This document shows, piece after piece, positions 1-64,000 of a DNA stretch of 64,000 nucleotides (its first letter is position 1; each line of letters starts with the position of its first letter). Where the stretch lies: NCBI RefSeq assembly GCF_003788635.1, contig NZ_AYKH01000001.1:186001-250000 (forward strand), given 5' to 3'. This DNA is from Salinisphaera orenii subsp. orenii MK-B5 (GTDB lineage: Bacteria; Pseudomonadota; Gammaproteobacteria; Nevskiales; Salinisphaeraceae). The notes beneath the pieces are model-generated. The model did not search any database and was not told the origin of the DNA. It saw nothing but the letters and a program-made list of their open reading frames with translations. The translations under genes and the position numbers were made by a program.

Positions 1-551
1 TCAGAGGCCAGGCTCTCGAGGATGTAGACCTGTTGTGCCTTGGGCAGCCCCTTGATGGCCTCGCCGATGCGCGTGAGCTGATCGACGATACTCAGCTTTT
101 GCAGTTTCTCGGCATCAAGGCCGATCTGCTGCAGGACTTCGTAGCCTTCGCCCGACTGCGACATGGCCGCTTCGCCGATGCGCTCCTGCAGATCCTTGAC
201 CAGCCCCAGCGCGTCGTCGGCCTGACCGCCCACCATCGTTATCGCGTACTGGAGCTGCTGGAACTCGCCGGTTGCCACACCCGTGGCCTGCGCCATGGCG
301 TTGGTACGCTGGACGGCCTGCGCCTGCTGGGACGCGAAGTAACCCAGCGCCGTGGCTGCGCCGCCCACGACCGTGCCGAGACGGGCGAACGTCCGCCCGA
401 GTTGCCGCGCATCATCCGCGACCTTGCGAAAGTCACGCCGCGCCCGACGGGCAAAGCGTTCCATCTCGCTTTCGGCGCCTTTCAGATTCCGCGTGAACCC
501 GCCCGTGCGGGCGATCAGGTCGATGCTGAGTGTGCCGAGACTGCCCGCCAT
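1..551 (-). CDS. Phage tail tape measure protein, N-terminal part
   Basis: This reading frame is open from an ATG at 551 to the left edge, so only about the first 183 residues are present. The protein starts MAGSLGTLSIDLIARTGGF, then shows a long helical Arg- and Ala-rich stretch and a Gly/Ala-rich segment near residues 60-70. Such an N-terminus is typical of tape measure proteins, which fill the tail tube lumen and set tail length. Position supports the call: it follows the G/GT chaperone pair directly, with the ATG one base past the TGA of the T frame, and the chaperones bind the tape measure during tail assembly. The full gene is expected to be well over 2 kb. Family by context is confident; the C-terminus is not visible. 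Confidence 0.85.
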   Translation of the reverse strand, partial: MAGSLGTLSIDLIARTGGFTRNLKGAESEMERFARRARRDFRKVADDARQLGRTFARLGTVVGGAATALGYFASQQAQAVQRTNAMAQATGVATGEFQQLQYAITMVGGQADDALGLVKDLQERIGEAAMSQSGEGYEVLQQIGLDAEKLQKLSIVDQLTRIGEAIKGLPKAQQVYILESLAS

Positions 552-552
552 G

Positions 553-1190
553 TCAGCTCACCAAACCCATCGATTCAAACGCGCCCAGCGCCTGCTCGAA
601 GTCGATACCCGACGAACGATCCTGTGTCTTCGCCATGCCCGGCATGAAGTCGCTTGGTTCGGCCTTGCCGCCCAATGCCTGCACGATCATCGCCTGCACC
701 CCGGCCAACTGGACTTCCAGCCGGGGCGCCGTCGCGATCGCGCCGTGCTTATTGCGGTAGGCCAGCCACATCATCGTTTCGGGATAGCTCAGGCGCTCGC
801 GGGCTTCGGCGACCGTGCAGCCGAGGACTTGCGCGATTTCGAGCCAGAACTCGGTGCGGGCGTCGAGGCTTTTGGGTCGCCGGCATCCTCGCCCACGCCG
901 TTGACTTCCATGACGTGCTCGGCGAACACCGTCGCAAGGTTCGGATCGAGGCTGTACGCCTGCTCATAGGTCAGCGCCTCGTCACCGTTGTCGCCCAGCC
1001 GAACCGCCTTGCTGATCATCTCGGCGGCCTGCGAGGCGTCCAGGTTCTCGCCGTTATAGATGCGATCCACATCGCCAAACGAGAGCTTGCGGACGTAGAA
1101 CGTGATCTCGCTGCCGTTCCAGTGCGCCATGCGCTGGGTCAGCTGCGATTCGACGATGCCGCCATTGGCCTTCAGGTCCTCGATATTCAT
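553..1190 (-). CDS. Tail assembly chaperone GT-type fusion made by programmed -1 frameshift
   Basis: The upstream frame (start 1190) runs into CCCAAAA at 876-870, split C CCA AAA, the canonical X XXY YYZ heptamer. A -1 slip continues as PKSLDARTEFWLEIAQVLG and stays open to the TGA at 553. The -1 frame resembles lambda T-type proteins (FWLEIAQ, then a LSYPETMMWLAYRNK segment). It has an internal ATG at 774, but the homologous stretch begins well upstream of it, which argues that this frame is expressed by frameshifting. In lambda-like phages G and GT coat the tape measure before tube polymerisation. The frameshift is inferred from sequence, not measured. Confidence 0.82.
789..1190 (-). CDS. 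Tail assembly chaperone, G-type (zero-frame product)
   Basis: A 133-residue protein whose ATG overlaps the TGA of the tail tube gene by four bases. The N-terminal 100 residues are compact (MNIEDLKANGGIVE, then an EITFYVRKLSFGDVDRI stretch); the last 30 are Ser/Pro/Lys-rich and low complexity after the slippery site at 870-876. Lambda gpG shows the same pattern of a folded chaperone core followed by a disposable zero-frame tail. It would bind the tape measure protein and tail tube subunits during assembly and be absent from virions. The start is fixed by translational coupling to the tube gene. Confidence 0.8.
   Translation of the reverse strand: MNIEDLKANGGIVESQLTQRMAHWNGSEITFYVRKLSFGDVDRIYNGENLDASQAAEMISKAVRLGDNGDEALTYEQAYSLDPNLATVFAEHVMEVNGVGEDAGDPKASTPAPSSGSKSRKSSAARSPKPASA
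870..876 (-). other. Slippery heptamer CCCAAAA for -1 ribosomal frameshifting
   Basis: On the coding strand the bases are C CCA AAA relative to the zero frame of the G-type gene, so both tRNAs can re-pair as CCC AAA in the -1 frame. It lies about 80 nt before the zero-frame stop, and the -1 frame is open and protein-like from here to 553. I did not identify the downstream stimulatory structure with confidence. Confidence 0.8.
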
Positions 1191-1654
1191 GCGGCGCTCG
1201 CCTTGCTGACTTCGACTTCACCCGTGATCTGAATGCCGACAGAGGCACTCACGACGCTGTTCTGCTCGAAGGAGAACTCGACGCTGGTGATGAAGCCGTT
1301 GAACGCGATGCCGCTACGCGACGTGAACGTGAGCTTGTCTTCGGCGAAGGTGGGCTCTTCATCGCCGTCGGAAAAACCGATGGCCCAGGCGGCGGTCGTG
1401 CGGTTCTTGCGCATGGTCTCGAGCAGCATGTGCGACGTGTTGCCGGTATCGAACCGCACGTCGAAGCTCAATTCGCCGGGGCTCGACAGGCCGGGAATAT
1501 ACTGGCGGCTCTTGTCGCTGAGGCACGTCGTTTCGATCGATTCCTGCGTCGCGCCCGCACCGCTGATCGAGGTCGGACAGCCGATCTCGACCACCGACGG
1601 GGTGCCGGAATCGTCATGCACATAAAGGGCGGTTTCTTGCGTAGGCGTTGCCAT
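1187..1654 (-). CDS. Phage major tail tube protein
   Basis: A 155-residue protein placed directly before the G/GT chaperones, where siphoviruses encode the tail tube. The sequence has the beta-rich pattern of the tube fold: a conserved-looking N-terminal segment (VVEIGCPTSISG), alternating hydrophobic strands (ELSFDVRFDTGN, DKLTFTSRSG) and a C-terminal VEFSFEQNSVVSASVGIQI strand pair. Length is close to other short-type tube proteins. It would polymerise around the tape measure into hexameric rings. There is no Ig-like C-terminal decoration domain. The TGA overlaps the ATG of the next gene. Confidence 0.82.
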   Translation of the reverse strand: MATPTQETALYVHDDSGTPSVVEIGCPTSISGAGATQESIETTCLSDKSRQYIPGLSSPGELSFDVRFDTGNTSHMLLETMRKNRTTAAWAIGFSDGDEEPTFAEDKLTFTSRSGIAFNGFITSVEFSFEQNSVVSASVGIQITGEVEVSKASAA

Positions 1655-1664
1655 CGTGATTCAC

Positions 1665-2084
1665 CTATTCGGTCTGTTTGCGGATGCCATCCCAGAGGTC
1701 GTCTGCGAAGGCGTTGAGAGCTTCGGTCTGCTTGGTGTCGGCCGATCGGCGCAGCACCGGGTTGGCCTGAATCTGGCTGGTGCCGAGCAGCACGAACTTG
1801 GCGTAATGAAATGTTTCGCCCGGCTTGGAGTCCTTCACGCCGACGGCAACGCCCAGGTCGCCGCCGCTGGCCTTAACGGCGCGCTTGGGCAGCGATCGCG
1901 TGGTGATCTGCTTCCACACCCGGTCAGGCGTTTCCGGCCGGTCGAATTGCTTGGCCTGTCGCCGCGCCTCGGCCTGTATGGGCTTGGCGGCGGCGCGCAG
2001 GGCATGGCGCGTGACTTTCTTCTGCACCTTCGCGTCGAGCTCGCTCAGGCTGCGCTTGATGCCTTCGAGACCTTCGACTTTCAT
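1665..2084 (-). CDS. HK97 gp10-family tail completion/head-tail joining protein
   Basis: A 139-residue protein from the ATG at 2084, which overlaps the TGA of the upstream DUF3168 gene; a longer in-frame extension upstream is antisense noise. It opens with MKVEGLEGIKRSLSELDAKV, a helical start seen in HK97 gp10-like proteins (bacteriophage minor capsid/tail completion, PF04883). The middle is basic with KWxQI-like and TFHYAKFVLLGTSQIQANP motifs; the region around F-Y-x-x-F and the QANP-like turn is characteristic. It would sit at the head-tail interface. Confidence 0.82.
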   Translation of the reverse strand: MKVEGLEGIKRSLSELDAKVQKKVTRHALRAAAKPIQAEARRQAKQFDRPETPDRVWKQITTRSLPKRAVKASGGDLGVAVGVKDSKPGETFHYAKFVLLGTSQIQANPVLRRSADTKQTEALNAFADDLWDGIRKQTE

Positions 2085-2440
2085 GACGCCCGCCGATGGA
2101 ACAGCGAGACGTCCAGCGAGTAGCGATGCAGGCGGGTCTCGTTCTCGAAGGATGGAATCGCGCCCGAGAGCACGTTGCCGTGCTGCGCCACACACCGCGT
2201 CACTGCCCCGGCCAGTGCCCGCGCCTGCGTCGGGTCGCCGGCGTACACGTCGATCTGGATGCGCTGCTGGTCGTCCGTCGGGCCCAGGGCGAGCGTGTTG
2301 TAGGGCACGCTGGAGATGGGCTGCCAGACGATGAACGGGGTCTCGGCGTGTTGCCGTGCGACCGTCATGTAGATCCGATCGGCCACGGCCGCCGCAATGT
2401 CCGTATCGGCGGCGAGTATCGGGTAGATGTTGGCGATCAT
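2081..2440 (-). CDS. DUF3168-family tail completion protein
   Basis: A 119-residue protein with an N-terminal helix (MIANIYPILAADTDIAAAVADRIY), then strands with the family-typical PFIVWQPIS and RIQIDVYAGD segments and a C-terminal hydrophobic strand (YRYSLDVSLF-like). The fold resembles lambda gpU/SPP1 gp17 tail terminators, which cap the tail and join it to the head. ATGA overlaps on both sides place it in a tightly coupled operon. The order here, DUF3168 before gp10, is the reverse of many HK97-like phages. Confidence 0.78.
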   Translation of the reverse strand: MIANIYPILAADTDIAAAVADRIYMTVARQHAETPFIVWQPISSVPYNTLALGPTDDQQRIQIDVYAGDPTQARALAGAVTRCVAQHGNVLSGAIPSFENETRLHRYSLDVSLFHRRAS

Positions 2441-2766
2441 GGCGAGACCTCACTGCACATCAGCGTCAGGTGGTCCCGGCCCGAGCCGTCATCGGCCATA
2501 ACCGCTTCGATCCGGTAGGTCTGGCCCCGGTGCTGCAGCCGCATGGTGGCGTTCACGTCATCGCGGTAACGGATCGTGACGCGCGTCGAGACCTCGGACT
2601 GCACCTGCTGCGCGGCGAAGTACTCGCGGCCGGACTGCGGCGCCACATGCGCCCACACACGGGCCAGAGTCACCCAATCGACGATGATCTCGCCGTATTC
2701 GCTGCGGGTCTCCTGCTGGGCCTGCAGGGTGACCTTGTGGCGGAGTTGGCCGGCGGAGACCTGCAT
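2437..2766 (-). CDS. Phage head closure / head-tail adaptor (SPP1 gp16-like)
   Basis: A 109-residue protein from the ATG at 2766, overlapping the TGA of the connector gene; the in-frame extension to 2925 is antisense noise. It has the family hallmarks (PF05521): MQVSAGQLRHKVTLQAQQ at the start, a GEIIVDWVTLARVWAHV strand-turn-strand, and TVTIRYR-like, YRIEAV and LTLMCSEV strands. The protein is predicted to form the stopper ring that closes the portal after packaging. Confidence 0.85.
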   Translation of the reverse strand: MQVSAGQLRHKVTLQAQQETRSEYGEIIVDWVTLARVWAHVAPQSGREYFAAQQVQSEVSTRVTIRYRDDVNATMRLQHRGQTYRIEAVMADDGSGRDHLTLMCSEVSP

Positions 2767-3086
2767 CACGCCACCGTCGGCTTGCGAAGCGGCTGCAGCA
2801 GCGCCGTGGCGCCGGGGCCGAGGCTGTAGCCCTGCATGAACCAGTCGACCTGATTCTTCTGCTGCGGGCCTTCCCGCTGGATGTACTGGCGGGACAGCTC
2901 GACCAGCGCGGCCAGCCGGACGCATTCGTGCAGGTCGCCGTCGGCGTCATGGAGTCGCGATTCGGATCCGCACCACAGGACGATGGCGTTGCGCACGGGC
3001 GGGAGCGCCATGGTCAGCCAGGCCGTATCGTCGTCGTCCAGGCGGAGATGTTCCTTGGCTTCTTCGGCCGTGATGATTTCAGCCAT
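2766..3086 (-). CDS. Phage head-tail connector protein (gp6/gp15-like)
   Basis: A 106-residue mostly helical protein starting MAEIITAEEAKEHLRLDDDD, the standard opening of the phage connector family PF05135. Helices around WLTMALPPVRNAIVLWCG and RLAALVELSRQYIQREG match the family pattern. It forms the ring bound beneath the portal. The ATG lies inside the 3' end of the portal gene (8-bp overlap), and the stop overlaps the next start, so translation is probably coupled. Confidence 0.85.
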   Translation of the reverse strand: MAEIITAEEAKEHLRLDDDDTAWLTMALPPVRNAIVLWCGSESRLHDADGDLHECVRLAALVELSRQYIQREGPQQKNQVDWFMQGYSLGPGATALLQPLRKPTVA

Positions 3087-4287
3087 TGGTGTTCCCCACG
3101 CTGGACAGCGGCACGTCCTGCTGTTGCACGAGCAGCTGATCGCCGCCGGGGGCCGGGGGTAGATCGAACTGCTTGCGGGCCTCGTTGCGGCTATAGATGC
3201 CGTCCGTGACCAGGCGGCCGTAGACTTCGGCCCGGCGACCCTGATCCATGCGCACCAGCTGGTCGGTGTCGAGCTGGACGTACTGCCCTTGCGGCAGATT
3301 CAGCGAGCGCGTGAGCAGCGTCTCCATTGCGTTGACGTGCTGCTGCAGGCCGAGCACGAAGTAGCTCAGCATGTATTCCGCCGGCTTCTGGCCCGACGGC
3401 AGGGATTCCGCGCCGACGATGAACGGCGGGATACCGAACGGCTGGCAGATCGACTTATCGGAGAGCTGGAGCTGCTCGACGACCTGCGAATCGACCGCAT
3501 TGGAGCCGAAGGGCGTGTACTTGGCATCTGCGCCCACGACGCGCGTGTCGGTGGGCTTGGTGTTCGACCAGTAGTCTTTCAGCGCCTTGGCGTCGTCATC
3601 GGATAGGCCGGCCGGCACGGTCAACAGGCCGCCCAGCACCGAGCCGTTGCTGAACAGCTCGGCGTTGTTCCGGTGGATGTGGAACGACTTGACCGCCGTC
3701 CAGTACGCCGCCGTGACGGGCGGCACGCCGATCAGCTGGTGATACAGGCAGGGGCCGCGATCATGGATCACGTCGCTGGCGGGGATGGTGATCTGACCCT
3801 CGCCGAACGCCTCGGGGAGCAGGTTCTGATTGCTGCCCAGGCTGAGCCGATAGAACACGCTGCCGGACTCGCTGACCAGCGGCTGCACCTTCGTCCAGTC
3901 GAGGACGAACATCTGACCGCCAGCCTTGAGCATCAGGGCATTGCCGTGCTGCAGCTTCGACAGGCTCCACGCCCGGCGGAACGCATCGGGCGTCTGGTAG
4001 TCGTTCGGGGACTCCAGGGCGCGGGCCTTCGCCGGCGTCTCGATCGTGCGCGGGATGCCGTTGCTGTCCTTCTGCTTGACGTGCCACGGCAGGTTCCCGA
4101 TATCCGAGCTGATCCGATCAAGGCACGCGAACAGCGTCGGGCTGGACGTGACCAGCGCGTCCTGACGCACTTCGACGTTGCGCTGCCAGGCGCCGGTGAA
4201 CGGCTCCAGAATCCGACGCCAGCCGCCCGAGTTATACCCGGACGGCTGATCGGTTGCGGCCTTGGTGCGGAAGGGGCTCCAGCGCAT
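3079..4287 (-). CDS. Phage portal protein, HK97 family
   Basis: A 402-residue portal (PF04860). It shows the conserved N-terminal region with SSPTLFACLDRISSDIGNLPW, the FRRAWSLSKLQHGNALML core helices, IHDRGPCLYHQLIGVPP and the PFIVG segment near residue 290. Portals form the dodecameric vertex through which DNA is packaged. The gene lies after the major capsid gene (2 bp gap), whereas in most HK97-like phages the portal precedes protease and capsid. The Gln-rich C-terminus is a plausible flexible tail. Confidence 0.92.
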   Translation of the reverse strand: MRWSPFRTKAATDQPSGYNSGGWRRILEPFTGAWQRNVEVRQDALVTSSPTLFACLDRISSDIGNLPWHVKQKDSNGIPRTIETPAKARALESPNDYQTPDAFRRAWSLSKLQHGNALMLKAGGQMFVLDWTKVQPLVSESGSVFYRLSLGSNQNLLPEAFGEGQITIPASDVIHDRGPCLYHQLIGVPPVTAAYWTAVKSFHIHRNNAELFSNGSVLGGLLTVPAGLSDDDAKALKDYWSNTKPTDTRVVGADAKYTPFGSNAVDSQVVEQLQLSDKSICQPFGIPPFIVGAESLPSGQKPAEYMLSYFVLGLQQHVNAMETLLTRSLNLPQGQYVQLDTDQLVRMDQGRRAEVYGRLVTDGIYSRNEARKQFDLPPAPGGDQLLVQQQDVPLSSVGNTNG

Positions 4288-4289
4288 CT

Positions 4290-5609
4290 TTACGCCGCCG
4301 CTTCACCGTAGGCTGCGCCCGTGATGCGGGCTACGCTGTTCGTACGGCGCGGCATCCAGTTCAGGCGCTGCTCGACACGGAAGGCCGACAGATTGTTCTG
4401 CCAGAGCGAGACCAGCGAGCCGGTGCCGTCCGGGCTGTCGTTCATCTCGATCGAAGCCTGATCGGACATGCTCAGCTCAATGCCGCCGTCCGTGGCCCAG
4501 TAGATGTTGTCGGCGTCTACCAGGTAGATATCGCCCGCGGTGACGTACTCGCTCACGACAACCGGAAGGCCGCCCAGCGTGCCGCCGTTCATGCCGATGC
4601 CGGGGAACTCGGGCTGGCCGAGGGTATTGGTCATCAACGAGATGGCAAGCGCGGTGCTGCCGTCCATAACCCACGAGCAGCCGCTCACGTTGCGATTGTT
4701 GGTAATGAACTGGCTGAATACCGCCTTCATGTCGGTTCGCAGCGCTTCGGCATCCGTGCCAGAGGCTGCGATGCCGGTCACACCATCGGTGATCGAGGCC
4801 GGCTTGACGTTCGCGGTGCCACCATTGCTCGGATCGATGAAGCTGGTGTCGATCTGCATCCGCAGGGCATCGACCAGAGAATCGCGGATCAGGGCATCGG
4901 CGGCCGGGCTGGAATCGCGCAGAAGCTCCATCGAGGCAACCGCGATGCTCGCGACCTTGAGCGGGTCCAAGCTGGTCTGGCTGAAACCCTGCGACGTGGC
5001 CGGCTTCGGGCTACCTTCGCCTACCCAGTTCGCGGAACCGATCGAGTCCTGCGCAATGAGCGGCACACGGAAAGGCACGCTGCGCATCGGCAGATTACCC
5101 ACGATGGTGCGGGGCATGAGGTAAGCCACGAAGTCGCCGTAGACCCCCGACTCGGTGACAAGCCCGTTGTCCGACGTCTGCGGATTCACCGCGGCCTTGG
5201 TCATGATGGCCTCGGTCGTCTTCACGATCCGTTCATCGCCGTAAAGACGCTCTGCGATCTGAGTTGCGTCCCGCTTCTCGATACTGCCCAGGGCCAGACA
5301 GCGGGCCGCCTTGGCAAAGCCGATGCCGCCGGACAGGTCCGACGTATTCTTGGCCTGGCGAAACTGCGTGCCGGGCTGGCTCTTGTCGACCGGCTCGGCG
5401 TTGGCCTGCTCGGTGGTCAGCATCTTTTCCAGCCGCGCCACGTCGGCGTCGATCTGCTCGATCTCGGTCTGGAGCTCGTCGACGCTGGCCTGCTCGTCGC
5501 TCGACAGGCTGCGGTCCTCGTTGGCGGCCTTGTCGGTGAACTCGACCTGTTTCTCGAACGCGGCCTTGCGGCTGTCCTTGTACTGCGTGATCTGTTCGGC
5601 GATGCCCAT
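4290..5609 (-). CDS. Major capsid protein, HK97 family
   Basis: A 439-residue protein with an N-terminal helical, Glu/Gln-rich stretch (about residues 1-75, for example DELQTEIEQIDADVARLEKML) that fits the HK97 delta scaffolding domain removed by the prohead protease. The rest has the capsid fold signatures (TESGVYGDFVAYLMPRTIVG, the P-domain helix ASMELLRDSSPAADALIRDSL, and a C-terminal AFRVEQRLNWMPRRTNSVARI). Probable cleavage follows the linker near residues 100-110, but I cannot place the exact site. It is flanked by protease upstream and portal downstream. Confidence 0.93.
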   Translation of the reverse strand: MGIAEQITQYKDSRKAAFEKQVEFTDKAANEDRSLSSDEQASVDELQTEIEQIDADVARLEKMLTTEQANAEPVDKSQPGTQFRQAKNTSDLSGGIGFAKAARCLALGSIEKRDATQIAERLYGDERIVKTTEAIMTKAAVNPQTSDNGLVTESGVYGDFVAYLMPRTIVGNLPMRSVPFRVPLIAQDSIGSANWVGEGSPKPATSQGFSQTSLDPLKVASIAVASMELLRDSSPAADALIRDSLVDALRMQIDTSFIDPSNGGTANVKPASITDGVTGIAASGTDAEALRTDMKAVFSQFITNNRNVSGCSWVMDGSTALAISLMTNTLGQPEFPGIGMNGGTLGGLPVVVSEYVTAGDIYLVDADNIYWATDGGIELSMSDQASIEMNDSPDGTGSLVSLWQNNLSAFRVEQRLNWMPRRTNSVARITGAAYGEAAA

Positions 5610-5639
5610 AGCGTTACCTGCAAATTGTTGAATAAGTCT

Positions 5640-6188
5640 TCAACCGTTACGCAAAATAAAATGCGTCTTCCGGAGAGAAAAGCCGTGATGCGGCGTGGTG
5701 ATTGGCGTCGGCATTGACGCCGAAAGGCTCTTGATCGTCTGAATCGAGGCGTCCTGATTGGCCGGCACGGTCACGGCGGAGAGTTCCAGCCAGTCCCATG
5801 CGCTGATCGCCATGCCGCCGTCCTCGCGGGGCTCCCATGCCTTGGGGACAAACCCGATCGAAAGACCGCGAACTAGGCCGCTCTTGATGCTCGCCCAAGC
5901 TTCTTGCAATCGCCCGGTCATGCCGCGCGGCATGTCGTCGGTGGGCTGCGTGATGCTGGCGCTGATCTCGATGCCGGCGTCGGTGATCGAGGCGGTCTTC
6001 ACGTCGCCGATGGGCGCGCCGTGATCGTGTTGCCACAGCAGCGGGATCGGCAGGGAAAACTGTGCGCCCTTGGGATCAACCGTGTCTCGCATCCGGTCAG
6101 GCGTCGGCGTCGAAGCGATGCCGGTGAAGGTCCAGCCGTCGCTATCGGCGGCCTTGATTCGGAGCGTCGAATACAGGCGGTTGTACAT
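5640..6188 (-). CDS. Prohead serine protease, HK97 gp4 family
   Basis: A 182-residue protease (PF04586). The catalytic residues are visible: His54 in LWQHDHG, Ser110 in VRGLSIGF and Glu135 in WDWLELSAVTVPAN, the same order and spacing as in HK97 gp4. It would process the capsid delta domain and itself during maturation. The C-terminal 40 residues are Ser/Thr/Pro-rich and probably a self-cleaved tail. It lies directly before the capsid gene, with a 30-bp gap. Confidence 0.92.
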   Translation of the reverse strand: MYNRLYSTLRIKAADSDGWTFTGIASTPTPDRMRDTVDPKGAQFSLPIPLLWQHDHGAPIGDVKTASITDAGIEISASITQPTDDMPRGMTGRLQEAWASIKSGLVRGLSIGFVPKAWEPREDGGMAISAWDWLELSAVTVPANQDASIQTIKSLSASMPTPITTPHHGFSLRKTHFILRNG

Positions 6189-6203
6189 ATATACAGTTTA
6201 CCT

Positions 6204-7787
6204 TCATAAACTGAAAAGTGCAAGCTTCTTCGTCATAGGCTCGGGATTAAGCGCCATAATTGCAGTCGCATCGAACAGCGCCATCAGCGGATCGATCTTG
6301 CCGCGCCCGCTGGCCTGCTTGGTGATCAGGATCGAATTGGCGCGCGGCTCCACCCGTGCATTGCCGACCGCCCAGCGCATAAGCCCTTGGTCTGCCGGGA
6401 TGAACGACCCATCGGCCAGCCAGCGTTCGGCGGTACTGATCGCACTACCGAGCTTCCAGCCCTGCGAGATGCCGATGATCTTGTCTTCGGGCACGCCGGC
6501 ATTCTGGATTGCCTCAACAATCTGCCCGATTCCGGCGGGATCACAGCCGATTTGATATAACTTTCGCGACGCTTGAACCTTCGCGCACATCGCGGCCAGC
6601 TGCTCGATGTCCGGCCCGACCGTGGGCACGATGGTTAGATCGCCGTCCTGCTCAAAGCCCCGCAGCGTCGGCGCAAGCTGTTCCCGGCGCTGCAGGGCGA
6701 TCTTGGCGCACCATGCGTGCGCCCATCCCAGCTTGCGCCCCGTGCCGCTCTCGCGACCGACCACGTACAGGCCCAGCAGGTCATCGAGGCCGCCGCCATC
6801 AACGCCGATCGTCACGACCTCGCTGCGGTCGATCAGGGAATCCAGCGTGAGCGGGGTCTCGTTGCTTTGCCAGTAGTCCGCGCCGGCCCAGCGATCGGTG
6901 CGGAGGGCGAGACCGATCTCGACGTTGAGATGTTTCGCGAGGAACCGCTGGAGCCCGCCGTCCTGCTTGTGCTCGACCTTGCGGTATTCAGCGAGCAGCC
7001 AGCGCCGCGAGACGGATGCGTCCAGGTTCGGATTCGTGAGCTCGAAGGCCCGCTCTATATCGCGCGAGTAGTCGACCCCCGTGGGGAGTTCGTACAGCAC
7101 CGGCAGGAACGACGGATCATCCACTTCGCCGTCGCGGACCTGACGGGCATATTGCAGCTTGTCGCGGAAGACGCCGGCGGGCGGTTCGTCAGATTGTGTG
7201 GTCAGGTAGAGCGCCCAGCCTTCCTTACGGCTCGCCATGCCACCCATGGCTTCCTGAAGCGCGCTCTCGGCGCGGGCAATGCCACCCAACAGCCATAGTT
7301 CATCGACCAGCACATAGGAGGCCCGTTTACCGGCCAAGCTGTTGCTGTCGAGGCTGACGACCTTGAGCACGTTGTCGTTGACGCGGTGCTCGATCGACTT
7401 GAGATGGTCGCGAACGTGGAAGACGGCCGACAGGTCGGGGTCGGCGCGGACCATGCCCGCCGCGATGCTGAAGGTTGTGTTCGCGGTCTCGCGGGTGGCG
7501 GAGAGCAGCAGCAGCTCGTCGTTCTGGCGCTCGTGGAGGATCAGCGCCACCAGCATGATTCCGGCCGATATGGTGCTCTTGCTGTTCTTTTTCGGGATCA
7601 ACAACAAGTATTCCCTGATCTCCTGCTCTCCGGTCTCGGGATTCAGGCCGCCGAAGACTGAGCGCACGAAGTCGAACACCCATTCCCGGCACACGTCGGC
7701 CATCGTGGGCTGGCCGGTCATGTCCGGCACGTGCAGCCGTGAGAACAGCTCCACGGCGCGTTCGGCCGACTCCGGGTAGAGGGCCAC
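6204..7787 (-). CDS. Terminase large subunit
   Basis: A 527-residue packaging motor (Terminase_1 family). The N-terminal ATPase has a Walker-A-like IPKKNSKST at residues 64-72, Walker B VLVDELW at about 159-165, and a coupling region LYLTTQSDEPP. The C-terminal RNase H-like nuclease starts at VTIGVDGGGLDDLLGLYVV near residue 325. The start is GTG at 7787, sharing its first base with the TAG of the upstream small gene (TAGTG overlap). It is followed by protease, not portal, which is unusual. The reaction is ATP-driven DNA translocation and concatemer cleavage at the portal. Confidence 0.93.
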   Translation of the reverse strand: MALYPESAERAVELFSRLHVPDMTGQPTMADVCREWVFDFVRSVFGGLNPETGEQEIREYLLLIPKKNSKSTISAGIMLVALILHERQNDELLLLSATRETANTTFSIAAGMVRADPDLSAVFHVRDHLKSIEHRVNDNVLKVVSLDSNSLAGKRASYVLVDELWLLGGIARAESALQEAMGGMASRKEGWALYLTTQSDEPPAGVFRDKLQYARQVRDGEVDDPSFLPVLYELPTGVDYSRDIERAFELTNPNLDASVSRRWLLAEYRKVEHKQDGGLQRFLAKHLNVEIGLALRTDRWAGADYWQSNETPLTLDSLIDRSEVVTIGVDGGGLDDLLGLYVVGRESGTGRKLGWAHAWCAKIALQRREQLAPTLRGFEQDGDLTIVPTVGPDIEQLAAMCAKVQASRKLYQIGCDPAGIGQIVEAIQNAGVPEDKIIGISQGWKLGSAISTAERWLADGSFIPADQGLMRWAVGNARVEPRANSILITKQASGRGKIDPLMALFDATAIMALNPEPMTKKLALFSL

Positions 7788-7999
7788 TACTTCACTAGCT
7801 TGAGGCGCTCAGCAGCCTCTACAGCGCTGTCCTTCTTCTGATCCTTGGCGCCCTTGCCCTGATAGTGGTTCACGGACTCTTTGTAGTGCGACAGCACCGC
7901 CTTGGCCGCCGTCTGCCGGTCCTTCGCGGCGAGATTCTCGTCTTCGATCTGCTCGCGGAGCAGGCCGAGCGCCTGTTCGATGTCCTGTGCCTTACTCAT
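7787..7999 (-). CDS. Small protein in the terminase-small-subunit slot
   Basis: A 70-residue charged helical protein (MSKAQDIEQALGLLREQIED, Lys-rich end) between HNH endonuclease and large terminase. A GAGG Shine-Dalgarno lies 8 nt before the ATG. In HK97-like phages this slot holds the small terminase subunit, which recognises DNA and recruits the large subunit. At 70 residues it is much shorter than the usual 110-170 and I see no clear helix-turn-helix, so the functional assignment is positional only. It could be a truncated subunit or an unrelated packaging cofactor. Confidence 0.6.
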   Translation of the reverse strand: MSKAQDIEQALGLLREQIEDENLAAKDRQTAAKAVLSHYKESVNHYQGKGAKDQKKDSAVEAAERLKLVK

Positions 8000-8013
8000 A
8001 AGTTTAGCCTCGG

Positions 8014-8409
8014 CTAAGTTTTGGCCTTTAAAAAATCTCCGTGGGGTCGCTGGGTGTTGCAGCTATCATCGCCATCGCCATATATCCAGCTCCCCGCCCG
8101 TCGCGTCCTGGCACGCTCGGTAATCTCGGTGGCCGTCTTGTCTCGGTGGCACGGCTGGCACAGCACCTGCGCGTTGTCGTCGCCTGTGTCGCCGCCATCG
8201 CAGAGAGGCGTCACGTGGTCCAGTTCAAACGATTCAAACGCCACAACGGCCGCACAGGACGCACAGCGCGGGCTCTTCTTCCATACGCGAAGCCGCTGGG
8301 CATCACGTTGGGAGGTCTTGAGCCGTCGCGCCATGTTCGCCCGCTGGCCGAGCGTCGGCAGGCGCCGAGCTTCAAGCGTCCGCAGGTTATTGGCGCGGAG
8401 TGTCTTCAT
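8014..8409 (-). CDS. HNH endonuclease (packaging-associated)
   Basis: I place the start at the ATG at 8409 (131 residues) because the protein from there matches phage HNH enzymes: an LRTLEARRLPTLGQ opening followed by a Cys-x-x-Cys pair (RCASCAAV), the H of ELDHVTPLCDGG, the N of DDNAQVLC, and QPCHRDKT. Two CxxC-type pairs probably bind structural zinc, and His-Asn-His is the metal active site. In HK97-like phages this nuclease partners the terminase during cos cleavage. The frame stays open upstream to 8787, but that part looks like a different protein remnant. Confidence 0.85.
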   Translation of the reverse strand: MKTLRANNLRTLEARRLPTLGQRANMARRLKTSQRDAQRLRVWKKSPRCASCAAVVAFESFELDHVTPLCDGGDTGDDNAQVLCQPCHRDKTATEITERARTRRAGSWIYGDGDDSCNTQRPHGDFLKAKT

Positions 8410-8787
8410 AGCCTCATTATAACATTTGAATGAGTGTTGAATTGTTGTCTCGCTGATCAGATCACGGGCCTGCTGGCAGACGGTGCGGGCGCGTTTGGTG
8501 GCGCGGTTGGTGTCCTTCTTGCTTTTGCCGGTGGCTTTAGCGGTGGACTCGGCGAAGCCTTCGTCGCCCGGCGCGGCAGATTGATACGTGGGACAAGTTG
8601 TCCCACGTTCCTGCTCTCGCATCGCCTCCCAAACCTCCTTGCGCCGCTGCATATGCTCGGCGTACTCGGTGGCGGACGGATCTGCGACTAGTCTCAAAGC
8701 TGTCGCCGAGTCTCGTTTCGATGCGCATTGTCGCGAGACGCTAGTGCGATTCCGCGGGCAGCCCGGCTTGTATGCGTGACACGCCAC
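8410..8787 (-). pseudogene. ParB-like C-terminal remnant in frame with the HNH gene
   Basis: The frame upstream of the HNH start encodes SATEYAEHMQRRKEVWEAMR and, after a Ser/Thr-rich gap, FAESTAKATGKSKKDTNRATKRAR. Phage ParB-like partition/regulatory proteins carry this pairing of an EYAEHMxRRKEly helix with a FAxDTAxxTGxSxxTVxR helix-turn-helix. The ParB nuclease-like N-terminus is missing, and the first 30 residues read as antisense noise. I interpret it as the decayed 3' part of a parB-like gene left next to HNH. A functional in-frame fusion of up to 257 residues cannot be excluded. Confidence 0.45.
8416..8424 (-). promoter_or_regulatory. Extended -10 promoter TGTTATAAT for the HNH gene
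   Basis: On the minus strand TGTTATAAT is a perfect extended -10 element. The predicted transcription start is at or within a base or two of the A of the HNH ATG at 8409, which would give a leaderless mRNA. There is no good -35, as expected for an extended -10 promoter. Confidence 0.5.
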
Positions 8788-8845
8788 GGGTTCCCATGTG
8801 CTCCATCAGGGCGACCTGTTCCATGCTTAGCTGTTCGTAATCCAT
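8741..8845 (-). CDS. Possible 34-residue leader-like small ORF
   Basis: MDYEQLSMEQVALMEHMGTR and 14 further residues, with a GAGG Shine-Dalgarno 6 nt before the ATG at 8845. It overlaps the start of the ParB-like remnant in another frame. Only the ribosome binding site and amphipathic composition support it; no family is recognised. Confidence 0.25.
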   Translation of the reverse strand: MDYEQLSMEQVALMEHMGTRGVSRIQAGLPAESH

Positions 8846-8986
8846 CGTTGCCTCGTTGGTTTCGGTTTTTCGTCACGCCCAATGGGGTTCCATCGCCTGT
8901 ATGACACCCAGGGCAGAGGGGGATGTGTCTATTTCTTATAGGTGGTCGATTTCGACCGGTCTTGGGGTTAAGTCATTGATTTATCG

Positions 8987-9991
8987 TTACGCGGGCCACG
9001 AGAACAGGCCTGCGCCATATTTAGATGACGGCCGGCGTTCCTCGACTACATACCCGTGTTGTTTTAGATACCGGCGTGCAGCTCGAAGCCGCTTCACGTT
9101 GAACGGAACGACCTTGTTCGCCATTGCGTCAGCAATCAGGAACTCGTCACGGCCCCAGTGATTGCAGCGCAGGATCGACAGCAAGATGTAGGCGTCCGGC
9201 TGGTCGAACGCGAGCGTGTTGATCTCGTCGTTCAGAAGGCGTGTGTGAGGCTGTGAGGCGTAATTCTCGCCTCGCACGGTGTACCCCCATGCCGAAGCCA
9301 CGGTGCGCTGTACTTCGCTGTCGGGCAGCGCTGGATCGAACGTCTCGATCGCATATTGGCGAGCCTTGGCTAAAAGGTCAGGTTCGCTCTCACAGTTATG
9401 GGCAGCCCGCATCGTGTAAGTGAACAGGGCATGATTTCGCCGACCTGTGGTGATAGTCCGGTCGCGCGGTTCTTCGACGCCGTCATCGTTGATCGGATCG
9501 GGGAGATTGCGCAGCTTCGGCAGATCGGATAGGTCTTCCAGATCGCCGACGATGATCTCGTAGTTGCCTTTATGGCCCTGGCTGGGTGCAGCTACGGTCA
9601 TACCGCCGCCTAGCAGGTCGATCCTGTGACCCGGCCACCGGCGTTTCGTGGTATCACGCGGTTCGCCGTTATTACGGTAGTACGCTTGGAAATTGCCGCC
9701 TTGGCTGCGAACGATGAACGAGGATTGACCGTGCCAATCCATTGCGTCGGCCAGTAGTTTTTCGTTTGGCTCGTCGATGTCCAGCACTGTGATACCGCTT
9801 CGGCGTAGGTCGATGCCCAGCGCATCGGTATCCGCAAACTTGGTCGCATCGGCCCAGGCTCGGCGCGTGTTATCGCCGGCCTTCAGGTATCCACGCACAG
9901 TCGGGCGTGTGCCCTCCTCGTCGATATTGACGGGGAAGACACGCACGCCGGCGTCAGCGTAGATTGGTGCCCAATCCGCGAAAATGCCCAT
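8987..9991 (-). CDS. Bifunctional DNA primase/polymerase (Prim-Pol) replication protein
   Basis: A 334-residue protein. The N-terminal 200 residues match the Prim-Pol domain (PF09250): GVRVFPVNID, ALGIDLRRSGITVLDIDEP with the metal-binding Asp71/Asp73, RSQGGNFQAYY, and IDLLGGGMTVAAPSQG. A primase C-terminal-like helical region follows (GRRNHALFTYTMRAA through SEVQRTVASAWGYTV), and the last 80 residues look like a winged helix (FLIADAMANKVVPFNVKRLRAARRYLKQHG). It probably starts replication at the iteron region near 10.8 kb. No helicase domain is present, so host DnaB or an unseen gene must unwind the template. Confidence 0.85.
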   Translation of the reverse strand: MGIFADWAPIYADAGVRVFPVNIDEEGTRPTVRGYLKAGDNTRRAWADATKFADTDALGIDLRRSGITVLDIDEPNEKLLADAMDWHGQSSFIVRSQGGNFQAYYRNNGEPRDTTKRRWPGHRIDLLGGGMTVAAPSQGHKGNYEIIVGDLEDLSDLPKLRNLPDPINDDGVEEPRDRTITTGRRNHALFTYTMRAAHNCESEPDLLAKARQYAIETFDPALPDSEVQRTVASAWGYTVRGENYASQPHTRLLNDEINTLAFDQPDAYILLSILRCNHWGRDEFLIADAMANKVVPFNVKRLRAARRYLKQHGYVVEERRPSSKYGAGLFSWPA

Positions 9992-10019
9992 ACCGCGAGC
10001 GGCGCGGGCGCGACAACGC

Positions 10020-10028
10020 TGTTATAAT
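10020..10028 (+). promoter_or_regulatory. Extended -10 promoter TGTTATAAT, rightward
   Basis: TG-T-TATAAT on the plus strand is a perfect extended -10 with the TATAAT at 10023-10028. It faces right, against all prophage genes, and no coding region follows; an intrinsic terminator begins 37 nt downstream. Predicted transcription start is about 10035. The -35 position is GC-rich and non-consensus. Confidence 0.55.
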
Positions 10029-10034
10029 TACGTC

Positions 10035-10096
10035 AGTAGATAGGGCGCTGTCGTGCCCGCTTTCAGCCGCCTAGGATTCGTCCTCGGCGGCTTTTT
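10035..10096 (+). ncRNA. Predicted ~60-nt antisense small RNA of the prophage
   Basis: The unit consists of an extended -10 promoter, about 30 nt of transcript and a strong intrinsic terminator, with no ORF. It holds GGCGCTGTCGTGCCCGCTT at 10044-10062, repeated with one change at 11035-11053 on the same strand. Leftward operon mRNA crossing the second copy would therefore be complementary to this RNA over about 19 nt. The RNA also overlaps the 3' end of the small gene at 10071-10274. Size and logic resemble the CI RNA of satellite phage P4, which controls lysogeny by pairing with an operon leader. The role is inference; ends are predicted from motifs. Confidence 0.45.
10065..10096 (+). terminator. 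Intrinsic terminator ending the small RNA
   Basis: Stem AGCCGCC-T-AGGA, loop TTCG, then TCCT-C-GGCGGCT, followed by TTTT. Eleven base pairs with one mismatch, a UUCG loop and a U-tract on the plus strand. On the minus strand there is no U-tract after the stem, so it acts rightward. Confidence 0.75.
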
Positions 10097-10274
10097 CTCG
10101 CAGGGCCTCGACGTCCGTAACCTCGAACACGTGATACTGATCACCCAGCTCGACGCTGACTTGCTTAGCCAACAGATATTCCTGATACGGCCCGGATACG
10201 GAGCGTTTCGGCTGCACGCTGCCGTCGTCGGTGAGTCGGATTTCGGCGACCATATAGAAGGTGCGGGTACTCAT
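10071..10274 (-). CDS. Small prophage protein of unknown function
   Basis: A 67-residue protein (MSTRTFYMVAEIRLTDDGSV at the start, acidic EALREKAAEDES end) with a predicted strand-strand-helix-strand layout. I recognise no family. Its ATG overlaps the TGA of the AlpA-type gene by four bases, so it is probably co-translated with it. Its last codons lie within the rightward terminator hairpin, so the predicted small RNA is antisense to its 3' end. Confidence 0.65.
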   Translation of the reverse strand: MSTRTFYMVAEIRLTDDGSVQPKRSVSGPYQEYLLAKQVSVELGDQYHVFEVTDVEALREKAAEDES

Positions 10275-10477
10275 GCCGCCCCCTCAGCCGCTTGGAACAT
10301 CGCTTCGACATCAGCAGCGCGCCAGCGAGTCACGCCTGCCGAGAGCTTGATCGGTTTCGCGATTAGGCCTTTATCAGCCCACCGCCAAACGGTCGAGGGA
10401 TGCACGTCCAGCACCTTTGCGATGCTAGACGCACTGTAGAAACGCGGCTGAACCGCAGGCAGGGTCGTAGCTTTCAT
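10271..10477 (-). CDS. AlpA/excisionase-family DNA-binding protein
   Basis: A 68-residue MerR-like winged helix protein. The core RFYSASSIAKVLDVHPSTVW, then RWADKGLIAKP and TRWRAADVEAMF, is the usual helix-turn-helix plus wing of AlpA-type regulators and excisionases. I choose the ATG at 10477 because a GGAG Shine-Dalgarno lies 6 nt before it; an in-frame upstream start at 10531 lacks one. Such proteins promote excision or activate the integrase promoter in P4-like and satellite elements. A 15-bp palindrome lies 58 bp upstream and could be its operator. Confidence 0.8.
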   Translation of the reverse strand: MKATTLPAVQPRFYSASSIAKVLDVHPSTVWRWADKGLIAKPIKLSAGVTRWRAADVEAMFQAAEGAA

Positions 10478-10534
10478 CGGTCGCTCCGTATGTGTAGAGA
10501 GCGCCCGGAGTCGTGGCAACGTTGTTGACACGTA

Positions 10535-10549
10535 CCGACAAATTGTCGG
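10535..10549. promoter_or_regulatory. Perfect 15-bp palindrome CCGACAAATTGTCGG
   Basis: CCGACAA-A-TTGTCGG sits 58 bp upstream of the AlpA-type start, within the expected promoter zone of the leftward operon. Size and symmetry fit a dimeric regulator site. The binding protein is unknown. Confidence 0.5.
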
Positions 10550-10806
10550 ATGCTAAGGTTGCGATAAAAGGCCCTAGCCTCCGGGCTTCCTTTCCCGCCC
10601 TCCTCGCCGAAATACCACTAACGGCGTCGGGGGCGGTTTTACGTCTAGCTTCAGTTAGTAAAACATCGTCTGTTGCTCGTATTCCTCGGATAAGGCCGCA
10701 ACCAAGTGCCGCGTCCTTATGAGTTAAAACTCTACCCCACTAGATAGTGTGGTCAAGCCGCCATTCAGTGCGTATTGAACGCCGTATTTATCGAGTTAGC
10801 AGTAGT

Positions 10807-10846
10807 TGGCACTCAATGGCACTCAGTGGCACTCAGTGGCACTCAG
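10807..10846 (+). repeat. Four tandem 10-bp iterons TGGCACTCAR
   Basis: One TGGCACTCAA and three TGGCACTCAG units follow each other without spacers, one helical turn apart. They are followed by an AT-rich stretch (poly-T, then AAAATTATTGAAAATT). Iterons beside an AT-rich unwinding element, 0.8 kb from the Prim-Pol gene, suggest the prophage origin of replication. Confidence 0.6.
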
Positions 10847-11034
10847 TAGTTTTTAGTTGCCTTGATTATTTTTTCCAAAATTATTGAAAATTGACCTCCA
10901 GGACTTCGCTCGCGCGCGCTATTGCTCTCCCTCTGCGCTTCGTGCGCTACGCATCGCTTTAGCTTAGTGAGCTGGCGAGTTCATACTTTGTGTTCCGGCA
11001 TGAAAACCGGCGGACACGACAACGGGGATATGTA

Positions 11035-11053
11035 GGCGCTGCCGTGCCCGCTT
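11035..11053 (+). repeat. Second copy of the small RNA core
   Basis: GGCGCTGCCGTGCCCGCTT differs from 10044-10062 at one of 19 positions. Both copies are also preceded by CGACAACG (10011-10018 and 11017-11024). This copy lies 35 bp after the stop of the 11089-11286 gene, so leftward mRNA carries its complement ahead of the AlpA-type gene. No terminator follows it, so it looks like a target site rather than a second RNA gene. Confidence 0.55.
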
Positions 11054-11088
11054 GATTTATCTATTGCCCGTAGTTCCGGGAATACTCA

Positions 11089-11286
11089 TCATTGGCTCTC
11101 CTTGCCGTGCACCGCGTTGTGGATCTGTTCGATCTCTTCGCGGATCATCAGGATCGACGCAGCGATCTTGTTCGCTTTCTGCTCTAACTCACTGGGACTG
11201 CCGAACACGACTTCGCCGTCGAGATAATCCAGCAACACGAGCGCTCGCTCGGTGTGGTTTTCGGCTATGTCTTGCAGATTGCTCAT
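11089..11286 (-). CDS. Small helical prophage protein, unknown function
   Basis: A 65-residue, Glu/Leu-rich protein (ENHTERALVLLDYLDGEVVF, then KIAASILMIREEIEQI) predicted to form two or three helices. Its ATG overlaps the stop of the preceding gene (ATGA), placing it last in a four-gene run of small ORFs. No family is recognised. Phage regions next to integrase often encode such small accessory or anti-host proteins, but nothing here shows that. Confidence 0.65.
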   Translation of the reverse strand: MSNLQDIAENHTERALVLLDYLDGEVVFGSPSELEQKANKIAASILMIREEIEQIHNAVHGKESQ

Positions 11287-11489
11287 ACATCCTCCTCGTC
11301 GTAGCTCTTAACCTCGCAACAGTGCACACAGCGGCTCGGCTCGACGCGGCGAATCAAGTCACGCGCATTGCGGGCTTCGTCGGGATCATCGAACGGGCCG
11401 GCCACGAACTCGGTGACGGTCCGGCCGCCGGCGAGGTCGAAACGCTCCATGACGTAATATTCGCTGGTGGGTTCAGGGAACTCACTCAT
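11283..11489 (-). CDS. Small prophage protein with a C-x-x-C-C segment
   Basis: A 68-residue protein (MSEFPEPTSEYYVMERFDLA at the start). The middle DPDEARNARDLIRRV reads like the helix of small phage proteins that process 'GPF-x-DPDEA' motifs, and RCVHCCEVKSYDEEDV at the end has three Cys. It overlaps its neighbours by four and eight bases. Function is unknown; the Cys cluster might bind metal, but a full zinc site is not evident. Confidence 0.62.
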   Translation of the reverse strand: MSEFPEPTSEYYVMERFDLAGGRTVTEFVAGPFDDPDEARNARDLIRRVEPSRCVHCCEVKSYDEEDV

Positions 11490-11682
11490 CGGTCGCCCCC
11501 TCCTGCAGCTGTTCGCGCAGGGCGTCGAGCTCGTTCGTCAGCTCGGCGATCCAGAGCGTGGCGTCGTGGATCTCGGAGAGGTCGGCGGAGCCCGTCATAA
11601 TCTTGCGATTGATGTCGGCAACAAGCAGCTGGACGCGGCTAATGGTGGTCATCATCGCGTCGTCGATTTCATCGGGCATCAT
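11482..11682 (-). CDS. Small acidic prophage protein, unknown function
   Basis: A 66-residue helical protein with a heptad-like pattern (TTISRVQLLVADINRKIM, then WIAELTNELDALREQL), suggesting a short coiled coil. It starts MMPDEIDD and overlaps the upstream gene by four bases. It resembles the 11089-11286 product in size and composition, possibly an old duplication. No family is recognised. Confidence 0.6.
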   Translation of the reverse strand: MMPDEIDDAMMTTISRVQLLVADINRKIMTGSADLSEIHDATLWIAELTNELDALREQLQEGATDE

Positions 11683-11834
11683 GCCGACACCTCCCGGCGA
11701 GCCAGGCGGCGGGCTTCGGCCATGTGGCGGTTATAGCGCTCAAGCCGGACGGCAAGGCTAGAATCGGATCGCAGGGCCGCGTAGGCCATGTGACGGTGGG
11801 CGTATGCGCGTGTCGCGCGGAATGGGATTTTCAT
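11679..11834 (-). CDS. Small basic prophage protein, unknown function
   Basis: A 51-residue Arg/His-rich protein (MKIPFRATRAYAHRHMAYAA at the start). I choose the ATG at 11834 because an AGGAG Shine-Dalgarno lies 6 nt upstream; the longer frame to 11978 contains the antisense of regulatory repeats. The Shine-Dalgarno is part of a 7-bp hairpin, so translation may be controlled. It is the first of four coupled small genes. Its charge could suit nucleic acid binding, but no domain is visible. Confidence 0.55.
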   Translation of the reverse strand: MKIPFRATRAYAHRHMAYAALRSDSSLAVRLERYNRHMAEARRLARREVSA

Positions 11835-11836
11835 TG

Positions 11837-11859
11837 TGGCTCCTATTTGACTGGAGCCA
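11837..11859 (-). promoter_or_regulatory. Hairpin covering the ribosome binding site of the first small gene
   Basis: On the minus strand TGGCTCC, nine loop bases, then GGAGCCA form a 7-bp stem whose 3' arm carries the AGGAG element of the gene starting at 11834. Opening this stem would be needed for initiation, so it may work as a translational switch for the four coupled small genes. Confidence 0.4.
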
Positions 11860-12036
11860 TCCCCCACTGTCGCCAAACAATGAAAGGAGATGGCTGTACG
11901 CAGGTTGGCGAACCGGTCAAATAGGAAGCCGGCAGACCTTGCGGTCTCCCGCGCACAGCCACCATGGGAAGCGGGCACAAAAAAAGCGCCTGCTGAATAG
12001 TGGCGCTTGTGCGCCTATTTGATCGAGTCGCCAAAC
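11842..12036. repeat. Clustered 9-bp and 10-bp repeats between integrase and the small genes
   Basis: CCTATTTGA occurs at 11842-11850 and 12014-12022 on the plus strand and at 11917-11925 on the minus strand. GTCGCCAAAC occurs at 11869-11878 and 12027-12036. They lie in the 270-bp gap before the small genes and look like binding sites for one or two regulators of the leftward operon. Confidence 0.4.
11979..12008 (-). terminator. Intrinsic terminator after the integrase gene
   Basis: On the minus strand AAGCGCC, an 11-nt loop, then GGCGCTT runs straight into T residues (A-tract at 11979-11985 on the plus strand). It lies about 100 bp past the integrase stop and separates integrase from the small-gene operon. 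Confidence 0.75.
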
Positions 12037-12105
12037 CCGGCCCCCGAATTTGCGGGGACAGATTCAATCTGCCACGGCTGCGGCGATGATGCAAGCAAAC
12101 CGGGC

Positions 12106-13332
12106 CTACCGAGCCATCGGCACAACCTTGTTCTCTCTCTCGCCGTCGATGACGGCCTGCAGAGCACTAGCCCATGTATCGAGCGCGGCCCGCTTCTCCA
12201 GGTCGTAGGAATGCCGGTCGTAGACGCCGCCGATACTTCGGTCCTTGTGATTGAGCACCTTGTCCACGATCAGGCGATTGAACCCTAGTTCGCCCAGGCG
12301 CGTCCCTACAGTCCGTCTCAGGTCGTGCGGCGTATATCGTGGCTCCCACCCGTCGAAGATCCGTTCCATCGCCTGTACGGGCGCATAGCTCGTCAGGTGG
12401 CCGGCTTCACTGCTCGCCGCGAACAGGTGCTCGTCGCTGGCGGTATCCATCGCCTCGGCGATCACGTCGAGTGCCATATCGGACAAAGGCACCGTCTGGT
12501 CGAGTCCGTTCTTGGTCCGCCGACCCGGAATCATCCAAACCGACTTATCGTGATCCAGTTCGGCCAGCGCCAGCCCGCAGACTTCACCGCTGCGTTGCCC
12601 GGTCAGCAGCATGAGCCGCAGGGCCAGCCGGGTCGCGTGGTGCATCGGCAATGCCTTGTCAGATTCGCCATACGGCGCTGTAACGGCCCACAGGTGGCGG
12701 ATCGCATCATCGGTCAGCACTACGTCGCGCGAACGCTCAGCGGTCAGCTTGATGTGCTGTGCGGGCGACAGGTCGAGCACGCCCCGCTCCACCGCGAAGC
12801 CGAACATCTTTCGCACCACGGCATAGGTCCGGTTGGCCATCGTGTCCGCGCCACGATCTCGGATGCGGTCCAGCACGCCGACAATATCCCGGCGGTGCAC
12901 CGCGTCGAGCCCGATCTTGCCGATATACGGGGTCACCTCGCGGTCGAGAATCCGCTTGTCGGTCGCCCACGACTTCTTGTTCACCTTGGCGTGACGTTCG
13001 ATGTACTCCTCGGCGAACTCCTCGACCGTGGGCATCCGGTCGCGTACCGCCTTCGCCTTCTGCACGTCGCCAGCCGGATCGCTGCCTTCGGCCAACGTCT
13101 CGTGATGGTCCAGCACGGCCTTGCGTGCCGCCGACAGCTTCATGGCCGGCCACTCGCCCAGCGACAGCACGCGGGGTTTGTCATGGAACTGATAGCGCAT
13201 CCGCCACGACTTCCGCCCGCTTGGGTGCACGCGCAGGTAGAGGCCGGTCGTCTGGGCGTCCCGGATATCGGTCCGCTTGGCCGGTTTCGGCATGTTCTTG
13301 AGGACCGCTTCGGTCAGCTTCTGGGATGGCAT
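12106..13332 (-). CDS. Tyrosine recombinase integrase, P4 type
   Basis: A 408-residue integrase. The N-terminal DUF4102-type arm-binding domain (TGLYLRVHPSGRKSWRMRYQ, LSLGEWPAMKLSAARKAV) is followed by a core-binding SAM-like domain and a catalytic domain. Active-site residues, numbered from the chosen start, are Arg247 (TGQRSGEV), Lys274, His336 and Arg339 (PHDLRRT), His362 (LNHKD) and Tyr376 (DRHSYDLEKR). I start at the ATG at 13332, with GAGG seven bases upstream, rather than the GTG four codons earlier. It faces away from the adjacent attR in the 3' part of tRNA-Asn, and catalyses prophage integration and excision. Confidence 0.93.
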   Translation of the reverse strand: MPSQKLTEAVLKNMPKPAKRTDIRDAQTTGLYLRVHPSGRKSWRMRYQFHDKPRVLSLGEWPAMKLSAARKAVLDHHETLAEGSDPAGDVQKAKAVRDRMPTVEEFAEEYIERHAKVNKKSWATDKRILDREVTPYIGKIGLDAVHRRDIVGVLDRIRDRGADTMANRTYAVVRKMFGFAVERGVLDLSPAQHIKLTAERSRDVVLTDDAIRHLWAVTAPYGESDKALPMHHATRLALRLMLLTGQRSGEVCGLALAELDHDKSVWMIPGRRTKNGLDQTVPLSDMALDVIAEAMDTASDEHLFAASSEAGHLTSYAPVQAMERIFDGWEPRYTPHDLRRTVGTRLGELGFNRLIVDKVLNHKDRSIGGVYDRHSYDLEKRAALDTWASALQAVIDGERENKVVPMAR

Positions 13333-13352
13333 AGCACACCTCACTAGGTCCG

Positions 13353-13376
13353 CTGGGGTACAATCTGGGGTACAAT
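13353..13376 (+). repeat. Two tandem CTGGGGTACAAT units next to attR
   Basis: Two identical 12-bp copies lie between the integrase start and the attachment core, about 130 bp from the core. Position and tandem form fit integrase arm-type sites or an integrase autoregulatory site. The AT-rich stretch at 13441-13460 could be a bend site. Confidence 0.45.
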
Positions 13377-13507
13377 TTCGGGCGCAGTGTCATGCTACGC
13401 CATGCAACAGACTGAAGCGAGAGATTCCTTTTACGATGCTGTTTTGACTATATTTTTTTGGCTATCGCGCAGTTTATCGCTATGCCATGAAAAGCCGCCA
13501 CGACTTT

Positions 13508-13552
13508 CTGTTAATCACTAGGTCGGCGGTTCGAGCCCGTCCCGGGGAGCCA
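13508..13552 (+). other. attR: 3' half of tRNA-Asn(GTT), right end of the prophage
   Basis: The 45 bases run from the anticodon loop (CTGTTAATC) through the T arm (GGCGGTTCGAGCCCGTC) to the acceptor strand and CCA (CCGGGGAGCCA). The T stem pairs and the discriminator is G, as in tRNA-Asn. The 5' half is absent: the bases upstream cannot complete the anticodon stem. Since the fragment is plus-oriented and the integrase lies to its left, this is the displaced host 3' end; the intact tRNA-Asn should lie at the left end of the prophage outside this window. Confidence 0.82.
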
Positions 13553-13862
13553 TTCCGAGGCCTCGATGGCCTCGAGCCAGGTTGGCACCATACCCTCATT
13601 TCCGAATTGTTCTGCGAAACCAGTCGCGGACCGTCTCCGCGCGTCCACTGTCGCCACCGCGTCATGACCAGCGCGCACGGTGTCGGATACGTGCCGACCG
13701 CCAAGACCGCCTCCACCCGCGCGCAATACGATCCGACGTATCCTCCCTACTCCGGGCATTGCCGATCACACCCGGTTTGGTCCATCGTCTGCTGTACGAC
13801 ACACCGACTCCGCCTGCGCGCTTGCATCCGCCGGCACGATCGATCCGCTCCGGAGACCGCTC
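13553..13862. other. Host spacer between attR and the aldehyde oxidoreductase operon
   Basis: About 310 bp without a supported gene. A GAGGCC-TCGAT-GGCCTC hairpin follows the tRNA fragment but has no T-tract. The paoA-type gene has a GGAG element before its ATG. I see no clear promoter. Confidence 0.5.
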
Positions 13863-14366
13863 ATGGATTCCAACAACGCCCCCACCGACGTCGCCATTTC
13901 GCTTCGCGTCAACGGCACGCTGCGCAAGCTGGACGTTCCGCCGAACGTCGTTCTGCTCGACGCGCTGCGCGAGCGCATCGGCCTGACCGGCACCAAGAAA
14001 GGCTGCGACCACGGCCAGTGCGGTGCCTGCACCGTGCTGATCAACGGCCAGGCGGTCAATTCCTGTCTTGCGCTGGCGGTCGTGCACGACGGCGACGACA
14101 TCACCACCGTCGAGGGCCTGGCCCGGGACGGCGAACTCAGCCCGTTGCAGCAGGCCTTTCTCGATCATGACGCCTATCAGTGCGGCTACTGCACGCCCGG
14201 CCAGCTGACCTCGGCCACCGAACTCCTGAACAACGACAGCGTTGGCTCCAGCGACGCCGACGTCGCCGAGGCGATGAGCGGCAACATCTGCCGCTGCGGT
14301 GCCTACAAGAACATCCGGGCCGCGATCCAGCAGGCGCGCGGCAATCCCGGCCTGAATCAGAGCTAG
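13863..14366 (+). CDS. paoA: Molybdenum hydroxylase, 2Fe-2S subunit (PaoA/YagT type)
   Basis: A 167-residue iron-sulfur subunit that passes electrons between the molybdenum cofactor and FAD. The plant-type 2Fe-2S cluster ligands are Cys48, Cys53, Cys56 and Cys68 (GCDHGQCGACTVLINGQAVN, then SC); the second cluster uses Cys107, Cys110, Cys143 and Cys145 (QCGYCTPGQ, NICRCGAY). The start is set by GGAG eight bases before the ATG. Unlike E. coli PaoA there is no twin-arginine signal at the N-terminus, so the enzyme is predicted to be cytoplasmic. First of a three-gene operon; no PaoD-type maturation factor is present in the window. Confidence 0.9.
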   Translation: MDSNNAPTDVAISLRVNGTLRKLDVPPNVVLLDALRERIGLTGTKKGCDHGQCGACTVLINGQAVNSCLALAVVHDGDDITTVEGLARDGELSPLQQAFLDHDAYQCGYCTPGQLTSATELLNNDSVGSSDADVAEAMSGNICRCGAYKNIRAAIQQARGNPGLNQS

Positions 14367-14375
14367 AGGTTTTCC

Positions 14376-15377
14376 ATGCGAACATTCGACTACAAGCGCG
14401 CCGACGATGCGCACAGCGCCGTAAACGCACACAGCGGCCAGGCAGCGGCGTATCTCGCCGGCGGCACGACGCTCATCGATCTGGTCAAGCTCGATGTGAT
14501 GCAGCCGGAACGGCTCGTGGACATCAACCGGCTGGCCTACGACGCCATCGAGACCACGGCCGAGGGCGGCCTGCGGATCGGGGCGATGGTGCGCAACACC
14601 GCGCTGGCCGACGACGACCGCGTGCGGCGCGATTACACCGTCCTTTCGGAGGCCCTGCTCCAGGGCGCCTCGCGCCAGCTGCGCAACCGCGCCACCACCG
14701 CGGGCAACGTCATGCAGCGCGTGCGCTGCAGTTATTTCCGCGACGGCGTGTCACCCTGCAACAAACGCGTGCCCGGCAGCGGCTGCTCGGCGATCGAAGG
14801 CCACAACCGCGAGGTGTTCGCGGTTCTCGGCACCAGCGATCACTGCATCGCCGCACACCCCTCCGACATGTGCGTGGCGATGGCCGCGATCGGCGCCACC
14901 GTGCACGTCACCGGGCCGAGCGGCGACCGCACGGTGGATTTTCTCGACTTCCACAAACTGCCGGGCGACACGCCCCACATCGAGCACGAACTGGGCGAGG
15001 ACGAGCTGATCACCCAGGTCAGCCTGGATGCACCGATCGACGGCAGCGGCTCGACCTATATCAAGCTGCGCGACCGCTCCTCGTATCAGTTCGCACTCGC
15101 CTCCTGCGCCGCCGTCGTGGCGCTGGACGGTGACCGCATCACCGCGGCGCGACTCGCGCTCGGCGGGGTCGGCACCAAGCCCTGGCGCGCCGCCGATGCC
15201 GAAGCCGCGCTCGTGGGCCAGCCGGCCACGCGCGAGGCCTTCAAGCAGGCCGCGGCCACCGCAATGCAGGGCGCCACGCCCTACAAGCACAACGCCTTCA
15301 AGATTCCGCTGGCGCGCAAGGCCATCGTCCGCGCCCTGACCGACGCCGCGGCCCGCGCGCGAGGAGACACGACATGA
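14376..15377 (+). CDS. paoB: Molybdenum hydroxylase, FAD and 4Fe-4S subunit (PaoB/YagS type)
   Basis: A 333-residue FAD subunit (CO dehydrogenase flavoprotein family). The FAD-binding YLAGGTTLIDLVKLDV segment and ATTAGNVMQRVR are in place. Four Cys at 118, 128, 137 and 157, within RCSYFRDG, CNKRVPGSGC and SDHCIAAHPSD, match the extra 4Fe-4S cluster known from PaoB and 4-hydroxybenzoyl-CoA reductase-like enzymes. It lies 9 bp after the 2Fe-2S gene and overlaps the next gene by four bases. Together these features identify an aldehyde oxidoreductase of the PaoABC type rather than xanthine dehydrogenase. Confidence 0.9.
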   Translation: MRTFDYKRADDAHSAVNAHSGQAAAYLAGGTTLIDLVKLDVMQPERLVDINRLAYDAIETTAEGGLRIGAMVRNTALADDDRVRRDYTVLSEALLQGASRQLRNRATTAGNVMQRVRCSYFRDGVSPCNKRVPGSGCSAIEGHNREVFAVLGTSDHCIAAHPSDMCVAMAAIGATVHVTGPSGDRTVDFLDFHKLPGDTPHIEHELGEDELITQVSLDAPIDGSGSTYIKLRDRSSYQFALASCAAVVALDGDRITAARLALGGVGTKPWRAADAEAALVGQPATREAFKQAAATAMQGATPYKHNAFKIPLARKAIVRALTDAAARARGDTT

Positions 15378-17578
15378 GCGATTCCATCATCGGCGCGGCC
15401 GTCTCGCGTATCGACGGCCCCGACAAGCTGACCGGCCGCGCCCGTTATGCGGGCGACTTCCAGCCCGAGGGCATGGTCTATGCCTACGGCGTCTACAGCA
15501 CCATCGCCCGCGGCCGCATCACCGGAATCGACACCACTCTGGCCATGCGTTCGCCGGGTGTCATCGATATCTTTCACCACGGTCGCTTTCCGCGTCTGCA
15601 TCGTTCGCCGGGCACCTTCGCCGAGGAGAACGTCGTCGACGAGAAGCGCACGCCCTTCGAGGACGACCGCATCCACTACATGGGCCAGTTCGTGGCCCTG
15701 GTGGTCGCCGAGACCTACGAACAGGCGCGAGCGGCGGCCTACAAGGTCCGTGTGGATTACGAACGCGACGCACAGCGCGCGGCCGCGACCCTGGCCCAGG
15801 GCATCGAGGACAACGGCGTCGAACACGCCAACGACAGCGAACGCGGCGATCCCGCCGGCGCCTACGACGGCGCCGCATATCGCGTCGATGCCGTCTACAC
15901 CACGCCGGTCGAGACCCACAACCCGATGGAGACGCACGCCACCGTGGCCGAGTGGGTCGACGGCCGGCTGCGGGTGTTCGACTCCACCCAGGGCGTGATC
16001 TTCACGCGCAACACGCTCTCCCGGGTCTTCGACCTCGACCCGAGCCAGGTCGAGGTCCACGCCGACTTCATCGGCTCCGGCTTCGGCGGCAAGCTCTGGG
16101 TCTGGCCGCACTGTGTCGCGACCTGCGCGGCCGCGCGCGAGGTGGGCCGGCCGGTGCAGTTCGTGCTGCCCCGTCAGCAGATGTTCACGACCGTGGGCCA
16201 TCGCCCGGAGACGCGTCAGCACGTACGCCTGGGTGCCGACGACGACGGTCGGCTGCTGTCGATCCGGCACGAAACGATCAACAGCTCCTCGCCGGTGGGC
16301 ACGGTGGTCGAAGCCTGCGGCGGCTCCACCCAAGGGCTCTACGCCTGCGACAACCTGCGCATCAGCCACGCCACCGCGATCACCAACCGCGGCACGCCCA
16401 CGGCGATGCGCGCGCCCGGCGCCGGCGTCGGGCTGTTCGCGCTGGAATCGGCCATGGACGAACTCGCGGCCGAGCTGGGCATCGATCCGCTGGAACTGCG
16501 GCGGCGGAACTTCACCGCCCATGACCAGGGCGCGGACAAGCCCTACTCCAGCAACCACCTGCTGGAATGCTACGACCGCGCGGCCGAAGCCTTCGGCTGG
16601 TCCCGGCGCACACCGGAAGTCGGTTCCATGCGCGACGGCGATCGTATTCTCGGCTGGGGCATGGCGGCCTGCAACTGGGAGGCGATGCGCAACCCCTGCG
16701 ACGCCCGCGTGGCCCTGCGCGCCGACGGCACCGCGAGCATCCACTGCGCGAGCCAGGACATCGGCACCGGCACCTACACCATCCTGGCGCAGATCGCGAG
16801 CCATGAACTCGGGCTGCCGCTGGAGTCGATCCACGTCACGCTGGGCGATTCGACCTTCCCGCACGGCCCGATCTCGGGCGGCTCCTGGGCCACCGCCACG
16901 CTGCTGCCCGCGGTCGCCGAAGCCTCGCGCGCCGCGATCAAGAAGCTCAAGAACTACGCCCGCAATGCCGCCAGCCCCCTGGCCGGCGCGCGGGGCGACA
17001 GTCTGGTCTACGACAGCGGACGACTCAGCGACGACAGCGGCCGTTCGGCGACCGTGGCCGAAATCCTGGGCGCCCAGTCCCTGGCCAACGCCGTCGGCGA
17101 GGCCCATACCGGGGGCGCCCCCGACAGCGGCTACTCCTTCGACTCCTTCGGCGTGCATTTCGTCGAGGTGGCCTGGGAGCCGGAGATCGCGCATCTGGAA
17201 GTCACACGGGTGGTCAGCGCGATCGACGCCGGCGCGATCATCAACGCCAAATCGGCGCGCAACCAGGTCGAGGGTGCGGTCGTCATGGGGCTGGGCTCGG
17301 CCCTGCTGGAGACCACCGAGTACGACGAGCGCAATGCCCGGCCGGTCAACAGCAACTATGCCGAGTATCTCGTGCCGGTGAACGCCGACATGCCCGATCT
17401 CGACGTCATCCTGCTGGATCATCCCGACTACGAACTCAACGAGTTCGGGGCCCGCGGCATCGGCGAGATCGGGCTCACCGGCATGCAGGCGGCGGTGGCC
17501 AATGCCGTCTACCACGCCACCGGCAGGCGCGTCCGCGATCTGCCCATCATGCTCGACAAGCTGATCGACGACGACTGA
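15374..17578 (+). CDS. paoC: Molybdenum hydroxylase, molybdopterin subunit (PaoC/YagR type)
   Basis: A 734-residue catalytic subunit binding the molybdenum-pterin cofactor. It shows the N-terminal ISRIDGPDKLTGRARYAGDF, cofactor-binding segments DFIGSGFGGKLW, TAMRAPGAGVGLFALESAMD and CASQDIGTGTYTILAQIA, and the base-catalyst Glu in FGARGIGEIGLTG near residue 695. The family oxidises aldehydes to acids with water as oxygen donor; aromatic aldehydes are the usual PaoABC substrates, but substrate cannot be read here. A GGGCCGA/TCGGCCC stem after the stop may end the operon. Confidence 0.92.
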   Translation: MSDSIIGAAVSRIDGPDKLTGRARYAGDFQPEGMVYAYGVYSTIARGRITGIDTTLAMRSPGVIDIFHHGRFPRLHRSPGTFAEENVVDEKRTPFEDDRIHYMGQFVALVVAETYEQARAAAYKVRVDYERDAQRAAATLAQGIEDNGVEHANDSERGDPAGAYDGAAYRVDAVYTTPVETHNPMETHATVAEWVDGRLRVFDSTQGVIFTRNTLSRVFDLDPSQVEVHADFIGSGFGGKLWVWPHCVATCAAAREVGRPVQFVLPRQQMFTTVGHRPETRQHVRLGADDDGRLLSIRHETINSSSPVGTVVEACGGSTQGLYACDNLRISHATAITNRGTPTAMRAPGAGVGLFALESAMDELAAELGIDPLELRRRNFTAHDQGADKPYSSNHLLECYDRAAEAFGWSRRTPEVGSMRDGDRILGWGMAACNWEAMRNPCDARVALRADGTASIHCASQDIGTGTYTILAQIASHELGLPLESIHVTLGDSTFPHGPISGGSWATATLLPAVAEASRAAIKKLKNYARNAASPLAGARGDSLVYDSGRLSDDSGRSATVAEILGAQSLANAVGEAHTGGAPDSGYSFDSFGVHFVEVAWEPEIAHLEVTRVVSAIDAGAIINAKSARNQVEGAVVMGLGSALLETTEYDERNARPVNSNYAEYLVPVNADMPDLDVILLDHPDYELNEFGARGIGEIGLTGMQAAVANAVYHATGRRVRDLPIMLDKLIDDD

Positions 17579-17991
17579 CGATGACGGGGGCGTCGGGCCG
17601 ATGCGGTCGGCCCCGCGCCCGTCGCCACAGGAAGGCCTCGATGGTTTACCGGGTCGATGGGCATGGCCGGCGGTCGCCCGCACAATCCGAAGTCTTCGCG
17701 GCACACGGCCCGCCGGCGGCGCTGCGCGCTCGATCACCGACCGATGGATCAAGCCGCAGATTCGACCTCGTTGACGACACATCGGCCGGTAGTCGACCGC
17801 CTCTTCCGGCGATGCCCTTGACGAGCCCGGCGGGCTTGTCGGTCTGCACTGCGGCGTGCACGGTTCATGCCGGCTCGAGACGATCCGAGATCCGCGCATA
17901 CCCGCACGCACGGCGCCGACGACTCACTGCGGTAACGCGCCACGCGCACGCGGGACACCGCCCGCAGTTGTCGAACCTATCTTTAAAGTGA
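17579..17991. other. Gene-free spacer downstream of the pao operon
   Basis: About 410 bp between convergent genes with no supported ORF. It begins with a stem-loop (GGGCCGA at 17595-17601, TCGGCCC at 17607-17613, no T-tract) that may help end the pao transcript. Confidence 0.5.
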
Positions 17992-18591
17992 TTACTCGTC
18001 GTAACCGCGGTCGAGTGTTTCCGTATCCACGACCATGGCGTTTTCGAGCGTCACCTCGCGCAGGAACCGGTTAGGGCCAAAGTTGAAGATCCAGCGCTCC
18101 CGAAAGACCGGCACCCGCCCCCGGCGTTGATAATAGGTCCGACCGGCCAGATCGCGACGCGAACTGTAGACGAACACGCCGCCGCTGCGCTGGGCCGGCT
18201 CGCCGCAGGCCTGCCGCAGGCGATACTTGCTCATGCCGCGGACGATATCGGAGGGGCGGCAGTCCGAGGCGCCGGCGCGCTCGCGAAACCCGTGACCGTC
18301 GCTCCGGATGGCCTGCAGTCGGCCGTTGCGAAAGACCAGGATCCGGAGCAGGCGATTGGGCCCGCGGTTGTATGTCCACTGCTCCATGGACGGGGCGACA
18401 CCGTAGGCCAGCGACGAGCCGCCGATCCACGGGTCGACGAAGCTCGGCTCGCCGCAGGCCGCACGCACCGACACCGCCGGATCGCCCGTCTGAACGAGTG
18501 CGCCGTCACAGCGAAAACTGTCCGCGCTCACCGGCGCCGATAGACACGTTCCTGCCAACAACGCAAATGCGGCGGCACGGCGGCCCATCAC
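17992..18591 (-). CDS. DUF2845-family secreted protein
   Basis: A 199-residue protein with an N-terminal signal peptide (AAAFALLAGTCLSAPVSADS). Two repeats follow the DUF2845 pattern: DSFRCDGALVQTGDPAVSV-R-AACGEPSFVD with WTYNRGPNRLLRILVFRNGR, and SKYRLRQACGEPAQR with WIFNFGPNRFLREVTLENA. Cys pairs at the start of each repeat may form disulfides in the periplasm. It lies one base from gspB in the same direction, so it may share the gspAB transcript. Molecular function is unknown. Confidence 0.8.
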   Translation of the reverse strand: MMGRRAAAFALLAGTCLSAPVSADSFRCDGALVQTGDPAVSVRAACGEPSFVDPWIGGSSLAYGVAPSMEQWTYNRGPNRLLRILVFRNGRLQAIRSDGHGFRERAGASDCRPSDIVRGMSKYRLRQACGEPAQRSGGVFVYSSRRDLAGRTYYQRRGRVPVFRERWIFNFGPNRFLREVTLENAMVVDTETLDRGYDE

Positions 18592-18592
18592 G

Positions 18593-19348
18593 CTAGCCGG
18601 GGCCTTTCACATGAAAACGCTCGCCACGATAGTTGAGCGTGGCACCGGTCACATCGATGCTTTCCACCGCCGGCCCGGCCGACAAGCGCTCGCCTTCGTG
18701 ATAGCGCTGGCCGTTGACGAGTATGAAGCTGCGTCCCGGCACGCTGCTGTACAGATGGCCGTTGATGTTGACCTCGGGCACGCCGGACGGGTTCATCGCC
18801 GGCGGCGACGCCGACCGACGCGGCGCGTTCGTCGACCGGTTCGACGCGGCAGCGTTGCCGAGGGACGCGCTGTCATCCAGCGGCGTCTTCGAATAGGTCA
18901 CGCGCCCACCGCCCGAATTCGCACCCGCCGACAGACGCAGACTCGACATGTCCGATGGCTGCTGCGGCGATCGCCCCGTATCGCCGCCGAGAGTATCGGC
19001 CCCGGATCCCCCGCCGGCCGCCCGGCGACGCGGGATCGGCTGCGGCGCGGGCATCTCGGACACATCAGCTGCGCTCGGCACCGTATCGGCCGAGCCCGAC
19101 GCGACGGTTTGCGCGGCGACCCGCTCATCAGCCGACTCGGTGTCGAACGGCCCGGCCACGGGCCGGAAGAGATAGACCAGCAGGGCCGCATTGCAGACCA
19201 CCAGAATCATGACCACCCAGCGCATGACACGACCACCGCCGCGTCCCACATCCGACACCTCGGTCGCCGACAGAGACTCCACGGTGGCCGCCTGGTGGCG
19301 ATGCCGTTCGCGCTCGGCCTTTTTTAGCGCATCGACGAGATACGACAC
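18593..19348 (-). CDS. gspB: Type II secretion protein GspB
   Basis: A 251-residue bitopic inner-membrane protein: cytoplasmic MSYLVDALKKAERERHRHQ, one transmembrane segment at about 41-60 (VMRWVVMILVVCNAALLVYL), a long Ser/Pro/Gly-rich linker, and a C-terminal GspB domain (VPEVNINGHLYSSVPGRSFI, LVNGQRYHEGERL). GspB with GspA helps the secretin cross the peptidoglycan. The start is a GTG with GAGG upstream, and it follows gspA by one base. The Pro/Ser linker would span the periplasm. Confidence 0.88.
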   Translation of the reverse strand: MSYLVDALKKAERERHRHQAATVESLSATEVSDVGRGGGRVMRWVVMILVVCNAALLVYLFRPVAGPFDTESADERVAAQTVASGSADTVPSAADVSEMPAPQPIPRRRAAGGGSGADTLGGDTGRSPQQPSDMSSLRLSAGANSGGGRVTYSKTPLDDSASLGNAAASNRSTNAPRRSASPPAMNPSGVPEVNINGHLYSSVPGRSFILVNGQRYHEGERLSAGPAVESIDVTGATLNYRGERFHVKGPG

Positions 19349-19349
19349 G

Positions 19350-21047
19350 TCATTCCTCCACGCGATTCAGCGCGGGCGAGCCCGGCGAGGGCACGGCCCC
19401 GTTGAGCATGATCTGGGTGCGCGGGCCCGCCATGCCGTCCGCCCTCAGCCCCTTGGACAGCTGAAACGCCTCCAGTTCGGCCTGCAGCTCGTCATCGTAG
19501 ACCGGCGACGGCGGACCCAGCTCCGCCGCCGGGTTGCGGCCCGATGCGCGTGCCAGTCGCTGGCGCAGCCAGACCACCGCGTCCCCGACCGCGCCCGGCT
19601 GGATCAGACCGACGCCCGAGTCCGAGCGCCAGATGATGCGGAAATCGCCGGTCCACATCCCCGCCAGCTCGCGCCGATCGACGCGGCGCGTGCCGTTGGC
19701 GCCGACCAGCGTGGCGTGGGTCTCGTCGAGCGCGCTCAGAAGCACGGTCTGTCGCCGGCCCTCGCGCTGCAGCGTCAACAGCGCCGGACGATTGTAGCGC
19801 TCGACCATCGCGAAGCTGCCGCTGTCGGACAGACAGCGGAGGTCGCCGACCCGCAGAGAATCGCAACTGCTCTGGACCTGGGATCCGAAGACGCCCCACA
19901 GCCGCAGCATCTGATTGATGTCCGCGTCGCCCGCCGGGATGCCGCTGGGTGGCGCGTCGTCCTTGCCCTCCGGCCCGGACCCGGCGCGCTCGCCGTCGGC
20001 CGCCGCAGCCTCTGCACTCTCGCCAGCGGCATCGGGCCCGTCTCCGGAGACATCGTCCGACGACTCATTCGACGCGGCCTCGTCCGCCGAGGCTACCTGA
20101 GCGGCCTGGCCGCCGCCGATCCAGCCCGCGGCGCGGCTCAACTGAATGCCCGGATACCACGCCACCGCACCCATCAAGGCCACCAGGGCAAGCGCGGCCG
20201 CGGGAAGCACCACACGCATGCGCGATACGCGACGCCGGCGCGGCAGCGTCTCCATCGCCGCGCGCGAGAGCATGAGCGCACCGATGCGCGACTTGCCGTT
20301 GGCGTAGCCGCCCATGAGCGCCCGCTCACAGACCATGTTGATCAACCTCGGGATACCGCCGCTGTACAGCCGGACGAGCGCGGTCGCTGGCCGCGTGAAC
20401 AGATGCTGCGAGCCGCCGGCGAGGTCGAGCCGGTGCTGGATGTAGGCCCGCGTCTCCTGACGGTCCAGCGGCCGGAGCCGGAAACGGGCCGTGATGCGCT
20501 GCGCCAGCTGGCGCAGATCGTGGCGCTCGAGCAGCTCCGAGAGTTCGGGCTGGCCCACGAGGATGATACGCAGCAGCTTGTGCTTGTGCGTTTCGAGATT
20601 GGTCAGCAGGCGCAGCTGCTCGAGGACCTCGCGACTGAGGTTCTGCGCCTCGTCGATGATGAGCACGGTCCGTCGATTGGCGGCGTGCGTGGCCAGCAGA
20701 TGGGCGTTGAGCCGGTCGACGAGCGCTTTCTGCGTCGTATCCTCGCGCGGGTCATAGTCCGCACCCAGTTCGTCGCAGATGGTGGCCACGAACTCCTTGA
20801 CCTGGAGCTGCGGATTCCAGCACAGGGCGATGTCCAGATCCGCCATCTCATTGTCGACCAGGGCCCGGATGAGCGTGGTCTTGCCCGTACCGACCTCGCC
20901 GATCAGCGCGACGAAGCCCCCATGCTCGCCCGCGCCGTAGAGCAGATGGCCGAGCGCCTCGCGGTGGCTGGCGCTCAGGTAGAGAAAGGCCGGATCCGGC
21001 GTGACCGAAAACGGAAAATCCTTGAAGCCGTAGTAGCGCAGATACAT
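19350..21047 (-). CDS. gspA: Type II secretion ATPase GspA (ExeA type)
   Basis: A 565-residue protein, start ATG at 21047 (MYLRYYGFKDFPFSVTPDPA), the standard ExeA opening; upstream in-frame ATGs encode noise. The N-terminal AAA domain has Walker A GEVGTGKTT and Walker B VLIIDEAQNLS; a transmembrane segment (VVLPAAALALVALMGAVAWY) lies near residue 285. The periplasmic part has a linker, then a peptidoglycan-binding-like end (ELEAFQLSKGLRADGMAGPRT). It works with GspB to make room in the cell wall for the secretin. It is divergent from gspC. Confidence 0.9.
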   Translation of the reverse strand: MYLRYYGFKDFPFSVTPDPAFLYLSASHREALGHLLYGAGEHGGFVALIGEVGTGKTTLIRALVDNEMADLDIALCWNPQLQVKEFVATICDELGADYDPREDTTQKALVDRLNAHLLATHAANRRTVLIIDEAQNLSREVLEQLRLLTNLETHKHKLLRIILVGQPELSELLERHDLRQLAQRITARFRLRPLDRQETRAYIQHRLDLAGGSQHLFTRPATALVRLYSGGIPRLINMVCERALMGGYANGKSRIGALMLSRAAMETLPRRRRVSRMRVVLPAAALALVALMGAVAWYPGIQLSRAAGWIGGGQAAQVASADEAASNESSDDVSGDGPDAAGESAEAAAADGERAGSGPEGKDDAPPSGIPAGDADINQMLRLWGVFGSQVQSSCDSLRVGDLRCLSDSGSFAMVERYNRPALLTLQREGRRQTVLLSALDETHATLVGANGTRRVDRRELAGMWTGDFRIIWRSDSGVGLIQPGAVGDAVVWLRQRLARASGRNPAAELGPPSPVYDDELQAELEAFQLSKGLRADGMAGPRTQIMLNGAVPSPGSPALNRVEE

Positions 21048-21072
21048 GGAAGACGGGCCCGGGTCAGTCAGA

Positions 21073-21174
21073 CGGAGTCTAACCCGGTGCCGCGCTGCGG
21101 CAAACCGCGACGCGTCGCCCATCGCGACGCCCGCGCCTGTTAACCGCAACGCCATCAACGTGGGTTAGACTCCG
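21073..21174. promoter_or_regulatory. Divergent gsp control region with mirrored 13-bp motifs
   Basis: GGGTTAGACTCCG occurs at 21162-21174 facing gspC and, as its reverse complement, at 21073-21085 facing gspA. TTAGACT could be a -10 element in each case. For gspC this would put the transcription start almost on the ATG (leaderless); for gspA it leaves a short leader. Alternatively, both copies are operators for one regulator of the secretion genes. Confidence 0.45.
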
Positions 21175-21178
21175 CGCC

Positions 21179-22036
21179 ATGGCCATGGAACTCTCGCGAG
21201 ACGCCCAGCGCTGGTTGGCTCGGGCGCCGGAACTGCTCAACCTGCTACTCATCGTGCTGATCGCGCTGTCGGCGGCACGCCTGTTCTGGCTGGCCTGGCC
21301 GGTTTCGGACAATGAGTTGCTGCCGTCGACCACCGGCCCGGCCACGGCGACCGATCGCGAGGGTGTCGACGTCGACACCATCGCCAGCGCCCATCTCTTC
21401 GGGGAACAGACCGCCCGCGACGGCGGCGACCGGCAGCAGGAGATCATCGACGCGCCCGAGACGCGGCTCAATCTGACCCTGACCGGCATCATCTCCGACA
21501 GCGCGGCGCAGCGCTCGCGGGCGCTGATCAAGGCCGGCGACAAGGATCAGGCTGCGTTCGCGACCGGCGATACCATCGACAACGGCGTGACGCTCCACGA
21601 GATCTACGCCAATCGTGTCATCCTCGACCGGGAAGGCCGCTACGAGACCCTCACACTGGAAAGCGTGAAGCAGGCGCGCGAGATGGCCGGCGTCGAGCGC
21701 ACCCAGCGCGTGTCCAGCGAACTGGCCAATGATCTGGGCGCCGTACGCCAGAAGATACTCGACAACCCCTCCAGCGCCTCGCGTTATATTCGCTTGCAGC
21801 CGGAGCGGCAAAACGGCAACCTCGTTGGATATCGGGTCTATCCGGGGGCGGAAAAAGCACTTTTCGAGAAGGCGGGCCTCGAGCCGGGGGAACTCGTCAC
21901 GGCCATCAACGGCCAGCCACTCGACAATCCGGCCGCTTCGCTCCAGATGCTCAGCGGGTTGGCCTCGGCCGGAAGCGCCTCGGTCACCCTTGAGCGGGAT
22001 GGCCAGCAACGCACCGTAACCGTGAACTTTGAATGA
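21179..22036 (+). CDS. gspC: Type II secretion protein GspC
   Basis: A 285-residue inner-membrane clamp linking the assembly platform to the secretin. Short cytoplasmic end, transmembrane segment at about 20-42 (LLNLLLIVLIALSAARLFWL), the homology region (ETRLNLTLTGIISDSAAQRS, IYANRVILDREGRYETLTLE), and a C-terminal PDZ domain (GYRVYPGAEKALFEKAGLEP, GELVTAINGQPLD). A second ATG two codons downstream is also possible; neither has a Shine-Dalgarno, fitting a leaderless message. It overlaps gspD by four bases and opens the gspC-N operon. Confidence 0.92.
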   Translation: MAMELSRDAQRWLARAPELLNLLLIVLIALSAARLFWLAWPVSDNELLPSTTGPATATDREGVDVDTIASAHLFGEQTARDGGDRQQEIIDAPETRLNLTLTGIISDSAAQRSRALIKAGDKDQAAFATGDTIDNGVTLHEIYANRVILDREGRYETLTLESVKQAREMAGVERTQRVSSELANDLGAVRQKILDNPSSASRYIRLQPERQNGNLVGYRVYPGAEKALFEKAGLEPGELVTAINGQPLDNPAASLQMLSGLASAGSASVTLERDGQQRTVTVNFE

Positions 22037-24111
22037 CAGCCTTCTCCTTCCGCCGGCTTTGCCGTGTCGTCATCCTATGGCTCGTGATCGCTACCGCCGC
22101 GACGGCTCAGACCGCGGTTGACAACAACGGCGACGCGTTCACGCTCAACCTCAAGGATGCGGACATCAAGACGCTGATCGCGACGGTCAGCGAAGTCACG
22201 GGCCGCAACTTCGTCGTGGACCCGCGCGTCAAGGGCGACGTGACCGTGTTGTCGAGTGAGCCGATGACCCCGCAGGAGCTCTACGAGACGTTCCTGTCCG
22301 TGCTCGAGGTGCACGGCTTCTCGGTGGTGCCCGCCGGCGAGATCACGAAGATCATTCCGCAGGTCAACGCGAAGCAGGATGGCGGCTTCGGCGGTAGCGA
22401 GACCGGCACGCGCGAAGACATCGTTACCCGTGTGATCAAGGTGGACAACGTGCCGGCGGACCAGCTGGTGCCGATCCTGCGGCCACTCGTGCCGCAGTAC
22501 GGGCATCTCGCGGCCTACTCGGCCTCGAACACACTCGTCATATCCGATCGAGCGGCCAACGCCGAGCGCCTCGCCGGTATCGTGGACAAGATCGATCGCA
22601 GCGGAATGCAGGAGGTCGAGCACATCCGGCTCGAGTATGCCAGCGCCACCGAGGTGGCCCGCGTCATCGAGCAACTCAAATCGGAAAGTGGCGGCGAGAG
22701 TCCCGGCCGCGGCTTCACGGTCATTCCGGACGAGCGCACGAACAGCCTCATCGTGAGCGGCGGCAAGCAGCAGCGCCTGAGAATCCGGGCGATCATCGCC
22801 GATCTCGACACACAGACCGAACGCAGCGGCGGCACCCAGGTCATCTATCTCGACTATGCCGACGCCGAGGCGATCGCGCCGGTGCTGCAGAATTTCGCCG
22901 AGGGTCGCAGCAGCAGCGGCGCGTCCGCCAGCGCGGGCGGTGACAGCGGTGGCGGCGCCGCAAGCCGCACCGTGGGCGGCTCAAATAACGGCGTCACCGT
23001 CATCGCGGAACCCGGCGCCAACGCACTGGTGGTCACCGCGGCGGCGGACAAGATGCAGGAGATCCGCCAGGTGATCGAGCAGCTCGACATTCGTCGCGGC
23101 CAGGTGCTGGTCGAGGCGATCATTGCCGAGGTCAGCCTGAGCCGATCGCGGCAACTGGGCGTGGATATTGCCGCCTTCAACGACAGCGGCCCGGGCGCCG
23201 CGAGCGTACTCGACGGCGACACCCTAAACGCCGTGCCCTCGCTCGCCGAGGACGGCACGCCGCTGAGCCTCATCCAGCAGGGCCTCAACGTGGCGCTGGG
23301 CTCGTACAACGAGGGCGGCACGAGTTTCGCGGTGCTCGTCAACGCCCTGTCGGGCAACACCAACACCAATGTGCTGTCCACACCGTCGCTAATCACGCGC
23401 GACAATGAAGAAGCCGAGATCAAGGTCGGTCAGGAGGTACCCTTCGTCACCGGCAACTACACCAACAACAATGCAAGCGGCGGCGCGACCGGCGTGGTCA
23501 ACCCGTTCCAGACGGTCGAGCGCAAGGATGTGGGTCTGACGCTGGCCTTCACGCCGCAGATCAACGCCGGCAAGACCATCCAGATGACGATCAATCAGGA
23601 GGTCTCGAGCATCGCCCAGAACTCGGGTCAGACGGGGGCGGTGGACCTGGTCACCAACAACCGCACGCTCAATACCTCGGTCGAGGTCGAAAGCGGCCAG
23701 ATCCTGGTGCTGGGCGGCCTGATCGACGATCAGGTGACCGAAAGCGAACAGAAGGTTCCGTTGCTGGGCGACATTCCTCTGCTGGGCGCGCTGTTCACCT
23801 CCCGCAACGTACAGAAGGAAAAGCGCAACCTGCTCAATTTCATCCGTCCGACCATCCTGCGGGGCGACGGCGAAGCCAACTATTACACCCGCAAGAAGTA
23901 CGATTACATCCGCTCGCTGCAGCAGGAACAGGCCGAATCCAGCATTCCGCTGATGGGCGAGCGCCAGCGCCCCCAATTGCCGCCGATCGACGAATACGAG
24001 CAGAGCGACTCCTTTTCCGAGGACAGCGGTGTGTCCACGGAGCGCACGGTCACGCCACGCGACGAAGACGGACGCCGTACGGGCGACAAGCGTCGGGGCG
24101 ACCAGTTCTAG
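22033..24111 (+). CDS. gspD: Type II secretion outer-membrane secretin GspD
   Basis: A 692-residue secretin. A signal peptide (about 1-25, VILWLVIATAATAQTA) is followed by N0 (FTLNLKDADIKTLIATVSEV), N1-N3 domains (VIKVDNVPADQLVPILRPLV, HIRLEYASATEVARVIEQL, IYLDYADAEAIAPVLQNFAE) with a Ser/Gly-rich loop, and the secretin core (VLVEAIIAEVSLSRSRQLGV, NTNVLSTPSLITRDNEEAEI, GQEVPFVTG, SVEVESGQILVLGGLIDDQ, VPLLGDIPLLGALFTS). A charged C-terminal tail may be the pilotin-binding region. It forms the 15-mer gate for folded exoproteins; no pilotin gene is visible here. Confidence 0.95.
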   Translation: MTAFSFRRLCRVVILWLVIATAATAQTAVDNNGDAFTLNLKDADIKTLIATVSEVTGRNFVVDPRVKGDVTVLSSEPMTPQELYETFLSVLEVHGFSVVPAGEITKIIPQVNAKQDGGFGGSETGTREDIVTRVIKVDNVPADQLVPILRPLVPQYGHLAAYSASNTLVISDRAANAERLAGIVDKIDRSGMQEVEHIRLEYASATEVARVIEQLKSESGGESPGRGFTVIPDERTNSLIVSGGKQQRLRIRAIIADLDTQTERSGGTQVIYLDYADAEAIAPVLQNFAEGRSSSGASASAGGDSGGGAASRTVGGSNNGVTVIAEPGANALVVTAAADKMQEIRQVIEQLDIRRGQVLVEAIIAEVSLSRSRQLGVDIAAFNDSGPGAASVLDGDTLNAVPSLAEDGTPLSLIQQGLNVALGSYNEGGTSFAVLVNALSGNTNTNVLSTPSLITRDNEEAEIKVGQEVPFVTGNYTNNNASGGATGVVNPFQTVERKDVGLTLAFTPQINAGKTIQMTINQEVSSIAQNSGQTGAVDLVTNNRTLNTSVEVESGQILVLGGLIDDQVTESEQKVPLLGDIPLLGALFTSRNVQKEKRNLLNFIRPTILRGDGEANYYTRKKYDYIRSLQQEQAESSIPLMGERQRPQLPPIDEYEQSDSFSEDSGVSTERTVTPRDEDGRRTGDKRRGDQF

Positions 24112-24133
24112 CCGGCATTCGGCGAGCGATAGC

Positions 24134-25705
24134 ATGAGCGATACCCTCGAGGAACTCAGTCTGGAACCGGTGCGAACCACCTCGCCGGAAAACGACGAGG
24201 CCCCACCGCGGCCACCCGGGCCGGGGCCGGTCGAAGGCATCGACCGCCTGCCCTTCGCCTTCGCCAAACGCTACGGCGTGATGCTCAGCGGCGCGCGCGA
24301 GGACGCGATCGAGGTCACCTGCCGGCGCGACGTCGCCCAGAGCACGCTCTCCGAGGTCCGGCGCCATCTCGGCCGCCCGATCGTGCTCCAGCGCGTGGAG
24401 GCCGCGGCCTTCGACGCCATGCTGCAGAACGACTACGAAGGCAAGGCCAACGAGTCGATGCAGATCGTCGAAGGCATGGACGAGGAGATGGATCTGTCCG
24501 ACGCCGCCCGGGCGCTGTCGGAGCCGGCCGATCTGCTCGAATCCTCCGATGACGCGCCGATCATCCGTCTGATCAACGCGCTGCTGACAGAGGCGATCAA
24601 GGAGAACGCCTCCGACATCCATATCGAGCCGTTCGAGGCGCGCCTGACCGTGCGCTTCAGGATCGACGGCGTCTTGCGCGAGGTGCTCAACCCGCCGCGC
24701 CAGCTGGCGCCGCGCCTGATCTCCCGCGTCAAGGTCATGGCCAAGCTCGACATCGCCGAAAAACGCATCCCCCAGGACGGCCGCATATCGGTGCGCATCG
24801 CCGGGCGGCCGGTCGACGTGCGCGTGTCCACCATTCCCTCCGGCAACGGCGAACGCGTGGTGATGCGTCTGCTGGACAAGCAGGCCGGCCGGCTTGATCT
24901 GCCCCAGCTCGGCATGCCGGCAGAGACGCTGAGCAACATCGACGAGCTGATCCACAAGCCGCACGGCATCATCCTGGTCACCGGTCCCACCGGCTCGGGC
25001 AAGACGACCACGCTCTACGCCGGCATCACCCGGATCAACGACCGCTCGCGCAACATCATGACGGTCGAGGATCCGATCGAGTACTACCTCGACGGTATCG
25101 GCCAGACCCAGGTCAACAGCAAGGTCGACATGAGCTTCGCGCGCGGTCTGCGCGCGATCCTGCGCCAGGACCCGGACGTGGTGATGATCGGCGAGATCCG
25201 CGACCTGGAGACCGCCGAAATCGCGGTGCAGGCCTCGCTGACCGGCCATCTGGTGCTTTCGACCCTGCACACGAACACCGCCGTGGGCGCCATCGCGCGT
25301 CTGCGCGACATGGGCGTCGAGCCCTTCCTGCTGTCGTCATCGGTGATCGGCATCATGGCGCAGCGGCTGGTGCGCACGCTCTGCGCGGAGTGTCGCGACC
25401 CCTACACCGCCGATCGCCGCGAGTGCGAGCTGCTCCACTGCGACCCCGACGAGCCACCGACGCTCTACCGCCCGACCGGCTGCGCGACCTGCAACGGCTC
25501 CGGCTTTCGCGGCCGCACCGGCATCTACGAGCTGGTCGTCGTCGACGACGAAATGCGTAACCTCATCCACGAGCAGGCCGCCGAGCACACCCTGGAGAAA
25601 CACGCCCGCACGATCACGCCAAGCATCCGCGCGGACGGCCGTGCCAACGTGCTCGCGGGCAACACCACGCTCGAGGAAGTCCTGCGCGTGACCCGCGAGG
25701 GCTAG
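24134..25705 (+). CDS. gspE: Type II secretion ATPase GspE
   Basis: A 523-residue traffic ATPase that powers the pseudopilus. I start at the ATG at 24134, after gspD; the frame upstream is antisense-like. An N-terminal GspL-binding domain is followed by the T2SSE core: DIHIEPFEARLTVRFRIDG, Walker A VTGPTGSGKTTT, Asp box TVEDPIEYYLDGIGQ, Walker B RQDPDVVMIGEIRD, His box TGHLVLSTLHTN. A four-Cys zinc element (LCAECRDPY and GCATCNGSGFRGR, near residues 415-460) is retained. The N-terminal Pro/Glu-rich stretch is longer than usual. Confidence 0.95.
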   Translation: MSDTLEELSLEPVRTTSPENDEAPPRPPGPGPVEGIDRLPFAFAKRYGVMLSGAREDAIEVTCRRDVAQSTLSEVRRHLGRPIVLQRVEAAAFDAMLQNDYEGKANESMQIVEGMDEEMDLSDAARALSEPADLLESSDDAPIIRLINALLTEAIKENASDIHIEPFEARLTVRFRIDGVLREVLNPPRQLAPRLISRVKVMAKLDIAEKRIPQDGRISVRIAGRPVDVRVSTIPSGNGERVVMRLLDKQAGRLDLPQLGMPAETLSNIDELIHKPHGIILVTGPTGSGKTTTLYAGITRINDRSRNIMTVEDPIEYYLDGIGQTQVNSKVDMSFARGLRAILRQDPDVVMIGEIRDLETAEIAVQASLTGHLVLSTLHTNTAVGAIARLRDMGVEPFLLSSSVIGIMAQRLVRTLCAECRDPYTADRRECELLHCDPDEPPTLYRPTGCATCNGSGFRGRTGIYELVVVDDEMRNLIHEQAAEHTLEKHARTITPSIRADGRANVLAGNTTLEEVLRVTREG

Positions 25706-25723
25706 CGGCCGGGCCGCGCGACC

Positions 25724-26941
25724 ATGGGCGCCTACGAATACACCGCACTCGACGAACGCGGTCGCGAGAAGAAGGGCGTGCTCGAGGGCGATGCCGCCCG
25801 CGGCATTCGGGCCCAGCTGCGCGAACGCGGGCTCACGCCGCTGGACGTCCACGAGATCGCCGACCGCAAGGCCGGTGGTCGACGCCGGCTGCTGTCCTTC
25901 CAGCGCGGCTTGAGCGTCACCGAGCTGTCGCTGTTCACCCGCCAGCTGGCCACGCTCACCCACGCCGGCCTGCCGATGGAGGAAGCACTCAAGGCGGTCG
26001 CCGAGCAGACCGACAGCGACAAGGTACGCAAGATCATCGTCGGCGTGCGCGCCCAGGTCGTCGAGGGCCACACGCTGGCCAACGCGCTCGGGGACTTTCC
26101 CAACAGCTTCGACGAGCTCTATCGCGCGACCACCGCCGCCGGCGAACAGTCCGGCCGCATCGACGAGGTGCTGAACGGTCTGGCCGACTATGTCGAGGAC
26201 CAGCAGTCCATGCGCCAGAAGGTGCTGGCCGCGCTCATTTATCCGGCCTTCCTGTCGGTGGTCGCCATCGGCATCGTGATCGCGCTTCTGGCCACGGTCG
26301 TGCCAGACCTGGTCGAAGTCTTCGAGAGCGTCAACGCCGACCTGCCGCCGCTCACGACCACGCTGATCGCCGTGAGCGATTTTCTCCGCGCCTGGGGCTG
26401 GCTGCTCGCGCTGAGCTTCGCGGCCGCCCTGACCGTGTTCATCTACGGCATGCGGCGACCGGGGTTCAAGCGCGCGGTCCAATCGCGCATCCTGCGGATA
26501 CCGCTGATCGGTCGCTTCGCCCGCGGCGTGAACACGGCCCGCTTCACCCGCACGCTGGCGATTCTCACCCGCAGCGGCGTACCGGCTCTGGATGCGATGA
26601 CCATCGGCGCCGACGTGGTCACCAATCTACCCATGCGCGATGCCATCCAGCGCGCGGCGACCCGTGTACGCGAGGGCGACGCCATCCACCGCGCGCTCGG
26701 CCACGAGCGCCTGTTCCCGCCGATCACGCTGCACATGATCGCCAACGGCGAAATCTCCGGCGAACTCGACATGATGCTCGGCCGCGCCGCCGACCATCAG
26801 GAGCGCGAAGTGGAAACACTCCGGCAAGGTGTCATGGGCATACTCGGCCCCGCGGTCATCCTGGCGATGGGCGGTCTCGTACTGATCATCGTGCTCGCGA
26901 TCCTGTTGCCGGTGTTCAATCTGAACCAGCTGGTCAAATAA
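25724..26941 (+). CDS. gspF: Type II secretion platform protein GspF
   Basis: A 405-residue polytopic inner-membrane protein. Opening MGAYEYTALDERGREKKGVL is the family signature. Two T2SSF domains (LSLFTRQLATLTHAGLPMEE and ARFTRTLAILTRSGVPALDA) alternate with three membrane segments (about 170-195, 220-240, 375-400). It couples GspE and GspL to pseudopilin polymerisation. Spacing of 18 bp from gspE. It has full length and all conserved segments. Confidence 0.94.
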   Translation: MGAYEYTALDERGREKKGVLEGDAARGIRAQLRERGLTPLDVHEIADRKAGGRRRLLSFQRGLSVTELSLFTRQLATLTHAGLPMEEALKAVAEQTDSDKVRKIIVGVRAQVVEGHTLANALGDFPNSFDELYRATTAAGEQSGRIDEVLNGLADYVEDQQSMRQKVLAALIYPAFLSVVAIGIVIALLATVVPDLVEVFESVNADLPPLTTTLIAVSDFLRAWGWLLALSFAAALTVFIYGMRRPGFKRAVQSRILRIPLIGRFARGVNTARFTRTLAILTRSGVPALDAMTIGADVVTNLPMRDAIQRAATRVREGDAIHRALGHERLFPPITLHMIANGEISGELDMMLGRAADHQEREVETLRQGVMGILGPAVILAMGGLVLIIVLAILLPVFNLNQLVK

Positions 26942-27025
26942 ACCGGCCGCGCCGCCGATAACGGCGGGCATGACACGCGCAACCTGCTATCTTTACGACC
27001 GTTTTCCCGCAGGAGAGGAAAGGAC

Positions 27026-27484
27026 ATGAAACACGCCCTGCCCCGGGCCGGTGCCCGTCGCGGCCAACACGGCTTCACCCTGATCGAGATCATGGTCGTG
27101 GTCGTCATTCTCGGTATTCTCGCGGCCATCGTCGTGCCCAACATCATCGACCGGCCGGACGCCGCACGTGTCGCCAAGGCGCGACAGGACATCCGCGCCA
27201 TCGAGAGCGCACTCAAGCTCTACCGCCTCGATAATTTCCGTTACCCAACCACCGAACAGGGCCTGGCGGCGCTCGTGGACAAGCCCACCAGCCAGCCGGA
27301 GCCGCGCAACTGGAAGTCCGGCGGCTATCTCGACCGCATTCCGACGGACCCGTGGGGCGAGGTCTATCACTACCGCAATCCCGGCGAACACGGCGAAATC
27401 GACGTCTACACGCTCGGCCGCGACGGCCGACCGGGCGGCGAAGAGACCGACGCCGACATCGGCAACTGGACGCTGGACAACTAG
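27026..27484 (+). CDS. gspG: Major pseudopilin GspG
   Basis: A 152-residue pseudopilin. The prepilin peptidase site is G-FTLIEIMVVVVILGILAAI with Glu5 of the mature protein, preceded by a basic leader of about 18 residues that includes RRGQHG. The globular domain has YRLDNFRYPTTEQGLAALVD, GGYLDRIPTDPWGEVYHYRN and the calcium-loop-like acidic end GGEETDADIGNW. GspG forms the periplasmic shaft. It is preceded by an 84-bp gap after gspF and a good GGAG element (AGGAGAGGAA), suggesting high translation. Confidence 0.95.
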   Translation: MKHALPRAGARRGQHGFTLIEIMVVVVILGILAAIVVPNIIDRPDAARVAKARQDIRAIESALKLYRLDNFRYPTTEQGLAALVDKPTSQPEPRNWKSGGYLDRIPTDPWGEVYHYRNPGEHGEIDVYTLGRDGRPGGEETDADIGNWTLDN

Positions 27485-27510
27485 CGCCGCGGCGGGATAC
27501 GGCACGCACG

Positions 27511-28053
27511 GTGCGGCGAACGGAGGTACAGCGCGGCTTCACGCTGATCGAGCTGCTGGTGGTGGTGCTGATCATGGGCGTCGTGCTGTCGTTTCTGTCG
27601 CTGTCGATCAACCCGACCAGCAACGCCGATCGGCTCGATACCGAATCGCGGCGGCTCGGTGCCCTGCTCCGCACCGCCGCCGACGACGCGGTGCTCTACG
27701 GCCGCGAGCTCGGTCTCGACATCGTGCGCGGGGGCTATCGCTTCATTCGTCTCGGCGACGACGGCTGGCAGGTCATCAACCGGGCGGAATCGCCGCTGCG
27801 TCCACGTGACCTGCCCGAAGGCGTGGCGATCGCACTGATCGAGCGCGACGAGGCGCAGCCAAGACTGGCCGGCGGCGGCGACGAGGACGAGAACGAGGAG
27901 GACGCGCTGCGCCCCGAGGCCGTGTTGCTGTCCAGCGGCGAATTCGTGCCCTTCGAACTCGAGCTCTACGCCGACGACGTCGATCATCGCTATCGGCTGA
28001 CAGGCGAAGCCAACGGCGAACTGTCGCTGGATCGCGTGGACGGCACGCGATGA
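27511..28053 (+). CDS. gspH: Minor pseudopilin GspH
   Basis: A 180-residue protein from the GTG at 27511; the longer frame upstream overlaps gspG and is not credible. It has the type IV pilin-like motif RGFTLIELLVVVLIMGVVLS, the GspH domain (DRLDTESRRLGALLRTAADD, GRELGLDIVRGGYRFIRL) and a beta-rich C-terminus. An unusual acidic loop (GGGDEDENEEDALRPEAV, about residues 124-141) fits a halophilic lifestyle. Overlap of four bases with gspI. Confidence 0.92.
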   Translation: MRRTEVQRGFTLIELLVVVLIMGVVLSFLSLSINPTSNADRLDTESRRLGALLRTAADDAVLYGRELGLDIVRGGYRFIRLGDDGWQVINRAESPLRPRDLPEGVAIALIERDEAQPRLAGGGDEDENEEDALRPEAVLLSSGEFVPFELELYADDVDHRYRLTGEANGELSLDRVDGTR

Positions 28054-28514
28054 GGCGGGCGCGCGGTTTCACCCTGATCGAAGTGCTGATCGCCACGGCG
28101 GTCCTCGCCCTGGCACTGGGCGCGTTCATCACGGGCGGCGCCCGCTACGCCGACTACGCGCGTTACATCCACGACCGCACGCTGGCCCAGTGGGTCGCCC
28201 GAAACCAGCTGGTCGAATACCACACCGCCGAGCAATGGCCCGGCACCGGCACCGAGGACGGCGAGGCCGAGATGGGCGACAGCACCTGGCGCTGGGTGGC
28301 CGAGATCGAGGAATCCCCCGACCCGGACGTGCGCCGCATCGACATCCGGGTGTTTCGCATCGACGGCGACAGCGGCGATCCGGAGGCCGATTCCGTCGCC
28401 CTGCTCAGCGGCTTCGTCACCCAGCACGTCGACGCCGCCGATGCCCCGGCCGGCGCCGACGGAGCCGGTGACACGGAGGACGGCGACGCGTCCGCCTCGG
28501 GGCTCGGGTCGTGA
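28050..28514 (+). CDS. gspI: Minor pseudopilin GspI
   Basis: A 154-residue pseudopilin with RARGFTLIEVLIATAVLALA at the N-terminus (peptidase cleavage after Gly6) and the family core WVARNQLVEYHTAEQWPGTG and WRWVAEIEESPDPDVRRIDI. The last 30 residues are an acidic Ala/Gly/Asp-rich tail not normally seen in GspI. GspI starts the pseudopilus tip complex with GspJ and GspK. Four-base overlaps join it to gspH and gspJ. Confidence 0.92.
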   Translation: MRRARGFTLIEVLIATAVLALALGAFITGGARYADYARYIHDRTLAQWVARNQLVEYHTAEQWPGTGTEDGEAEMGDSTWRWVAEIEESPDPDVRRIDIRVFRIDGDSGDPEADSVALLSGFVTQHVDAADAPAGADGAGDTEDGDASASGLGS

Positions 28515-29170
28515 GCGCAGCGCGGGGCCAGCGCGGCTTCACCCTCATTGAGCTGATGATCGCCATCGCGGTGTTCGTGGTCATGGCGGCGATGGCCTAC
28601 GGCGGCCTGTCGTCGGTCATCAGCACGCGCGAAGCCGTCACCGACGCGCTCGAACGCAGCAAGACCCTGCAGATGTCGGTCTGGCGCATCCGCCGCGATC
28701 TCGAACAGATCGTCAACCGCCCGATTCGCGACGGTTTCGGCGACACCCAGCCGGCGATCGTCGGCAGCCCGAACGTGGGCCTGCGGGTGACCCGCAACGG
28801 CTGGCGCAACCCGCTCGGCGAAGCCCGCAGCACCCTGCAGCGGGTGGGCTACCGGATCAATGAGGATGACGAACTCGTGCGCGAGTACTGGCGCGTGCTC
28901 GACCGGGCCCAGGACAGCGCGCCGGTGGAGTCCACACTTCTGGAGAACGTCGAGACCATCGAATGGCGTTATCTCGACAGCGACCGCCAGTGGCGCGACA
29001 ACTGGCCGCCCGGAAGCGCCAACACCGGCGCCAACACCGGCGCCAGCGGCACGCCCAGCGCCGTCGCGTCACAGCGCTACGACCCGCCGCTGGCGATCGA
29101 ACTCCGCCTGACCACGGCCGCCTGGGGCGAGCTGCGCCTCCTGTTCATGGTCCCCGGAGCCGAGAAGTGA
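28511..29170 (+). CDS. gspJ: Minor pseudopilin GspJ
   Basis: A 219-residue pseudopilin with QRGFTLIELMIAIAVFVVMA and GspJ features (LERSKTLQMSVWRIRRDLEQ, RPIRDGFGDTQPAIVG, WRYLDSDRQWRDNWPP). A short repeat-rich insertion, NTGANTGASGTPS, lies near residues 175-188. It binds GspI and GspK at the pseudopilus tip. It overlaps gspI by four bases and gspK by four bases. Confidence 0.92.
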   Translation: MSAARGQRGFTLIELMIAIAVFVVMAAMAYGGLSSVISTREAVTDALERSKTLQMSVWRIRRDLEQIVNRPIRDGFGDTQPAIVGSPNVGLRVTRNGWRNPLGEARSTLQRVGYRINEDDELVREYWRVLDRAQDSAPVESTLLENVETIEWRYLDSDRQWRDNWPPGSANTGANTGASGTPSAVASQRYDPPLAIELRLTTAAWGELRLLFMVPGAEK

Positions 29171-30108
29171 GCGGCCCGAAACAACGCGGCGTCGCCCTGA
29201 TCACGGCGATGCTCATCGTGGCCCTGGTCGCGATCATCGGCGCGGGCATGCTCTCGCAGATGAATCTGGCCCTGCACCGCAGCGGCAACATCTGGCAGTC
29301 GGAGCAGGCCTGGTGGTACGCCGTGGGCATCGAGAACTGGCTCGGCAAGCTGCTGCGTCAGGACGCGCAGTACACCGAGGTCGACAGCCTCGACGAGCGC
29401 TGGGCTGAGCCGGTGGACTACCTGCCGCTGGACGGCGGGGCGCTCCAGGGCCGCATCATCGATCTTCAGGGCCGCTTCAATCTCAACAATCTCGGGACCG
29501 GTAACGCCGAGGCGGCCATGGCGCAGTTCCAGCGCCTGATCGAGCTCGTGGCGGATACCGACACCGTCACCGCGCGCACGATCGCGGCATCCACCCGGGA
29601 CTGGGTCGATGCCGACATCAACCCAACCCGGCCGGACGGCGCCGAGGACAACTACTACCTCGGCCTGACCCCGGCCTACCGCGCCGGCAATACCTTCATG
29701 ATCAGCCCGAGCGAGCTGCGTCTGATCAAGGGCGTGACCGACGAGATCTACACCGCCCTCGCGCCCTACATCAGCGCCCTGCCCGAAAGCACGCCGATCA
29801 ATGTGAACACGGCACCGCCCCCGGTGCTCGCGACGCTGGCACCGAATCTGCCGCCCACGACGGGCGAAGCACTGGTCGAAGCCCGATCCGAGGAGCCCTG
29901 GACATCCGTGGATGCCTTCCTGCAGGAGAGTGCGATCGCCGGCACGGGCGACACCCTCGGCGCCGATCGCCTCTCGGTGACCACCGGATACTTCCTCGCC
30001 CGCGGGCAGATCACAGTCGACCGGGCCCAGGTCCAGTTCTTCGCCGTACTGGAACGCGCGGACAACGGTGCCGTCCGTACCATCAATCACAGCACCAATG
30101 TCTACTGA
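29167..30108 (+). CDS. gspK: Pseudopilus tip protein GspK
   Basis: A 313-residue protein from the GTG at 29167, coupled to the gspJ stop. The N-terminus QRGVALITAMLIVALVAIIG lacks Glu5, as expected for GspK. The large alpha domain (GRFNLNNLGTGNAEAAMAQF, DWVDADINPTRPDGAEDNYY with the calcium-site acidic residues, NVNTAPPPVLATLAPNLPP) is complete. It caps the pseudopilus. The ORF extending upstream to 28963 overlaps gspJ out of frame and is rejected. Confidence 0.93.
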   Translation: MSGPKQRGVALITAMLIVALVAIIGAGMLSQMNLALHRSGNIWQSEQAWWYAVGIENWLGKLLRQDAQYTEVDSLDERWAEPVDYLPLDGGALQGRIIDLQGRFNLNNLGTGNAEAAMAQFQRLIELVADTDTVTARTIAASTRDWVDADINPTRPDGAEDNYYLGLTPAYRAGNTFMISPSELRLIKGVTDEIYTALAPYISALPESTPINVNTAPPPVLATLAPNLPPTTGEALVEARSEEPWTSVDAFLQESAIAGTGDTLGADRLSVTTGYFLARGQITVDRAQVQFFAVLERADNGAVRTINHSTNVY

Positions 30109-30222
30109 CCTTCCGGTAGACTGGGCCCGCCGACGCGCACGGGGGCGCGTCCGGCGCATTCACGAGACGACACGGGGTTCGCGGCGGTCGCGCGCAGGCG
30201 CGAACCGCGCGACCATCAAGGA

Positions 30223-31431
30223 ATGCCGGTGGCAGACAGACTGATCATCCATTTCGACGGCGAGCGGGCCGCCTGGCTCGATGACCGGGGCGCTCTGGCT
30301 CGCGGCACGCCGGCCGACGCCGCGAGCGCCGCCGGCGAGCGGCCGGCCGTCGTGCTGCTGCCGAGCGAACAGATTCTGCTCACCACCGTCCGTCTGCCGC
30401 CGATTCGCCAGGCGCGGCGGCGCCTCCAGGCGGCGCGCTATGCGCTGGAGGACCGGCTCGTCAGTCGCGTCGACAGTCTCCACTTCGCCCTCGCGGCCCG
30501 CGCGGGCACGGACGGCGAGACCGCGGTGGCGGTCGTCGACGAGACGCTGCTTCGCGATCACCTCGACCGGCTCGAAGAGGCCGGCCTGGATGTCCTGCAG
30601 CTCACCGCCGACGCGTTGACGCTTCCGGCCCCGGCCGAGGACCAGTGGCAGGTGCTCGCCCTGGACGAGCGCGTGCTGGCGCGCACCGACGTGCGCCACG
30701 CCTTCGCCGCGGAGGCCGGGCTCTGGCCCGCACTCGCGGCCGGCGGCACACCGCCGGCACGCGTGCTGCTTCATGCCGACAGCGAGGCCGCGGCCGAGAC
30801 GGCCGCCGCGATCGATGTCGAACCGAAACCGGCGATCGACCGCAAGATCTTCGACGGCCCCGACGCCGCTCTGATCTGGCTCCTCGCCAACGTCGATCTG
30901 CAGCACGCGATCAACCTGCGCCAGGGTGCGTTCGCGCGCACCTCGGCGATGCAGGCCTGGTGGCAGCCGTTCAAGATCACCGCCGGGCTGGCCGCCGCCT
31001 GGCTGATCGTCGCGATCGCCGCCCGCGGCATCGAGAGCTGGCAGCTCGGCAGCCGCATCGACGGACTCGAGGCCACCACCGAATCGGCGTTCAGAGACGC
31101 CTTCCCGGACGTGCAGACCATCAACGATGTCCGCGTCCAGGCCGAGCAGCGCATCCGCGAGCTGCGCGGCTCCGGCGGCAGCGGCGGCGTCTTCGCTCTG
31201 CTCCAGGCGATCGCCGAAGTCACGGGCGATGCCGGTGACATCCGCATCCAATCGCTGCAGTATCGCGACGGCGCGGTGTACCTCAATCTGCGCGGCGAGA
31301 ACGTGCAGGCGCTGGAATCGCTCCGCGCCGGCTTCGCCCGACAGCCGGCTACCCGGCTCAGCGTCGAGAGCGCGGACGCCGCCGCCGACGGCGTGCAGAT
31401 CCGCGCACGGGTCAGCGGAGCCGAGGCATGA
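30223..31431 (+). CDS. gspL: Type II secretion platform protein GspL
   Basis: A 402-residue bitopic protein. The cytoplasmic actin-like domain (MPVADRLIIHFDGERAAWLD, VLLPSEQILLTTVRLPP, LEDRLVSRVDSLHFALA) binds GspE; the transmembrane segment is at about 248-268 (ITAGLAAAWLIVAIAARGIE); the periplasmic ferredoxin-like domain ends VSGAEA. A 114-bp gap after gspK may hold an internal promoter, but none is obvious. Overlap of four bases with gspM. Confidence 0.92.
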   Translation: MPVADRLIIHFDGERAAWLDDRGALARGTPADAASAAGERPAVVLLPSEQILLTTVRLPPIRQARRRLQAARYALEDRLVSRVDSLHFALAARAGTDGETAVAVVDETLLRDHLDRLEEAGLDVLQLTADALTLPAPAEDQWQVLALDERVLARTDVRHAFAAEAGLWPALAAGGTPPARVLLHADSEAAAETAAAIDVEPKPAIDRKIFDGPDAALIWLLANVDLQHAINLRQGAFARTSAMQAWWQPFKITAGLAAAWLIVAIAARGIESWQLGSRIDGLEATTESAFRDAFPDVQTINDVRVQAEQRIRELRGSGGSGGVFALLQAIAEVTGDAGDIRIQSLQYRDGAVYLNLRGENVQALESLRAGFARQPATRLSVESADAAADGVQIRARVSGAEA

Positions 31432-31928
31432 ACGCCGTCAAGCAGTGGTATGACAGCCTCGCGCCGCGAGAGCGTATCGCCGTGATCGCGGGGGCCATCG
31501 CCGTCGTGCTGGCGTTGTTCTGGTTCGGCATCTGGCAGCCGCTGAACGAGAGCGTGGCCGATCGCCGCCAGCGCGTGAACGTCGCCGCAGAGCAGGCGCG
31601 CTGGATGCTCGGCATCCGCGAGGAGGCCCGCCTGCTTCAGTCCGACAACAGCCAGCGCAGCATCCAGGGCCGCAACGAGTCGCTGCTGTCGATCGTCGAC
31701 GCGACCAGCCGGGAGAACGGACTGGCCGATGCCGTTCGGCGTATCCAGCCAGACGACGACGATCAGGCGACGGTCAATCTCGATGCCGCGAATTTCAACC
31801 AGATGCTGTTCTGGCTGCGCAGCCTGCAGCGAGACTACGGCGTGAGCACGCGCCAGATCACGGTCACGCCCGACGAGGATGCCGGCACGGTGCAGGCCCG
31901 AATCACGCTGGCACGGAGTGGCGCATGA
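31428..31928 (+). CDS. gspM: Type II secretion platform protein GspM
   Basis: A 166-residue bitopic protein: MNAVKQWYDSLAPRERIAVI, then one transmembrane segment (AGAIAVVLALFWFGIWQPLN) and a periplasmic coiled region plus ferredoxin-like fold. This is the standard GspM architecture. It partners GspL and GspC. Overlaps of four bases join it to gspL and gspN. Confidence 0.9.
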   Translation: MNAVKQWYDSLAPRERIAVIAGAIAVVLALFWFGIWQPLNESVADRRQRVNVAAEQARWMLGIREEARLLQSDNSQRSIQGRNESLLSIVDATSRENGLADAVRRIQPDDDDQATVNLDAANFNQMLFWLRSLQRDYGVSTRQITVTPDEDAGTVQARITLARSGA

Positions 31929-32680
31929 ACTGGCGGCTGGTGCGCTACCTGCTCGTGGGGCTGATCACCTTCGTGATCGGTCTGATCGCATTTTTTCCGG
32001 CGCGGATCGCCGCAGGCTGGATCGAATCGTCGACGCCGGTCACGCTCGGCGGGGTGACCGGCACCGTGTTCGACGGACATGCCGGCTATGTCCAGGGCCC
32101 CGGCGGCGCAATCGAGAACCTGGACTGGCGTCTGCATCCGCTGAATCTCCTCCTGGCGCAGGTCGCAGCCGACATCGAGGTGGACTCCGACCTGGGCGGC
32201 TTCTCCGGCCGCGTCACGCGCTCGCTATTCGGCGGCACACACGTCCGGAACCTCACTGGGAGCGCGTCGGCCGGCTGGCTCGCGAAGCGGGGCGGTGTCA
32301 CCTTCCTGCCGCTGTCATCCGACGTCGCGGTCGACATCCGCGAGGCCAGCGTCGACGACCAGCTTAATTTCAGCGCGCTCGACGGCGCCGTGCGCCTGGG
32401 CAACACCCGCTGGGAACTGTTCAATCCGCCGGTCGAGCTTGGACAGTTCGAGACCGTCCTGGCGCACGGCGACGACGGCATCCGCGCGACGATCGTCGAC
32501 AGCAACGGCCCGCTGGCGATCGACGGCAGCGCCACACTCACCCCCGAACGCCGCTACCGGCTGAACGTGCGCCTGCGCGCTCGCGCCGGTGCCGATGACC
32601 GCCTCGACGGCATGCTCGACCAGCTCGGCGAGGGCGACGACGAGGGCTGGCACCGCGTGCAGGAACAGGGCTCGCTCTAG
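31925..32680 (+). CDS. gspN: Type II secretion protein GspN
   Basis: A 251-residue protein with an N-terminal membrane anchor (YLLVGLITFVIGLIAFFPAR) and the GspN domain (GVTGTVFDGHAGYVQGPGGA, LDWRLHPLNLLLAQVAADIE, LNVRLRARAGADDRLDGMLD). GspN is found in a subset of systems and its role is unclear. It is the last gene of the operon. No gspO prepilin peptidase is present in the window, so it must be encoded elsewhere, perhaps with pil genes. Confidence 0.9.
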   Translation: MNWRLVRYLLVGLITFVIGLIAFFPARIAAGWIESSTPVTLGGVTGTVFDGHAGYVQGPGGAIENLDWRLHPLNLLLAQVAADIEVDSDLGGFSGRVTRSLFGGTHVRNLTGSASAGWLAKRGGVTFLPLSSDVAVDIREASVDDQLNFSALDGAVRLGNTRWELFNPPVELGQFETVLAHGDDGIRATIVDSNGPLAIDGSATLTPERRYRLNVRLRARAGADDRLDGMLDQLGEGDDEGWHRVQEQGSL

Positions 32681-32690
32681 CGCGTGGCGC

Positions 32691-32704
32691 GCCCGCGAGC
32701 GGGC
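32691..32704. terminator. Short stem-loop between convergent gspN and cfa
   Basis: GCCCG-CGAG-CGGGC lies 10 bp after the gspN stop and 113 bp before the cfa stop on the other strand. There is no T-tract, so it is at best a weak terminator. Confidence 0.3.
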
Positions 32705-32817
32705 TGCCCACACAATTTCCGCCGGACCTGATCGGTCGACTCGAATACGGCCCGGTCGCGCCTCGCAGCGCTGTCAGGGTCCGCACGGGCCGCATCACCC
32801 GAGCCGGTGGCTGTGGT

Positions 32818-34065
32818 CTAGCCCGTTCGCTCCAGATCCGCGCTCCAGCGGGCCGCCGGGTCGCTGACCGCCGCCGCGGCCACCGGGTCGGGACCGTACT
32901 GATAGTCGCGGGTGACCGGGACGATGTCGTTGCGCTTGGCCAGCTGCATCTGGAAGACCACGAGGTCCCCCCAGCGGAAGATCGCCTGACAGCCGAGCAG
33001 GTAGAACTCCCACATGCGGCAGAAGCGCTCGCCCAGCCGGTCCCGGAACTCCCCGCGGTGGCGCTGGAAGCGCTCGTTCCAGGCCGCCAGCGTGCGTGCA
33101 TAGTGGAGGCGCAGCACTTCCAGATCCGACAGGCACATGCCGGTCTCCTCAATACAGGGCGCGACCTCGGACAATGACGGCACATAACCGCCGGGAAAGA
33201 TGTATTTCTCGATCCAGCCCTTGGTGTCCTCCACCGGCGGACCGCTGCGGCCGATGCTGTGGATCAGGCTGCGTCCGCCCGGCGCCAGCAGCGCGTTCAC
33301 GGTATCGAAGAAGGTCTGGAACTGCGGCCGACCCACATGCTCGAACATGCCCACGCTCACGATCGCGTCGTAGCTGCCCTCGTGCTCGCGATAGTCCTGC
33401 TGCAGGAAACGCACCCGCTCGGACAGCCCTTCGGCCTCGGCCCGCTCACAGGCGTAGCGGTACTGATTGTCCGACAGCGTCAGCCCCGTCACGTCGACGC
33501 CGTGGTGGCGTGCAAGATATAGCGCCATACCGCCCCAGCCGCAGCCGATGTCCAGCACCCGGTCGCCGGGCTTGAGACACAGCTTGCGCGCGATGTGGCG
33601 GCATTTGGCTCGCTGCGCCTCCTCCAGCGAGGCGTCCGGCGTCTCGAAATAGGCGCAGGAGTACTGCATGTCGCCGTCCAGGAAGCGCTCGAACAGGCCG
33701 TTGTCGATGTCGTAGTGGTGCTGGACGTTGCGCCGCGAGCGCAGCCGCGAGTTGGCTTCGCGGATGCCCCGCAGGGCGTGGCGCGCGATGTCGAGTATCC
33801 GGCTGCCACCGAAGTTGCGCGCATTGGCGAAGTAGAGTTCGAACAGCGCCATGAGGCCGCCCTCGCCGGGCCACCAGTCACCGTCCATATACGCCTCGCC
33901 GAAGGCCATCTCCGGATCGGAGAGCAGCCGCGTGAGGACCCGGCGGTCGCGCAGATGGATGTGCGCCTTGGGCGCCCCCTGGCCGATCAGCTGCGTACGA
34001 CCGTCCGGGTAATGAATGACGAGCGTGCCCTCGTCGATCAGCCGGTCGAAAAAACGTGTCTTCAT
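32818..34065 (-). CDS. cfa: Cyclopropane-fatty-acyl-phospholipid synthase
   Basis: A 415-residue CFA synthase that adds a methylene from SAM across double bonds of membrane lipids. The N-terminal lipid-binding region (GEAYMDGDWWPGEGGLMALF) is followed by NVQHHYDIDNGLFERFLDGD, YSCAYFE, the SAM site VLDIGCGWGGMALYLARHHG, LTLSDNQYRYA and FEHVG, IEKYIFPGGYVPSLSEV and a C-terminal FQMQLAKR. The active-site Cys, Glu and His motifs are intact. The product stiffens membranes under acid, osmotic or stationary stress. Divergent from the UspA gene. Confidence 0.93.
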   Translation of the reverse strand: MKTRFFDRLIDEGTLVIHYPDGRTQLIGQGAPKAHIHLRDRRVLTRLLSDPEMAFGEAYMDGDWWPGEGGLMALFELYFANARNFGGSRILDIARHALRGIREANSRLRSRRNVQHHYDIDNGLFERFLDGDMQYSCAYFETPDASLEEAQRAKCRHIARKLCLKPGDRVLDIGCGWGGMALYLARHHGVDVTGLTLSDNQYRYACERAEAEGLSERVRFLQQDYREHEGSYDAIVSVGMFEHVGRPQFQTFFDTVNALLAPGGRSLIHSIGRSGPPVEDTKGWIEKYIFPGGYVPSLSEVAPCIEETGMCLSDLEVLRLHYARTLAAWNERFQRHRGEFRDRLGERFCRMWEFYLLGCQAIFRWGDLVVFQMQLAKRNDIVPVTRDYQYGPDPVAAAAVSDPAARWSADLERTG

Positions 34066-34310
34066 TGTCTCCCGTCCCCGGGGCCGACAACACGTAGCGG
34101 CGCCGTCCGCCCCATTGATGCCAAGGACTCAACCATACACCGATCGTATTTCAATGTATAGTGCACTTTTATTTTCGCGCGACCTGCCGCCACGAGGACC
34201 GCCATGCCGCGATGGTTCAAGTGTGCCTCGGCGGCGGCCGCAGTTGAAGGCCGGGCGCACCCCGGGCCGTGCTAGGGTCGATGCCTGACCTGACGACCCG
34301 CAAAGACAAC

Positions 34311-34751
34311 ATGATCGACACGATTCTCGTTGCCGTCGACGGTTCGGAACATTCCCGGCGTGCGCTGGAATGGGCCTGCGACATGGCCCCGCGCTACGAC
34401 GCCCGGCTGCACGTGCTGCATGTCCCGCAGGCGGTCGGCCACGACAAGACGCTGGTCCTCGGCGGCGCCGCGATCAGCGTGAAGACCAGCAACGAGGACG
34501 TTGAGAAGGCCGGCCACGACGTGATCGAGGCCGCCCGGCGCATCGCCGCGGACCACGCGATCCGCGAAATGACCACCGAGGTCGGCTCCGGCGATCCGGC
34601 GCGCCGCATCGTCGAGTGCGCCGAGCGGCTCGACGCCGATCTCATCGTCATGGGCCGGCGCGGGCTGACGAATTTCGGCGGCCTGCTCATGGGTAGCGTG
34701 ACCCACAAGGTCGGCCACCTCGCGCCGTGCGCCTGCATGACGGTGCGCTAG
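34311..34751 (+). CDS. Universal stress protein, UspA family
   Basis: A 146-residue single-domain UspA protein from the ATG at 34311; an earlier in-frame ATG at 34269 encodes a short non-homologous extension. It opens MIDTILVAVDGSEHSRRALE, and has the ATP-binding motif G-2x-G-9x-G-S in GRRGLTNFGGLLMGSVTHKV, so it is of the nucleotide-binding (UspFG/MJ0577) subtype. The Ala/Arg-rich middle and MTVR end are typical. Its exact stress role cannot be read from the sequence. Confidence 0.88.
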   Translation: MIDTILVAVDGSEHSRRALEWACDMAPRYDARLHVLHVPQAVGHDKTLVLGGAAISVKTSNEDVEKAGHDVIEAARRIAADHAIREMTTEVGSGDPARRIVECAERLDADLIVMGRRGLTNFGGLLMGSVTHKVGHLAPCACMTVR

Positions 34752-35087
34752 GGCCTGCCAACACGGCATACGAGCCCGCGCCGGGCGTTGCCTGAAAATC
34801 ACTACGGGCGGCAAGACGAGGCGTCGTGCGTGCCGCATCGTCATTCAACGCCAGAGTGCCACAACACTGGACTGCCTTACCCCGGTCGTTTCACGGGGCG
34901 CTTGGCCCTTCAGGCTGGGTCGCCCATCAACACTCGACCAGGGCGCGCTGCGGCGCTGCCAGTCTGCACCGTGCGCGCCACGCTCGGCGAGTCGCACCTT
35001 GCCGCAGTCGACGTGCAGTCTGCAACGCGACGTGCGAATGCAGTTTTAGCGGGCGCTGGCCGCCGGCACGGGCCGGGCGATCGTCGG
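34752..35087. other. Gene-free spacer, 336 bp
   Basis: Lies between convergent UspA and YceI genes. I see no ORF with coding character, no RNA gene and no strong terminator hairpin with a T-tract. Confidence 0.5.
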
Positions 35088-35693
35088 CTACTGGCGTATC
35101 GCCTCGAACTCGAAGTCCAGTTCGACCGTGTCGCCCACCATGCCGTTGGCCACCCCGTAATCGATGCCCCAGCGGCTGCGCTCGATGCGGGTGCTCGCCG
35201 ATACGCCCAGGGTATGCTGGCCGTGGCCGAAGGGATACTCCGCGCTCTTGTTGATGGTCACATCCAGCGTCACCGGATGGGTCTCACCGTGCAGCGTGAG
35301 ATCGCCCTCGAGTTGTCCGCCGTCCTCGCCGTCCGGCCTGTACTCGCGCGCCACGAATACGATCTCCGGGTGATCCTCGACCGCCAGGAAATCGTCGCCG
35401 CGGACGTGGCCGTCGCGCTCCTCGTGATTGGTGAACACGCTGTCGGCGGCGATCTCCACGCGACCTTCGGACAGCTCGCGGGCAGCCTCGTCGTAGACGA
35501 AGCTGCCTTCACCCTCCAGAAACATGCCCAGCACATCGGCATAGCCGACGTGCTCGATCGAGAAACCGATGGAGAAATGGTCCGGATCGATCTCGTAGCG
35601 TTCGGGCTCCGCCACGGCCGTGCCTGCGGCACATAGGGCGAGCGCGGCCGCGGTCAGGCGCGCGCCGGTCAGGGTCGACGTCGGGAATGGCAT
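35088..35693 (-). CDS. YceI-family periplasmic protein
   Basis: A 201-residue lipocalin-like protein from the ATG at 35693. Signal peptide at about 1-28 (LTAAALALCAAGTAVAEPER). The YceI pattern is complete: YEIDPDHFSIGFSIEHVGYA, GMFLEGEGSFVYDEAA, VEIAADSVFTNHEERDGHVR, DDFLAVEDHPEIVFVAREY, LTLHGETHPVTLDVTIN and SRWGIDYGVANGMVGDTVEL. These proteins bind long isoprenoid chains in the periplasm. The gene lies 55 bp after the CDP-alcohol transferase gene, same direction, so it may be co-transcribed. Confidence 0.9.
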   Translation of the reverse strand: MPFPTSTLTGARLTAAALALCAAGTAVAEPERYEIDPDHFSIGFSIEHVGYADVLGMFLEGEGSFVYDEAARELSEGRVEIAADSVFTNHEERDGHVRGDDFLAVEDHPEIVFVAREYRPDGEDGGQLEGDLTLHGETHPVTLDVTINKSAEYPFGHGQHTLGVSASTRIERSRWGIDYGVANGMVGDTVELDFEFEAIRQ

Positions 35694-35748
35694 GATCGTG
35701 TCTCCTATGGGCTCGGGGTCATCGATTGTCGTCTTGCCGCGTCGGCCG

Positions 35749-36540
35749 TCATGACGCGTCAGGCGTACGAGCATCGCATCGGTGGCGCAGCAGCCACCAC
35801 GTGTCGCGGCCGAACGACACCGCCAGCAGCGACAGCGCCGTCGCAGCGGCCCCGACGGCCACGGCGGCGGGCATCGCCGGCACAAAGCACAGCAACAGGG
35901 TCACGACCTGCCAGACGCACACGACCTTGCGGAAAACGCTCGGCGGCAGGGGCCGGCGCATCCACGGCAGCAGGCGCCCCGCGCACACGAACAGATAGCG
36001 CGCCAGGCCGATCCCCAGCACCCAGGGGCCGACCCGTTCGGTCGCCACCAGGCCGACGCAGAGCACGAGGATGAAAAACGCATCCAGTTCCATGTCGAAG
36101 CGGGCGCCGAACGCGGTGATCGAGCGCGTGCGGCGCGCCACCCAGCCGTCGACGCCGTCGAGCAGCAGTGCCGCTAGCGCCAGGCCGAGCACGGCATAGG
36201 GGTGGGCACGCGGCACCTCCGGAAACACCAGCAGGCCGGCGATGAGCAGCACGAAGGCCGCGCGCAGCAGCGTGACCCGGTTGGCCCAGCCCAGCCGGGC
36301 CGGCGGCGCCTCGCCCGGCCCCACGAGCACGACCGCGAGCGCGAGATACAATCCCCCGGCCGAGACGCGCAGCATCGGCGGCGCGTCGAGAAGCCCCATG
36401 GCCAGCTCCACGCCCGCGAACAGCAGTGTAAATCCGATCAGCAGTTCGCCCGCCGCTCGCAGACGCCGCCGGGCCGGCGAGGCGGCGCTAGTGGGCCCCT
36501 CGCCGACCGCCGGCGTGCCATGCTCGAACGCGCGCATCAT
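35749..36540 (-). CDS. CDP-alcohol phosphatidyltransferase family membrane protein
   Basis: A 263-residue polytopic protein with about seven membrane segments. The catalytic motif DG-x2-AR-x8-G-x3-D-x3-D is present as DGVDGWVARRTRSITAFGAR, then FDMELD. Enzymes of this class condense a CDP-activated lipid or alcohol with a second alcohol. I use the ATG at 36540; a GTG eleven codons upstream is possible. It is divergent (115 bp) from the dehydrogenase that opens the pterin-like cluster, so it may supply a lipid anchor to that pathway. Substrate unknown; it is not a typical PgsA, which is shorter. Confidence 0.82.
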   Translation of the reverse strand: MMRAFEHGTPAVGEGPTSAASPARRRLRAAGELLIGFTLLFAGVELAMGLLDAPPMLRVSAGGLYLALAVVLVGPGEAPPARLGWANRVTLLRAAFVLLIAGLLVFPEVPRAHPYAVLGLALAALLLDGVDGWVARRTRSITAFGARFDMELDAFFILVLCVGLVATERVGPWVLGIGLARYLFVCAGRLLPWMRRPLPPSVFRKVVCVWQVVTLLLCFVPAMPAAVAVGAAATALSLLAVSFGRDTWWLLRHRCDARTPDAS

Positions 36541-36655
36541 CGCGGCTCGCCGCGGATATCGATGCGCGGCCACCCTGCACGCCGGCCGCGCGCTGGATCA
36601 ACCGCGCCCGGGCTGCAAGTATTGCCGGAGAATTTCTGTTGCATGACATCCATAC

Positions 36656-37633
36656 ATGAATGATACCGGCGACCGCGCCTTTTGGTTGCACCCGCCCCAC
36701 GACAGCCGCATCGAGCCGATCGCCGTGGGCGCGCCGGACGCCGGCGAACTGCGCGTGCGCAGCCGCTACAGTGCGGTCAGCCGCGGCACCGAGACGCTGG
36801 TCTACGCCGGTGGCGTGCCGGCGAGCGAATACGAGCGCATGCGGGCACCGTTCCAGGCCGGCGCCCTGCCCGGCCCAGTACGCCACGGCTACGCGAACGT
36901 CGGCGTGGTCGAGGCCGGTCCGGACGAGTGGCTCGGGCGCGAGGTGTTCTGTCTGTATTCGCACCAGACGCGCTACGTGGTGCCCGTCGACGCCGTCGTC
37001 GCCCTGCCGGCGGACGTACCGCCGGAGCGCGCGATCCTCGCGGCCAACATGGAGACCGCGATCAACGCGCTCTGGGACACGGCGCCGGGCATCGGCGAGC
37101 GCATCACCGTGATCGGCGCCGGCGTGGTCGGCGCGCTGGTCGCGGGACTCGCCGCGTCGCTGCCCGGCGCCGACGTCGAACTGGTGGACATCGACGACCG
37201 CAAGGCGCGGCTGGGCGACGCTCTGGGCGTGCGCTTTCGCTCGCCGGCGGCGGCCGCGGGCGAGCGCGACCGCGTCATTCACGCCAGTGGCAGCGAGGCC
37301 GGGCTCGCCCAGGCTCTGACGCTGGCCGGTTTCGAGGCCACCGTCACCGAGATGAGCTGGTACGGCACGCAGGCGCCGCGGGTTCCGCTCGGCGGCGCCT
37401 TCCACTCGCGGCGTCTGACGCTGCGGGCAAGCCAGGTGGGCGGCGTCGCGCCCGGCCAGCGCCCGCGCTGGAGCCACCACCGCCGCCTCGCGCTGGCGGT
37501 CTCGCTGCTCGCCGACGCCCGCTTCGACGCCCTCATCGACGCCGAGGCGCCCTTCGAGCGCCTGCCCGAGGTCATGGCGCGTCTGGCCGACCCGCAGGAT
37601 GCCACGCTCTGCCAGCGCATCCGCTATGACTAG
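36656..37633 (+). CDS. MDR-family dehydrogenase without zinc ligands (BchC-like)
   Basis: A 325-residue medium-chain dehydrogenase/reductase. The N-terminal GroES-like part contains RSRYSAVSRGTETLVYAGG and GPVRHGYANVGVVEAG; the Rossmann part has TVIGAGVVGALVAGLAASLP and an Asp (VELVDIDDRKA) suggesting NAD. Catalytic and structural zinc Cys residues of alcohol dehydrogenases are lacking. The end (MSWYGTQAPRVPLGGAFHSR, RLTLRASQVGGVAP) matches a subfamily usually found beside PTPS-like and glycosyltransferase genes, as here. The substrate is unknown. Confidence 0.8.
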   Translation: MNDTGDRAFWLHPPHDSRIEPIAVGAPDAGELRVRSRYSAVSRGTETLVYAGGVPASEYERMRAPFQAGALPGPVRHGYANVGVVEAGPDEWLGREVFCLYSHQTRYVVPVDAVVALPADVPPERAILAANMETAINALWDTAPGIGERITVIGAGVVGALVAGLAASLPGADVELVDIDDRKARLGDALGVRFRSPAAAAGERDRVIHASGSEAGLAQALTLAGFEATVTEMSWYGTQAPRVPLGGAFHSRRLTLRASQVGGVAPGQRPRWSHHRRLALAVSLLADARFDALIDAEAPFERLPEVMARLADPQDATLCQRIRYD

Positions 37634-37670
37634 CGCGCGCGTATCGCCACCCCATACCACAGGATCTGCC

Positions 37671-38069
37671 ATGTACAGTCTGACCGTCCGCGATCACTTC
37701 ATGATCGCCCACAGTTTCAACGGCGAGATATTCGGCCCGGCCCAGCACACCCACGGTGCGACCTACGTGGTCGACGTCACCTTCCGGCGCGAGGCGCTCG
37801 ACGCCGACGACCTGGTCATCGACATCGGTCTGGCCGGCGCGGGCCTCAAGGAGGTGCTCGCCGGGCTGAACATGCGCGATCTGGACGAGGAGCCGGCCTT
37901 CTCGGGCCGCAACACCACGACCGAATTCCTCGCCGGGGTGGTCTTCGAGCGCATGCGCGAGGCCATCCGCGCCGGCCGGCTCGGCGACAGCGCCCGCGGC
38001 GTCGAGGCGATGAGCGTGACTCTGTCGGAGTCGCATATCGCCTGGGCGAGCTTCGAGGGCCGCGTGTGA
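37671..38069 (+). CDS. PTPS/QueD-fold protein lacking catalytic residues
   Basis: A 132-residue T-fold protein of the 6-pyruvoyl-tetrahydropterin synthase/6-carboxytetrahydropterin synthase family. Zinc ligands His14 (MIAHSFNG), His26 and His28 (QHTHGATY) and the pterin-anchoring Glu120 (SESHIAW) are present. The protein has no Cys at all, so the nucleophile that normally precedes HGH is absent, and the LDHxxLN catalytic motif reads LNMRDLD at 66-72. It therefore probably binds a pterin-like ligand but performs different chemistry. AGGA precedes the ATG; four-base overlap with the glycosyltransferase gene. Confidence 0.82.
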   Translation: MYSLTVRDHFMIAHSFNGEIFGPAQHTHGATYVVDVTFRREALDADDLVIDIGLAGAGLKEVLAGLNMRDLDEEPAFSGRNTTTEFLAGVVFERMREAIRAGRLGDSARGVEAMSVTLSESHIAWASFEGRV

Positions 38070-39127
38070 CGCCGATCACGTTCGTCGTCGCCGGCGATCC
38101 GGAACAGCGCACCGGCGGCTACCGTTACGACGCGCGCATCGTCGCCGGTCTGCGCGAACTCGGCCACCCGGTCTCGGTGGCCGGGCTCGAGGGCCGCTTT
38201 CCGGAGCCCGATGCCCGGGCCGCGCGCGCCCTCGAACGGGCGCTGGACGCCTGCGCCGACGGCGCCTGCGTGATCGTCGACGGGCTCGTGCTCGGCGGCC
38301 TGGCCGAGACCGCCCGTGCCCACGCCGATCGCCTGCGCCTGATCGCGCTCGTACATCACCCGCTCGCCGACGAGACCGGCCTGACGGCCGCCGCGAGCGC
38401 CCGGCTGCTCGCCGACGAACGCGCCGCACTGGCCGTCGCCCGGGCGGTGGTCGTCACCAGCGGCTTCACCGCCCGCCGACTGGTCGAGCTCGGCCTCGCC
38501 GCCGCTCCGCCGCGGGTGATCGAGCCCGGCACCGATCCGGCGCCGGTGGCCCGCGGCAGCGACGGCCCCGGCTGCCGCCTGCTGTGTGTCGCGACCGTCA
38601 CCCCCCGCAAGGGCCACGCCGTGCTCCTCGACGCACTCGCCCGGCTCGCCGACCGCGACTGGCACTGCGACGTGGTCGGCAGCCTCGACCGCGAGCCGGC
38701 ACACGCGGCCTGTATCCGCGCCCGCATCGACACGCTCGGCCTCGGCGCACGCGTGCACTTGCACGGCGACTGCAACGAGCGCGAACTCGCCGCCGCCTAC
38801 GATCGTGCCGATCTGTTCGTGCTGGCCTCGCATTACGAAGGCTACGGGATGGTCGTCACCGAGGCCCTGGCCCGCGGTCTGCCGCTGGTCACGACTAACG
38901 GCGGAGCGCTCGCCGATACGGTTCCGGCGCGGGCCGCGCGCACGGCCGCCCCCGGCGACGTCGCCGCGCTGGCCGCCGCGCTGGGCTCGCTGCTGGACGA
39001 CCCGGCCGCGCTGGCCGCCGTGCGGCGCGGCGCGCTGGCCGAGCGCGAACGACTGCGCCGCTGGCGGGCGTCCGCCACCGAGTTCTCGACGATCGTCGAA
39101 GCCCTGGCCGACGACGTGCCGGCATGA
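38066..39127 (+). CDS. GT4-type glycosyltransferase
   Basis: A 353-residue GT-B fold enzyme starting at GTG. The N-terminal domain has VVAGDPEQRTGGYRYDARIV; the C-terminal donor-binding domain has CVATVTPRKGHAVLLDALAR, VHLHGDCNERELAAAYDRAD and the retaining E-x7-E motif in SHYEGYGMVVTEALARGLPL. It would move a sugar from a nucleotide donor to an acceptor made in this cluster. Overlaps of four bases on both sides put it in a five-gene operon. Confidence 0.88.
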   Translation: MTPITFVVAGDPEQRTGGYRYDARIVAGLRELGHPVSVAGLEGRFPEPDARAARALERALDACADGACVIVDGLVLGGLAETARAHADRLRLIALVHHPLADETGLTAAASARLLADERAALAVARAVVVTSGFTARRLVELGLAAAPPRVIEPGTDPAPVARGSDGPGCRLLCVATVTPRKGHAVLLDALARLADRDWHCDVVGSLDREPAHAACIRARIDTLGLGARVHLHGDCNERELAAAYDRADLFVLASHYEGYGMVVTEALARGLPLVTTNGGALADTVPARAARTAAPGDVAALAAALGSLLDDPAALAAVRRGALAERERLRRWRASATEFSTIVEALADDVPA

Positions 39128-39993
39128 GCGATGCGATCGTCCCGGACGCCCGCTTCGCCGCCGACTGGCTCGCCCTGCGCGAACCCGCCGACCACGCCGC
39201 GCGCAGCAGTGGACTGAGCGAAGCCGCAGCGGCCCGGCTGGCCGCTGCGCCGGACGACACCCTGCGGATCGTAGATCTCGGCTGCGGCAGCGGCTCGAAT
39301 CTGCGCCATCTGGCACCGCGTCTGCCCGGACCCCAGCACTGGCACCTGGTCGATCACGACGCCGATCTGCTGGCCCGCGCGGCGCGCGAGTGCGCCGACC
39401 AGCGCGATCGCTCGGGGCGCCCGGTAACGATCACCACAATCGCCGCGGACCTCGACCACGATCCGGGGGCCCTGATCGCCGAAGCGCATCTGGTGACCGC
39501 CGCGGCGCTGTTGGATCTGGTCGATGCCGACTGGCTGGATCGTCTCGCGACCGCCTGTGCCGCCCACGTCGTCCCGGCGCTGATCGCGCTCAGCGTGGAC
39601 GGCGATCTGGCCTTCGAGACCGACGGCGCGCCCGAGGATGATGAAGACGACGCCTTCGTCTTCGCCCGGCTCGCCGAGCACCAGCGCCGCGACAAGGGCT
39701 TCGGCGCCGCGCTCGGCACGCAGGCGCCGGCGGCGTTCGAGCGGGCCTTCCAGCGCCACGGCTGGCACGTGGCTCCGGCTGCGACCCCCTGGCGTCTCGG
39801 CCGCGACGACGCCCGGCTCGCCGCCGCCCTGATCGACGGCTGGCGCGAGGCGGCCACCGCCCAGGCCCCGGCCCGCGCGGCCCGCATCGCCGGCTGGGCG
39901 CGGCGGCGCGCGGCGGATGTCGCCGCCGGCCGGGCATGCTGCCGCGTGGGGCACCGCGACCTGCTCGCCACGCCGCCGCGGGCCGAGCCGTGA
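39124..39993 (+). CDS. Class I SAM-dependent methyltransferase
   Basis: A 289-residue protein. The SAM-binding motif I is IVDLGCGSGSNLRHLAPRLP at about residues 43-62, with acidic motif II LVDHDADLLARAARE. A DLVDADWLDRLATACAAHVV stretch matches motif post-I, and the rest is Ala-rich. The acceptor cannot be read. It is cotranslated with the glycosyltransferase and the membrane protein, so its substrate is likely the same compound. Confidence 0.83.
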   Translation: MSDAIVPDARFAADWLALREPADHAARSSGLSEAAAARLAAAPDDTLRIVDLGCGSGSNLRHLAPRLPGPQHWHLVDHDADLLARAARECADQRDRSGRPVTITTIAADLDHDPGALIAEAHLVTAAALLDLVDADWLDRLATACAAHVVPALIALSVDGDLAFETDGAPEDDEDDAFVFARLAEHQRRDKGFGAALGTQAPAAFERAFQRHGWHVAPAATPWRLGRDDARLAAALIDGWREAATAQAPARAARIAGWARRRAADVAAGRACCRVGHRDLLATPPRAEP

Positions 39994-40928
39994 CGCCGCG
40001 CCGCGCCGCCCTGCTGCGACTGAGCGTGACCGTCATCCTGCTAGGACTCGTGGCCTGGCGGCTGGATACCGCCGAGATCGCGGCGCAACTCGGCACCATC
40101 GCACCCGGCTGGGCGCTCGCGGCACTCGCGCTGACGGTGCCTCAGGTGGTCGTCTCCGCCTGGCGCTGGCGGCTGACCGCGCACGGCATCGGCCTGGATC
40201 TGCGCCTGCCGGTGGCCGTACGCGAATACTATCTGGCGACGTTTCTCAACCAGATACTGCCCGGCGGCGTGCTGGGAGACGCCACGCGGGCCTGGCGCCA
40301 CGCCCGCCACAACGACAACCGCGGCGCGGTTCACGCGGTCCTGATCGAACGCCTGTCCGGACAGCTGGCCATGCTGCTGATCGCCGCCCTCGCGGTCCTT
40401 CAGGCACGGGGGCTGCGTCAGGGCGTCGCCCGTGCCTTCGAGCAGATCGACCCCTGGGCCGCCACGGGGGGATTCATCCTACTGGCCGGCGGCGGTCTGC
40501 TCACGGCGTTCCTGGTGCGCGGTTCGCGGCGCATGGCGATTCATCTGCTGAGCCTGATCGACAGTCTCGGACGCGGACTGCTGGGACGCCGCATGGTCGC
40601 GCTGCAGCTGGCGAGCTCGCTGCTCGTGGCCGCCAGTTATGTTGGCGTGTTCGTGCTCTGTGCCCAGGCGCTGGGGCTGGATCGCGGCGCGCAGTCCCTC
40701 TGGATGCTCGCGCCGCCGGTACTGCTGGCGATGGCGATCCCGCTGTCGGTCGCCGGCTGGGGCCTGCGCGAAGGCGCCGCCGCGGTCATCTGGAGTCTGG
40801 CGGGCCTGCCGGCGCAGGAGGGCGTGGCGATCTCGATCACCTATGGCCTGATCGTGCTGGTATCCAGCCTGCCGGGGCTAGTGGTGCTTGCGCGGGGTGG
40901 CCGACGGCGGGCGGCGGCCCATGCCTAG
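39990..40928 (+). CDS. Flippase-like membrane protein (lysyl-PG synthase TM family, UPF0104)
   Basis: A 312-residue protein with about eight transmembrane segments from the GTG at 39990, overlapping the previous stop. It shows the family motifs YYLATFLNQILPGGVLGDAT, AVLIERLSGQLAMLL and IPLSVAGWGLREGAAAVIWS. These domains (PF03706) move lipids or glycolipids across the inner membrane or accompany MprF synthases. In the cluster it could export a glycosylated product. The stop overlaps the convergent RibD-type gene stop. Confidence 0.85.
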   Translation: MTPRRAALLRLSVTVILLGLVAWRLDTAEIAAQLGTIAPGWALAALALTVPQVVVSAWRWRLTAHGIGLDLRLPVAVREYYLATFLNQILPGGVLGDATRAWRHARHNDNRGAVHAVLIERLSGQLAMLLIAALAVLQARGLRQGVARAFEQIDPWAATGGFILLAGGGLLTAFLVRGSRRMAIHLLSLIDSLGRGLLGRRMVALQLASSLLVAASYVGVFVLCAQALGLDRGAQSLWMLAPPVLLAMAIPLSVAGWGLREGAAAVIWSLAGLPAQEGVAISITYGLIVLVSSLPGLVVLARGGRRRAAAHA

Positions 40929-41737
40929 CCGGGACCGCCGAGATCCAGATCGAACAGCGTGTCGGCATCCAGCGCATGAGTGCAGCACGGCGGCCGCAGG
41001 GCGGCATCGAGCGTCTCGATCTCGGCCAGCGTCACCGCGGGCCGGCCGGAGCCGATGACCATGGGCGCGACGACCACGTGCAGCCGATCGAGCAGCCCCG
41101 CTGCCAGAAAGCGCGAGACGGTCAGTCCGCCGCCCTCCACGAGCACCCGGCGCAGCCCGCGCGCGGCCAGCGCGGCGAGAAGCGTCGCCGGCGCCAGGGC
41201 GCCCGCCGCATCCGGCGCGACCGCCACGGTCTCCACGCCGGGGCCCCGGCATGCCCGCCGCCCCTGCGCCACCACGTGCAGCGTGGGCGCGGCACCGTCG
41301 GTGAACAGCAGCCGGTCGGGCCCGACCCGCGCGTTCGGATCGAGCACCACACGCACCGGATCGGCGCCGTCGACATGGCGGACCGTGAGGCGCGGATCGT
41401 CGGCCTGGGCGGTCCCGGCGCCGACGACCACGGCGTCCACCAGCGCCCGCAGCCGATGCAGATGCGTGCGGCTGGCCGCCCCGGTGACGTAGTGCGACGC
41501 ACCGGTAATCGTGGCGATGCGCCCGTCGAGACTCTGGCCGAGCTGGCCGACGACGGTGCCGGCACGCGTGATCGGCGCAAGCGTGTCCAGCAGCGCAGCG
41601 GCTTCGGGCTCGACCGCCCCGTCGGCCCGCCAGCGGCCGTCGGCGTCGATCGTGACCGCGGGCGTCATCCCATCGCCGCGGCCCGTGCATGCATCGCGAA
41701 GCGATCGCCATGCGTAGTCGATATCGATTGCCGTCAT
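40925..41737 (-). CDS. Stand-alone RibD C-terminal-type reductase
   Basis: A 270-residue NADPH reductase of the RibD_C/dihydrofolate reductase-like family. Motifs: VVGQLGQSLDGRIAT, VVGAGTAQADDPRLTVR, and RRVLVEGGGLTVSRFLAAGL. It lacks the RibD deaminase domain, as do archaeal ArfC and fungal Rib7. Those enzymes reduce the ribosyl side chain of 2,5-diamino-6-ribosylaminopyrimidinone phosphate. GGAGG six bases upstream fixes the ATG at 41737. About 65 extra N-terminal residues lack a family match. It is divergent from the GTP cyclohydrolase II gene. Confidence 0.85.
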   Translation of the reverse strand: MTAIDIDYAWRSLRDACTGRGDGMTPAVTIDADGRWRADGAVEPEAAALLDTLAPITRAGTVVGQLGQSLDGRIATITGASHYVTGAASRTHLHRLRALVDAVVVGAGTAQADDPRLTVRHVDGADPVRVVLDPNARVGPDRLLFTDGAAPTLHVVAQGRRACRGPGVETVAVAPDAAGALAPATLLAALAARGLRRVLVEGGGLTVSRFLAAGLLDRLHVVVAPMVIGSGRPAVTLAEIETLDAALRPPCCTHALDADTLFDLDLGGPG

Positions 41738-41895
41738 CGGAGCCTCCGGAGTGCGCATCGTTTCCGGCGCAACACGGATAGCCGCCGCGGGCGCCGGGCA
41801 TCACCCTATCCCAAAAGCCGGCTCGACGAACCCGACCGGCATTGTGTTCTTGATCCAACGGCGTGCATTTGGTCGCGTCGATCAAGCGAGGTCAC

Positions 41896-43023
41896 ATGCG
41901 ACAGATAGAACGTTCGATCTTCGACCTGCGCCGCGGTGTGCCGGTGCTCGTGCGCGGCCGCGACCGCGACACGCTCGTCGCACCGCTCGAGGGGCTGACC
42001 GACGAGACGCTCACGCGCCTGCGGGCGACCACCGGCAACCCGCCGGCGCTCGTGGTCACCCGCCACCGGCTCGAGCGCATGGGCATCGAGATCGCCGCGG
42101 ATGCCGCGCGGCTGTCGCTGGCGGACGGCGACAGCGCGCAGACCGTCGTCGCCTGGGCCTGCGCGCGCCACGTCGAGCACAGCCCGCACCAGCGGCCGAC
42201 GGACGTCGACCGGGAATCGCACGCCGCGCTCGCGCTCATGCGCCGCGGTCTGCTGATCCCCGCCGCCGTGACCGCGACGATCGACGCCTCGCGGCGCGAG
42301 GCCGTGCAGAAGCTGATCGACGACCAGACGCTGCTCGCCATCGACGTCGACCGCATCGAGGCCTACGAGTCGAGTGCGACCCACTTCCTGCGCCGGATCA
42401 GCGCGGCGGACGTACCGCTGGCCGACGCCGAGAAGAGCCGCTTCGTGCTCTTTCGCGAGGCCGACGGCGTGCGCGAGCACATCGCCATCGTCATCGGCGA
42501 GCCGGAATCCTGGCGCACGGCGGTGCCGGTGCGGCTGCATTCGGCCTGCCTGACCGGCGACCTGTTCGGCAGCCTGCGCTGCGACTGTGGCGAGCAGCTG
42601 CGCTCGAGCGTGGCCGCCATCGCCGAGCGCGGCGGCGGCGTGCTGCTCTACCTCGCTCAGGAAGGCCGCGGCATCGGCCTGGCCAACAAGCTGCGCGCCT
42701 ACAGCCTGCAGGACGACGGCCTGGACACGGTCGACGCCGACCAGGTGCTGGGTTTCGGCGACGACGAGCGCGACTACAACGTCGCCCTGGAGATGCTCGC
42801 CCAGCTCGAGATCCGGCGCATCGAACTGCTCACCAACAATCCGGCCAAGATCGCGGCGATGAGCGGCGGCGGGATCGCCGTGGTCCAGCGCAGCGGCGTC
42901 TACGGCCGCCTCACGGCCCAGAACGAGCGCTATCTGACCGCCAAGGCGGCGCGTTCCGGCCACTGGCTCGACAACGTGCTCGGCAAGCCGTCCGCGGATG
43001 TGGCGATGAACGGCAAGGGCTAG
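41896..43023 (+). CDS. GTP cyclohydrolase II with degenerate RibB-like N-terminal domain
   Basis: A 375-residue protein. The C-terminal GTP cyclohydrolase II domain is intact: zinc Cys in HSACLTGDLFGSLRCDCGEQ, catalytic LYLAQEGRGIGLANKLRAYS, NNPAKI and YGRLTAQNERYLTAKAARS. It turns GTP into the diaminopyrimidinone ribosyl phosphate, formate and pyrophosphate. The N-terminal 150 residues align by eye to RibB (LRRGVPVLVRGRDRD versus LRxGxxVVVVDDEDREN), but the acidic catalytic residues are gone, so DHBP synthase activity is unlikely. GAGG precedes the ATG at 41896. The TAG stop lies inside a terminal inverted repeat of a small element. Confidence 0.9.
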   Translation: MRQIERSIFDLRRGVPVLVRGRDRDTLVAPLEGLTDETLTRLRATTGNPPALVVTRHRLERMGIEIAADAARLSLADGDSAQTVVAWACARHVEHSPHQRPTDVDRESHAALALMRRGLLIPAAVTATIDASRREAVQKLIDDQTLLAIDVDRIEAYESSATHFLRRISAADVPLADAEKSRFVLFREADGVREHIAIVIGEPESWRTAVPVRLHSACLTGDLFGSLRCDCGEQLRSSVAAIAERGGGVLLYLAQEGRGIGLANKLRAYSLQDDGLDTVDADQVLGFGDDERDYNVALEMLAQLEIRRIELLTNNPAKIAAMSGGGIAVVQRSGVYGRLTAQNERYLTAKAARSGHWLDNVLGKPSADVAMNGKG

Positions 43024-43169
43024 TGTCCTGTTCCCGCACGTAACCTCCCACGACGGGCGGCGTTGCGAAACCGCTCCTTATGTCCCGATACGGCCTGGTT
43101 CCGCGCCTCGCCCGCCACGCCGACGGCACATACTCGTCGAGGTAAGAGACTCACGAGACAGGGCACTAG
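43020..43169. mobile_element. Candidate 150-bp MITE-like element with terminal inverted repeats
   Basis: CTAGTGTCCTGT at 43020-43031 and the complement of CTAGTGCCCTGT at 43158-43169 match at 11 of 12 positions. Both ends carry a CTAG/TA, as for elements that target TA. No ORF lies inside, and the interior contains complementary GC-rich arms. The left end supplies the stop codon of the GTP cyclohydrolase gene. Confidence 0.45.
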
Positions 43170-43191
43170 ACGACGACGCACGCGGCGCGGC

Positions 43192-44007
43192 TTACGGCAT
43201 CGAGCGCAGTCGCGACAGATCGAAGGCTGCGGCGTCGCGCAGCACGGCCGCGGTGCGCTCGGCGATGTGCGCGCACAGGGCCGCGCCGCGCTCGGCGTCG
43301 GCCAGGGTGGCGTCGCCGGCCACGCCGCTGGGATGCAGATCCTGGGCCATCCAGGCGAAGGCGGCCTCGCCCTCGGGGGCGATCGTGCGCCCGGCGTCCG
43401 CCAGCTCGCGACCGAGGGGCCGCGCATCCGCGACGTGTGCCGTGCGAATGTGCTCCGGTGCCAGATGGGCCATGAGCGCGGTTTCCAGCGCCCCGCCGTG
43501 CACGCCGTGGGCGAGTTCCGCCGCCGGCAGCGCCTCGGCCGCGGGGGCGAAACGGAAATAGCTGGCCTTGACCACGAGCATGGCGTGCGCGGCACGCAGC
43601 TTCAGCGCGGCCAGATCCATCACGGCCTTGTTGCCGCCGTGGCTGTTGAATAGCACCAGCCGGCGTATCCCCGCGCGGGCCAGATCCGCGCCGACCGACT
43701 CGAGCGTGGCGATGACCTGTTCGGCCGCCAGACTCAGGGTGCCCGGATAGGCGCTGTGCTCCAGGCTCGCGGCCGGCGCCAGCGTCGGCAGGATCAGCAG
43801 ATCGCGCGCGTCGGGCAGCGGCGTCTCGCGCAATGTGTCGCAGGCCGCGGCCAGCAGGCCCTCGCCGATGATCGTGTCGGTGCCCAGCGGCAGGTGGGCG
43901 CCGTGCTGCTCGACCGCGGCCAAGGGCCAGACGGCGACCGGATCGCCGGCGGCGACGTTGGCGAGCTCGGGCCCGGTCAGGTCCGCCCAGCGATGGATCG
44001 CACCCAC
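43192..44007 (-). CDS. Creatininase-family amidohydrolase
   Basis: A 271-residue protein with metal-binding motifs of the family (PF02633): VWPLAAVEQHGAHLPLGTDT, RRLVLFNSHGGNKAVMD and VHGGALETALMAH. Members include creatininase, MftE and the archaeal FAPy deformylase ArfB of the riboflavin/F420 route. Because GTP cyclohydrolase II and an ArfC-like reductase lie next to it, an ArfB-like hydrolase role is conceivable. It is convergent with the cyclohydrolase and overlaps no other gene; the peroxidase-like gene follows its start by 7 bp on the same strand. Confidence 0.83.
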   Translation of the reverse strand: MGAIHRWADLTGPELANVAAGDPVAVWPLAAVEQHGAHLPLGTDTIIGEGLLAAACDTLRETPLPDARDLLILPTLAPAASLEHSAYPGTLSLAAEQVIATLESVGADLARAGIRRLVLFNSHGGNKAVMDLAALKLRAAHAMLVVKASYFRFAPAAEALPAAELAHGVHGGALETALMAHLAPEHIRTAHVADARPLGRELADAGRTIAPEGEAAFAWMAQDLHPSGVAGDATLADAERGAALCAHIAERTAAVLRDAAAFDLSRLRSMP

Positions 44008-44014
44008 GTCGGCG

Positions 44015-44599
44015 CTAGCCTTCGCCCGGTTGGCGGCCCATCAGGTGAAACGCGTCGTTCGGCCGCATGGCGGTGACATGGGCCATCCGGTTGGACAGGG
44101 CGAAGAACGCCGCCACGGCGCCGATGTCCCAGATGTCCTCGTCGGAGAAGCCGTGCGCGCGCAGCGTCTCGCGCTCGGCCTCGCCCACGGTGTGTGAGGC
44201 GGTGGCGACCTGTACGGCAAAATCCAGCATCGCGCGCTGACGCGCGCTGATGTCGGCGTGGCGATAGTCGACCGCGAGCTGATCGGCGATCAGCGGATCG
44301 CCCTCGCGGATGCGCAGGATCGCGCCGTGGGCGACCACGCAGTACAGGCAGTGATTGATGCCCGAGGTGGCGACCACGATCATCTCGCGCTCGCCCTTGG
44401 TCAGCCCCGATTCCTTTTCCATCAGGGCGTCGTGATAGGCGAAGAAGGCGCGGAACTCGGCCGGCCGATGGGCCAGCACCCAGAACACGTTGGGCACGAA
44501 GCCGGCCTTGTCCTGCACGGCGAGGATTCGTTCGCGGATGTCCTCGGGCAGCTCGGCCTCGTCGGGCACCTCGAACGCGCTGATGGGCGCATCGGACAC
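44015..44599 (-). CDS. AhpD/carboxymuconolactone decarboxylase-family peroxidase-related protein
   Basis: A 194-residue protein with the redox motif CxxCxxxH in NHCLYCVVAHGAILRI. Other family segments are AGFVPNVFWVLAHRPAEFRA, GLTKGEREMIVVATSG and FSDEDIWDIGAVAAFFALSN. It probably reduces peroxides with a thiol donor. I choose the GTG at 44599, since AGGAG lies six bases upstream; the ATG two codons earlier touches the AGGAG with no spacing. The MSDAPISAFEVPDEAELPED start fits the family. Confidence 0.85.
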   Translation of the reverse strand: MSDAPISAFEVPDEAELPEDIRERILAVQDKAGFVPNVFWVLAHRPAEFRAFFAYHDALMEKESGLTKGEREMIVVATSGINHCLYCVVAHGAILRIREGDPLIADQLAVDYRHADISARQRAMLDFAVQVATASHTVGEAERETLRAHGFSDEDIWDIGAVAAFFALSNRMAHVTAMRPNDAFHLMGRQPGEG

Positions 44600-44657
44600 G
44601 GGCATCTCCTGATGGATGAACAGCGCGACGATAGCAGCGCCGGGCGCGAACGTCTCG

Positions 44658-45245
44658 TCAGGCGCCGGGGTCGTCGTCCCGCGGCTGCGGATCGCGCACG
44701 AAGCCGAGCGCGGCCGGCAGCGCGTCACGATCGCAGCGGTGCACGGCCAGCGCGCGGCCGAACGCGTCCAGCGTGAGATCGGTGGCGGTGCCGCCGGGGG
44801 CTTCGAGCGCCGCTTCGAGCGCGGCGTCGTCGACCGCCTCGCCCCGATGGCGCAGACGCTCGAGCACCCAAGCCAGATCGGCGCTATCGATCAGCGCCGC
44901 ACCGTCCGGGCTGTCGAGCACCGCGGCGCTGTCCTCGTCCAGATAGAGCGCGCGCGCATCGGTGACCGGCGTGCCGGTGTGGTCGACCAGGCCGTCGTCG
45001 GCCTGGACGCGCGCGACGCGGGGCGCGTAGTCCAGCGCGACATAGCCGCGCTGCGGCCCGTTCTGGAAGAACCAGCGGCCGTGCGCATCGACGGCGTAAT
45101 TGCGCGAGATGGTCTCCACGATGCGGGGATGGGTGATGCGCTCGCCCTGAATCAGCCAGTGGCCGCGGCGGCTCAGGCCCAGCCAGCCGAACAGCGCCGG
45201 CACATCCGGCCATTTCGCCAGCGCGCGTCGAACCCATTCGTCCAT
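44658..45245 (-). CDS. DUF2946-like protein
   Basis: A 195-residue protein with a compact N-terminal part: ALAKWPDVPALFGWLGLSRR, GHWLIQGERITHPRIVETIS, and GRWFFQNGPQRGYVALDYAP. This pattern matches a conserved beta/gammaproteobacterial family that I believe is DUF2946. The C-terminal half is acidic and less conserved. Function unknown. The ATG at 45245 is chosen because homology begins there; the longer frame to 45365 is not supported. Confidence 0.65.
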   Translation of the reverse strand: MDEWVRRALAKWPDVPALFGWLGLSRRGHWLIQGERITHPRIVETISRNYAVDAHGRWFFQNGPQRGYVALDYAPRVARVQADDGLVDHTGTPVTDARALYLDEDSAAVLDSPDGAALIDSADLAWVLERLRHRGEAVDDAALEAALEAPGGTATDLTLDAFGRALAVHRCDRDALPAALGFVRDPQPRDDDPGA

Positions 45246-45376
45246 GTCGTCGTCCCGTATGAAATCGTCGGCGCCGACGATGATACCCCTGCGGAGCGCT
45301 GGAACCGATCGCGATCCGCGCTCGTTGGATGACCATGACCGGGACGGCCGTTCGAGCATGATCATGGGAGCGCGCT

Positions 45377-46540
45377 ATGCCCAGTCCCGGAGCCCGAATC
45401 GGATCATTCGACGCCCTGCGCGGGCTCGCGGCCTGCAACGTGGTGATCGGCCGTTTACCGCTCGTGCTGCACGGCGCCGGGCATCCGCCCTATCCGGCGG
45501 GCACGAAGCGGGCCTCGCCTGTCTCGGCCACGCGCCACTCAGCATCCTCTGGAGCGGCCCGCGGCGGTGGTACCGTTCTTCGTCCTCAGCGGATTCGTGC
45601 TTCAGTTGATGCTCGAAGGCGGGCGACTGACCTATGGCGCCTATGCGGCCAGGCGCATCCTGCGTTTCTATCTGCCCTATATCGTGGCCGTCGAACTCGG
45701 GATCGCCGGGCAGCAGTGGCGGTACGGCGGCGATCTGGCCGGGCTGGGCGACTGGATCAACAGGTTCTGGACCGACGATCCGGGGCCCCGCGCCATGCTC
45801 GGCCACTTCACCGTCATCGGTGCCTTCGACTCCTCGACCTACGACTTCGCGATCTGGACGCTGGTGCACGAGATGCGCATCTCGCTGCTGTTCCCGCTGG
45901 TCTTCCTGATGATCCGATGTCTGCGCTGGCGGACGGTGCTGGGCGGTTTCGGGCTCGCCAGTCTCATCATGGCGAGGCTGCGCATCGGCGTTTTCTCCGG
46001 TCACGACGAACTCGCCGGCTTGGCTCGCGACGGCGGTTACACGGCCTATGTGTTCACCGTGCACCATCTCCTCGCATTCGCCATCGGCGGCCCGCTCGCC
46101 GATCGGCGTGAACGCCTGGCCGCGATCCAGGCCGGGCTGCCGGCGCGCACGCGGGCGCTCCTGCTCGCTCTGGGGCTGACGCTCGACATCTATGGGGCGA
46201 GGCGATAGAGGTCACCGGCACGCGCGGGATGATGGCCGGCGAGTGACTTCTGAGACGCGGGGCGTCGCTGCTGCCGATCGCGGCCGCCTGCGAGCCGCCG
46301 CTGGCACGCGCCCCGCTGCATTACCCGAGCCGTGCCGCCTGCAGTCGCGATGTGTTCTCTCCGCTGATGCTTCTGGCGACGCTTCATGCCGGCCACACGC
46401 ACATCGCCCTCGGCTGGCTCCCGGCCCTGACATTCATTGCCGGCTCCGTCGGCGCCGATCTCGCGCAACACTGCATCGAGCGCTTCGCTGTCGGGTTCAC
46501 GAACGCGGCCGGACGCGCACTCGCGTCACCGCGGAGGCAG
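45377..46540 (+). pseudogene. Decayed acyltransferase-3 family gene
   Basis: Pieces of one acyltransferase-3 protein appear in three frames. First, RIGSFDALRGLAACNVVIGR near 45400; then LACLGHAPLSILWSGP near 45520 in a second frame; then VPFFVLSGFVLQLMLEGGRL to GYTAYVFTVHHLLAFAIGG in a third, ending at TAG 46208. A C-terminal segment (LLATLHAGHTHIALGWLPAL, TFIAGSVGADLAQHCIERFA) lies beyond the stop near 46370-46500. At least three disabling changes are needed. Intact relatives acylate sugars at the membrane. An expressed fragment of 213 residues starting at 45567 is unlikely to work. Confidence 0.8.
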
Positions 46541-46649
46541 GCCGGCACGGCCCGCACCGGCCTGCCGGCGCCGGCCCGAGCGCGGCACTCGGCCCGCACA
46601 GCCGGAGCCTCCGGTATCGTCGGATCGCTGATTCATCGCTCCAGTGCGC

Positions 46650-47849
46650 ATGTACGACTACATCCTCATCGGCGGCGGCATCGTGGGCCTGGCCACCGCG
46701 CGCCGCCTGAAGCAGACCGAACCGCAGGCCCGGATCCTGCTGCTGGAAAAGGAGGCCGGGCTCAACCGCCACCAGACCGGGCACAACTCCGGCGTCATCC
46801 ACGCCGGGGTCTACTACGCGCCGGGCTCGCTCAAGGCGCGCTTCTGCATCGCCGGCAACCGAGCCACGCGGGCGCTCTGCGCGGACCACGACATTCCCTT
46901 CGAGGTCCGCGGCAAACTGATCGTGGCCGCCGACGCCTCCGAACGCGCCGGCCTGGCCCGGCTGTTCGATCGCATCGGCGAGAACGGCCTGACGCGCACC
47001 TGGCTCGAGGCTGATGCGCTGGCCGAGCGCGAGCCGGCGGTGCGCGGCGTCGCCGCGGTGCACGTGCCCGACAGCGGCATCGTCGATTATCGTGCGGTCG
47101 GTGCCGCGCTGGCCCGCGAGTTCACCGATGCCGGCGGCGAGATCCGCTGCGGCACGGCCGTGACCGGTCTCGCGGAATACGCCAGCGAAGTGGTGGTGGA
47201 AACCGACGCGGGCGCCTTCCACACCCGACAGCTCGTGGCCTGCGCCGGGCTGATGGCCGATCGCGTCGTGGCGATGCTCGGCATCGAGCCGGATTTCCGC
47301 ATCTGCCCGTTCCGCGGCGAGTACTACCGGCTGGCGGCGGCGCGCGGCGACATCGTCCGCCATCTGATCTACCCCGTGCCGGATCCGGCGATGCCGTTTC
47401 TGGGCGTGCACCTCACGCCGATGATCGACGGCTCGATCACGGTGGGCCCCAACGCCGTGCTGGCGCTGGCCCGCGAGGGCTATCGCAAGACCGACGTCGA
47501 TCTGCGTGAGGTCGCGGCCCTGCTCGCCTTCCCCGGCGTCCGGCGCATGCTCGGCGCACATCTGCGCCCCGGTCTGGCGGAGATGCGCGAGTCGCTGTCC
47601 AAGCACGCCTATCTCGCGGCGGTCCGGCGCTACTGTCCGTCGCTGACGCGCGCCGATCTCGAACCCCACCCGGCGGGCGTCCGGGCCCAGGCGGTCAGCC
47701 GCGACGGCACGCTCGTGGGCGATTTCCTGTTCGTGGACACGCCGCGCACGCTGCACGTGGCCAACGCGCCCTCGCCGGCGGCCACCTCGGCCCTGCCGAT
47801 CGCCGAGCACATCGTCACGCGCCTGGCGTCCGCCCGCGATGCCGGGTAG
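46650..47849 (+). CDS. lhgO: L-2-hydroxyglutarate oxidase/dehydrogenase
   Basis: A 399-residue flavoprotein of the DAO family. FAD-binding GGGIVGLATARRLKQTEP, LLLEKEAGLNRHQTGHNSGV and the end LHVANAPSPAATSALPIAEH match LhgO; IHAGVYYAPGSLKARFC is a subfamily signature. It oxidises L-2-hydroxyglutarate to 2-oxoglutarate, feeding electrons to the membrane quinone pool. I use the ATG at 46650; a GTG two codons upstream is equally possible, and neither has a clear ribosome site. It stands downstream of the decayed acyltransferase. Confidence 0.9.
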   Translation: MYDYILIGGGIVGLATARRLKQTEPQARILLLEKEAGLNRHQTGHNSGVIHAGVYYAPGSLKARFCIAGNRATRALCADHDIPFEVRGKLIVAADASERAGLARLFDRIGENGLTRTWLEADALAEREPAVRGVAAVHVPDSGIVDYRAVGAALAREFTDAGGEIRCGTAVTGLAEYASEVVVETDAGAFHTRQLVACAGLMADRVVAMLGIEPDFRICPFRGEYYRLAAARGDIVRHLIYPVPDPAMPFLGVHLTPMIDGSITVGPNAVLALAREGYRKTDVDLREVAALLAFPGVRRMLGAHLRPGLAEMRESLSKHAYLAAVRRYCPSLTRADLEPHPAGVRAQAVSRDGTLVGDFLFVDTPRTLHVANAPSPAATSALPIAEHIVTRLASARDAG

Positions 47850-47912
47850 CCGCCTTTTCCGGTCGCCCACGATCGGTCATGATGACGTTCGACACCCCGC
47901 GCGCGACGCCCC

Positions 47913-48533
47913 ATGTCCGAGCAGACCTATTTCTACGAACCGGCCGGCGGCCACGGCCTCCCGCACGATCCGTTCAACGCGCTGGTCGCACCCCGGCCGA
48001 TCGGCTGGATCTCGTCCTGCAACGAGCACGGCACGCTCAACCTCGCGCCGTACAGCTTCTTCAACGCCTTCAACTACACGCCGCCGATCGTCGGCTTCGC
48101 CAGCGTGGGCTACAAGGACAGCGTGTCGAACATCGAACGCACCGGCGTGTTCGGCTGGAATCTGGCCACCCGGCCGCTGGCCGAGGCCATGAACGCCAGC
48201 TGTGCGTCGGTCGAACCCGATGTCGACGAATTCGCGCTGGCCGGGCTCACGCCCGAACCCTCGCGGGTGATCGCGGCACCCCGGGTGGCCGAATCGCCGG
48301 TGTCGTTCGAGTGCCGGCTGAGCCAGCTGCTGCGCCTGACCGGCGCCGACGGCGAGGCCACCGACACCTGGCTGGTGCTGGGCGAGGTCGTGGGCGTGCA
48401 CATCGCCCGGCATCTCCTCGTGGACGGCGTCTACGACACGGCCGCCGCCGAGCCGATCCTGCGCGCCGGCGGTCCGGCGGACTATTTCGCGGTCACACCG
48501 GACAACCGCTTTCGAATGTACCGCCCGGGTTGA
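47913..48533 (+). CDS. Flavin reductase-family protein
   Basis: A 206-residue FMN-binding split-barrel protein. Motifs: NALVAPRPIGWISSCNEHG, LNLAPYSFFNAFNYTPPIVG and DTWLVLGEVVGVHIARHLLV. These proteins (DIM6/NTAB type) use FMN with NAD(P)H, or bind a flavin as a redox partner. It starts 63 bp after lhgO and may be cotranscribed with it; whether they are functionally tied is unknown. Confidence 0.86.
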   Translation: MSEQTYFYEPAGGHGLPHDPFNALVAPRPIGWISSCNEHGTLNLAPYSFFNAFNYTPPIVGFASVGYKDSVSNIERTGVFGWNLATRPLAEAMNASCASVEPDVDEFALAGLTPEPSRVIAAPRVAESPVSFECRLSQLLRLTGADGEATDTWLVLGEVVGVHIARHLLVDGVYDTAAAEPILRAGGPADYFAVTPDNRFRMYRPG

Positions 48534-48560
48534 GCCGCGCCCGCCGGCGCGATCCTCCGG

Positions 48561-50615
48561 CTACGAATCGTCACGCGCCTGGAGACGCTGGAGTACCGGC
48601 GCGCACTGATTCTCGTCGGCGGCGGTCGGCGAGACGAGCGCCAGCAGCGCGGCCGCCGGCGTGGCCACCGCGCCGAGGGCGATCGCGGCGGCGGCGCGGG
48701 CGACCAGCGGCGCCGCCTCGACGCCCGGCGCTGGATCGGCGTAGGTACCGCGCACGTACAGCGGCGAGCGCAGCGTCAGCAGCCGCGCGCCCTTGCTTTC
48801 GGGCGCGATCTTGAGATCCAGGCTCTCGTCGGCGAAGTGGGTCGTGCCGGTGACGTTGATCACGGCATTCTCGGTATCGAAGACGAACACGGTCGGCCGC
48901 ACCCGCCCGTCGTCGACGATCAGATCGGCGGCCGCGCAGTTGATGCGCACGGGCTCGTCGCCGAACAGTTCGCCCACCACGTAGTTGCCGACGTTGAGCC
49001 CGGCCAGCTCCATGAGGTTACGGCTGATCCAGCCGCGGTCGAGGAGGACGGTCAGGCGACCGTTGCTGTCGGCCAGGAGATCGGCCACCGAGTCGCCCGA
49101 GCCCGACAGCGTCGCATCGCCGTTGATCTGGCCGAGGCTGCCCTCCAGCGCCTCGACCGCGGGCATGATCTCGTCGAGCCGCAGCCGCCGCGCGTGCATA
49201 TCGACCCGCCCCACCATCGGGTCCGTTCGGCCTGTCAGTCGGAGCGTGGTGTTGAGCTCGCCGCCGGCCACGCCGAAGCGCAGCGGATCGATCAGCAGTT
49301 CGCCGTCGTCCAGCACCAGATGGGCGTGGATGTCGGACAGCGGCAGCGTGTCGCCGTGCTGGATGCTTTTCGCCGTGAACCTCACGTCGGCATCCATCCG
49401 CGACCAGGCCTCGGTGTCGAAGCGCTCGACCGGCAGCACCCTGCCCGCGGGCTGGCGTGTGTCTTCGCCGCGGTCGGCCTTGTGCGCGTTGGAATCGGCG
49501 CCGATCAGCGGCGCCAGATCGGAGAACCGCAGCCGGTTGGAAACGAGTTCGCCGCTCAGTTTGGGCCGCGGCGCGGCCTGCGTGTAGACGAGCGTGCCGC
49601 GGATGTCGCTGTCGCCGATCCGGCCGTTGAAATCCCGGTAACTGAAACGTGAGCCCTTGACCGTGTCGAAGCGCGCCGACAGATGGCCGTCGGTCGCGTA
49701 GGCGGGTGTAGCCGGCAGCGTGACACCGGTCAGCCGCTCGAGATTGTCGAGGCTCTCGCCGGAAAACGAGACGTCGAGGTCCGCGCCGCCGAGGTCCAGC
49801 GGTCTGACCAGCGCGCCGGCCACCTGCACGCGCGTGCTGCCCGAGCGCACGTCGGCCTGGATCGGGAACGGCCGGTCGCCGCCGCGCAACGCGAGCATCC
49901 CGCCCATCCGGCCCGTGCCGGACAGCGGCGCCCCCTTGTAGCGACCCTCGACCCGGACCCCGAAGACGTAGTCTCCGGCGGCCGGGTCACCGTCGCCGTC
50001 GCCGCCGGCGATCTGGGCGAACGGCACCGGCTTGCCGAGCGGGTCGATCGTCACGGTGAAGTCGGCGTCGAGCACGGCGTCGTCGTAGGTCACCGTGCCT
50101 TCGTCGAACACGAGCTCGTCGATGACCACGGTCCAGCTCGACGGCTCGGTGTCTTCCGGATCGCTCGCGGATTCGTCGGAACCGAGGTCGAAGGTCCAGT
50201 TGTCGCGCCCGTCGGCCAGCCGCACCAGGCCGGCATCGGGCCTATGCACCGCGATGCGCTGAATCGACACGCGCCGGGAGAGCAGCCCGAGAGGCGCCAG
50301 CCACACGTCGACGCGCTGCACATGCGCCATGTGGTCGGCCTCCACATGGTCGGGATTGCCGACCACGACGTCCCCGGCGTACACATGCGGCCACGGGATC
50401 CAGCCGCGCCAGCCCGACGGCGACTCGGGACGCGACCAGTCGAGCCCGAGCTCGCCGCGGATCTCGAACGGCCGCTGGATGGCGGCGGAGACCTGACGAT
50501 TGACGGTCGGCTTGAGCAGGTTCCAGTCGAACAGCGACACGAAGACCACCAGCACGACGATCAGCCCGACGAGAACTGCCAAGGCCCCGATCGCGATACG
50601 CGGCGTGCGCTTCAT
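48561..50615 (-). CDS. AsmA-family protein
   Basis: A 684-residue protein with one N-terminal membrane helix (IAIGALAVLVGLIVVLVVFV) and a long periplasmic beta-rich chain. The AsmA signatures are FEIRGELGLDWSRPESPSGW near the N-terminus and, in the C-terminal AsmA-like domain, LLADSNGRLTVLLDRGWISR and FDTENAVINVTGTTHFADES, LDLKIAPESKG. AsmA-like proteins form bridge-like channels for phospholipid transport to the outer membrane. GGGAG six bases before the ATG at 50615 fixes the start. It is convergent with the flavin reductase gene. Confidence 0.9.
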   Translation of the reverse strand: MKRTPRIAIGALAVLVGLIVVLVVFVSLFDWNLLKPTVNRQVSAAIQRPFEIRGELGLDWSRPESPSGWRGWIPWPHVYAGDVVVGNPDHVEADHMAHVQRVDVWLAPLGLLSRRVSIQRIAVHRPDAGLVRLADGRDNWTFDLGSDESASDPEDTEPSSWTVVIDELVFDEGTVTYDDAVLDADFTVTIDPLGKPVPFAQIAGGDGDGDPAAGDYVFGVRVEGRYKGAPLSGTGRMGGMLALRGGDRPFPIQADVRSGSTRVQVAGALVRPLDLGGADLDVSFSGESLDNLERLTGVTLPATPAYATDGHLSARFDTVKGSRFSYRDFNGRIGDSDIRGTLVYTQAAPRPKLSGELVSNRLRFSDLAPLIGADSNAHKADRGEDTRQPAGRVLPVERFDTEAWSRMDADVRFTAKSIQHGDTLPLSDIHAHLVLDDGELLIDPLRFGVAGGELNTTLRLTGRTDPMVGRVDMHARRLRLDEIMPAVEALEGSLGQINGDATLSGSGDSVADLLADSNGRLTVLLDRGWISRNLMELAGLNVGNYVVGELFGDEPVRINCAAADLIVDDGRVRPTVFVFDTENAVINVTGTTHFADESLDLKIAPESKGARLLTLRSPLYVRGTYADPAPGVEAAPLVARAAAAIALGAVATPAAALLALVSPTAADENQCAPVLQRLQARDDS

Positions 50616-51254
50616 CCAGACTCCCGGCAACGAGGCCCGTGGGACGGCGATAGCCGCGATTATGCGCCGAAACGCGCGCCGAATCGCGGGCTACGTCGGC
50701 ACCCGCGGCGCGCCTGTGCCACGCTCGGCCGTCCGCCCGTTCTCGGTTTGGCTCATGCCCGGCGGTCTCGTCGCGGAAACATGGGTCGTCGCCTGGCTTG
50801 CCATGATCTTGCCTGGCCGTCGGCTGCGCCGGAGGGCGGCCGCGCGCAGTCGGGGTCTTGCCTCGGCCCGCGATGCGACGATACAGCGGTGTCGCGGATG
50901 ACCGGTGGCCGCGCTAACGAGGCGAGGTTCTGTCCCCCTGACCCCGACCGCCCGTGACGCCCGGGTTCGGTGCCGGGCCGACAAGCACGAGCGGCAGGCC
51001 GCGCGTTGGTCCGGCGGCGTGCCATATCGCCGGAACGCGGGTCGGGTCGAGCGAACGGCAGCGGTCGCGACGTGGCGCGGCCCCAGACCGCGGCAGTGTC
51101 AACGGCGATAACGCACGAGCGCCGGCGGCCGGTCCGGTCGCACCCGGACCGGTCGAGCGCTTGAAGCGGCCCGCGCCCGCCCCGACCATTGGGTCACCAA
51201 CCGCCACGACCGGCGCCATCGCGCGGTCGCCTCACTTCACCAGGAGCCGTATCC
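50616..51254. other. Gene-free spacer, about 640 bp
   Basis: Lies between divergent asmA-like and M42 peptidase genes. ORFs across it are short, overlap in several frames and have no recognisable domain or ribosome site. It should hold both promoters; the M42 gene has CAGGAG before its ATG. I see nothing else. Confidence 0.5.
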
Positions 51255-52346
51255 ATGGCGAGCGACAAGAGCATTCTGACCGAAGACTCGATGGACTTTC
51301 TCGAGCGTTATCTCAACAACGCCGCGCCGACCGGCTACGAGTCCGGCGGTCAGAAGCTGTGGATGGACTATCTTCGGCCCTACGTCGACGAGTTCATCAC
51401 CGATACCTACGGCTCGGCCGTGGGCGTGATCAATCCGGACGCCGAATACAAGGTGGTCATCGAGGGCCACGCCGACGAGATCTCCTGGTACGTCAACCAC
51501 ATCACCGACAACGGCCTGATCTACGTCATCCGCAACGGCGGCTCGGATCACCAGATCGCGACATCCAAGCGGGTCAATGTCCATACCGACAAGGGCCTCG
51601 TCGAGGGCGTGTTCGGCTGGCCGGCGATCCACACCCGCAATCCGGCCAAGGAGAAGGCGCCGCTCAAGGACAATATCTTCGTCGACGTCGGCGCGAAGGA
51701 CAAAGCCGAGGTCGAGGCCATGGGCGTGCACCCCGGCTGCGTGATCACCTATCCCGACGAGTTCTTCGTGCTCAACGGCGACAAGTTCGTCTGCCGCGCC
51801 ATCGACAACCGGATCGGCGGCTTCATGGTCGCCGAGGTCGCACGTCTGTTCCACGAATCCGGCAAGCGGCCGGACTTCGGCCTGTACGTGGTCAACTCGG
51901 TGCAGGAGGAGGTCGGTCTCAAGGGCGCGGGCATGATCGCCGAGCGCCTGCGCCCGGACGTGGCGATCGTCACCGACGTCACCCACGACACGACCACGCC
52001 GATGATCGACCAGAAGGCCCACGGGACCACGCGCATCGGCGAGGGCCCGGTGATCGCCTACGCGCCCGCGGTCCAGAACCGGCTGCGCGAGCACATCGTC
52101 GCCGCCGCCCAGCGCCGCGAGATTCCGTTCCAGCGCCAGGCCCGGGCGCCGGCCACGGGTACCGACACCGACGCCTTCGCCTACAGCCACCAGGGCGTGG
52201 CCTCGGCGCTGATCGCACTGTCGCTGCGCTACATGCACACGACGGTGGAGATGGTGCACCGGCAGGACGTCGAGAACGTGATCCGGCTCATCCACGAATC
52301 GGTGAAGACGATCGAAACCGGGCACCGCTTCAGCTACTTCGACTGA
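51255..52346 (+). CDS. M42-family aminopeptidase/endoglucanase-like metallopeptidase
   Basis: A 363-residue M42 enzyme. Metal ligands lie in VVIEGHADEISWYV, CRAIDNRIGGFMVAEVA, NSVQEEVGLKGA (catalytic Glu), AIVTDVTHDTTTP and SLRYMHTTVEMVH. It probably forms a tetrahedral dodecamer degrading peptides in the cytoplasm. The ATG at 51255 has CAGGAG upstream, and the 22 residues encoded further 5' are noise. The N-terminus SMDFLERYLNNAAPTGYESG is the family opening. Confidence 0.9.
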   Translation: MASDKSILTEDSMDFLERYLNNAAPTGYESGGQKLWMDYLRPYVDEFITDTYGSAVGVINPDAEYKVVIEGHADEISWYVNHITDNGLIYVIRNGGSDHQIATSKRVNVHTDKGLVEGVFGWPAIHTRNPAKEKAPLKDNIFVDVGAKDKAEVEAMGVHPGCVITYPDEFFVLNGDKFVCRAIDNRIGGFMVAEVARLFHESGKRPDFGLYVVNSVQEEVGLKGAGMIAERLRPDVAIVTDVTHDTTTPMIDQKAHGTTRIGEGPVIAYAPAVQNRLREHIVAAAQRREIPFQRQARAPATGTDTDAFAYSHQGVASALIALSLRYMHTTVEMVHRQDVENVIRLIHESVKTIETGHRFSYFD

Positions 52347-52437
52347 CGTCGGGCCCGATCCCGACCCCTGTGTCGTACACTCGAGGCGTGGACGCCGGTA
52401 GCGCGTCCACGCCGCGACACTTCGATCGGGAGCCGTC

Positions 52438-52782
52438 ATGATCGGAAGCCTGGCCGCCCTGCTGGCCTTCCAGCTCGCCGGGGAGATCCTCGTTCGCCTG
52501 ACCGGCCTGCCGCTGCCCGGCCCCGTGCTCGGCATGCTGCTGCTGTTCGCCGCCCTGCTGGCGCGGGGCCGCACGCCGGCGGTCTTCGCCGAGACGACGC
52601 ACGGGCTGCTGGCCTATCTGGGCCTGCTGTTCGTACCCGCCGGGGTGGGCATCATCAGCCACCTCGACCGGGTCGCCGGCGAGTGGCTGGGCATCGCCGT
52701 GACCCTGCTCGCCAGCACCGCCCTGGCGCTGGTCGCGACCGCCTTCACCCTGCGTTACATGCTCCGGCGCCAGGGGGACTAG
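52438..52782 (+). CDS. CidA/LrgA-family membrane protein
   Basis: A 114-residue protein with four membrane helices. FQLAGEILVRLTGLPLPGPV and GMLLLFAALLARGRTP and LAYLGLLFVPAGVGIISHLD are signature segments. CidA/LrgA proteins act like holins in murein hydrolase control or in export of small metabolites such as pyruvate or glycolate. It precedes the LrgB gene by 3 bp, the standard pair. Confidence 0.9.
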   Translation: MIGSLAALLAFQLAGEILVRLTGLPLPGPVLGMLLLFAALLARGRTPAVFAETTHGLLAYLGLLFVPAGVGIISHLDRVAGEWLGIAVTLLASTALALVATAFTLRYMLRRQGD

Positions 52783-52785
52783 CGC

Positions 52786-53505
52786 ATGGATCGCATCACC
52801 CGCGTCTGGGTCTATCTGGCCGAAACGCCGCTGCTCTGGCTGGCGCTGACGGTGGGCGTGTTCTGGCTGGCCCAGCAGATCTATCACAACACCCGCGGGT
52901 TCGCGCTGCTCAATCCGGTGCTGGTGAGCATCGGGGTACTGGTCGGCCTGCTCACGATCACGGACACATCCTATGCCGTCTACTTCGACGGCGCCCAGTT
53001 CATCCATTTTCTGCTCGGCCCGGCCACGGTCGCGCTCGCCGAGCCGCTGGCCGGGCAGGCCGCGGAGCTGCGCCGGGCGTGGTTGCCGATCGTGGTCGCG
53101 CTGTCGGCGGGCTCGCTGACCGCCATCGTCTCGGCGATGGCGATCGGCTGGGCCGTGGGCCTCACGCCCGAGACCCTTCTATCGATGCTGCCGAAGTCGG
53201 TGACCACGCCGATCGCCATGGCGGTCGCCGAGGAAGTCGGCGGCCTGCCCTCGCTGACCGCGGTTCTGGTCATCCTCACCGGCATCACCGGCGCGGTGAT
53301 CGGCATCCCGCTGCTCCGCGTGCTGGGCCTGCGCGACCCGTTGGCCAAGGGCTTCGCCATGGGCGTGGCCGCGCACGGCATCGGCACCGCGCGGGCCTTC
53401 GAGCACAGCGAGCGGGCCGGCGCCTTCTCCGGGCTCGGCATGGGGCTGAACGGCGCACTGACGGCGATCCTCGTGCCGCTGCTGGTGTGGCTGCTGGGTT
53501 TCTGA
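52786..53505 (+). CDS. LrgB/CidB-family membrane protein
   Basis: A 239-residue protein with about seven membrane segments. The family motifs are FIHFLLGPATVALAEPLAGQ, LLSMLPKSVTTPIAMAVAEE and AVLVILTGITGAVIGIPLLR, plus GVAAHGIGTARAFEHSERAG. It pairs with the upstream LrgA protein. Whether it transports a metabolite or sets autolysis is not readable from the sequence. It is full length. Confidence 0.91.
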   Translation: MDRITRVWVYLAETPLLWLALTVGVFWLAQQIYHNTRGFALLNPVLVSIGVLVGLLTITDTSYAVYFDGAQFIHFLLGPATVALAEPLAGQAAELRRAWLPIVVALSAGSLTAIVSAMAIGWAVGLTPETLLSMLPKSVTTPIAMAVAEEVGGLPSLTAVLVILTGITGAVIGIPLLRVLGLRDPLAKGFAMGVAAHGIGTARAFEHSERAGAFSGLGMGLNGALTAILVPLLVWLLGF

Positions 53506-53522
53506 CCCGGGCATCGCCCCAG

Positions 53523-53551
53523 TTGTACTTCGGGGGCGCCGTCTCTATTTT
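53523..53551 (+). promoter_or_regulatory. Possible promoter upstream of the Hsp20 gene
   Basis: TTGTAC, 17 bp, then TATTTT lies 41 bp before the Hsp20 ATG. Match to sigma-70 consensus is moderate. I see no good sigma-32 element, though one would be expected for an Hsp20/Lon block. Confidence 0.25.
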
Positions 53552-53592
53552 CCTCTTAAAGCCGGAAACGTCCGACGGAGACCCCTCACGCG

Positions 53593-53997
53593 ATGTCGTC
53601 ACACGATCTGGATGCCTGGATGTGGGCCGATGCGGTCAAGCGCCTCGAGCGCGCCGAAGGCCTGCAGCGACGCTTTTTCAAACCCGCCGGCCCGCGTCCG
53701 CCGCGACAGTGGGAACCGCCGGTGGACATCTTCGAGACCGACGAAGCGGTCTGGGTCGTCATCGCCCTGCCCGGCGTGTCGTCCAGCCGCCTCACCGAGC
53801 TGGAGGTCCGGGGCGACGAGCTGCTCGTGGCCGGGGAGCGTCCGGTGCCCGCACCCGACGCGCGGGCCGCGCTGCACCGGCTGGAGATTCCGCATGGCCG
53901 CTTCGAGCGCCGCGTGGTGCTGCCCTGGCCGCGGCTGGCCCTGGCCGGCCACGAGCTCGTCGACGGCTGTCTCTACCTGACGCTGCACAAGCGCTGA
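53593..53997 (+). CDS. Hsp20/alpha-crystallin-family small heat shock protein
   Basis: A 134-residue protein. The alpha-crystallin domain runs from WEPPVDIFETDEAVWVVIAL through PGVSSSRLTELEVRGDELLV to the HGRFERRVVLPWP segment and the final YLTLHKR. The usual C-terminal I-x-I motif is absent, since the protein ends immediately after the last strand, so its oligomers may be smaller. It lies 190 bp upstream of lon and could share heat control with it. Confidence 0.88.
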   Translation: MSSHDLDAWMWADAVKRLERAEGLQRRFFKPAGPRPPRQWEPPVDIFETDEAVWVVIALPGVSSSRLTELEVRGDELLVAGERPVPAPDARAALHRLEIPHGRFERRVVLPWPRLALAGHELVDGCLYLTLHKR

Positions 53998-54188
53998 CAC
54001 AGGCCCGTCGTGCCCCGGCCCGCGCCGTGTTTACCGCCACCCGCGCCGTACGCCACGCGCACGCCGCGGGCCGATGAACGAGGCGTGCCGTCGGCGGCGG
54101 TGCAAAGCCCATAGATCGCGCCGTCCGCGACCGCGTCCGATTACGGCGCCGCGACGAATCGAAAGCCACACCGACTGTATTCAGGACC

Positions 54189-56612
<2,424 letters not shown>

Positions 56613-56686
56613 GGATGCCCCGGCCCGGGCGGCCCGGGCGCTGCGTCACGGCCGGGGCGATGCGCTCGGCCAGGGCGCGGCCGTCG

Positions 56687-57256
56687 TCAGCCGTCCTCGA
56701 GGGCGCGCAGCTCGGCCTCGAGGGCGAAGACGTGCGCGTCCGTCGCACCGAGTTCGCGCAGGGCCGCGGCGAGATTCAGCAGATAGTCGCGGTTGGGCCC
56801 GCTCGGCCCTTGGGAGGCCGCGATGCGGCGCGCGATCTCGGCCACCGGCGCCGGCCCCGCGAAGGCGGCGTTGTCCTCGGTGGCGATATACACCAGGCCT
56901 TCGTCGGTGGTGCCGTCGGCGAAGGTCATCTCCGTGGCGAAGCGCAGATAGCCGTTCTTCTCGCGATGATCGAGATGCTCGAAGATCGCGGGCGTGACCC
57001 GATAGGCCATGCCGAGGCAGGTCTCGCCCGGCGCCCGCACGAGCGTGGCCACCCGGCCCGGCGCGTCCGGCGTGCCGCGATGATCGTGCGAGCCCTGCCA
57101 GAAACGCCGGACCCAGCCGGTGATCGAGGCCGGCCGCCGCTCGAGATAATCGAAGCCGGCCTTGTAGATCAGCGAGCCGTAGCCGAACAGCCACAGCTGC
57201 TCGCGGTCGGCGAAGCGCCCGGCCCGGCGGTTGGCCTCGATGGTGTTGAACGACAT
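56687..57256 (-). CDS. chaC: Glutathione-specific gamma-glutamylcyclotransferase, ChaC family
   Basis: A 189-residue ChaC-type enzyme. The fold signature is LWLFGYGSLIYKAGFDYLE, then PGRVATLVRAPGETCLGMAY, with the catalytic Glu in LDHREKNGYLR. It splits glutathione to 5-oxoproline and Cys-Gly. The start is taken at MSFNTIEAN because the homology begins soon after. It is convergent with lon and 15 bp downstream of the rdgC stop on the same strand direction. Confidence 0.88.
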   Translation of the reverse strand: MSFNTIEANRRAGRFADREQLWLFGYGSLIYKAGFDYLERRPASITGWVRRFWQGSHDHRGTPDAPGRVATLVRAPGETCLGMAYRVTPAIFEHLDHREKNGYLRFATEMTFADGTTDEGLVYIATEDNAAFAGPAPVAEIARRIAASQGPSGPNRDYLLNLAAALRELGATDAHVFALEAELRALEDG

Positions 57257-57271
57257 CGGCGCTACGGTCCT

Positions 57272-58195
57272 CTAGGCTGCCTGCGACGCGTCCGTGGACA
57301 GGGCACCGAAATGGCCGTAGAGGCGTGCGATCAGATCGCGCAACGGCTGGGCCTGGATGCTGACCCGGGCCTGCAGTTCGGCCACGGCATCCTCGGTCTC
57401 CAGCGCGTCGAGGTCCTCCTGGATGACGTCCAGCGCGCGGATACGCTTGAGATCGAGGCTCTCGTCCAGGTCGAACTCGATCGCGTCGTCCATCGCCAGG
57501 TTCAGGCGCACCACCTGCATGCCGGCGGCCAGATGCGCTCGGACCTCATCGCGCTGCACGTCCATCGCGGTCACGCGCACGCTGGCGCGGGCCTCGTCGG
57601 TGGATTCCAGCGCGGCCCGATCGCCCGGCGCGAATCCCGCGGGCAGGCGCTCCGGCTCGTCCAGCCAGAGGCTCATCTCGGCGGCCGGCGCGATGTTGCC
57701 GGCCGGACGCGTGACCGGCAGGCTGCCGAGCGCGTCGCGCAGGGAGCCCACGACGGTCTCCGCCCGCTTCTCCGAACTGGCATCGACCCAGACCTGATGG
57801 TTGTGCAGGTCGATGAACACGGGGGTGCGACGTGCCCGCGTGAAGGCCCGCGGCAGCAGCTCGAAGTGGGCCTGATCGCGGATATCGGCGCGTTCCCGGC
57901 GGCTGACCTTGCGGCCCTCGCCGGCCTCGATGCGGTCGACGCGTTCGTCCACCTCGGCGGCCAGAACCGCACCCGGCAGCACGCGGCTGATCTCCTGATG
58001 CAGACAGATCGCCACACCGTCGACCACGTGCACCATCGCCACATCGCCCTTGACCGGCGGCACGAATCCCTGGGTCCCCGTGGACTGGGCGGCGCATTCC
58101 GGGCAGAGCGCGTCGGTCAGCTTCGTCTCTAGTTCGGCGGGGCTCCAGGCGAAGGGTTCGGAACCCAGAAAGACGCAGAGATTTCGTATCCACAT
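57272..58195 (-). CDS. rdgC: Recombination-associated protein RdgC
   Basis: A 307-residue protein. It opens MWIRNLCVFLGSEPFAWSP and has LETKLTDALCPECAAQSTGT, GFVPPVKGDVAMVHVVDGVA and EISRVLPGAVLAAEVDERVD, RIEAGEGRKVSRRERADIRD as in RdgC. It forms a ring dimer on double-stranded DNA and limits RecA access. The ATG at 58195 gives the standard family length; the longer frame to 58408 is not homologous. Confidence 0.93.
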   Translation of the reverse strand: MWIRNLCVFLGSEPFAWSPAELETKLTDALCPECAAQSTGTQGFVPPVKGDVAMVHVVDGVAICLHQEISRVLPGAVLAAEVDERVDRIEAGEGRKVSRRERADIRDQAHFELLPRAFTRARRTPVFIDLHNHQVWVDASSEKRAETVVGSLRDALGSLPVTRPAGNIAPAAEMSLWLDEPERLPAGFAPGDRAALESTDEARASVRVTAMDVQRDEVRAHLAAGMQVVRLNLAMDDAIEFDLDESLDLKRIRALDVIQEDLDALETEDAVAELQARVSIQAQPLRDLIARLYGHFGALSTDASQAA

Positions 58196-58479
58196 AACTG
58201 ATCGACCTGTTGTTTTCGGACGGGACGGGAGCGACCGGATGAATTCGGCGGACGCCGGAGCGCGGGTGCGTCGGCGGACAGTACCCAACCGTCCGACCCA
58301 ACTCAAGACACCGGCCCGCAAGGCGGTTGCGGCTGTCGCCGGCGGACCGCCTGTGGCACTATCGCGCGCTCCCGCCGGCCCGCGGCGCGACGACATAAGC
58401 AAAGACACAAGCGTTCTTTGAACGCCGCGCGCGGCGCCCGCAGCCTGTAACGTTCACCATCCTTGCACCATCGCCCGTC

Positions 58480-59514
58480 ATGACCCGACTCGTTCCGTCG
58501 ACGCTGCTGATCGCCACCCTCGCGCTGTTCGCGCTCGCCGGCCCGTCGGCCCACGCCGCCGAGGACGTGACCGCCGAGATCGGCTACATGCCCATTCTGC
58601 CGGACGCCCAGCTGTTCGTCGGCCTGGAGGACGGCTCCATCGCCGAGGCCGGCATCGACGCGCGGACGGTGTCCTTCCAGAACGGGCCCGCCATGGTCCA
58701 GGCCCTGGCCTCGGGCCAGCTCGACATCGCCTATTTCGGCATCGGCCCGGCGATGGTCGCGCGCGGCAAGGGGGCGGACATCAAGATGGTCGCCTCCAAC
58801 ATCATCGAGCAGATCAGCTTCATCGCGCTCGGCGAGCTGGCGCCCTACTTCGAGGACGGCGAGGCGGCCACGGCGTTCGCCCGCTTCGCCGAGGATACCG
58901 GCCGGCCGGCGAAGATCTCGACCTTCCCGCGCGGCTCGGTGCCCCAGACCGTGCTCGACTACTGGCTCGATCGCCGGCTTGAGGTCGACCGCGACGATAT
59001 CCGCGTGATCGCCCAGGGCACGTCCCAGGTCCAGCAGTCGCTGCTCACCGGCGCGGTCGACGGCGCGGCCATCCTCGAGCCGGTGGTTTCCATCGTGCTG
59101 GCTCGTCGCGACGACGCCCGCGTGGTCGCCGGCGGCGAGCGCATGTTCCCCGGCCAGCCCGGCGCCGTGGTCGCCGTGCGCGAAGCCTTCATCGAGGCCC
59201 ATCCCGAGGTCGTGGAACGGCTGGTGGCCGCGCACGCCGCGGCCACCGAGAAACTGCGCGCCGGCGACGACGCCGCGGTCGCGGCCGTCGCCGAGTATGT
59301 CGGCGGCGGCCGGCTGCCGGAGGCGGTGGTACGGCGTGTCATCGAACGCTCGCACGACAACTTCGTCGCCGACCCGAACCGCATCATCGACGGCACCCGG
59401 CGCATGCGCGATTTCCAGGCCGATCAGGGCACGCTCGCGGCCGAGCTGGACATCGACGACCTCTTCGAGACGCGTTTCTTCGACGCGCTGGACACCGACA
59501 CGGACGACGACTGA
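58480..59514 (+). CDS. ABC transporter substrate-binding protein, NitT/TauT type
   Basis: A 344-residue periplasmic binding protein with a signal peptide (LLIATLALFALAGPSAHAAE). It shows EIGYMPILPDAQLFVGLEDG, VQALASGQLDIAYFGIGPAM, TFPRGSVPQTVLDYWLDRRL and GTSQVQQSLLTGAVDGAAIL, as in SsuA/NrtA-like proteins. The ligand could be a sulfonate, nitrate, cyanate or thiamine precursor; no residue pattern decides it. It heads a three-gene importer operon with a DsrE-like gene at its end. Confidence 0.9.
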   Translation: MTRLVPSTLLIATLALFALAGPSAHAAEDVTAEIGYMPILPDAQLFVGLEDGSIAEAGIDARTVSFQNGPAMVQALASGQLDIAYFGIGPAMVARGKGADIKMVASNIIEQISFIALGELAPYFEDGEAATAFARFAEDTGRPAKISTFPRGSVPQTVLDYWLDRRLEVDRDDIRVIAQGTSQVQQSLLTGAVDGAAILEPVVSIVLARRDDARVVAGGERMFPGQPGAVVAVREAFIEAHPEVVERLVAAHAAATEKLRAGDDAAVAAVAEYVGGGRLPEAVVRRVIERSHDNFVADPNRIIDGTRRMRDFQADQGTLAAELDIDDLFETRFFDALDTDTDDD

Positions 59515-59517
59515 CCG

Positions 59518-60306
59518 GTGGCCAGCGGCGGGAACAGCGGTGATGCGCGCGGCAGCCGGGCGCTGTTGCGCATCGGCCTCGGCGCGCTGGGCGTGGCCGC
59601 CTTCGTGGCCCTCTGGGACGCCGCCTACGTGTTCAACTGGGCGCCCCGCGGCACCCTGCCCGATCCGTTCGCGGTGCCCGGCGCGCTGCTTGCCGAGTGG
59701 CGCAACGACCGCCTGTTGCCGGCCGTCGGCTCCAGCCTCGTGCACTACGTCTGGGGCTTGGGCGTGGGCACCGTCCTCGGCTTCGGCGTCGGCCTGCTGT
59801 CGGCGACCTCTAGGGTCTTCGACGATGCCCACTACATGCTCGCGCGCATTCTGCGGCCGATTCCGCCGCTGGCATGGGTCGTCTTCGCCATCGCCTGGTT
59901 CCAGGTGAGCCATGCGGGTGCGGCGTTCGTGATCTCGATCGGCGTGTTCTGGGTCAACTACTTCGCAACCGCCGCCGGCGTACGCGACGTCGATCCGCGC
60001 TATTACGAACTGGCCCGCGCCTTCGGCCACGGCGGCTTCATCAAGCGTGTCGGCAGCGTTACCCTGCCCGGTGCGGCGCCCGGGATTCTTTCGGGGATGC
60101 GCACCGGCGTCGGCCAGGCCTGGATGACGCTGATCGCCGCCGAACTGCTGGGCGTGCCGGGCATGGGCCAGGAAATGAACGCCGCCGCGGGCGTGGGCGC
60201 CTACGACGCGGTGGTCGTCTACATGCTGGCGATATCGCTGATCTACACGCTTTCCGACGGCGTGTTCGCGCTGATCGAGAAGCGGCTGCTGCGGTGGCGC
60301 CCGTGA
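59518..60306 (+). CDS. ABC transporter permease, NitT/TauT type
   Basis: A 262-residue inner-membrane permease from the GTG at 59518. About six helices; the BPD_transp motif is EAA-like in YYELARAFGHGGFIKRVGSV, then TLPGAAPGILSGMRTGVGQA. A signature LRPIPPLAWVVFAIAWFQVS precedes it. It overlaps the ATPase gene by four bases. It forms the importer with the binding protein upstream and ATPase downstream. Confidence 0.9.
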   Translation: MASGGNSGDARGSRALLRIGLGALGVAAFVALWDAAYVFNWAPRGTLPDPFAVPGALLAEWRNDRLLPAVGSSLVHYVWGLGVGTVLGFGVGLLSATSRVFDDAHYMLARILRPIPPLAWVVFAIAWFQVSHAGAAFVISIGVFWVNYFATAAGVRDVDPRYYELARAFGHGGFIKRVGSVTLPGAAPGILSGMRTGVGQAWMTLIAAELLGVPGMGQEMNAAAGVGAYDAVVVYMLAISLIYTLSDGVFALIEKRLLRWRP

Positions 60307-61037
60307 GCGCGCCGGTGCTCGAGGTCCGCGACCTGGCCTATCGCTTTCCGGGCGCCGAGGCGCCGGTGTTCGAAGGCCTGGACTTCACCATCGGCGCCGG
60401 CGAATTCGTCGCACTGGTCGGCGGCTCCGGCGTGGGCAAGTCGACCGTGCTGCGCAACGTTGCCGGGCTGATCCGGCCCAGTAGCGGCAAAACGGCCTCG
60501 CCGCAGGCCGCCGAGCGTGGCACCCGCGACACGGCGTTCGTCTTTCAGGACACTCGCCTGCTGCCCTGGCGGCGCATCCGCGCCAACGTCGGCTACGGCC
60601 TGGCCGGGCTGGGGCTGTCGCGGTCCGACAAACGCGCGCGGATCGACGAGGTGCTCACGCTGATCGGCATGCGCGACTTCGGCCCGCGCTGGCCGCATGC
60701 CGTGTCCGGCGGCCAGGCCCAGCGCGTCGGGCTGGCCCGCGCGCTGGCGGTGCATCCGCGGCTGCTGCTCATGGACGAGCCGTTCTCGGCCGTCGATGCC
60801 CTGACCCGCCAGCGCCTCCAGGACGAGCTGCTGGACATCTGGCGCCGGCTGCGCATGGCGGTGCTGTTCGTCACCCACGACATCGCCGAGGCGGTCTACC
60901 TCGCCGACCGCGTCTGCGTGCTGCGCGGCGCGCCAGCAGGCATCGTCTTCGACGAAGCGGTGCCGGCGGCGCGCCCACGCCGGCGCAACGATCCCGACCT
61001 CCAGGCCTTCGCCGCGCGCGTGGCCGACCATCTGTGA
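60303..61037 (+). CDS. ABC transporter ATP-binding protein, NitT/TauT type
   Basis: A 244-residue ATPase from the GTG at 60303 (coupled to the permease stop). Walker A GGSGVGKST, Q-loop FVFQDTRLLPW, signature VSGGQAQRVGLARAL, Walker B LLLMDEPFSAVD and H-loop VTHDIAEAVYLADRV are all present. It powers the importer. The frame extending to 59874 overlaps the permease and is rejected. Confidence 0.93.
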   Translation: MSAPVLEVRDLAYRFPGAEAPVFEGLDFTIGAGEFVALVGGSGVGKSTVLRNVAGLIRPSSGKTASPQAAERGTRDTAFVFQDTRLLPWRRIRANVGYGLAGLGLSRSDKRARIDEVLTLIGMRDFGPRWPHAVSGGQAQRVGLARALAVHPRLLLMDEPFSAVDALTRQRLQDELLDIWRRLRMAVLFVTHDIAEAVYLADRVCVLRGAPAGIVFDEAVPAARPRRRNDPDLQAFAARVADHL

Positions 61038-61044
61038 GCCGCCC

Positions 61045-61350
61045 ATGAACGACGACCGCCTGCGCGTGGTCATCCACGCCGCCGACGCCGAGTCACTCGC
61101 CCGTGCCCGCAGCAACGCGGCCAATCTGCAGGCCGACGTCGCCGACGCGGAGATCGAGATCGTGATCAACGCCGCCGCGGTGGCCGCCGCGATCCGGGCT
61201 CCGCATGCCACCGACGCCCACCTGCGCGTCTGCGAAAACACCCTACGTAACAAGGACCTGACCGCGCCCGCCGAGTGGCTGCGGGTGCCGGCGGCGATCA
61301 CGCATCTGGCGCGCCGGCAGCAGGCTGGCTGGGCCTACGTCCGGGCCTGA
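61045..61350 (+). CDS. DsrE/YchN-like small protein
   Basis: A 101-residue protein: LRVVIHAADAESLARARSNA, ANLQADVADAEIEIVINAAA, and LRVCENTLRNKDLTAPAEWL. This is the DsrE-like fold (intracellular sulfur relay), with one Cys in the RVCENTLR position where DsrE-family proteins often carry their active Cys. It lies 7 bp after the ATPase gene, so it may be part of the importer operon; this hints at a sulfur-containing substrate, but weakly. It overlaps the convergent EAL gene by 16 bp. Confidence 0.75.
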   Translation: MNDDRLRVVIHAADAESLARARSNAANLQADVADAEIEIVINAAAVAAAIRAPHATDAHLRVCENTLRNKDLTAPAEWLRVPAAITHLARRQQAGWAYVRA

Positions 61351-62120
61351 TCGCGCACCGCGGCCAGTCGCGTCGCGCTCAGTCCGGGCAGCACCTCGAC
61401 CGCGGGCCGGGCGTGGAAATAGCCCTGCTGGAGCGTGATGCCGCGGCTGTACAGCCAGCGCGCCTCGCCCAGCGTCTCCACGCCCTCCGCCACGAGCCGG
61501 ATATCCAGCCGTTCGGCCAGTGGCACGAGACTCTCGAGGATGGCCTGCCGTCGCGGCGACTCGGACACGTCGCGGATCAGCTGGCGGTCGATCTTGACCA
61601 CATCCGGATGCAGATCGACCAGCAGATCGAGATTGGCGTAGCCGCCGCCAAAGTCGTCGATGGCGGTGGAGAACCCCATCGCGTTGTAGGCTTCGACGAT
61701 ATTGCGCAGATGGCCACGATCACGCACGTACTCGGTCTCGGTGACCTCGAACATGATTCGATCGAGCGGGAAACCCAGCGTCTGCGCCACGTCCAGCGTG
61801 GCCTGGATACAGGCGTCGGGTTCATAGACCGCGTTGGGCAGGAAATTGATCGACAGCAGCTGCCCGCACGACAGGCCGTGGGCGATCTCGATCGCGCGCA
61901 CGCGACAGGCCTGGTCGAACCTGTAAAGCGTGCCCGGCGTGACCCACGACAGAATCTCGCCGGCGGATTCGCCGTCGATGCCGCGCACGAGCGCCTCGTA
62001 GGCAAAGGGCGCCCCGCTCGCCACGTCGACGATCGGCTGGAAGGCCATGGTGAAATCGAAATCGAGCGCGCCGTCACAACGTCGGCAACCCTCGTCCTCG
62101 GTTCGCAGGCATCGGGCCAT
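61335..62120 (-). CDS. EAL-domain cyclic-di-GMP phosphodiesterase
   Basis: A 261-residue single EAL domain. Key motifs are FTMAFQPIVDVASGAPFAYE, followed by ALVRG (EAL motif as E-A-L-V-R), INFLPNAVY, FEVTETEYV, IDDFGGGYANLDLL, VVKIDRQLIRDV and VAEGVET. Metal and catalytic residues appear intact, so it should hydrolyse cyclic-di-GMP to pGpG. An N-terminal Cys cluster (ARCLRTEDEGCRRC) resembles that of YdiV/BLUF-linked EAL proteins. No GGDEF or sensor domain is present. Confidence 0.9.
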   Translation of the reverse strand: MARCLRTEDEGCRRCDGALDFDFTMAFQPIVDVASGAPFAYEALVRGIDGESAGEILSWVTPGTLYRFDQACRVRAIEIAHGLSCGQLLSINFLPNAVYEPDACIQATLDVAQTLGFPLDRIMFEVTETEYVRDRGHLRNIVEAYNAMGFSTAIDDFGGGYANLDLLVDLHPDVVKIDRQLIRDVSESPRRQAILESLVPLAERLDIRLVAEGVETLGEARWLYSRGITLQQGYFHARPAVEVLPGLSATRLAAVRDQART

Positions 62121-62193
62121 GGGATGAATGCGGTGTGGTGGACGTCATAGGCGGTATCGGCCGTTCGCGGCGATCCGTGAGCGACGTGACACG

Positions 62194-62220
62194 AAAAAAC
62201 CGGCGGCCACGCGCGCCGGT
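62194..62220 (-). terminator. Intrinsic terminator between the MOSC gene and the EAL gene
   Basis: On the minus strand CCGGCG, eight loop bases, CGCCGG, then TTTTTT. It would stop leftward transcription coming from the MOSC gene before the EAL gene, implying that EAL has its own promoter in the 74 bp that remain. Confidence 0.75.
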
Positions 62221-62389
62221 CGCCGATAACGCCCGAACGGACGCCCGCACCCAGTCCATCAGCCCAGAGAACCATCGCAAGGGGCGGCGATATTCCGCCT
62301 CCCGGCCAGACCGGCTCCCGCCCCATAAGATGAATGCATCGCCATACAATCTGGGCTGCCAGCGTGCTGCACGGGTCCTTAGAGGCGCC

Positions 62390-62913
62390 TCACCCGTCGT
62401 CGAGACCGCTTACCGGCATGCCCACTGCCAGCCGTCCGCCACGCGCAACGGCCGCGCGGACGCCGCCGATGCCGCGCAGCGCGCTGCGCATATCGACACC
62501 CAGCCGACGTCCGAGATAGCCGCAGGGTGGACAGGTCGAGCGCACGACGACGTGTACCGCGCCGATCACCAGCGTACGGCCGCGGTGCGCCCGCAGATCG
62601 AGCCCGGCGATGACGAGATTGCGACGCAGGTCACCCGCACCCACCCACGCGCGCCGGCCGCCCGCAGCCGCGCGTTGCATCGCTCGACCGCGGCGGCGTC
62701 GATGAGCGACAGCTCGCGCGCACCGGCGAACAGACCCGCACGCGCCGAGAACGTGCCGGTGCCGTGGTAATAGCGATCCCCGGCCAGACCGCGGCCGACC
62801 ACGGCCGTCGCGGCGTCGCGGGCCACGGGCGGCGCACCGCGCTCCGGGGCGATGAAAATGCCGACCAGCCGGCCGACATCCTTCGGCTCCCGGCCGGTAT
62901 CGATATCGTGCAT
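62390..62913 (-). pseudogene. Frameshifted MOSC-domain protein
   Basis: The ATG at 62913 opens MHDIDTGREPKDVGRLVGIF and GLAGDRYYHGTGTFSARAGL, the typical N-terminal MOSC strand set, up to RCNARLRAAGARG near 62660. The remaining family segment, GDLRRNLVIAGLDLRAHRGR, then TCPPCGYLGRRLGVDM with the conserved Cys pair and GRLAVGMPVSG, is in the -1 frame and ends at 62390. A single-base change near 62650-62690, in a GC-rich GGGTGGGT tract, separates them. Intact MOSC proteins bind the sulfur of molybdenum cofactors. It may be a real pseudogene or a sequencing error. Confidence 0.7.
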
Positions 62914-63026
62914 ACCCCTCCATGCTAGCGCCGCCGATCGGCGCGCGCGCTTGAGCCGGCGGGGCAACCCTGCTGTGATGCGCACATGAACGGGTCCACA
63001 GCAGCGCACGCCATGGCCGGGCCGGC

Positions 63027-64000
63027 ATGACACTGCGCAACATCGACGCGCTGTTCCACGGTCGCGACGTGGCAGTGCTGGGTTCGCCGGAAGACGACGC
63101 CCAGCGCCAGCTCGTGGCCAACATCGAGGCCTGCCTGCCGGCCGAGCGGCTCCGTTACGACCTCCCGAAGGCCGGCACCGGGGACGACGACGGCCTCGAT
63201 CTCGCGGTGATCCTGTCCGACGCCTGGGCCCAGCCCCGCACCGTGGACGCGCTCGGCGCCGCGGGCTGCCGGGCGCTGCTCTGGGCCGCGGCGGAGCGCG
63301 TGCCCACCCGGGCGCTGCAGGCCGCGCGGCCCTACAACCTGCGCGTGCTCGGCGGCCGCTCGGCGGGTGTGTTCGACACCAAGGCCGGGCTCAACGTCAG
63401 CACCCTGGCGCTGGAGCCGCGCGCCGGCCGCGTGGCGCTGATCACCCAGTCGCAGTCGCTGGCCGCCGCCGCGCTGGACTGGGCGCTGGGCCGCAACATC
63501 GGGTTCTCCTGGATGGCCTGCTCCGGCTCCGAGGCCGACATCGACGCCGCGGACCTGCTCGACTACGCCGCGCTGGACCCCCAGACCCGCGCGGTCGTGC
63601 TCCAGATCGGACGCATCCGGTCGCCGCGCAAGTTCATGTCAGCGGCGCGCGCGGCCGCCCGCGTCAAACCCGTGCTGGTGCTGCAGACGCGGCGCGCCGT
63701 CGAGGGCGGCCCCCAGGGCCCCGACCGGGCGCGCTCGGCCGCCTTCGCCCGCGCCGGCCTGGTCGAATGCGAGAATCTCGGTGGCCTGTTCGACGGCCTG
63801 GCCGCGCTCGAACTGCTGCCCGCGGTGACCAACAGTCGCGTCGCGGTCCTGGGCAACGGCGCCGGCGCCTGCGCCCTGGGCACCGACGCCCTGTATCGCC
63901 AGGGGCTCACGCCGGCGCGCCTGAACAGCGCGCCGCGTCAGCGCATCACCGAGGCCGCACCGACCGCCAACGACACCGGCCTGGCGATCGACCTCGGCCG
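63027..64000 (+). CDS. NDP-forming acyl-CoA synthetase / protein lysine acetyltransferase, N-terminal part
   Basis: The gene runs off the right edge; 324 residues are visible. MTLRNIDALFHGRDVAVLGS opens a CoA-binding Rossmann-type domain, and GRVALITQSQSLAAAALDWA, SGSEADIDAADLLDYAALDP and VLQIGRIRSPRKFMSAARAA belong to the succinyl-CoA ligase-like second domain. The same arrangement precedes the ATP-grasp and GNAT domains of Pat/YfiQ-type protein acetyltransferases. The usual IGAS near the N-terminus reads VLGS and residues are divergent, so activity of the first domain is uncertain. Whether a GNAT domain follows cannot be seen. Confidence 0.8.
   Translation, partial: MTLRNIDALFHGRDVAVLGSPEDDAQRQLVANIEACLPAERLRYDLPKAGTGDDDGLDLAVILSDAWAQPRTVDALGAAGCRALLWAAAERVPTRALQAARPYNLRVLGGRSAGVFDTKAGLNVSTLALEPRAGRVALITQSQSLAAAALDWALGRNIGFSWMACSGSEADIDAADLLDYAALDPQTRAVVLQIGRIRSPRKFMSAARAAARVKPVLVLQTRRAVEGGPQGPDRARSAAFARAGLVECENLGGLFDGLAALELLPAVTNSRVAVLGNGAGACALGTDALYRQGLTPARLNSAPRQRITEAAPTANDTGLAIDLG

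Follow-up and report, generated by a model that had tools for sequence, protein, structure and literature searches.

Nine genes at positions 35749-44007 of the window (the whole 64,000-nucleotide stretch of Salinisphaera orenii DNA that was analysed), together with an adjoining YceI gene, recur as a set and form a real gene cluster, which occurs in Gamma-, Beta- and Alphaproteobacteria, Acidobacteria, Gemmatimonadota and Actinomycetota and in part in Haloarcula. The gene set probably converts GTP to a small cyclic compound, which receives sugar and methyl groups on its way to the cell envelope. Three observations are new here: an OpgH clade in genomes that carry the T-fold protein PTPS-IV, the mutual exclusion of this clade and the CDP-alcohol phosphotransferase (CDP-OH_P), and an importer in relatives that have no PTPS-IV.

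Composition of the cluster

Nine enzyme families had been proposed in an earlier note on this DNA, and profile searches of the window (Pfam/NCBIfam) found all of them in place and on the expected strands. Together with the YceI gene the features are:

35088..35693, minus strand, YceI-family periplasmic lipid-binding protein (y), Pfam YceI 141.8 bits
35749..36573, minus strand, CDP-alcohol phosphotransferase (C), Pfam PF01066 CDP-OH_P_transf, 64.5 bits
36656..37633, plus strand, MDR-family dehydrogenase (D), family call, no Pfam model above cut-off
37671..38069, plus strand, PTPS-IV (FGPAQ) T-fold protein (P), Pfam PTPS 78.5 bits
38066..39127, plus strand, GT4 glycosyltransferase (G), Pfam 99.8 bits
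39124..39993, plus strand, class I SAM methyltransferase (M, MT), Pfam 33.7 bits
39990..40928, plus strand, flippase-like LPG_synthase_TM / UPF0104 membrane protein (F), Pfam PF03706, 137 bits
40925..41758, minus strand, stand-alone RibD-type reductase without deaminase domain (R), Pfam RibD_C only, 137 bits
41863..43023, plus strand, GTP cyclohydrolase II (RibA, A) with an N-terminal extension of ~180 residues, Pfam 191 bits
43192..44007, minus strand, creatininase-family amidohydrolase (K), Pfam PF02633, 209.7 bits

The YceI gene, a recurring neighbour of the cluster, lies outside the gene set originally noted; lipid binding is a trait of the YceI family, and translation probably starts at the Met preceding a signal-like peptide. 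The start of the PTPS-IV gene was corrected to the ATG at 37671, as judged by homologue comparison. The 4-bp overlaps claimed to couple the PTPS, GT4, MT and flippase genes hold for PTPS/GT4 (38066-38069) and GT4/MT (39124-39127), and also for MT/flippase (39990-39993) if the GTG at 39990 is taken as the flippase start.

The window CDP-OH_P protein contains the CDP-alcohol phosphotransferase motif D-G-x2-A-R-x8-G-x3-D-x3-D, and the DGxxAR...GxxxDxxxD residues show 0.99-1.00 identity across 86 aligned homologues. The closest solved relative of the GT4 protein was D-inositol 3-phosphate glycosyltransferase (66.8 bits), and the best NCBIfam match of the MDR protein was BchC, at 36 bits far under its cut-off.

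Conservation of the gene neighbourhood

The usual gene order is y-c-D-P-G-M-F-r-A-k. Within 10 kb of the PTPS relative in 100 loci (the window and L033-L131) we observed MDR in 98, GT4 in 96, CDP-OH_P in 86, flippase in 75, RibD_C in 71, creatininase in 52 and RibA in 44, counts that are biased, since the 80 genome-contig loci are those that best match the family of the window itself, and lowered because several loci end at contig ends. MT matches were present in 94 loci, and GT4 and MT were fused as one frame in 20. Since the partner map assigned one best family to each open reading frame, fused MT frames were counted there as GT4; MT frames also score on the GT4 profile, whose seeds include GT4-MT fusions, and frames matching both profiles were labelled by the better-scoring family.

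Likewise, a PTPS relative was found in 27 of 398 evenly drawn Pseudomonadota genomes (~7%), a sample that shares the window and L042 with the profile-building set. It was surrounded by MDR (27/27), GT4 (26/27), MT (25/27), RibD_C (23/27), flippase (15/27), CDP-OH_P (13/27), RibA (12/27) and creatininase (7/27). In this sample at most 10 candidates per genome were scored for the PTPS relative, 3 for OpgH, 6 for the CDP-OH_P/OpgH comparison and 5 for the importer binding protein. None of 14 QueD control neighbourhoods contained MDR, GT4, MT, CDP-OH_P, flippase or creatininase; RibD_C matched in 5 and RibA in 8, with low scores, and the genomes of control regions L236-L238 carry PTPS-IV elsewhere too. 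A chance neighbourhood was rejected on the basis of these controls.

The modules of the cluster stay together even where they are split from the remaining genes, as in G223, in which RibD, RibA and creatininase occupy a separate contig, and in G286. In L093, RibD_C is fused to creatininase. The search suggested in the earlier note, for co-occurrence of the MDR, PTPS-like, GT4, MT and UPF0104 genes, thus returned recurring partners in both samples, and its view of the genes as one functional set is strengthened by the cross-phylum conservation, the GT4-MT and creatininase-RibD_C fusions and the intact split modules. Pairwise-identity correlations among five cluster genes (0.49-0.71, 60 loci) do not control for shared ancestry and were given no weight.

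The PTPS-IV protein

Catalytic PTPS and QueD proteins carry a catalytic Cys, an HxH zinc pair and an Asp-His dyad, and anchor the pterin through a Glu near the C terminus and a T-x-E motif. When 18 PTPS-IV sequences were compared with 16 of the QueD type, the Cys was Ala in 18/18, HGH had become HGA in 17/18 and HGT in 1/18, with loss of one zinc His, and the dyad had lost its His in 18/18 and its Asp in 17/18. Canonical PTPS or queuosine chemistry was rejected, as the catalytic Cys, zinc His and dyad His are lost in 18/18. The pocket Glu E120 and the T-x-E residue E85 are invariant in the aligned relatives. Streptomyces coelicolor SCO6650 reportedly contains neither zinc nor the triad and performs no PTPS reaction; deposited as an uncharacterized protein (PDB 3d7j), it was the only solved relative found of the window PTPS (169 bits over 130 residues).

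Residues 21-25 of the window protein read FGPAQ, with F21, G22 and A24 invariant in 18 aligned relatives. The PTPS-IV subfamily of COG0720 has been described by this signature together with cyclohydrolase II (PF00925) and RibD_C (PF01872) neighbours (PMC5445326), and the window protein has both the signature and the two neighbours. These are the two neighbours named in the PTPS-IV section of that paper, where PF00925 is read as FolE2; the text of the section mentions neither the MDR-GT4-MT-flippase-CDP-OH_P-creatininase set nor the OpgH pattern or the importer. The subfamily and its RibA/RibD neighbours were already published (PMC5445326); in searches of the main texts of an open-access library, a description of the full system was not found. 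In eight plasmid records the cluster PTPS-IV bears the name of a queuosine enzyme, 6-carboxytetrahydropterin synthase.

Cyclohydrolase, reductase and creatininase homologue

The zinc cysteines (C-x10-C-x-C) and the switch Tyr that serve in GTP cyclohydrolase II are both present in the window RibA, as determined by a motif test. The switch residue was read in all 44 cluster RibAs; in the actinobacterial ones (n=11) it is Met in 6 and His in 5, and RibD_C is absent from 10/11 actinobacterial clusters with RibA. In the work of Spoonamore et al. 2006, an enzyme with Met at the switch reportedly yields a product that still carries the formyl group; the actinobacterial cyclohydrolase therefore seems to evolve with the cluster.

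Only RibD_C was found by Pfam in the window RibD-type protein, the N-terminal deaminase domain of bifunctional RibD not being detected. Among 72 RibD_C homologues the deaminase-type motif PCxxxxTPPC was found in none, and the residues D-P-x-L-T-x-R and E-G-G-G are conserved. The best solved match was the diaminopyrimidine reductase 6p8c (92.7 bits). The pairing of cyclohydrolase II with a deaminase-less reductase resembles riboflavin synthesis in its archaeal-fungal, reductase-first order. Unlike in the riboflavin pathway, RibA and RibD of the window sit among glycosyl-, methyl-, lipid- and flippase genes, and the genome has a separate rib operon, the RibD of which is an ordinary deaminase-reductase. 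The other cyclohydrolase domain of this genome, encoded on contig 5, is without the zinc cysteines; the cluster RibA, as the only zinc-complete cyclohydrolase II found, therefore probably feeds riboflavin as well. The GTP-derived pyrimidine start proposed in the earlier note is favoured by the recurrence of cyclohydrolase II and deaminase-less RibD, but these are not universal (RibA 44/100, RibD_C 71/100).

In the creatininase homologue E33, H35, D44, H123 and E175 are invariant (52 homologues). The window protein reaches the Pfam superfamily threshold and scores under the NCBIfam cut-offs for MftE (95.6/172 bits), creatininase (79.4/235) and ArfB (19.7/180). A creatininase gene accompanies the Met/His-type actinobacterial RibA in 11/11 loci and the Tyr type in 30/32. 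The idea that this protein deformylates what the cyclohydrolase makes suits the Met/His forms but was lowered in likelihood, because the Tyr-type loci also carry the gene.

Links to the cell envelope

A query taken from a cluster-linked gene detected an OpgH clade in 10/27 PTPS-IV genomes of the even sample compared with 0/371 others; in 2 of the 10 its member is on another contig than PTPS-IV. OpgH was present in 12/27 even-sample PTPS-IV loci, and Halomonadaceae, Marinobacter, Gemmatimonadota and Methylosinus have OpgH and/or OpgG no more than 10 kb from PTPS-IV. Cluster-type CDP-OH_P (15/27) and the OpgH clade (10/27) never co-occurred in the even-sample PTPS-IV genomes, an exclusion that largely follows class; in the 15 PTPS-IV genomes of another class the counts were 3 vs 10 (Fisher 0.02). 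No opgH adjoins the window cluster, and the genome has its own opgGH pair on contig 17. YceI matched in 44/103 loci scanned, and cytochrome b561 was found in 7/27 even-sample loci and 5/103 loci of the larger set. With OpgH, OpgG, YceI, sulfatase-fold and cytochrome b561 neighbours, the lipid or envelope connection is stronger than first supposed.

OpgH and OpgG are shared with the osmoregulated periplasmic glucan genes opgG/opgH (mdoGH), the known synthesis of which, to our knowledge, includes no cyclohydrolase, PTPS or RibD step. The glycosylated pterins of cyanobacteria and green sulfur bacteria involve a PTPS-type protein and a glycosyltransferase, as does the cluster; they use catalytic PTPS and sepiapterin reductase.

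Relatives with an importer

Four genomes (G444, G468, G498, G537) retain the GT4/flippase/CDP-OH_P/sulfatase set with PTPS-IV in 0/4 and MDR in 0/4, and carry an NMT1/THI5-type ABC importer between flippase and GT4. Binding proteins of at least 500 bits occurred only in these 4/398 genomes, the query being from G537, itself one of the four. The four belong to one family, and one event is possible. Solved relatives of the binding protein scored at most 40 bits; the first was an unspecified solute-binding protein, and formyl-aminopyrimidine-binding protein and THI13/THI5 were among them. The permeases scored best against the SaoP and SsuC models, under cut-off, and NMT1-type importers can also transport sulfonates or nitrate. 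Cytochrome b561 adjoins CDP-OH_P in 3/4 of these PTPS-less modules and was not detected in L256.

Proposed pathway and alternatives

From the conservation, co-occurrence, fusions, split modules, residue losses and the importer pattern we infer a two-part pathway, in which a GTP-derived pyrimidine or pterin, made or imported, would be glycosylated, methylated and passed to the envelope; we give it slightly less than an even chance. In the first part, cyclohydrolase II would open GTP, giving a ribosylated diaminopyrimidine phosphate whose ribosyl group would be converted to ribityl by the stand-alone RibD reductase. Remodelling of the heterocycle would fall to the non-canonical PTPS-IV together with the MDR dehydrogenase and the creatininase-type amidohydrolase; the importer may supply the compound instead. 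In the second part, the compound would be placed on or through the membrane, GT4 attaching a sugar and the methyltransferase a methyl group, and the flippase-like protein, CDP-alcohol phosphotransferase and YceI may connect it with a lipid of the envelope or a glucan of the periplasm. An OpgH-clade glucosyltransferase would take the place of the CDP-alcohol phosphotransferase in other genomes, and a sulfatase-fold protein, FkbM methyltransferase and cytochrome b561 may also help in some. This order of steps and the nature of the product are our reading of the gene content. The movement of r-A-k as a unit (G223, L093) counts for the pathway, and the incomplete occurrence of RibA, RibD_C and creatininase (44, 71 and 52/100, contig-cut loci included) against it. 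Also on the opposing side are the missing opgH beside the window cluster and the pairing of Tyr-type RibA with creatininase, which deformylation leaves unexplained.

A pathway for an envelope glycolipid or glucan in which nothing derives from GTP, the T-fold, RibD-type and creatininase proteins being repurposed for sugar or lipid chemistry, is rather unlikely. It would agree with the envelope-type gene set, importer aside, of the PTPS-less genomes, with the place of GT4 among the most constant genes (96/100 loci) and with the loss of known catalytic residues from PTPS-IV, but not with the recurrence of cyclohydrolase II with intact zinc cysteines, the retained pocket Glu or the conserved RibD_C motifs.

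It is improbable that RibA and RibD mainly supply riboflavin beside an envelope glycolipid operon, with PTPS-IV in an unrelated role. The single zinc-complete RibA of the window genome suits such a supply, as does the failure to find RibA in 56/100 loci, some contig-cut. However, given the normal RibD of the rib operon, the deaminase-less one is unneeded for riboflavin; 11/12 PTPS-IV genomes have two copies of RibD_C, RibD, RibA and creatininase remain joined when split from the rest (G223), and the Met/His switch forms should, on the reported effect of Met, ill suit plain riboflavin synthesis.

We regard as quite improbable a redox carrier of pterin-like type, glycosylated and held in the membrane, with cytochrome b561 and YceI serving it. 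The 7/27 even-sample loci and 3/4 PTPS-less modules with cytochrome b561 and the 44/103 loci with YceI would point to it, and the 5/103 occurrence of cytochrome b561 in the larger set speaks against it.

F420 synthesis, to which PTPS-IV has been assigned as unpublished data (PMC5041015) and with which its archaeal and actinobacterial occurrences agree, is highly implausible and was rejected for the window-related gammaproteobacterial-class lineages, where FO synthase (TIGR03551) reached its cut-off in 0/12 PTPS-IV genomes vs 3/14 controls, with sub-threshold matches of ~21 bits in 8/12. F420 or riboflavin supply alone fits the cluster poorly.

Implications

Taken further, the two-part pathway would be a cross-phylum one that glycosylates and methylates a GTP-derived pyrimidine or pterin. 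The CDP-alcohol enzyme would mount the product on an envelope phospholipid, or the OpgH of the separate clade would attach it to, or combine it with, a periplasmic glucan; some relatives would import the heterocycle. This fuller version is possible but doubtful. We know of no nucleotide-derived decoration of this kind on lipids or glucans. The question can be tested directly, since the OpgH pattern and the importer predict one small heterocycle that feeds the glycosyltransferase and then the membrane. About 7% of the evenly drawn Pseudomonadota genomes (27/398) carry the cluster, which also occurs in other phyla and whose key protein is labelled as a queuosine enzyme in the eight plasmid records; solving it would give PTPS-IV a function, put right much existing annotation and possibly reveal a new envelope compound.

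Gene content and conservation of the cluster

The nine genes that the earlier note had placed between 35749 and 44007 were all found, in the order and on the strands claimed. The 4-bp overlaps described for the genes of the PTPS relative, GT4 glycosyltransferase, methyltransferase (MT) and flippase-like protein also hold, the last one provided that the GTG at 39990 is the start codon of the flippase-like gene; homologues place the beginning of the PTPS reading frame at 37671. Adjoining the cluster is the following gene:

35088-35693, minus strand, YceI gene

Directly after the creatininase gene lies an AhpD-type peroxidase-related gene (44015-44728), absent from the listed recurrent neighbour families.

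By tblastn, the PTPS relative was detected in 21 of 72,556 plasmid records, and seven of the eight examined carried cluster partners (Thiodictyon, Streptomyces fungicidicus, Methylosinus, Rhodobacteraceae SC52, Rhizobium SL42, Microbacterium and Haloarcula). On the eighth, from Streptomyces anthocyanicus (L040, 8031-8456), the gene has none of its usual partners, and downstream of it comes a very large gene with a hypothetical annotation. A genome scan gave at least 589 encoding stretches; the best 80, which were kept, come by record title from Gamma-, Beta- and Alphaproteobacteria, Acidobacteria, Gemmatimonadota and Actinomycetota. In a set of 100 loci (the window, 8 plasmid loci, and 11 and 80 genome loci), partners within 10 kb were the MDR dehydrogenase (98), GT4 (96), MT (94), CDP-OH_P (86), flippase (75), the RibD-type reductase RibD_C (71), creatininase (52) and the cyclohydrolase RibA (44). 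The usual order is YceI, CDP-OH_P, MDR, PTPS, GT4, MT, flippase, RibD_C, RibA, creatininase. GT4 and MT share one frame at 20 of the 100 loci (one checked with Pfam), and a Gemmatimonadales genome (L093) has a creatininase-RibD_C fusion. The order from YceI to RibD_C survives in two genomes that measure about 1.0-1.1 Mb (G142 and G255; L050, L051), which suggests that it is of value under genome reduction.

Among 398 evenly drawn Pseudomonadota genomes, 27 encode the PTPS relative (E of 1e-20 or better). Their neighbourhoods contain MDR (27), GT4 (26), MT (25), RibD_C (23), flippase (15), CDP-OH_P (13), RibA (12) and creatininase (7), together with the envelope-type genes OpgH (12), FkbM (8), YceI (7), cytochrome b561 (7), OpgG (6) and sulfatase (5). 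The co-occurrence proposed as a check in the earlier note thus recurs in both sets. In 14 ordinary QueD neighbourhoods, taken as control, there were no matches to MDR, GT4, MT, CDP-OH_P, flippase or creatininase, nor to any of these six envelope-type families; RibD_C matches in 5 (105-134 bits) and RibA matches in 8 (72-120 bits) are taken to be housekeeping rib genes. That the gene set is one functional unit appears very nearly certain.

The PTPS-IV protein

The window protein carries FGPAQ, given in PMC5445326 as the PTPS-IV signature, with PF00925 and PF01872 in the PTPS-IV network. SCO6650 (3d7j) is the sole relative of known structure that was found. In an alignment with 16 QueD-type sequences, each of the 18 PTPS-IV proteins is missing the catalytic Cys, the second HGH His and the His that belongs to the Asp-His pair, and 17 also lack the Asp of that pair; the pocket Glu and T-x-E positions are kept in all 18. 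The Haloarcula relative (L039, 8007-8384) retains an HSH pair at the position that reads HGA in bacterial copies. PMC5041015 states, as unpublished data, that PTPS-IV is involved in F420 synthesis; this role is unlikely in the 12 PTPS-IV genomes searched for FO synthase, since FO synthase passes the cut-off in none.

Cyclohydrolase, reductase and riboflavin

Cluster RibA retains the zinc cysteines. Its switch residue, which corresponds to E. coli Tyr105, is Tyr at 32 of 44 loci, Met at 6, His at 5 and Ile at 1. All 11 loci with a Met or His form are actinobacterial; 10 of them lack RibD_C, and every one has creatininase. A Met at this position reportedly yields a product that still bears its formyl group (Spoonamore et al. 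2006). An N-terminal extension of about 180 residues (41863-42402) has no Pfam match and is covered from residue 13 by the PRK08815 model only, other models beginning at residue 121 or later.

The description of the reductase as deaminase-less was borne out, as none of 72 cluster RibD proteins has a deaminase-type motif. The N-terminal region of the window protein (41558-41758, about 67 residues) matches no Pfam family; its Trp17 is invariant in the 72-sequence alignment.

The window genome has a separate rib operon with a normal deaminase-reductase and a RibB-cyclohydrolase fusion; the cyclohydrolase part of this fusion lacks the zinc cysteines, and cluster RibA is the only zinc-complete copy found in the 98% complete assembly. 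Cluster RibA therefore probably feeds riboflavin as well. Two RibD_C copies are kept in 11 of 12 PTPS-IV genomes. In six PTPS-IV genomes (G155, G266, G068, G138, G251 and G142; L137-L142) the sole cyclohydrolase II match is a RibB fusion without zinc cysteines. RibD, RibA and creatininase lie together in genome G223 on a contig other than that of PTPS-IV, with no contig end nearby. In G155 a 9.6-kb contig bears RibD and creatininase, which may be no more than an assembly break.

Envelope-linked genes

A scan of 103 loci gave YceI (44), FkbM (27), a sulfatase-fold membrane protein (21), OpgG (19), OpgH (18) and cytochrome b561 (5), identities being checked on representatives with Pfam/NCBIfam. 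With the cluster-linked Methylosinus OpgH as query against the 398 genomes, 10 reached at least 460 bits, all PTPS-IV positive, and nothing else exceeded 328 bits. This clade thus occurs in 10 of 27 PTPS-IV genomes versus 0 of 371 others (Fisher 3e-13, phylogeny considered only via even sampling), in two of the ten on a different contig from PTPS-IV. As the query was itself cluster-linked, this ties its clade, and not necessarily OpgH in general, to PTPS-IV.

Cluster-type CDP-OH_P occurs in 19 of the 398 genomes (15 of the 27 with PTPS-IV and 4 others) and in none of the 10 OpgH-clade genomes (Fisher 8e-6 within the 27, phylogeny again only via even sampling). This exclusion mostly tracks class: every one of the 12 PTPS-IV genomes in the class to which the window belongs carries CDP-OH_P and not this OpgH, and the 15 of another class have this OpgH in 10, CDP-OH_P in 3 and neither in 2 (Fisher 0.02, with the same treatment of phylogeny). 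In genome G286, a second locus unites RibD, FkbM, YceI, CDP-OH_P and an OpgH; it is separated from the PTPS genes by about 65 kb.

Proposed pathway

The earlier note's observation was confirmed, and its pathway towards a modified GTP-derived product is partly supported. The most likely course, advanced tentatively and a little short of an even call, is that RibA would convert GTP to a diaminopyrimidine and RibD this to its ribityl form, which PTPS-IV, MDR and creatininase would remodel; GT4 would add a sugar, methylation would follow, and the product would be attached either to a lipid of the membrane or to a periplasmic glucan. Speculatively, the creatininase homologue might act on the ring by opening or trimming it, since the 2-amino-4-pyrimidinone ring is, like creatinine, a cyclic acyl-guanidine. 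We consider a GTP origin reasonably probable, and envelope attachment evenly balanced.

An importer in genomes without PTPS-IV

Four genomes of one family and three genera (G444, G468, G498 and G537) have CDP-OH_P and lack both PTPS-IV and the cluster MDR. All four retain CDP-OH_P, sulfatase, flippase and a cluster-type GT4 (297-352 bits versus at most 38 for unrelated even-sample GT4), and three modules include cytochrome b561. Between flippase and GT4, each of the four encodes an NMT1/THI5-type binding protein, and the two modules scanned for transporter partners (L255, L256) also hold genes for an ABC permease or ATPase; in G600, a PTPS-IV genome of the same family, flippase directly adjoins GT4 and there is no importer. 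The binding protein reaches 500 bits in only these 4 of 398 genomes, including the query's own (next best 213 bits), and the arrangement may reflect a single evolutionary event. The solved relatives of the binding protein (at most 40 bits) are an unspecified solute-binding protein, a formyl-aminopyrimidine-binding protein and THI13/THI5; the permeases most resemble SaoP/SsuC models, below cut-off.

The PTPS-IV family and two neighbours are already in print; no description of the system-level anatomy, OpgH pattern or importer was found in the open-access literature searched. In our reading, the heterocycle is either made by one part of the system or imported, and then used by the other part for glycosylation, methylation and transfer to the envelope.
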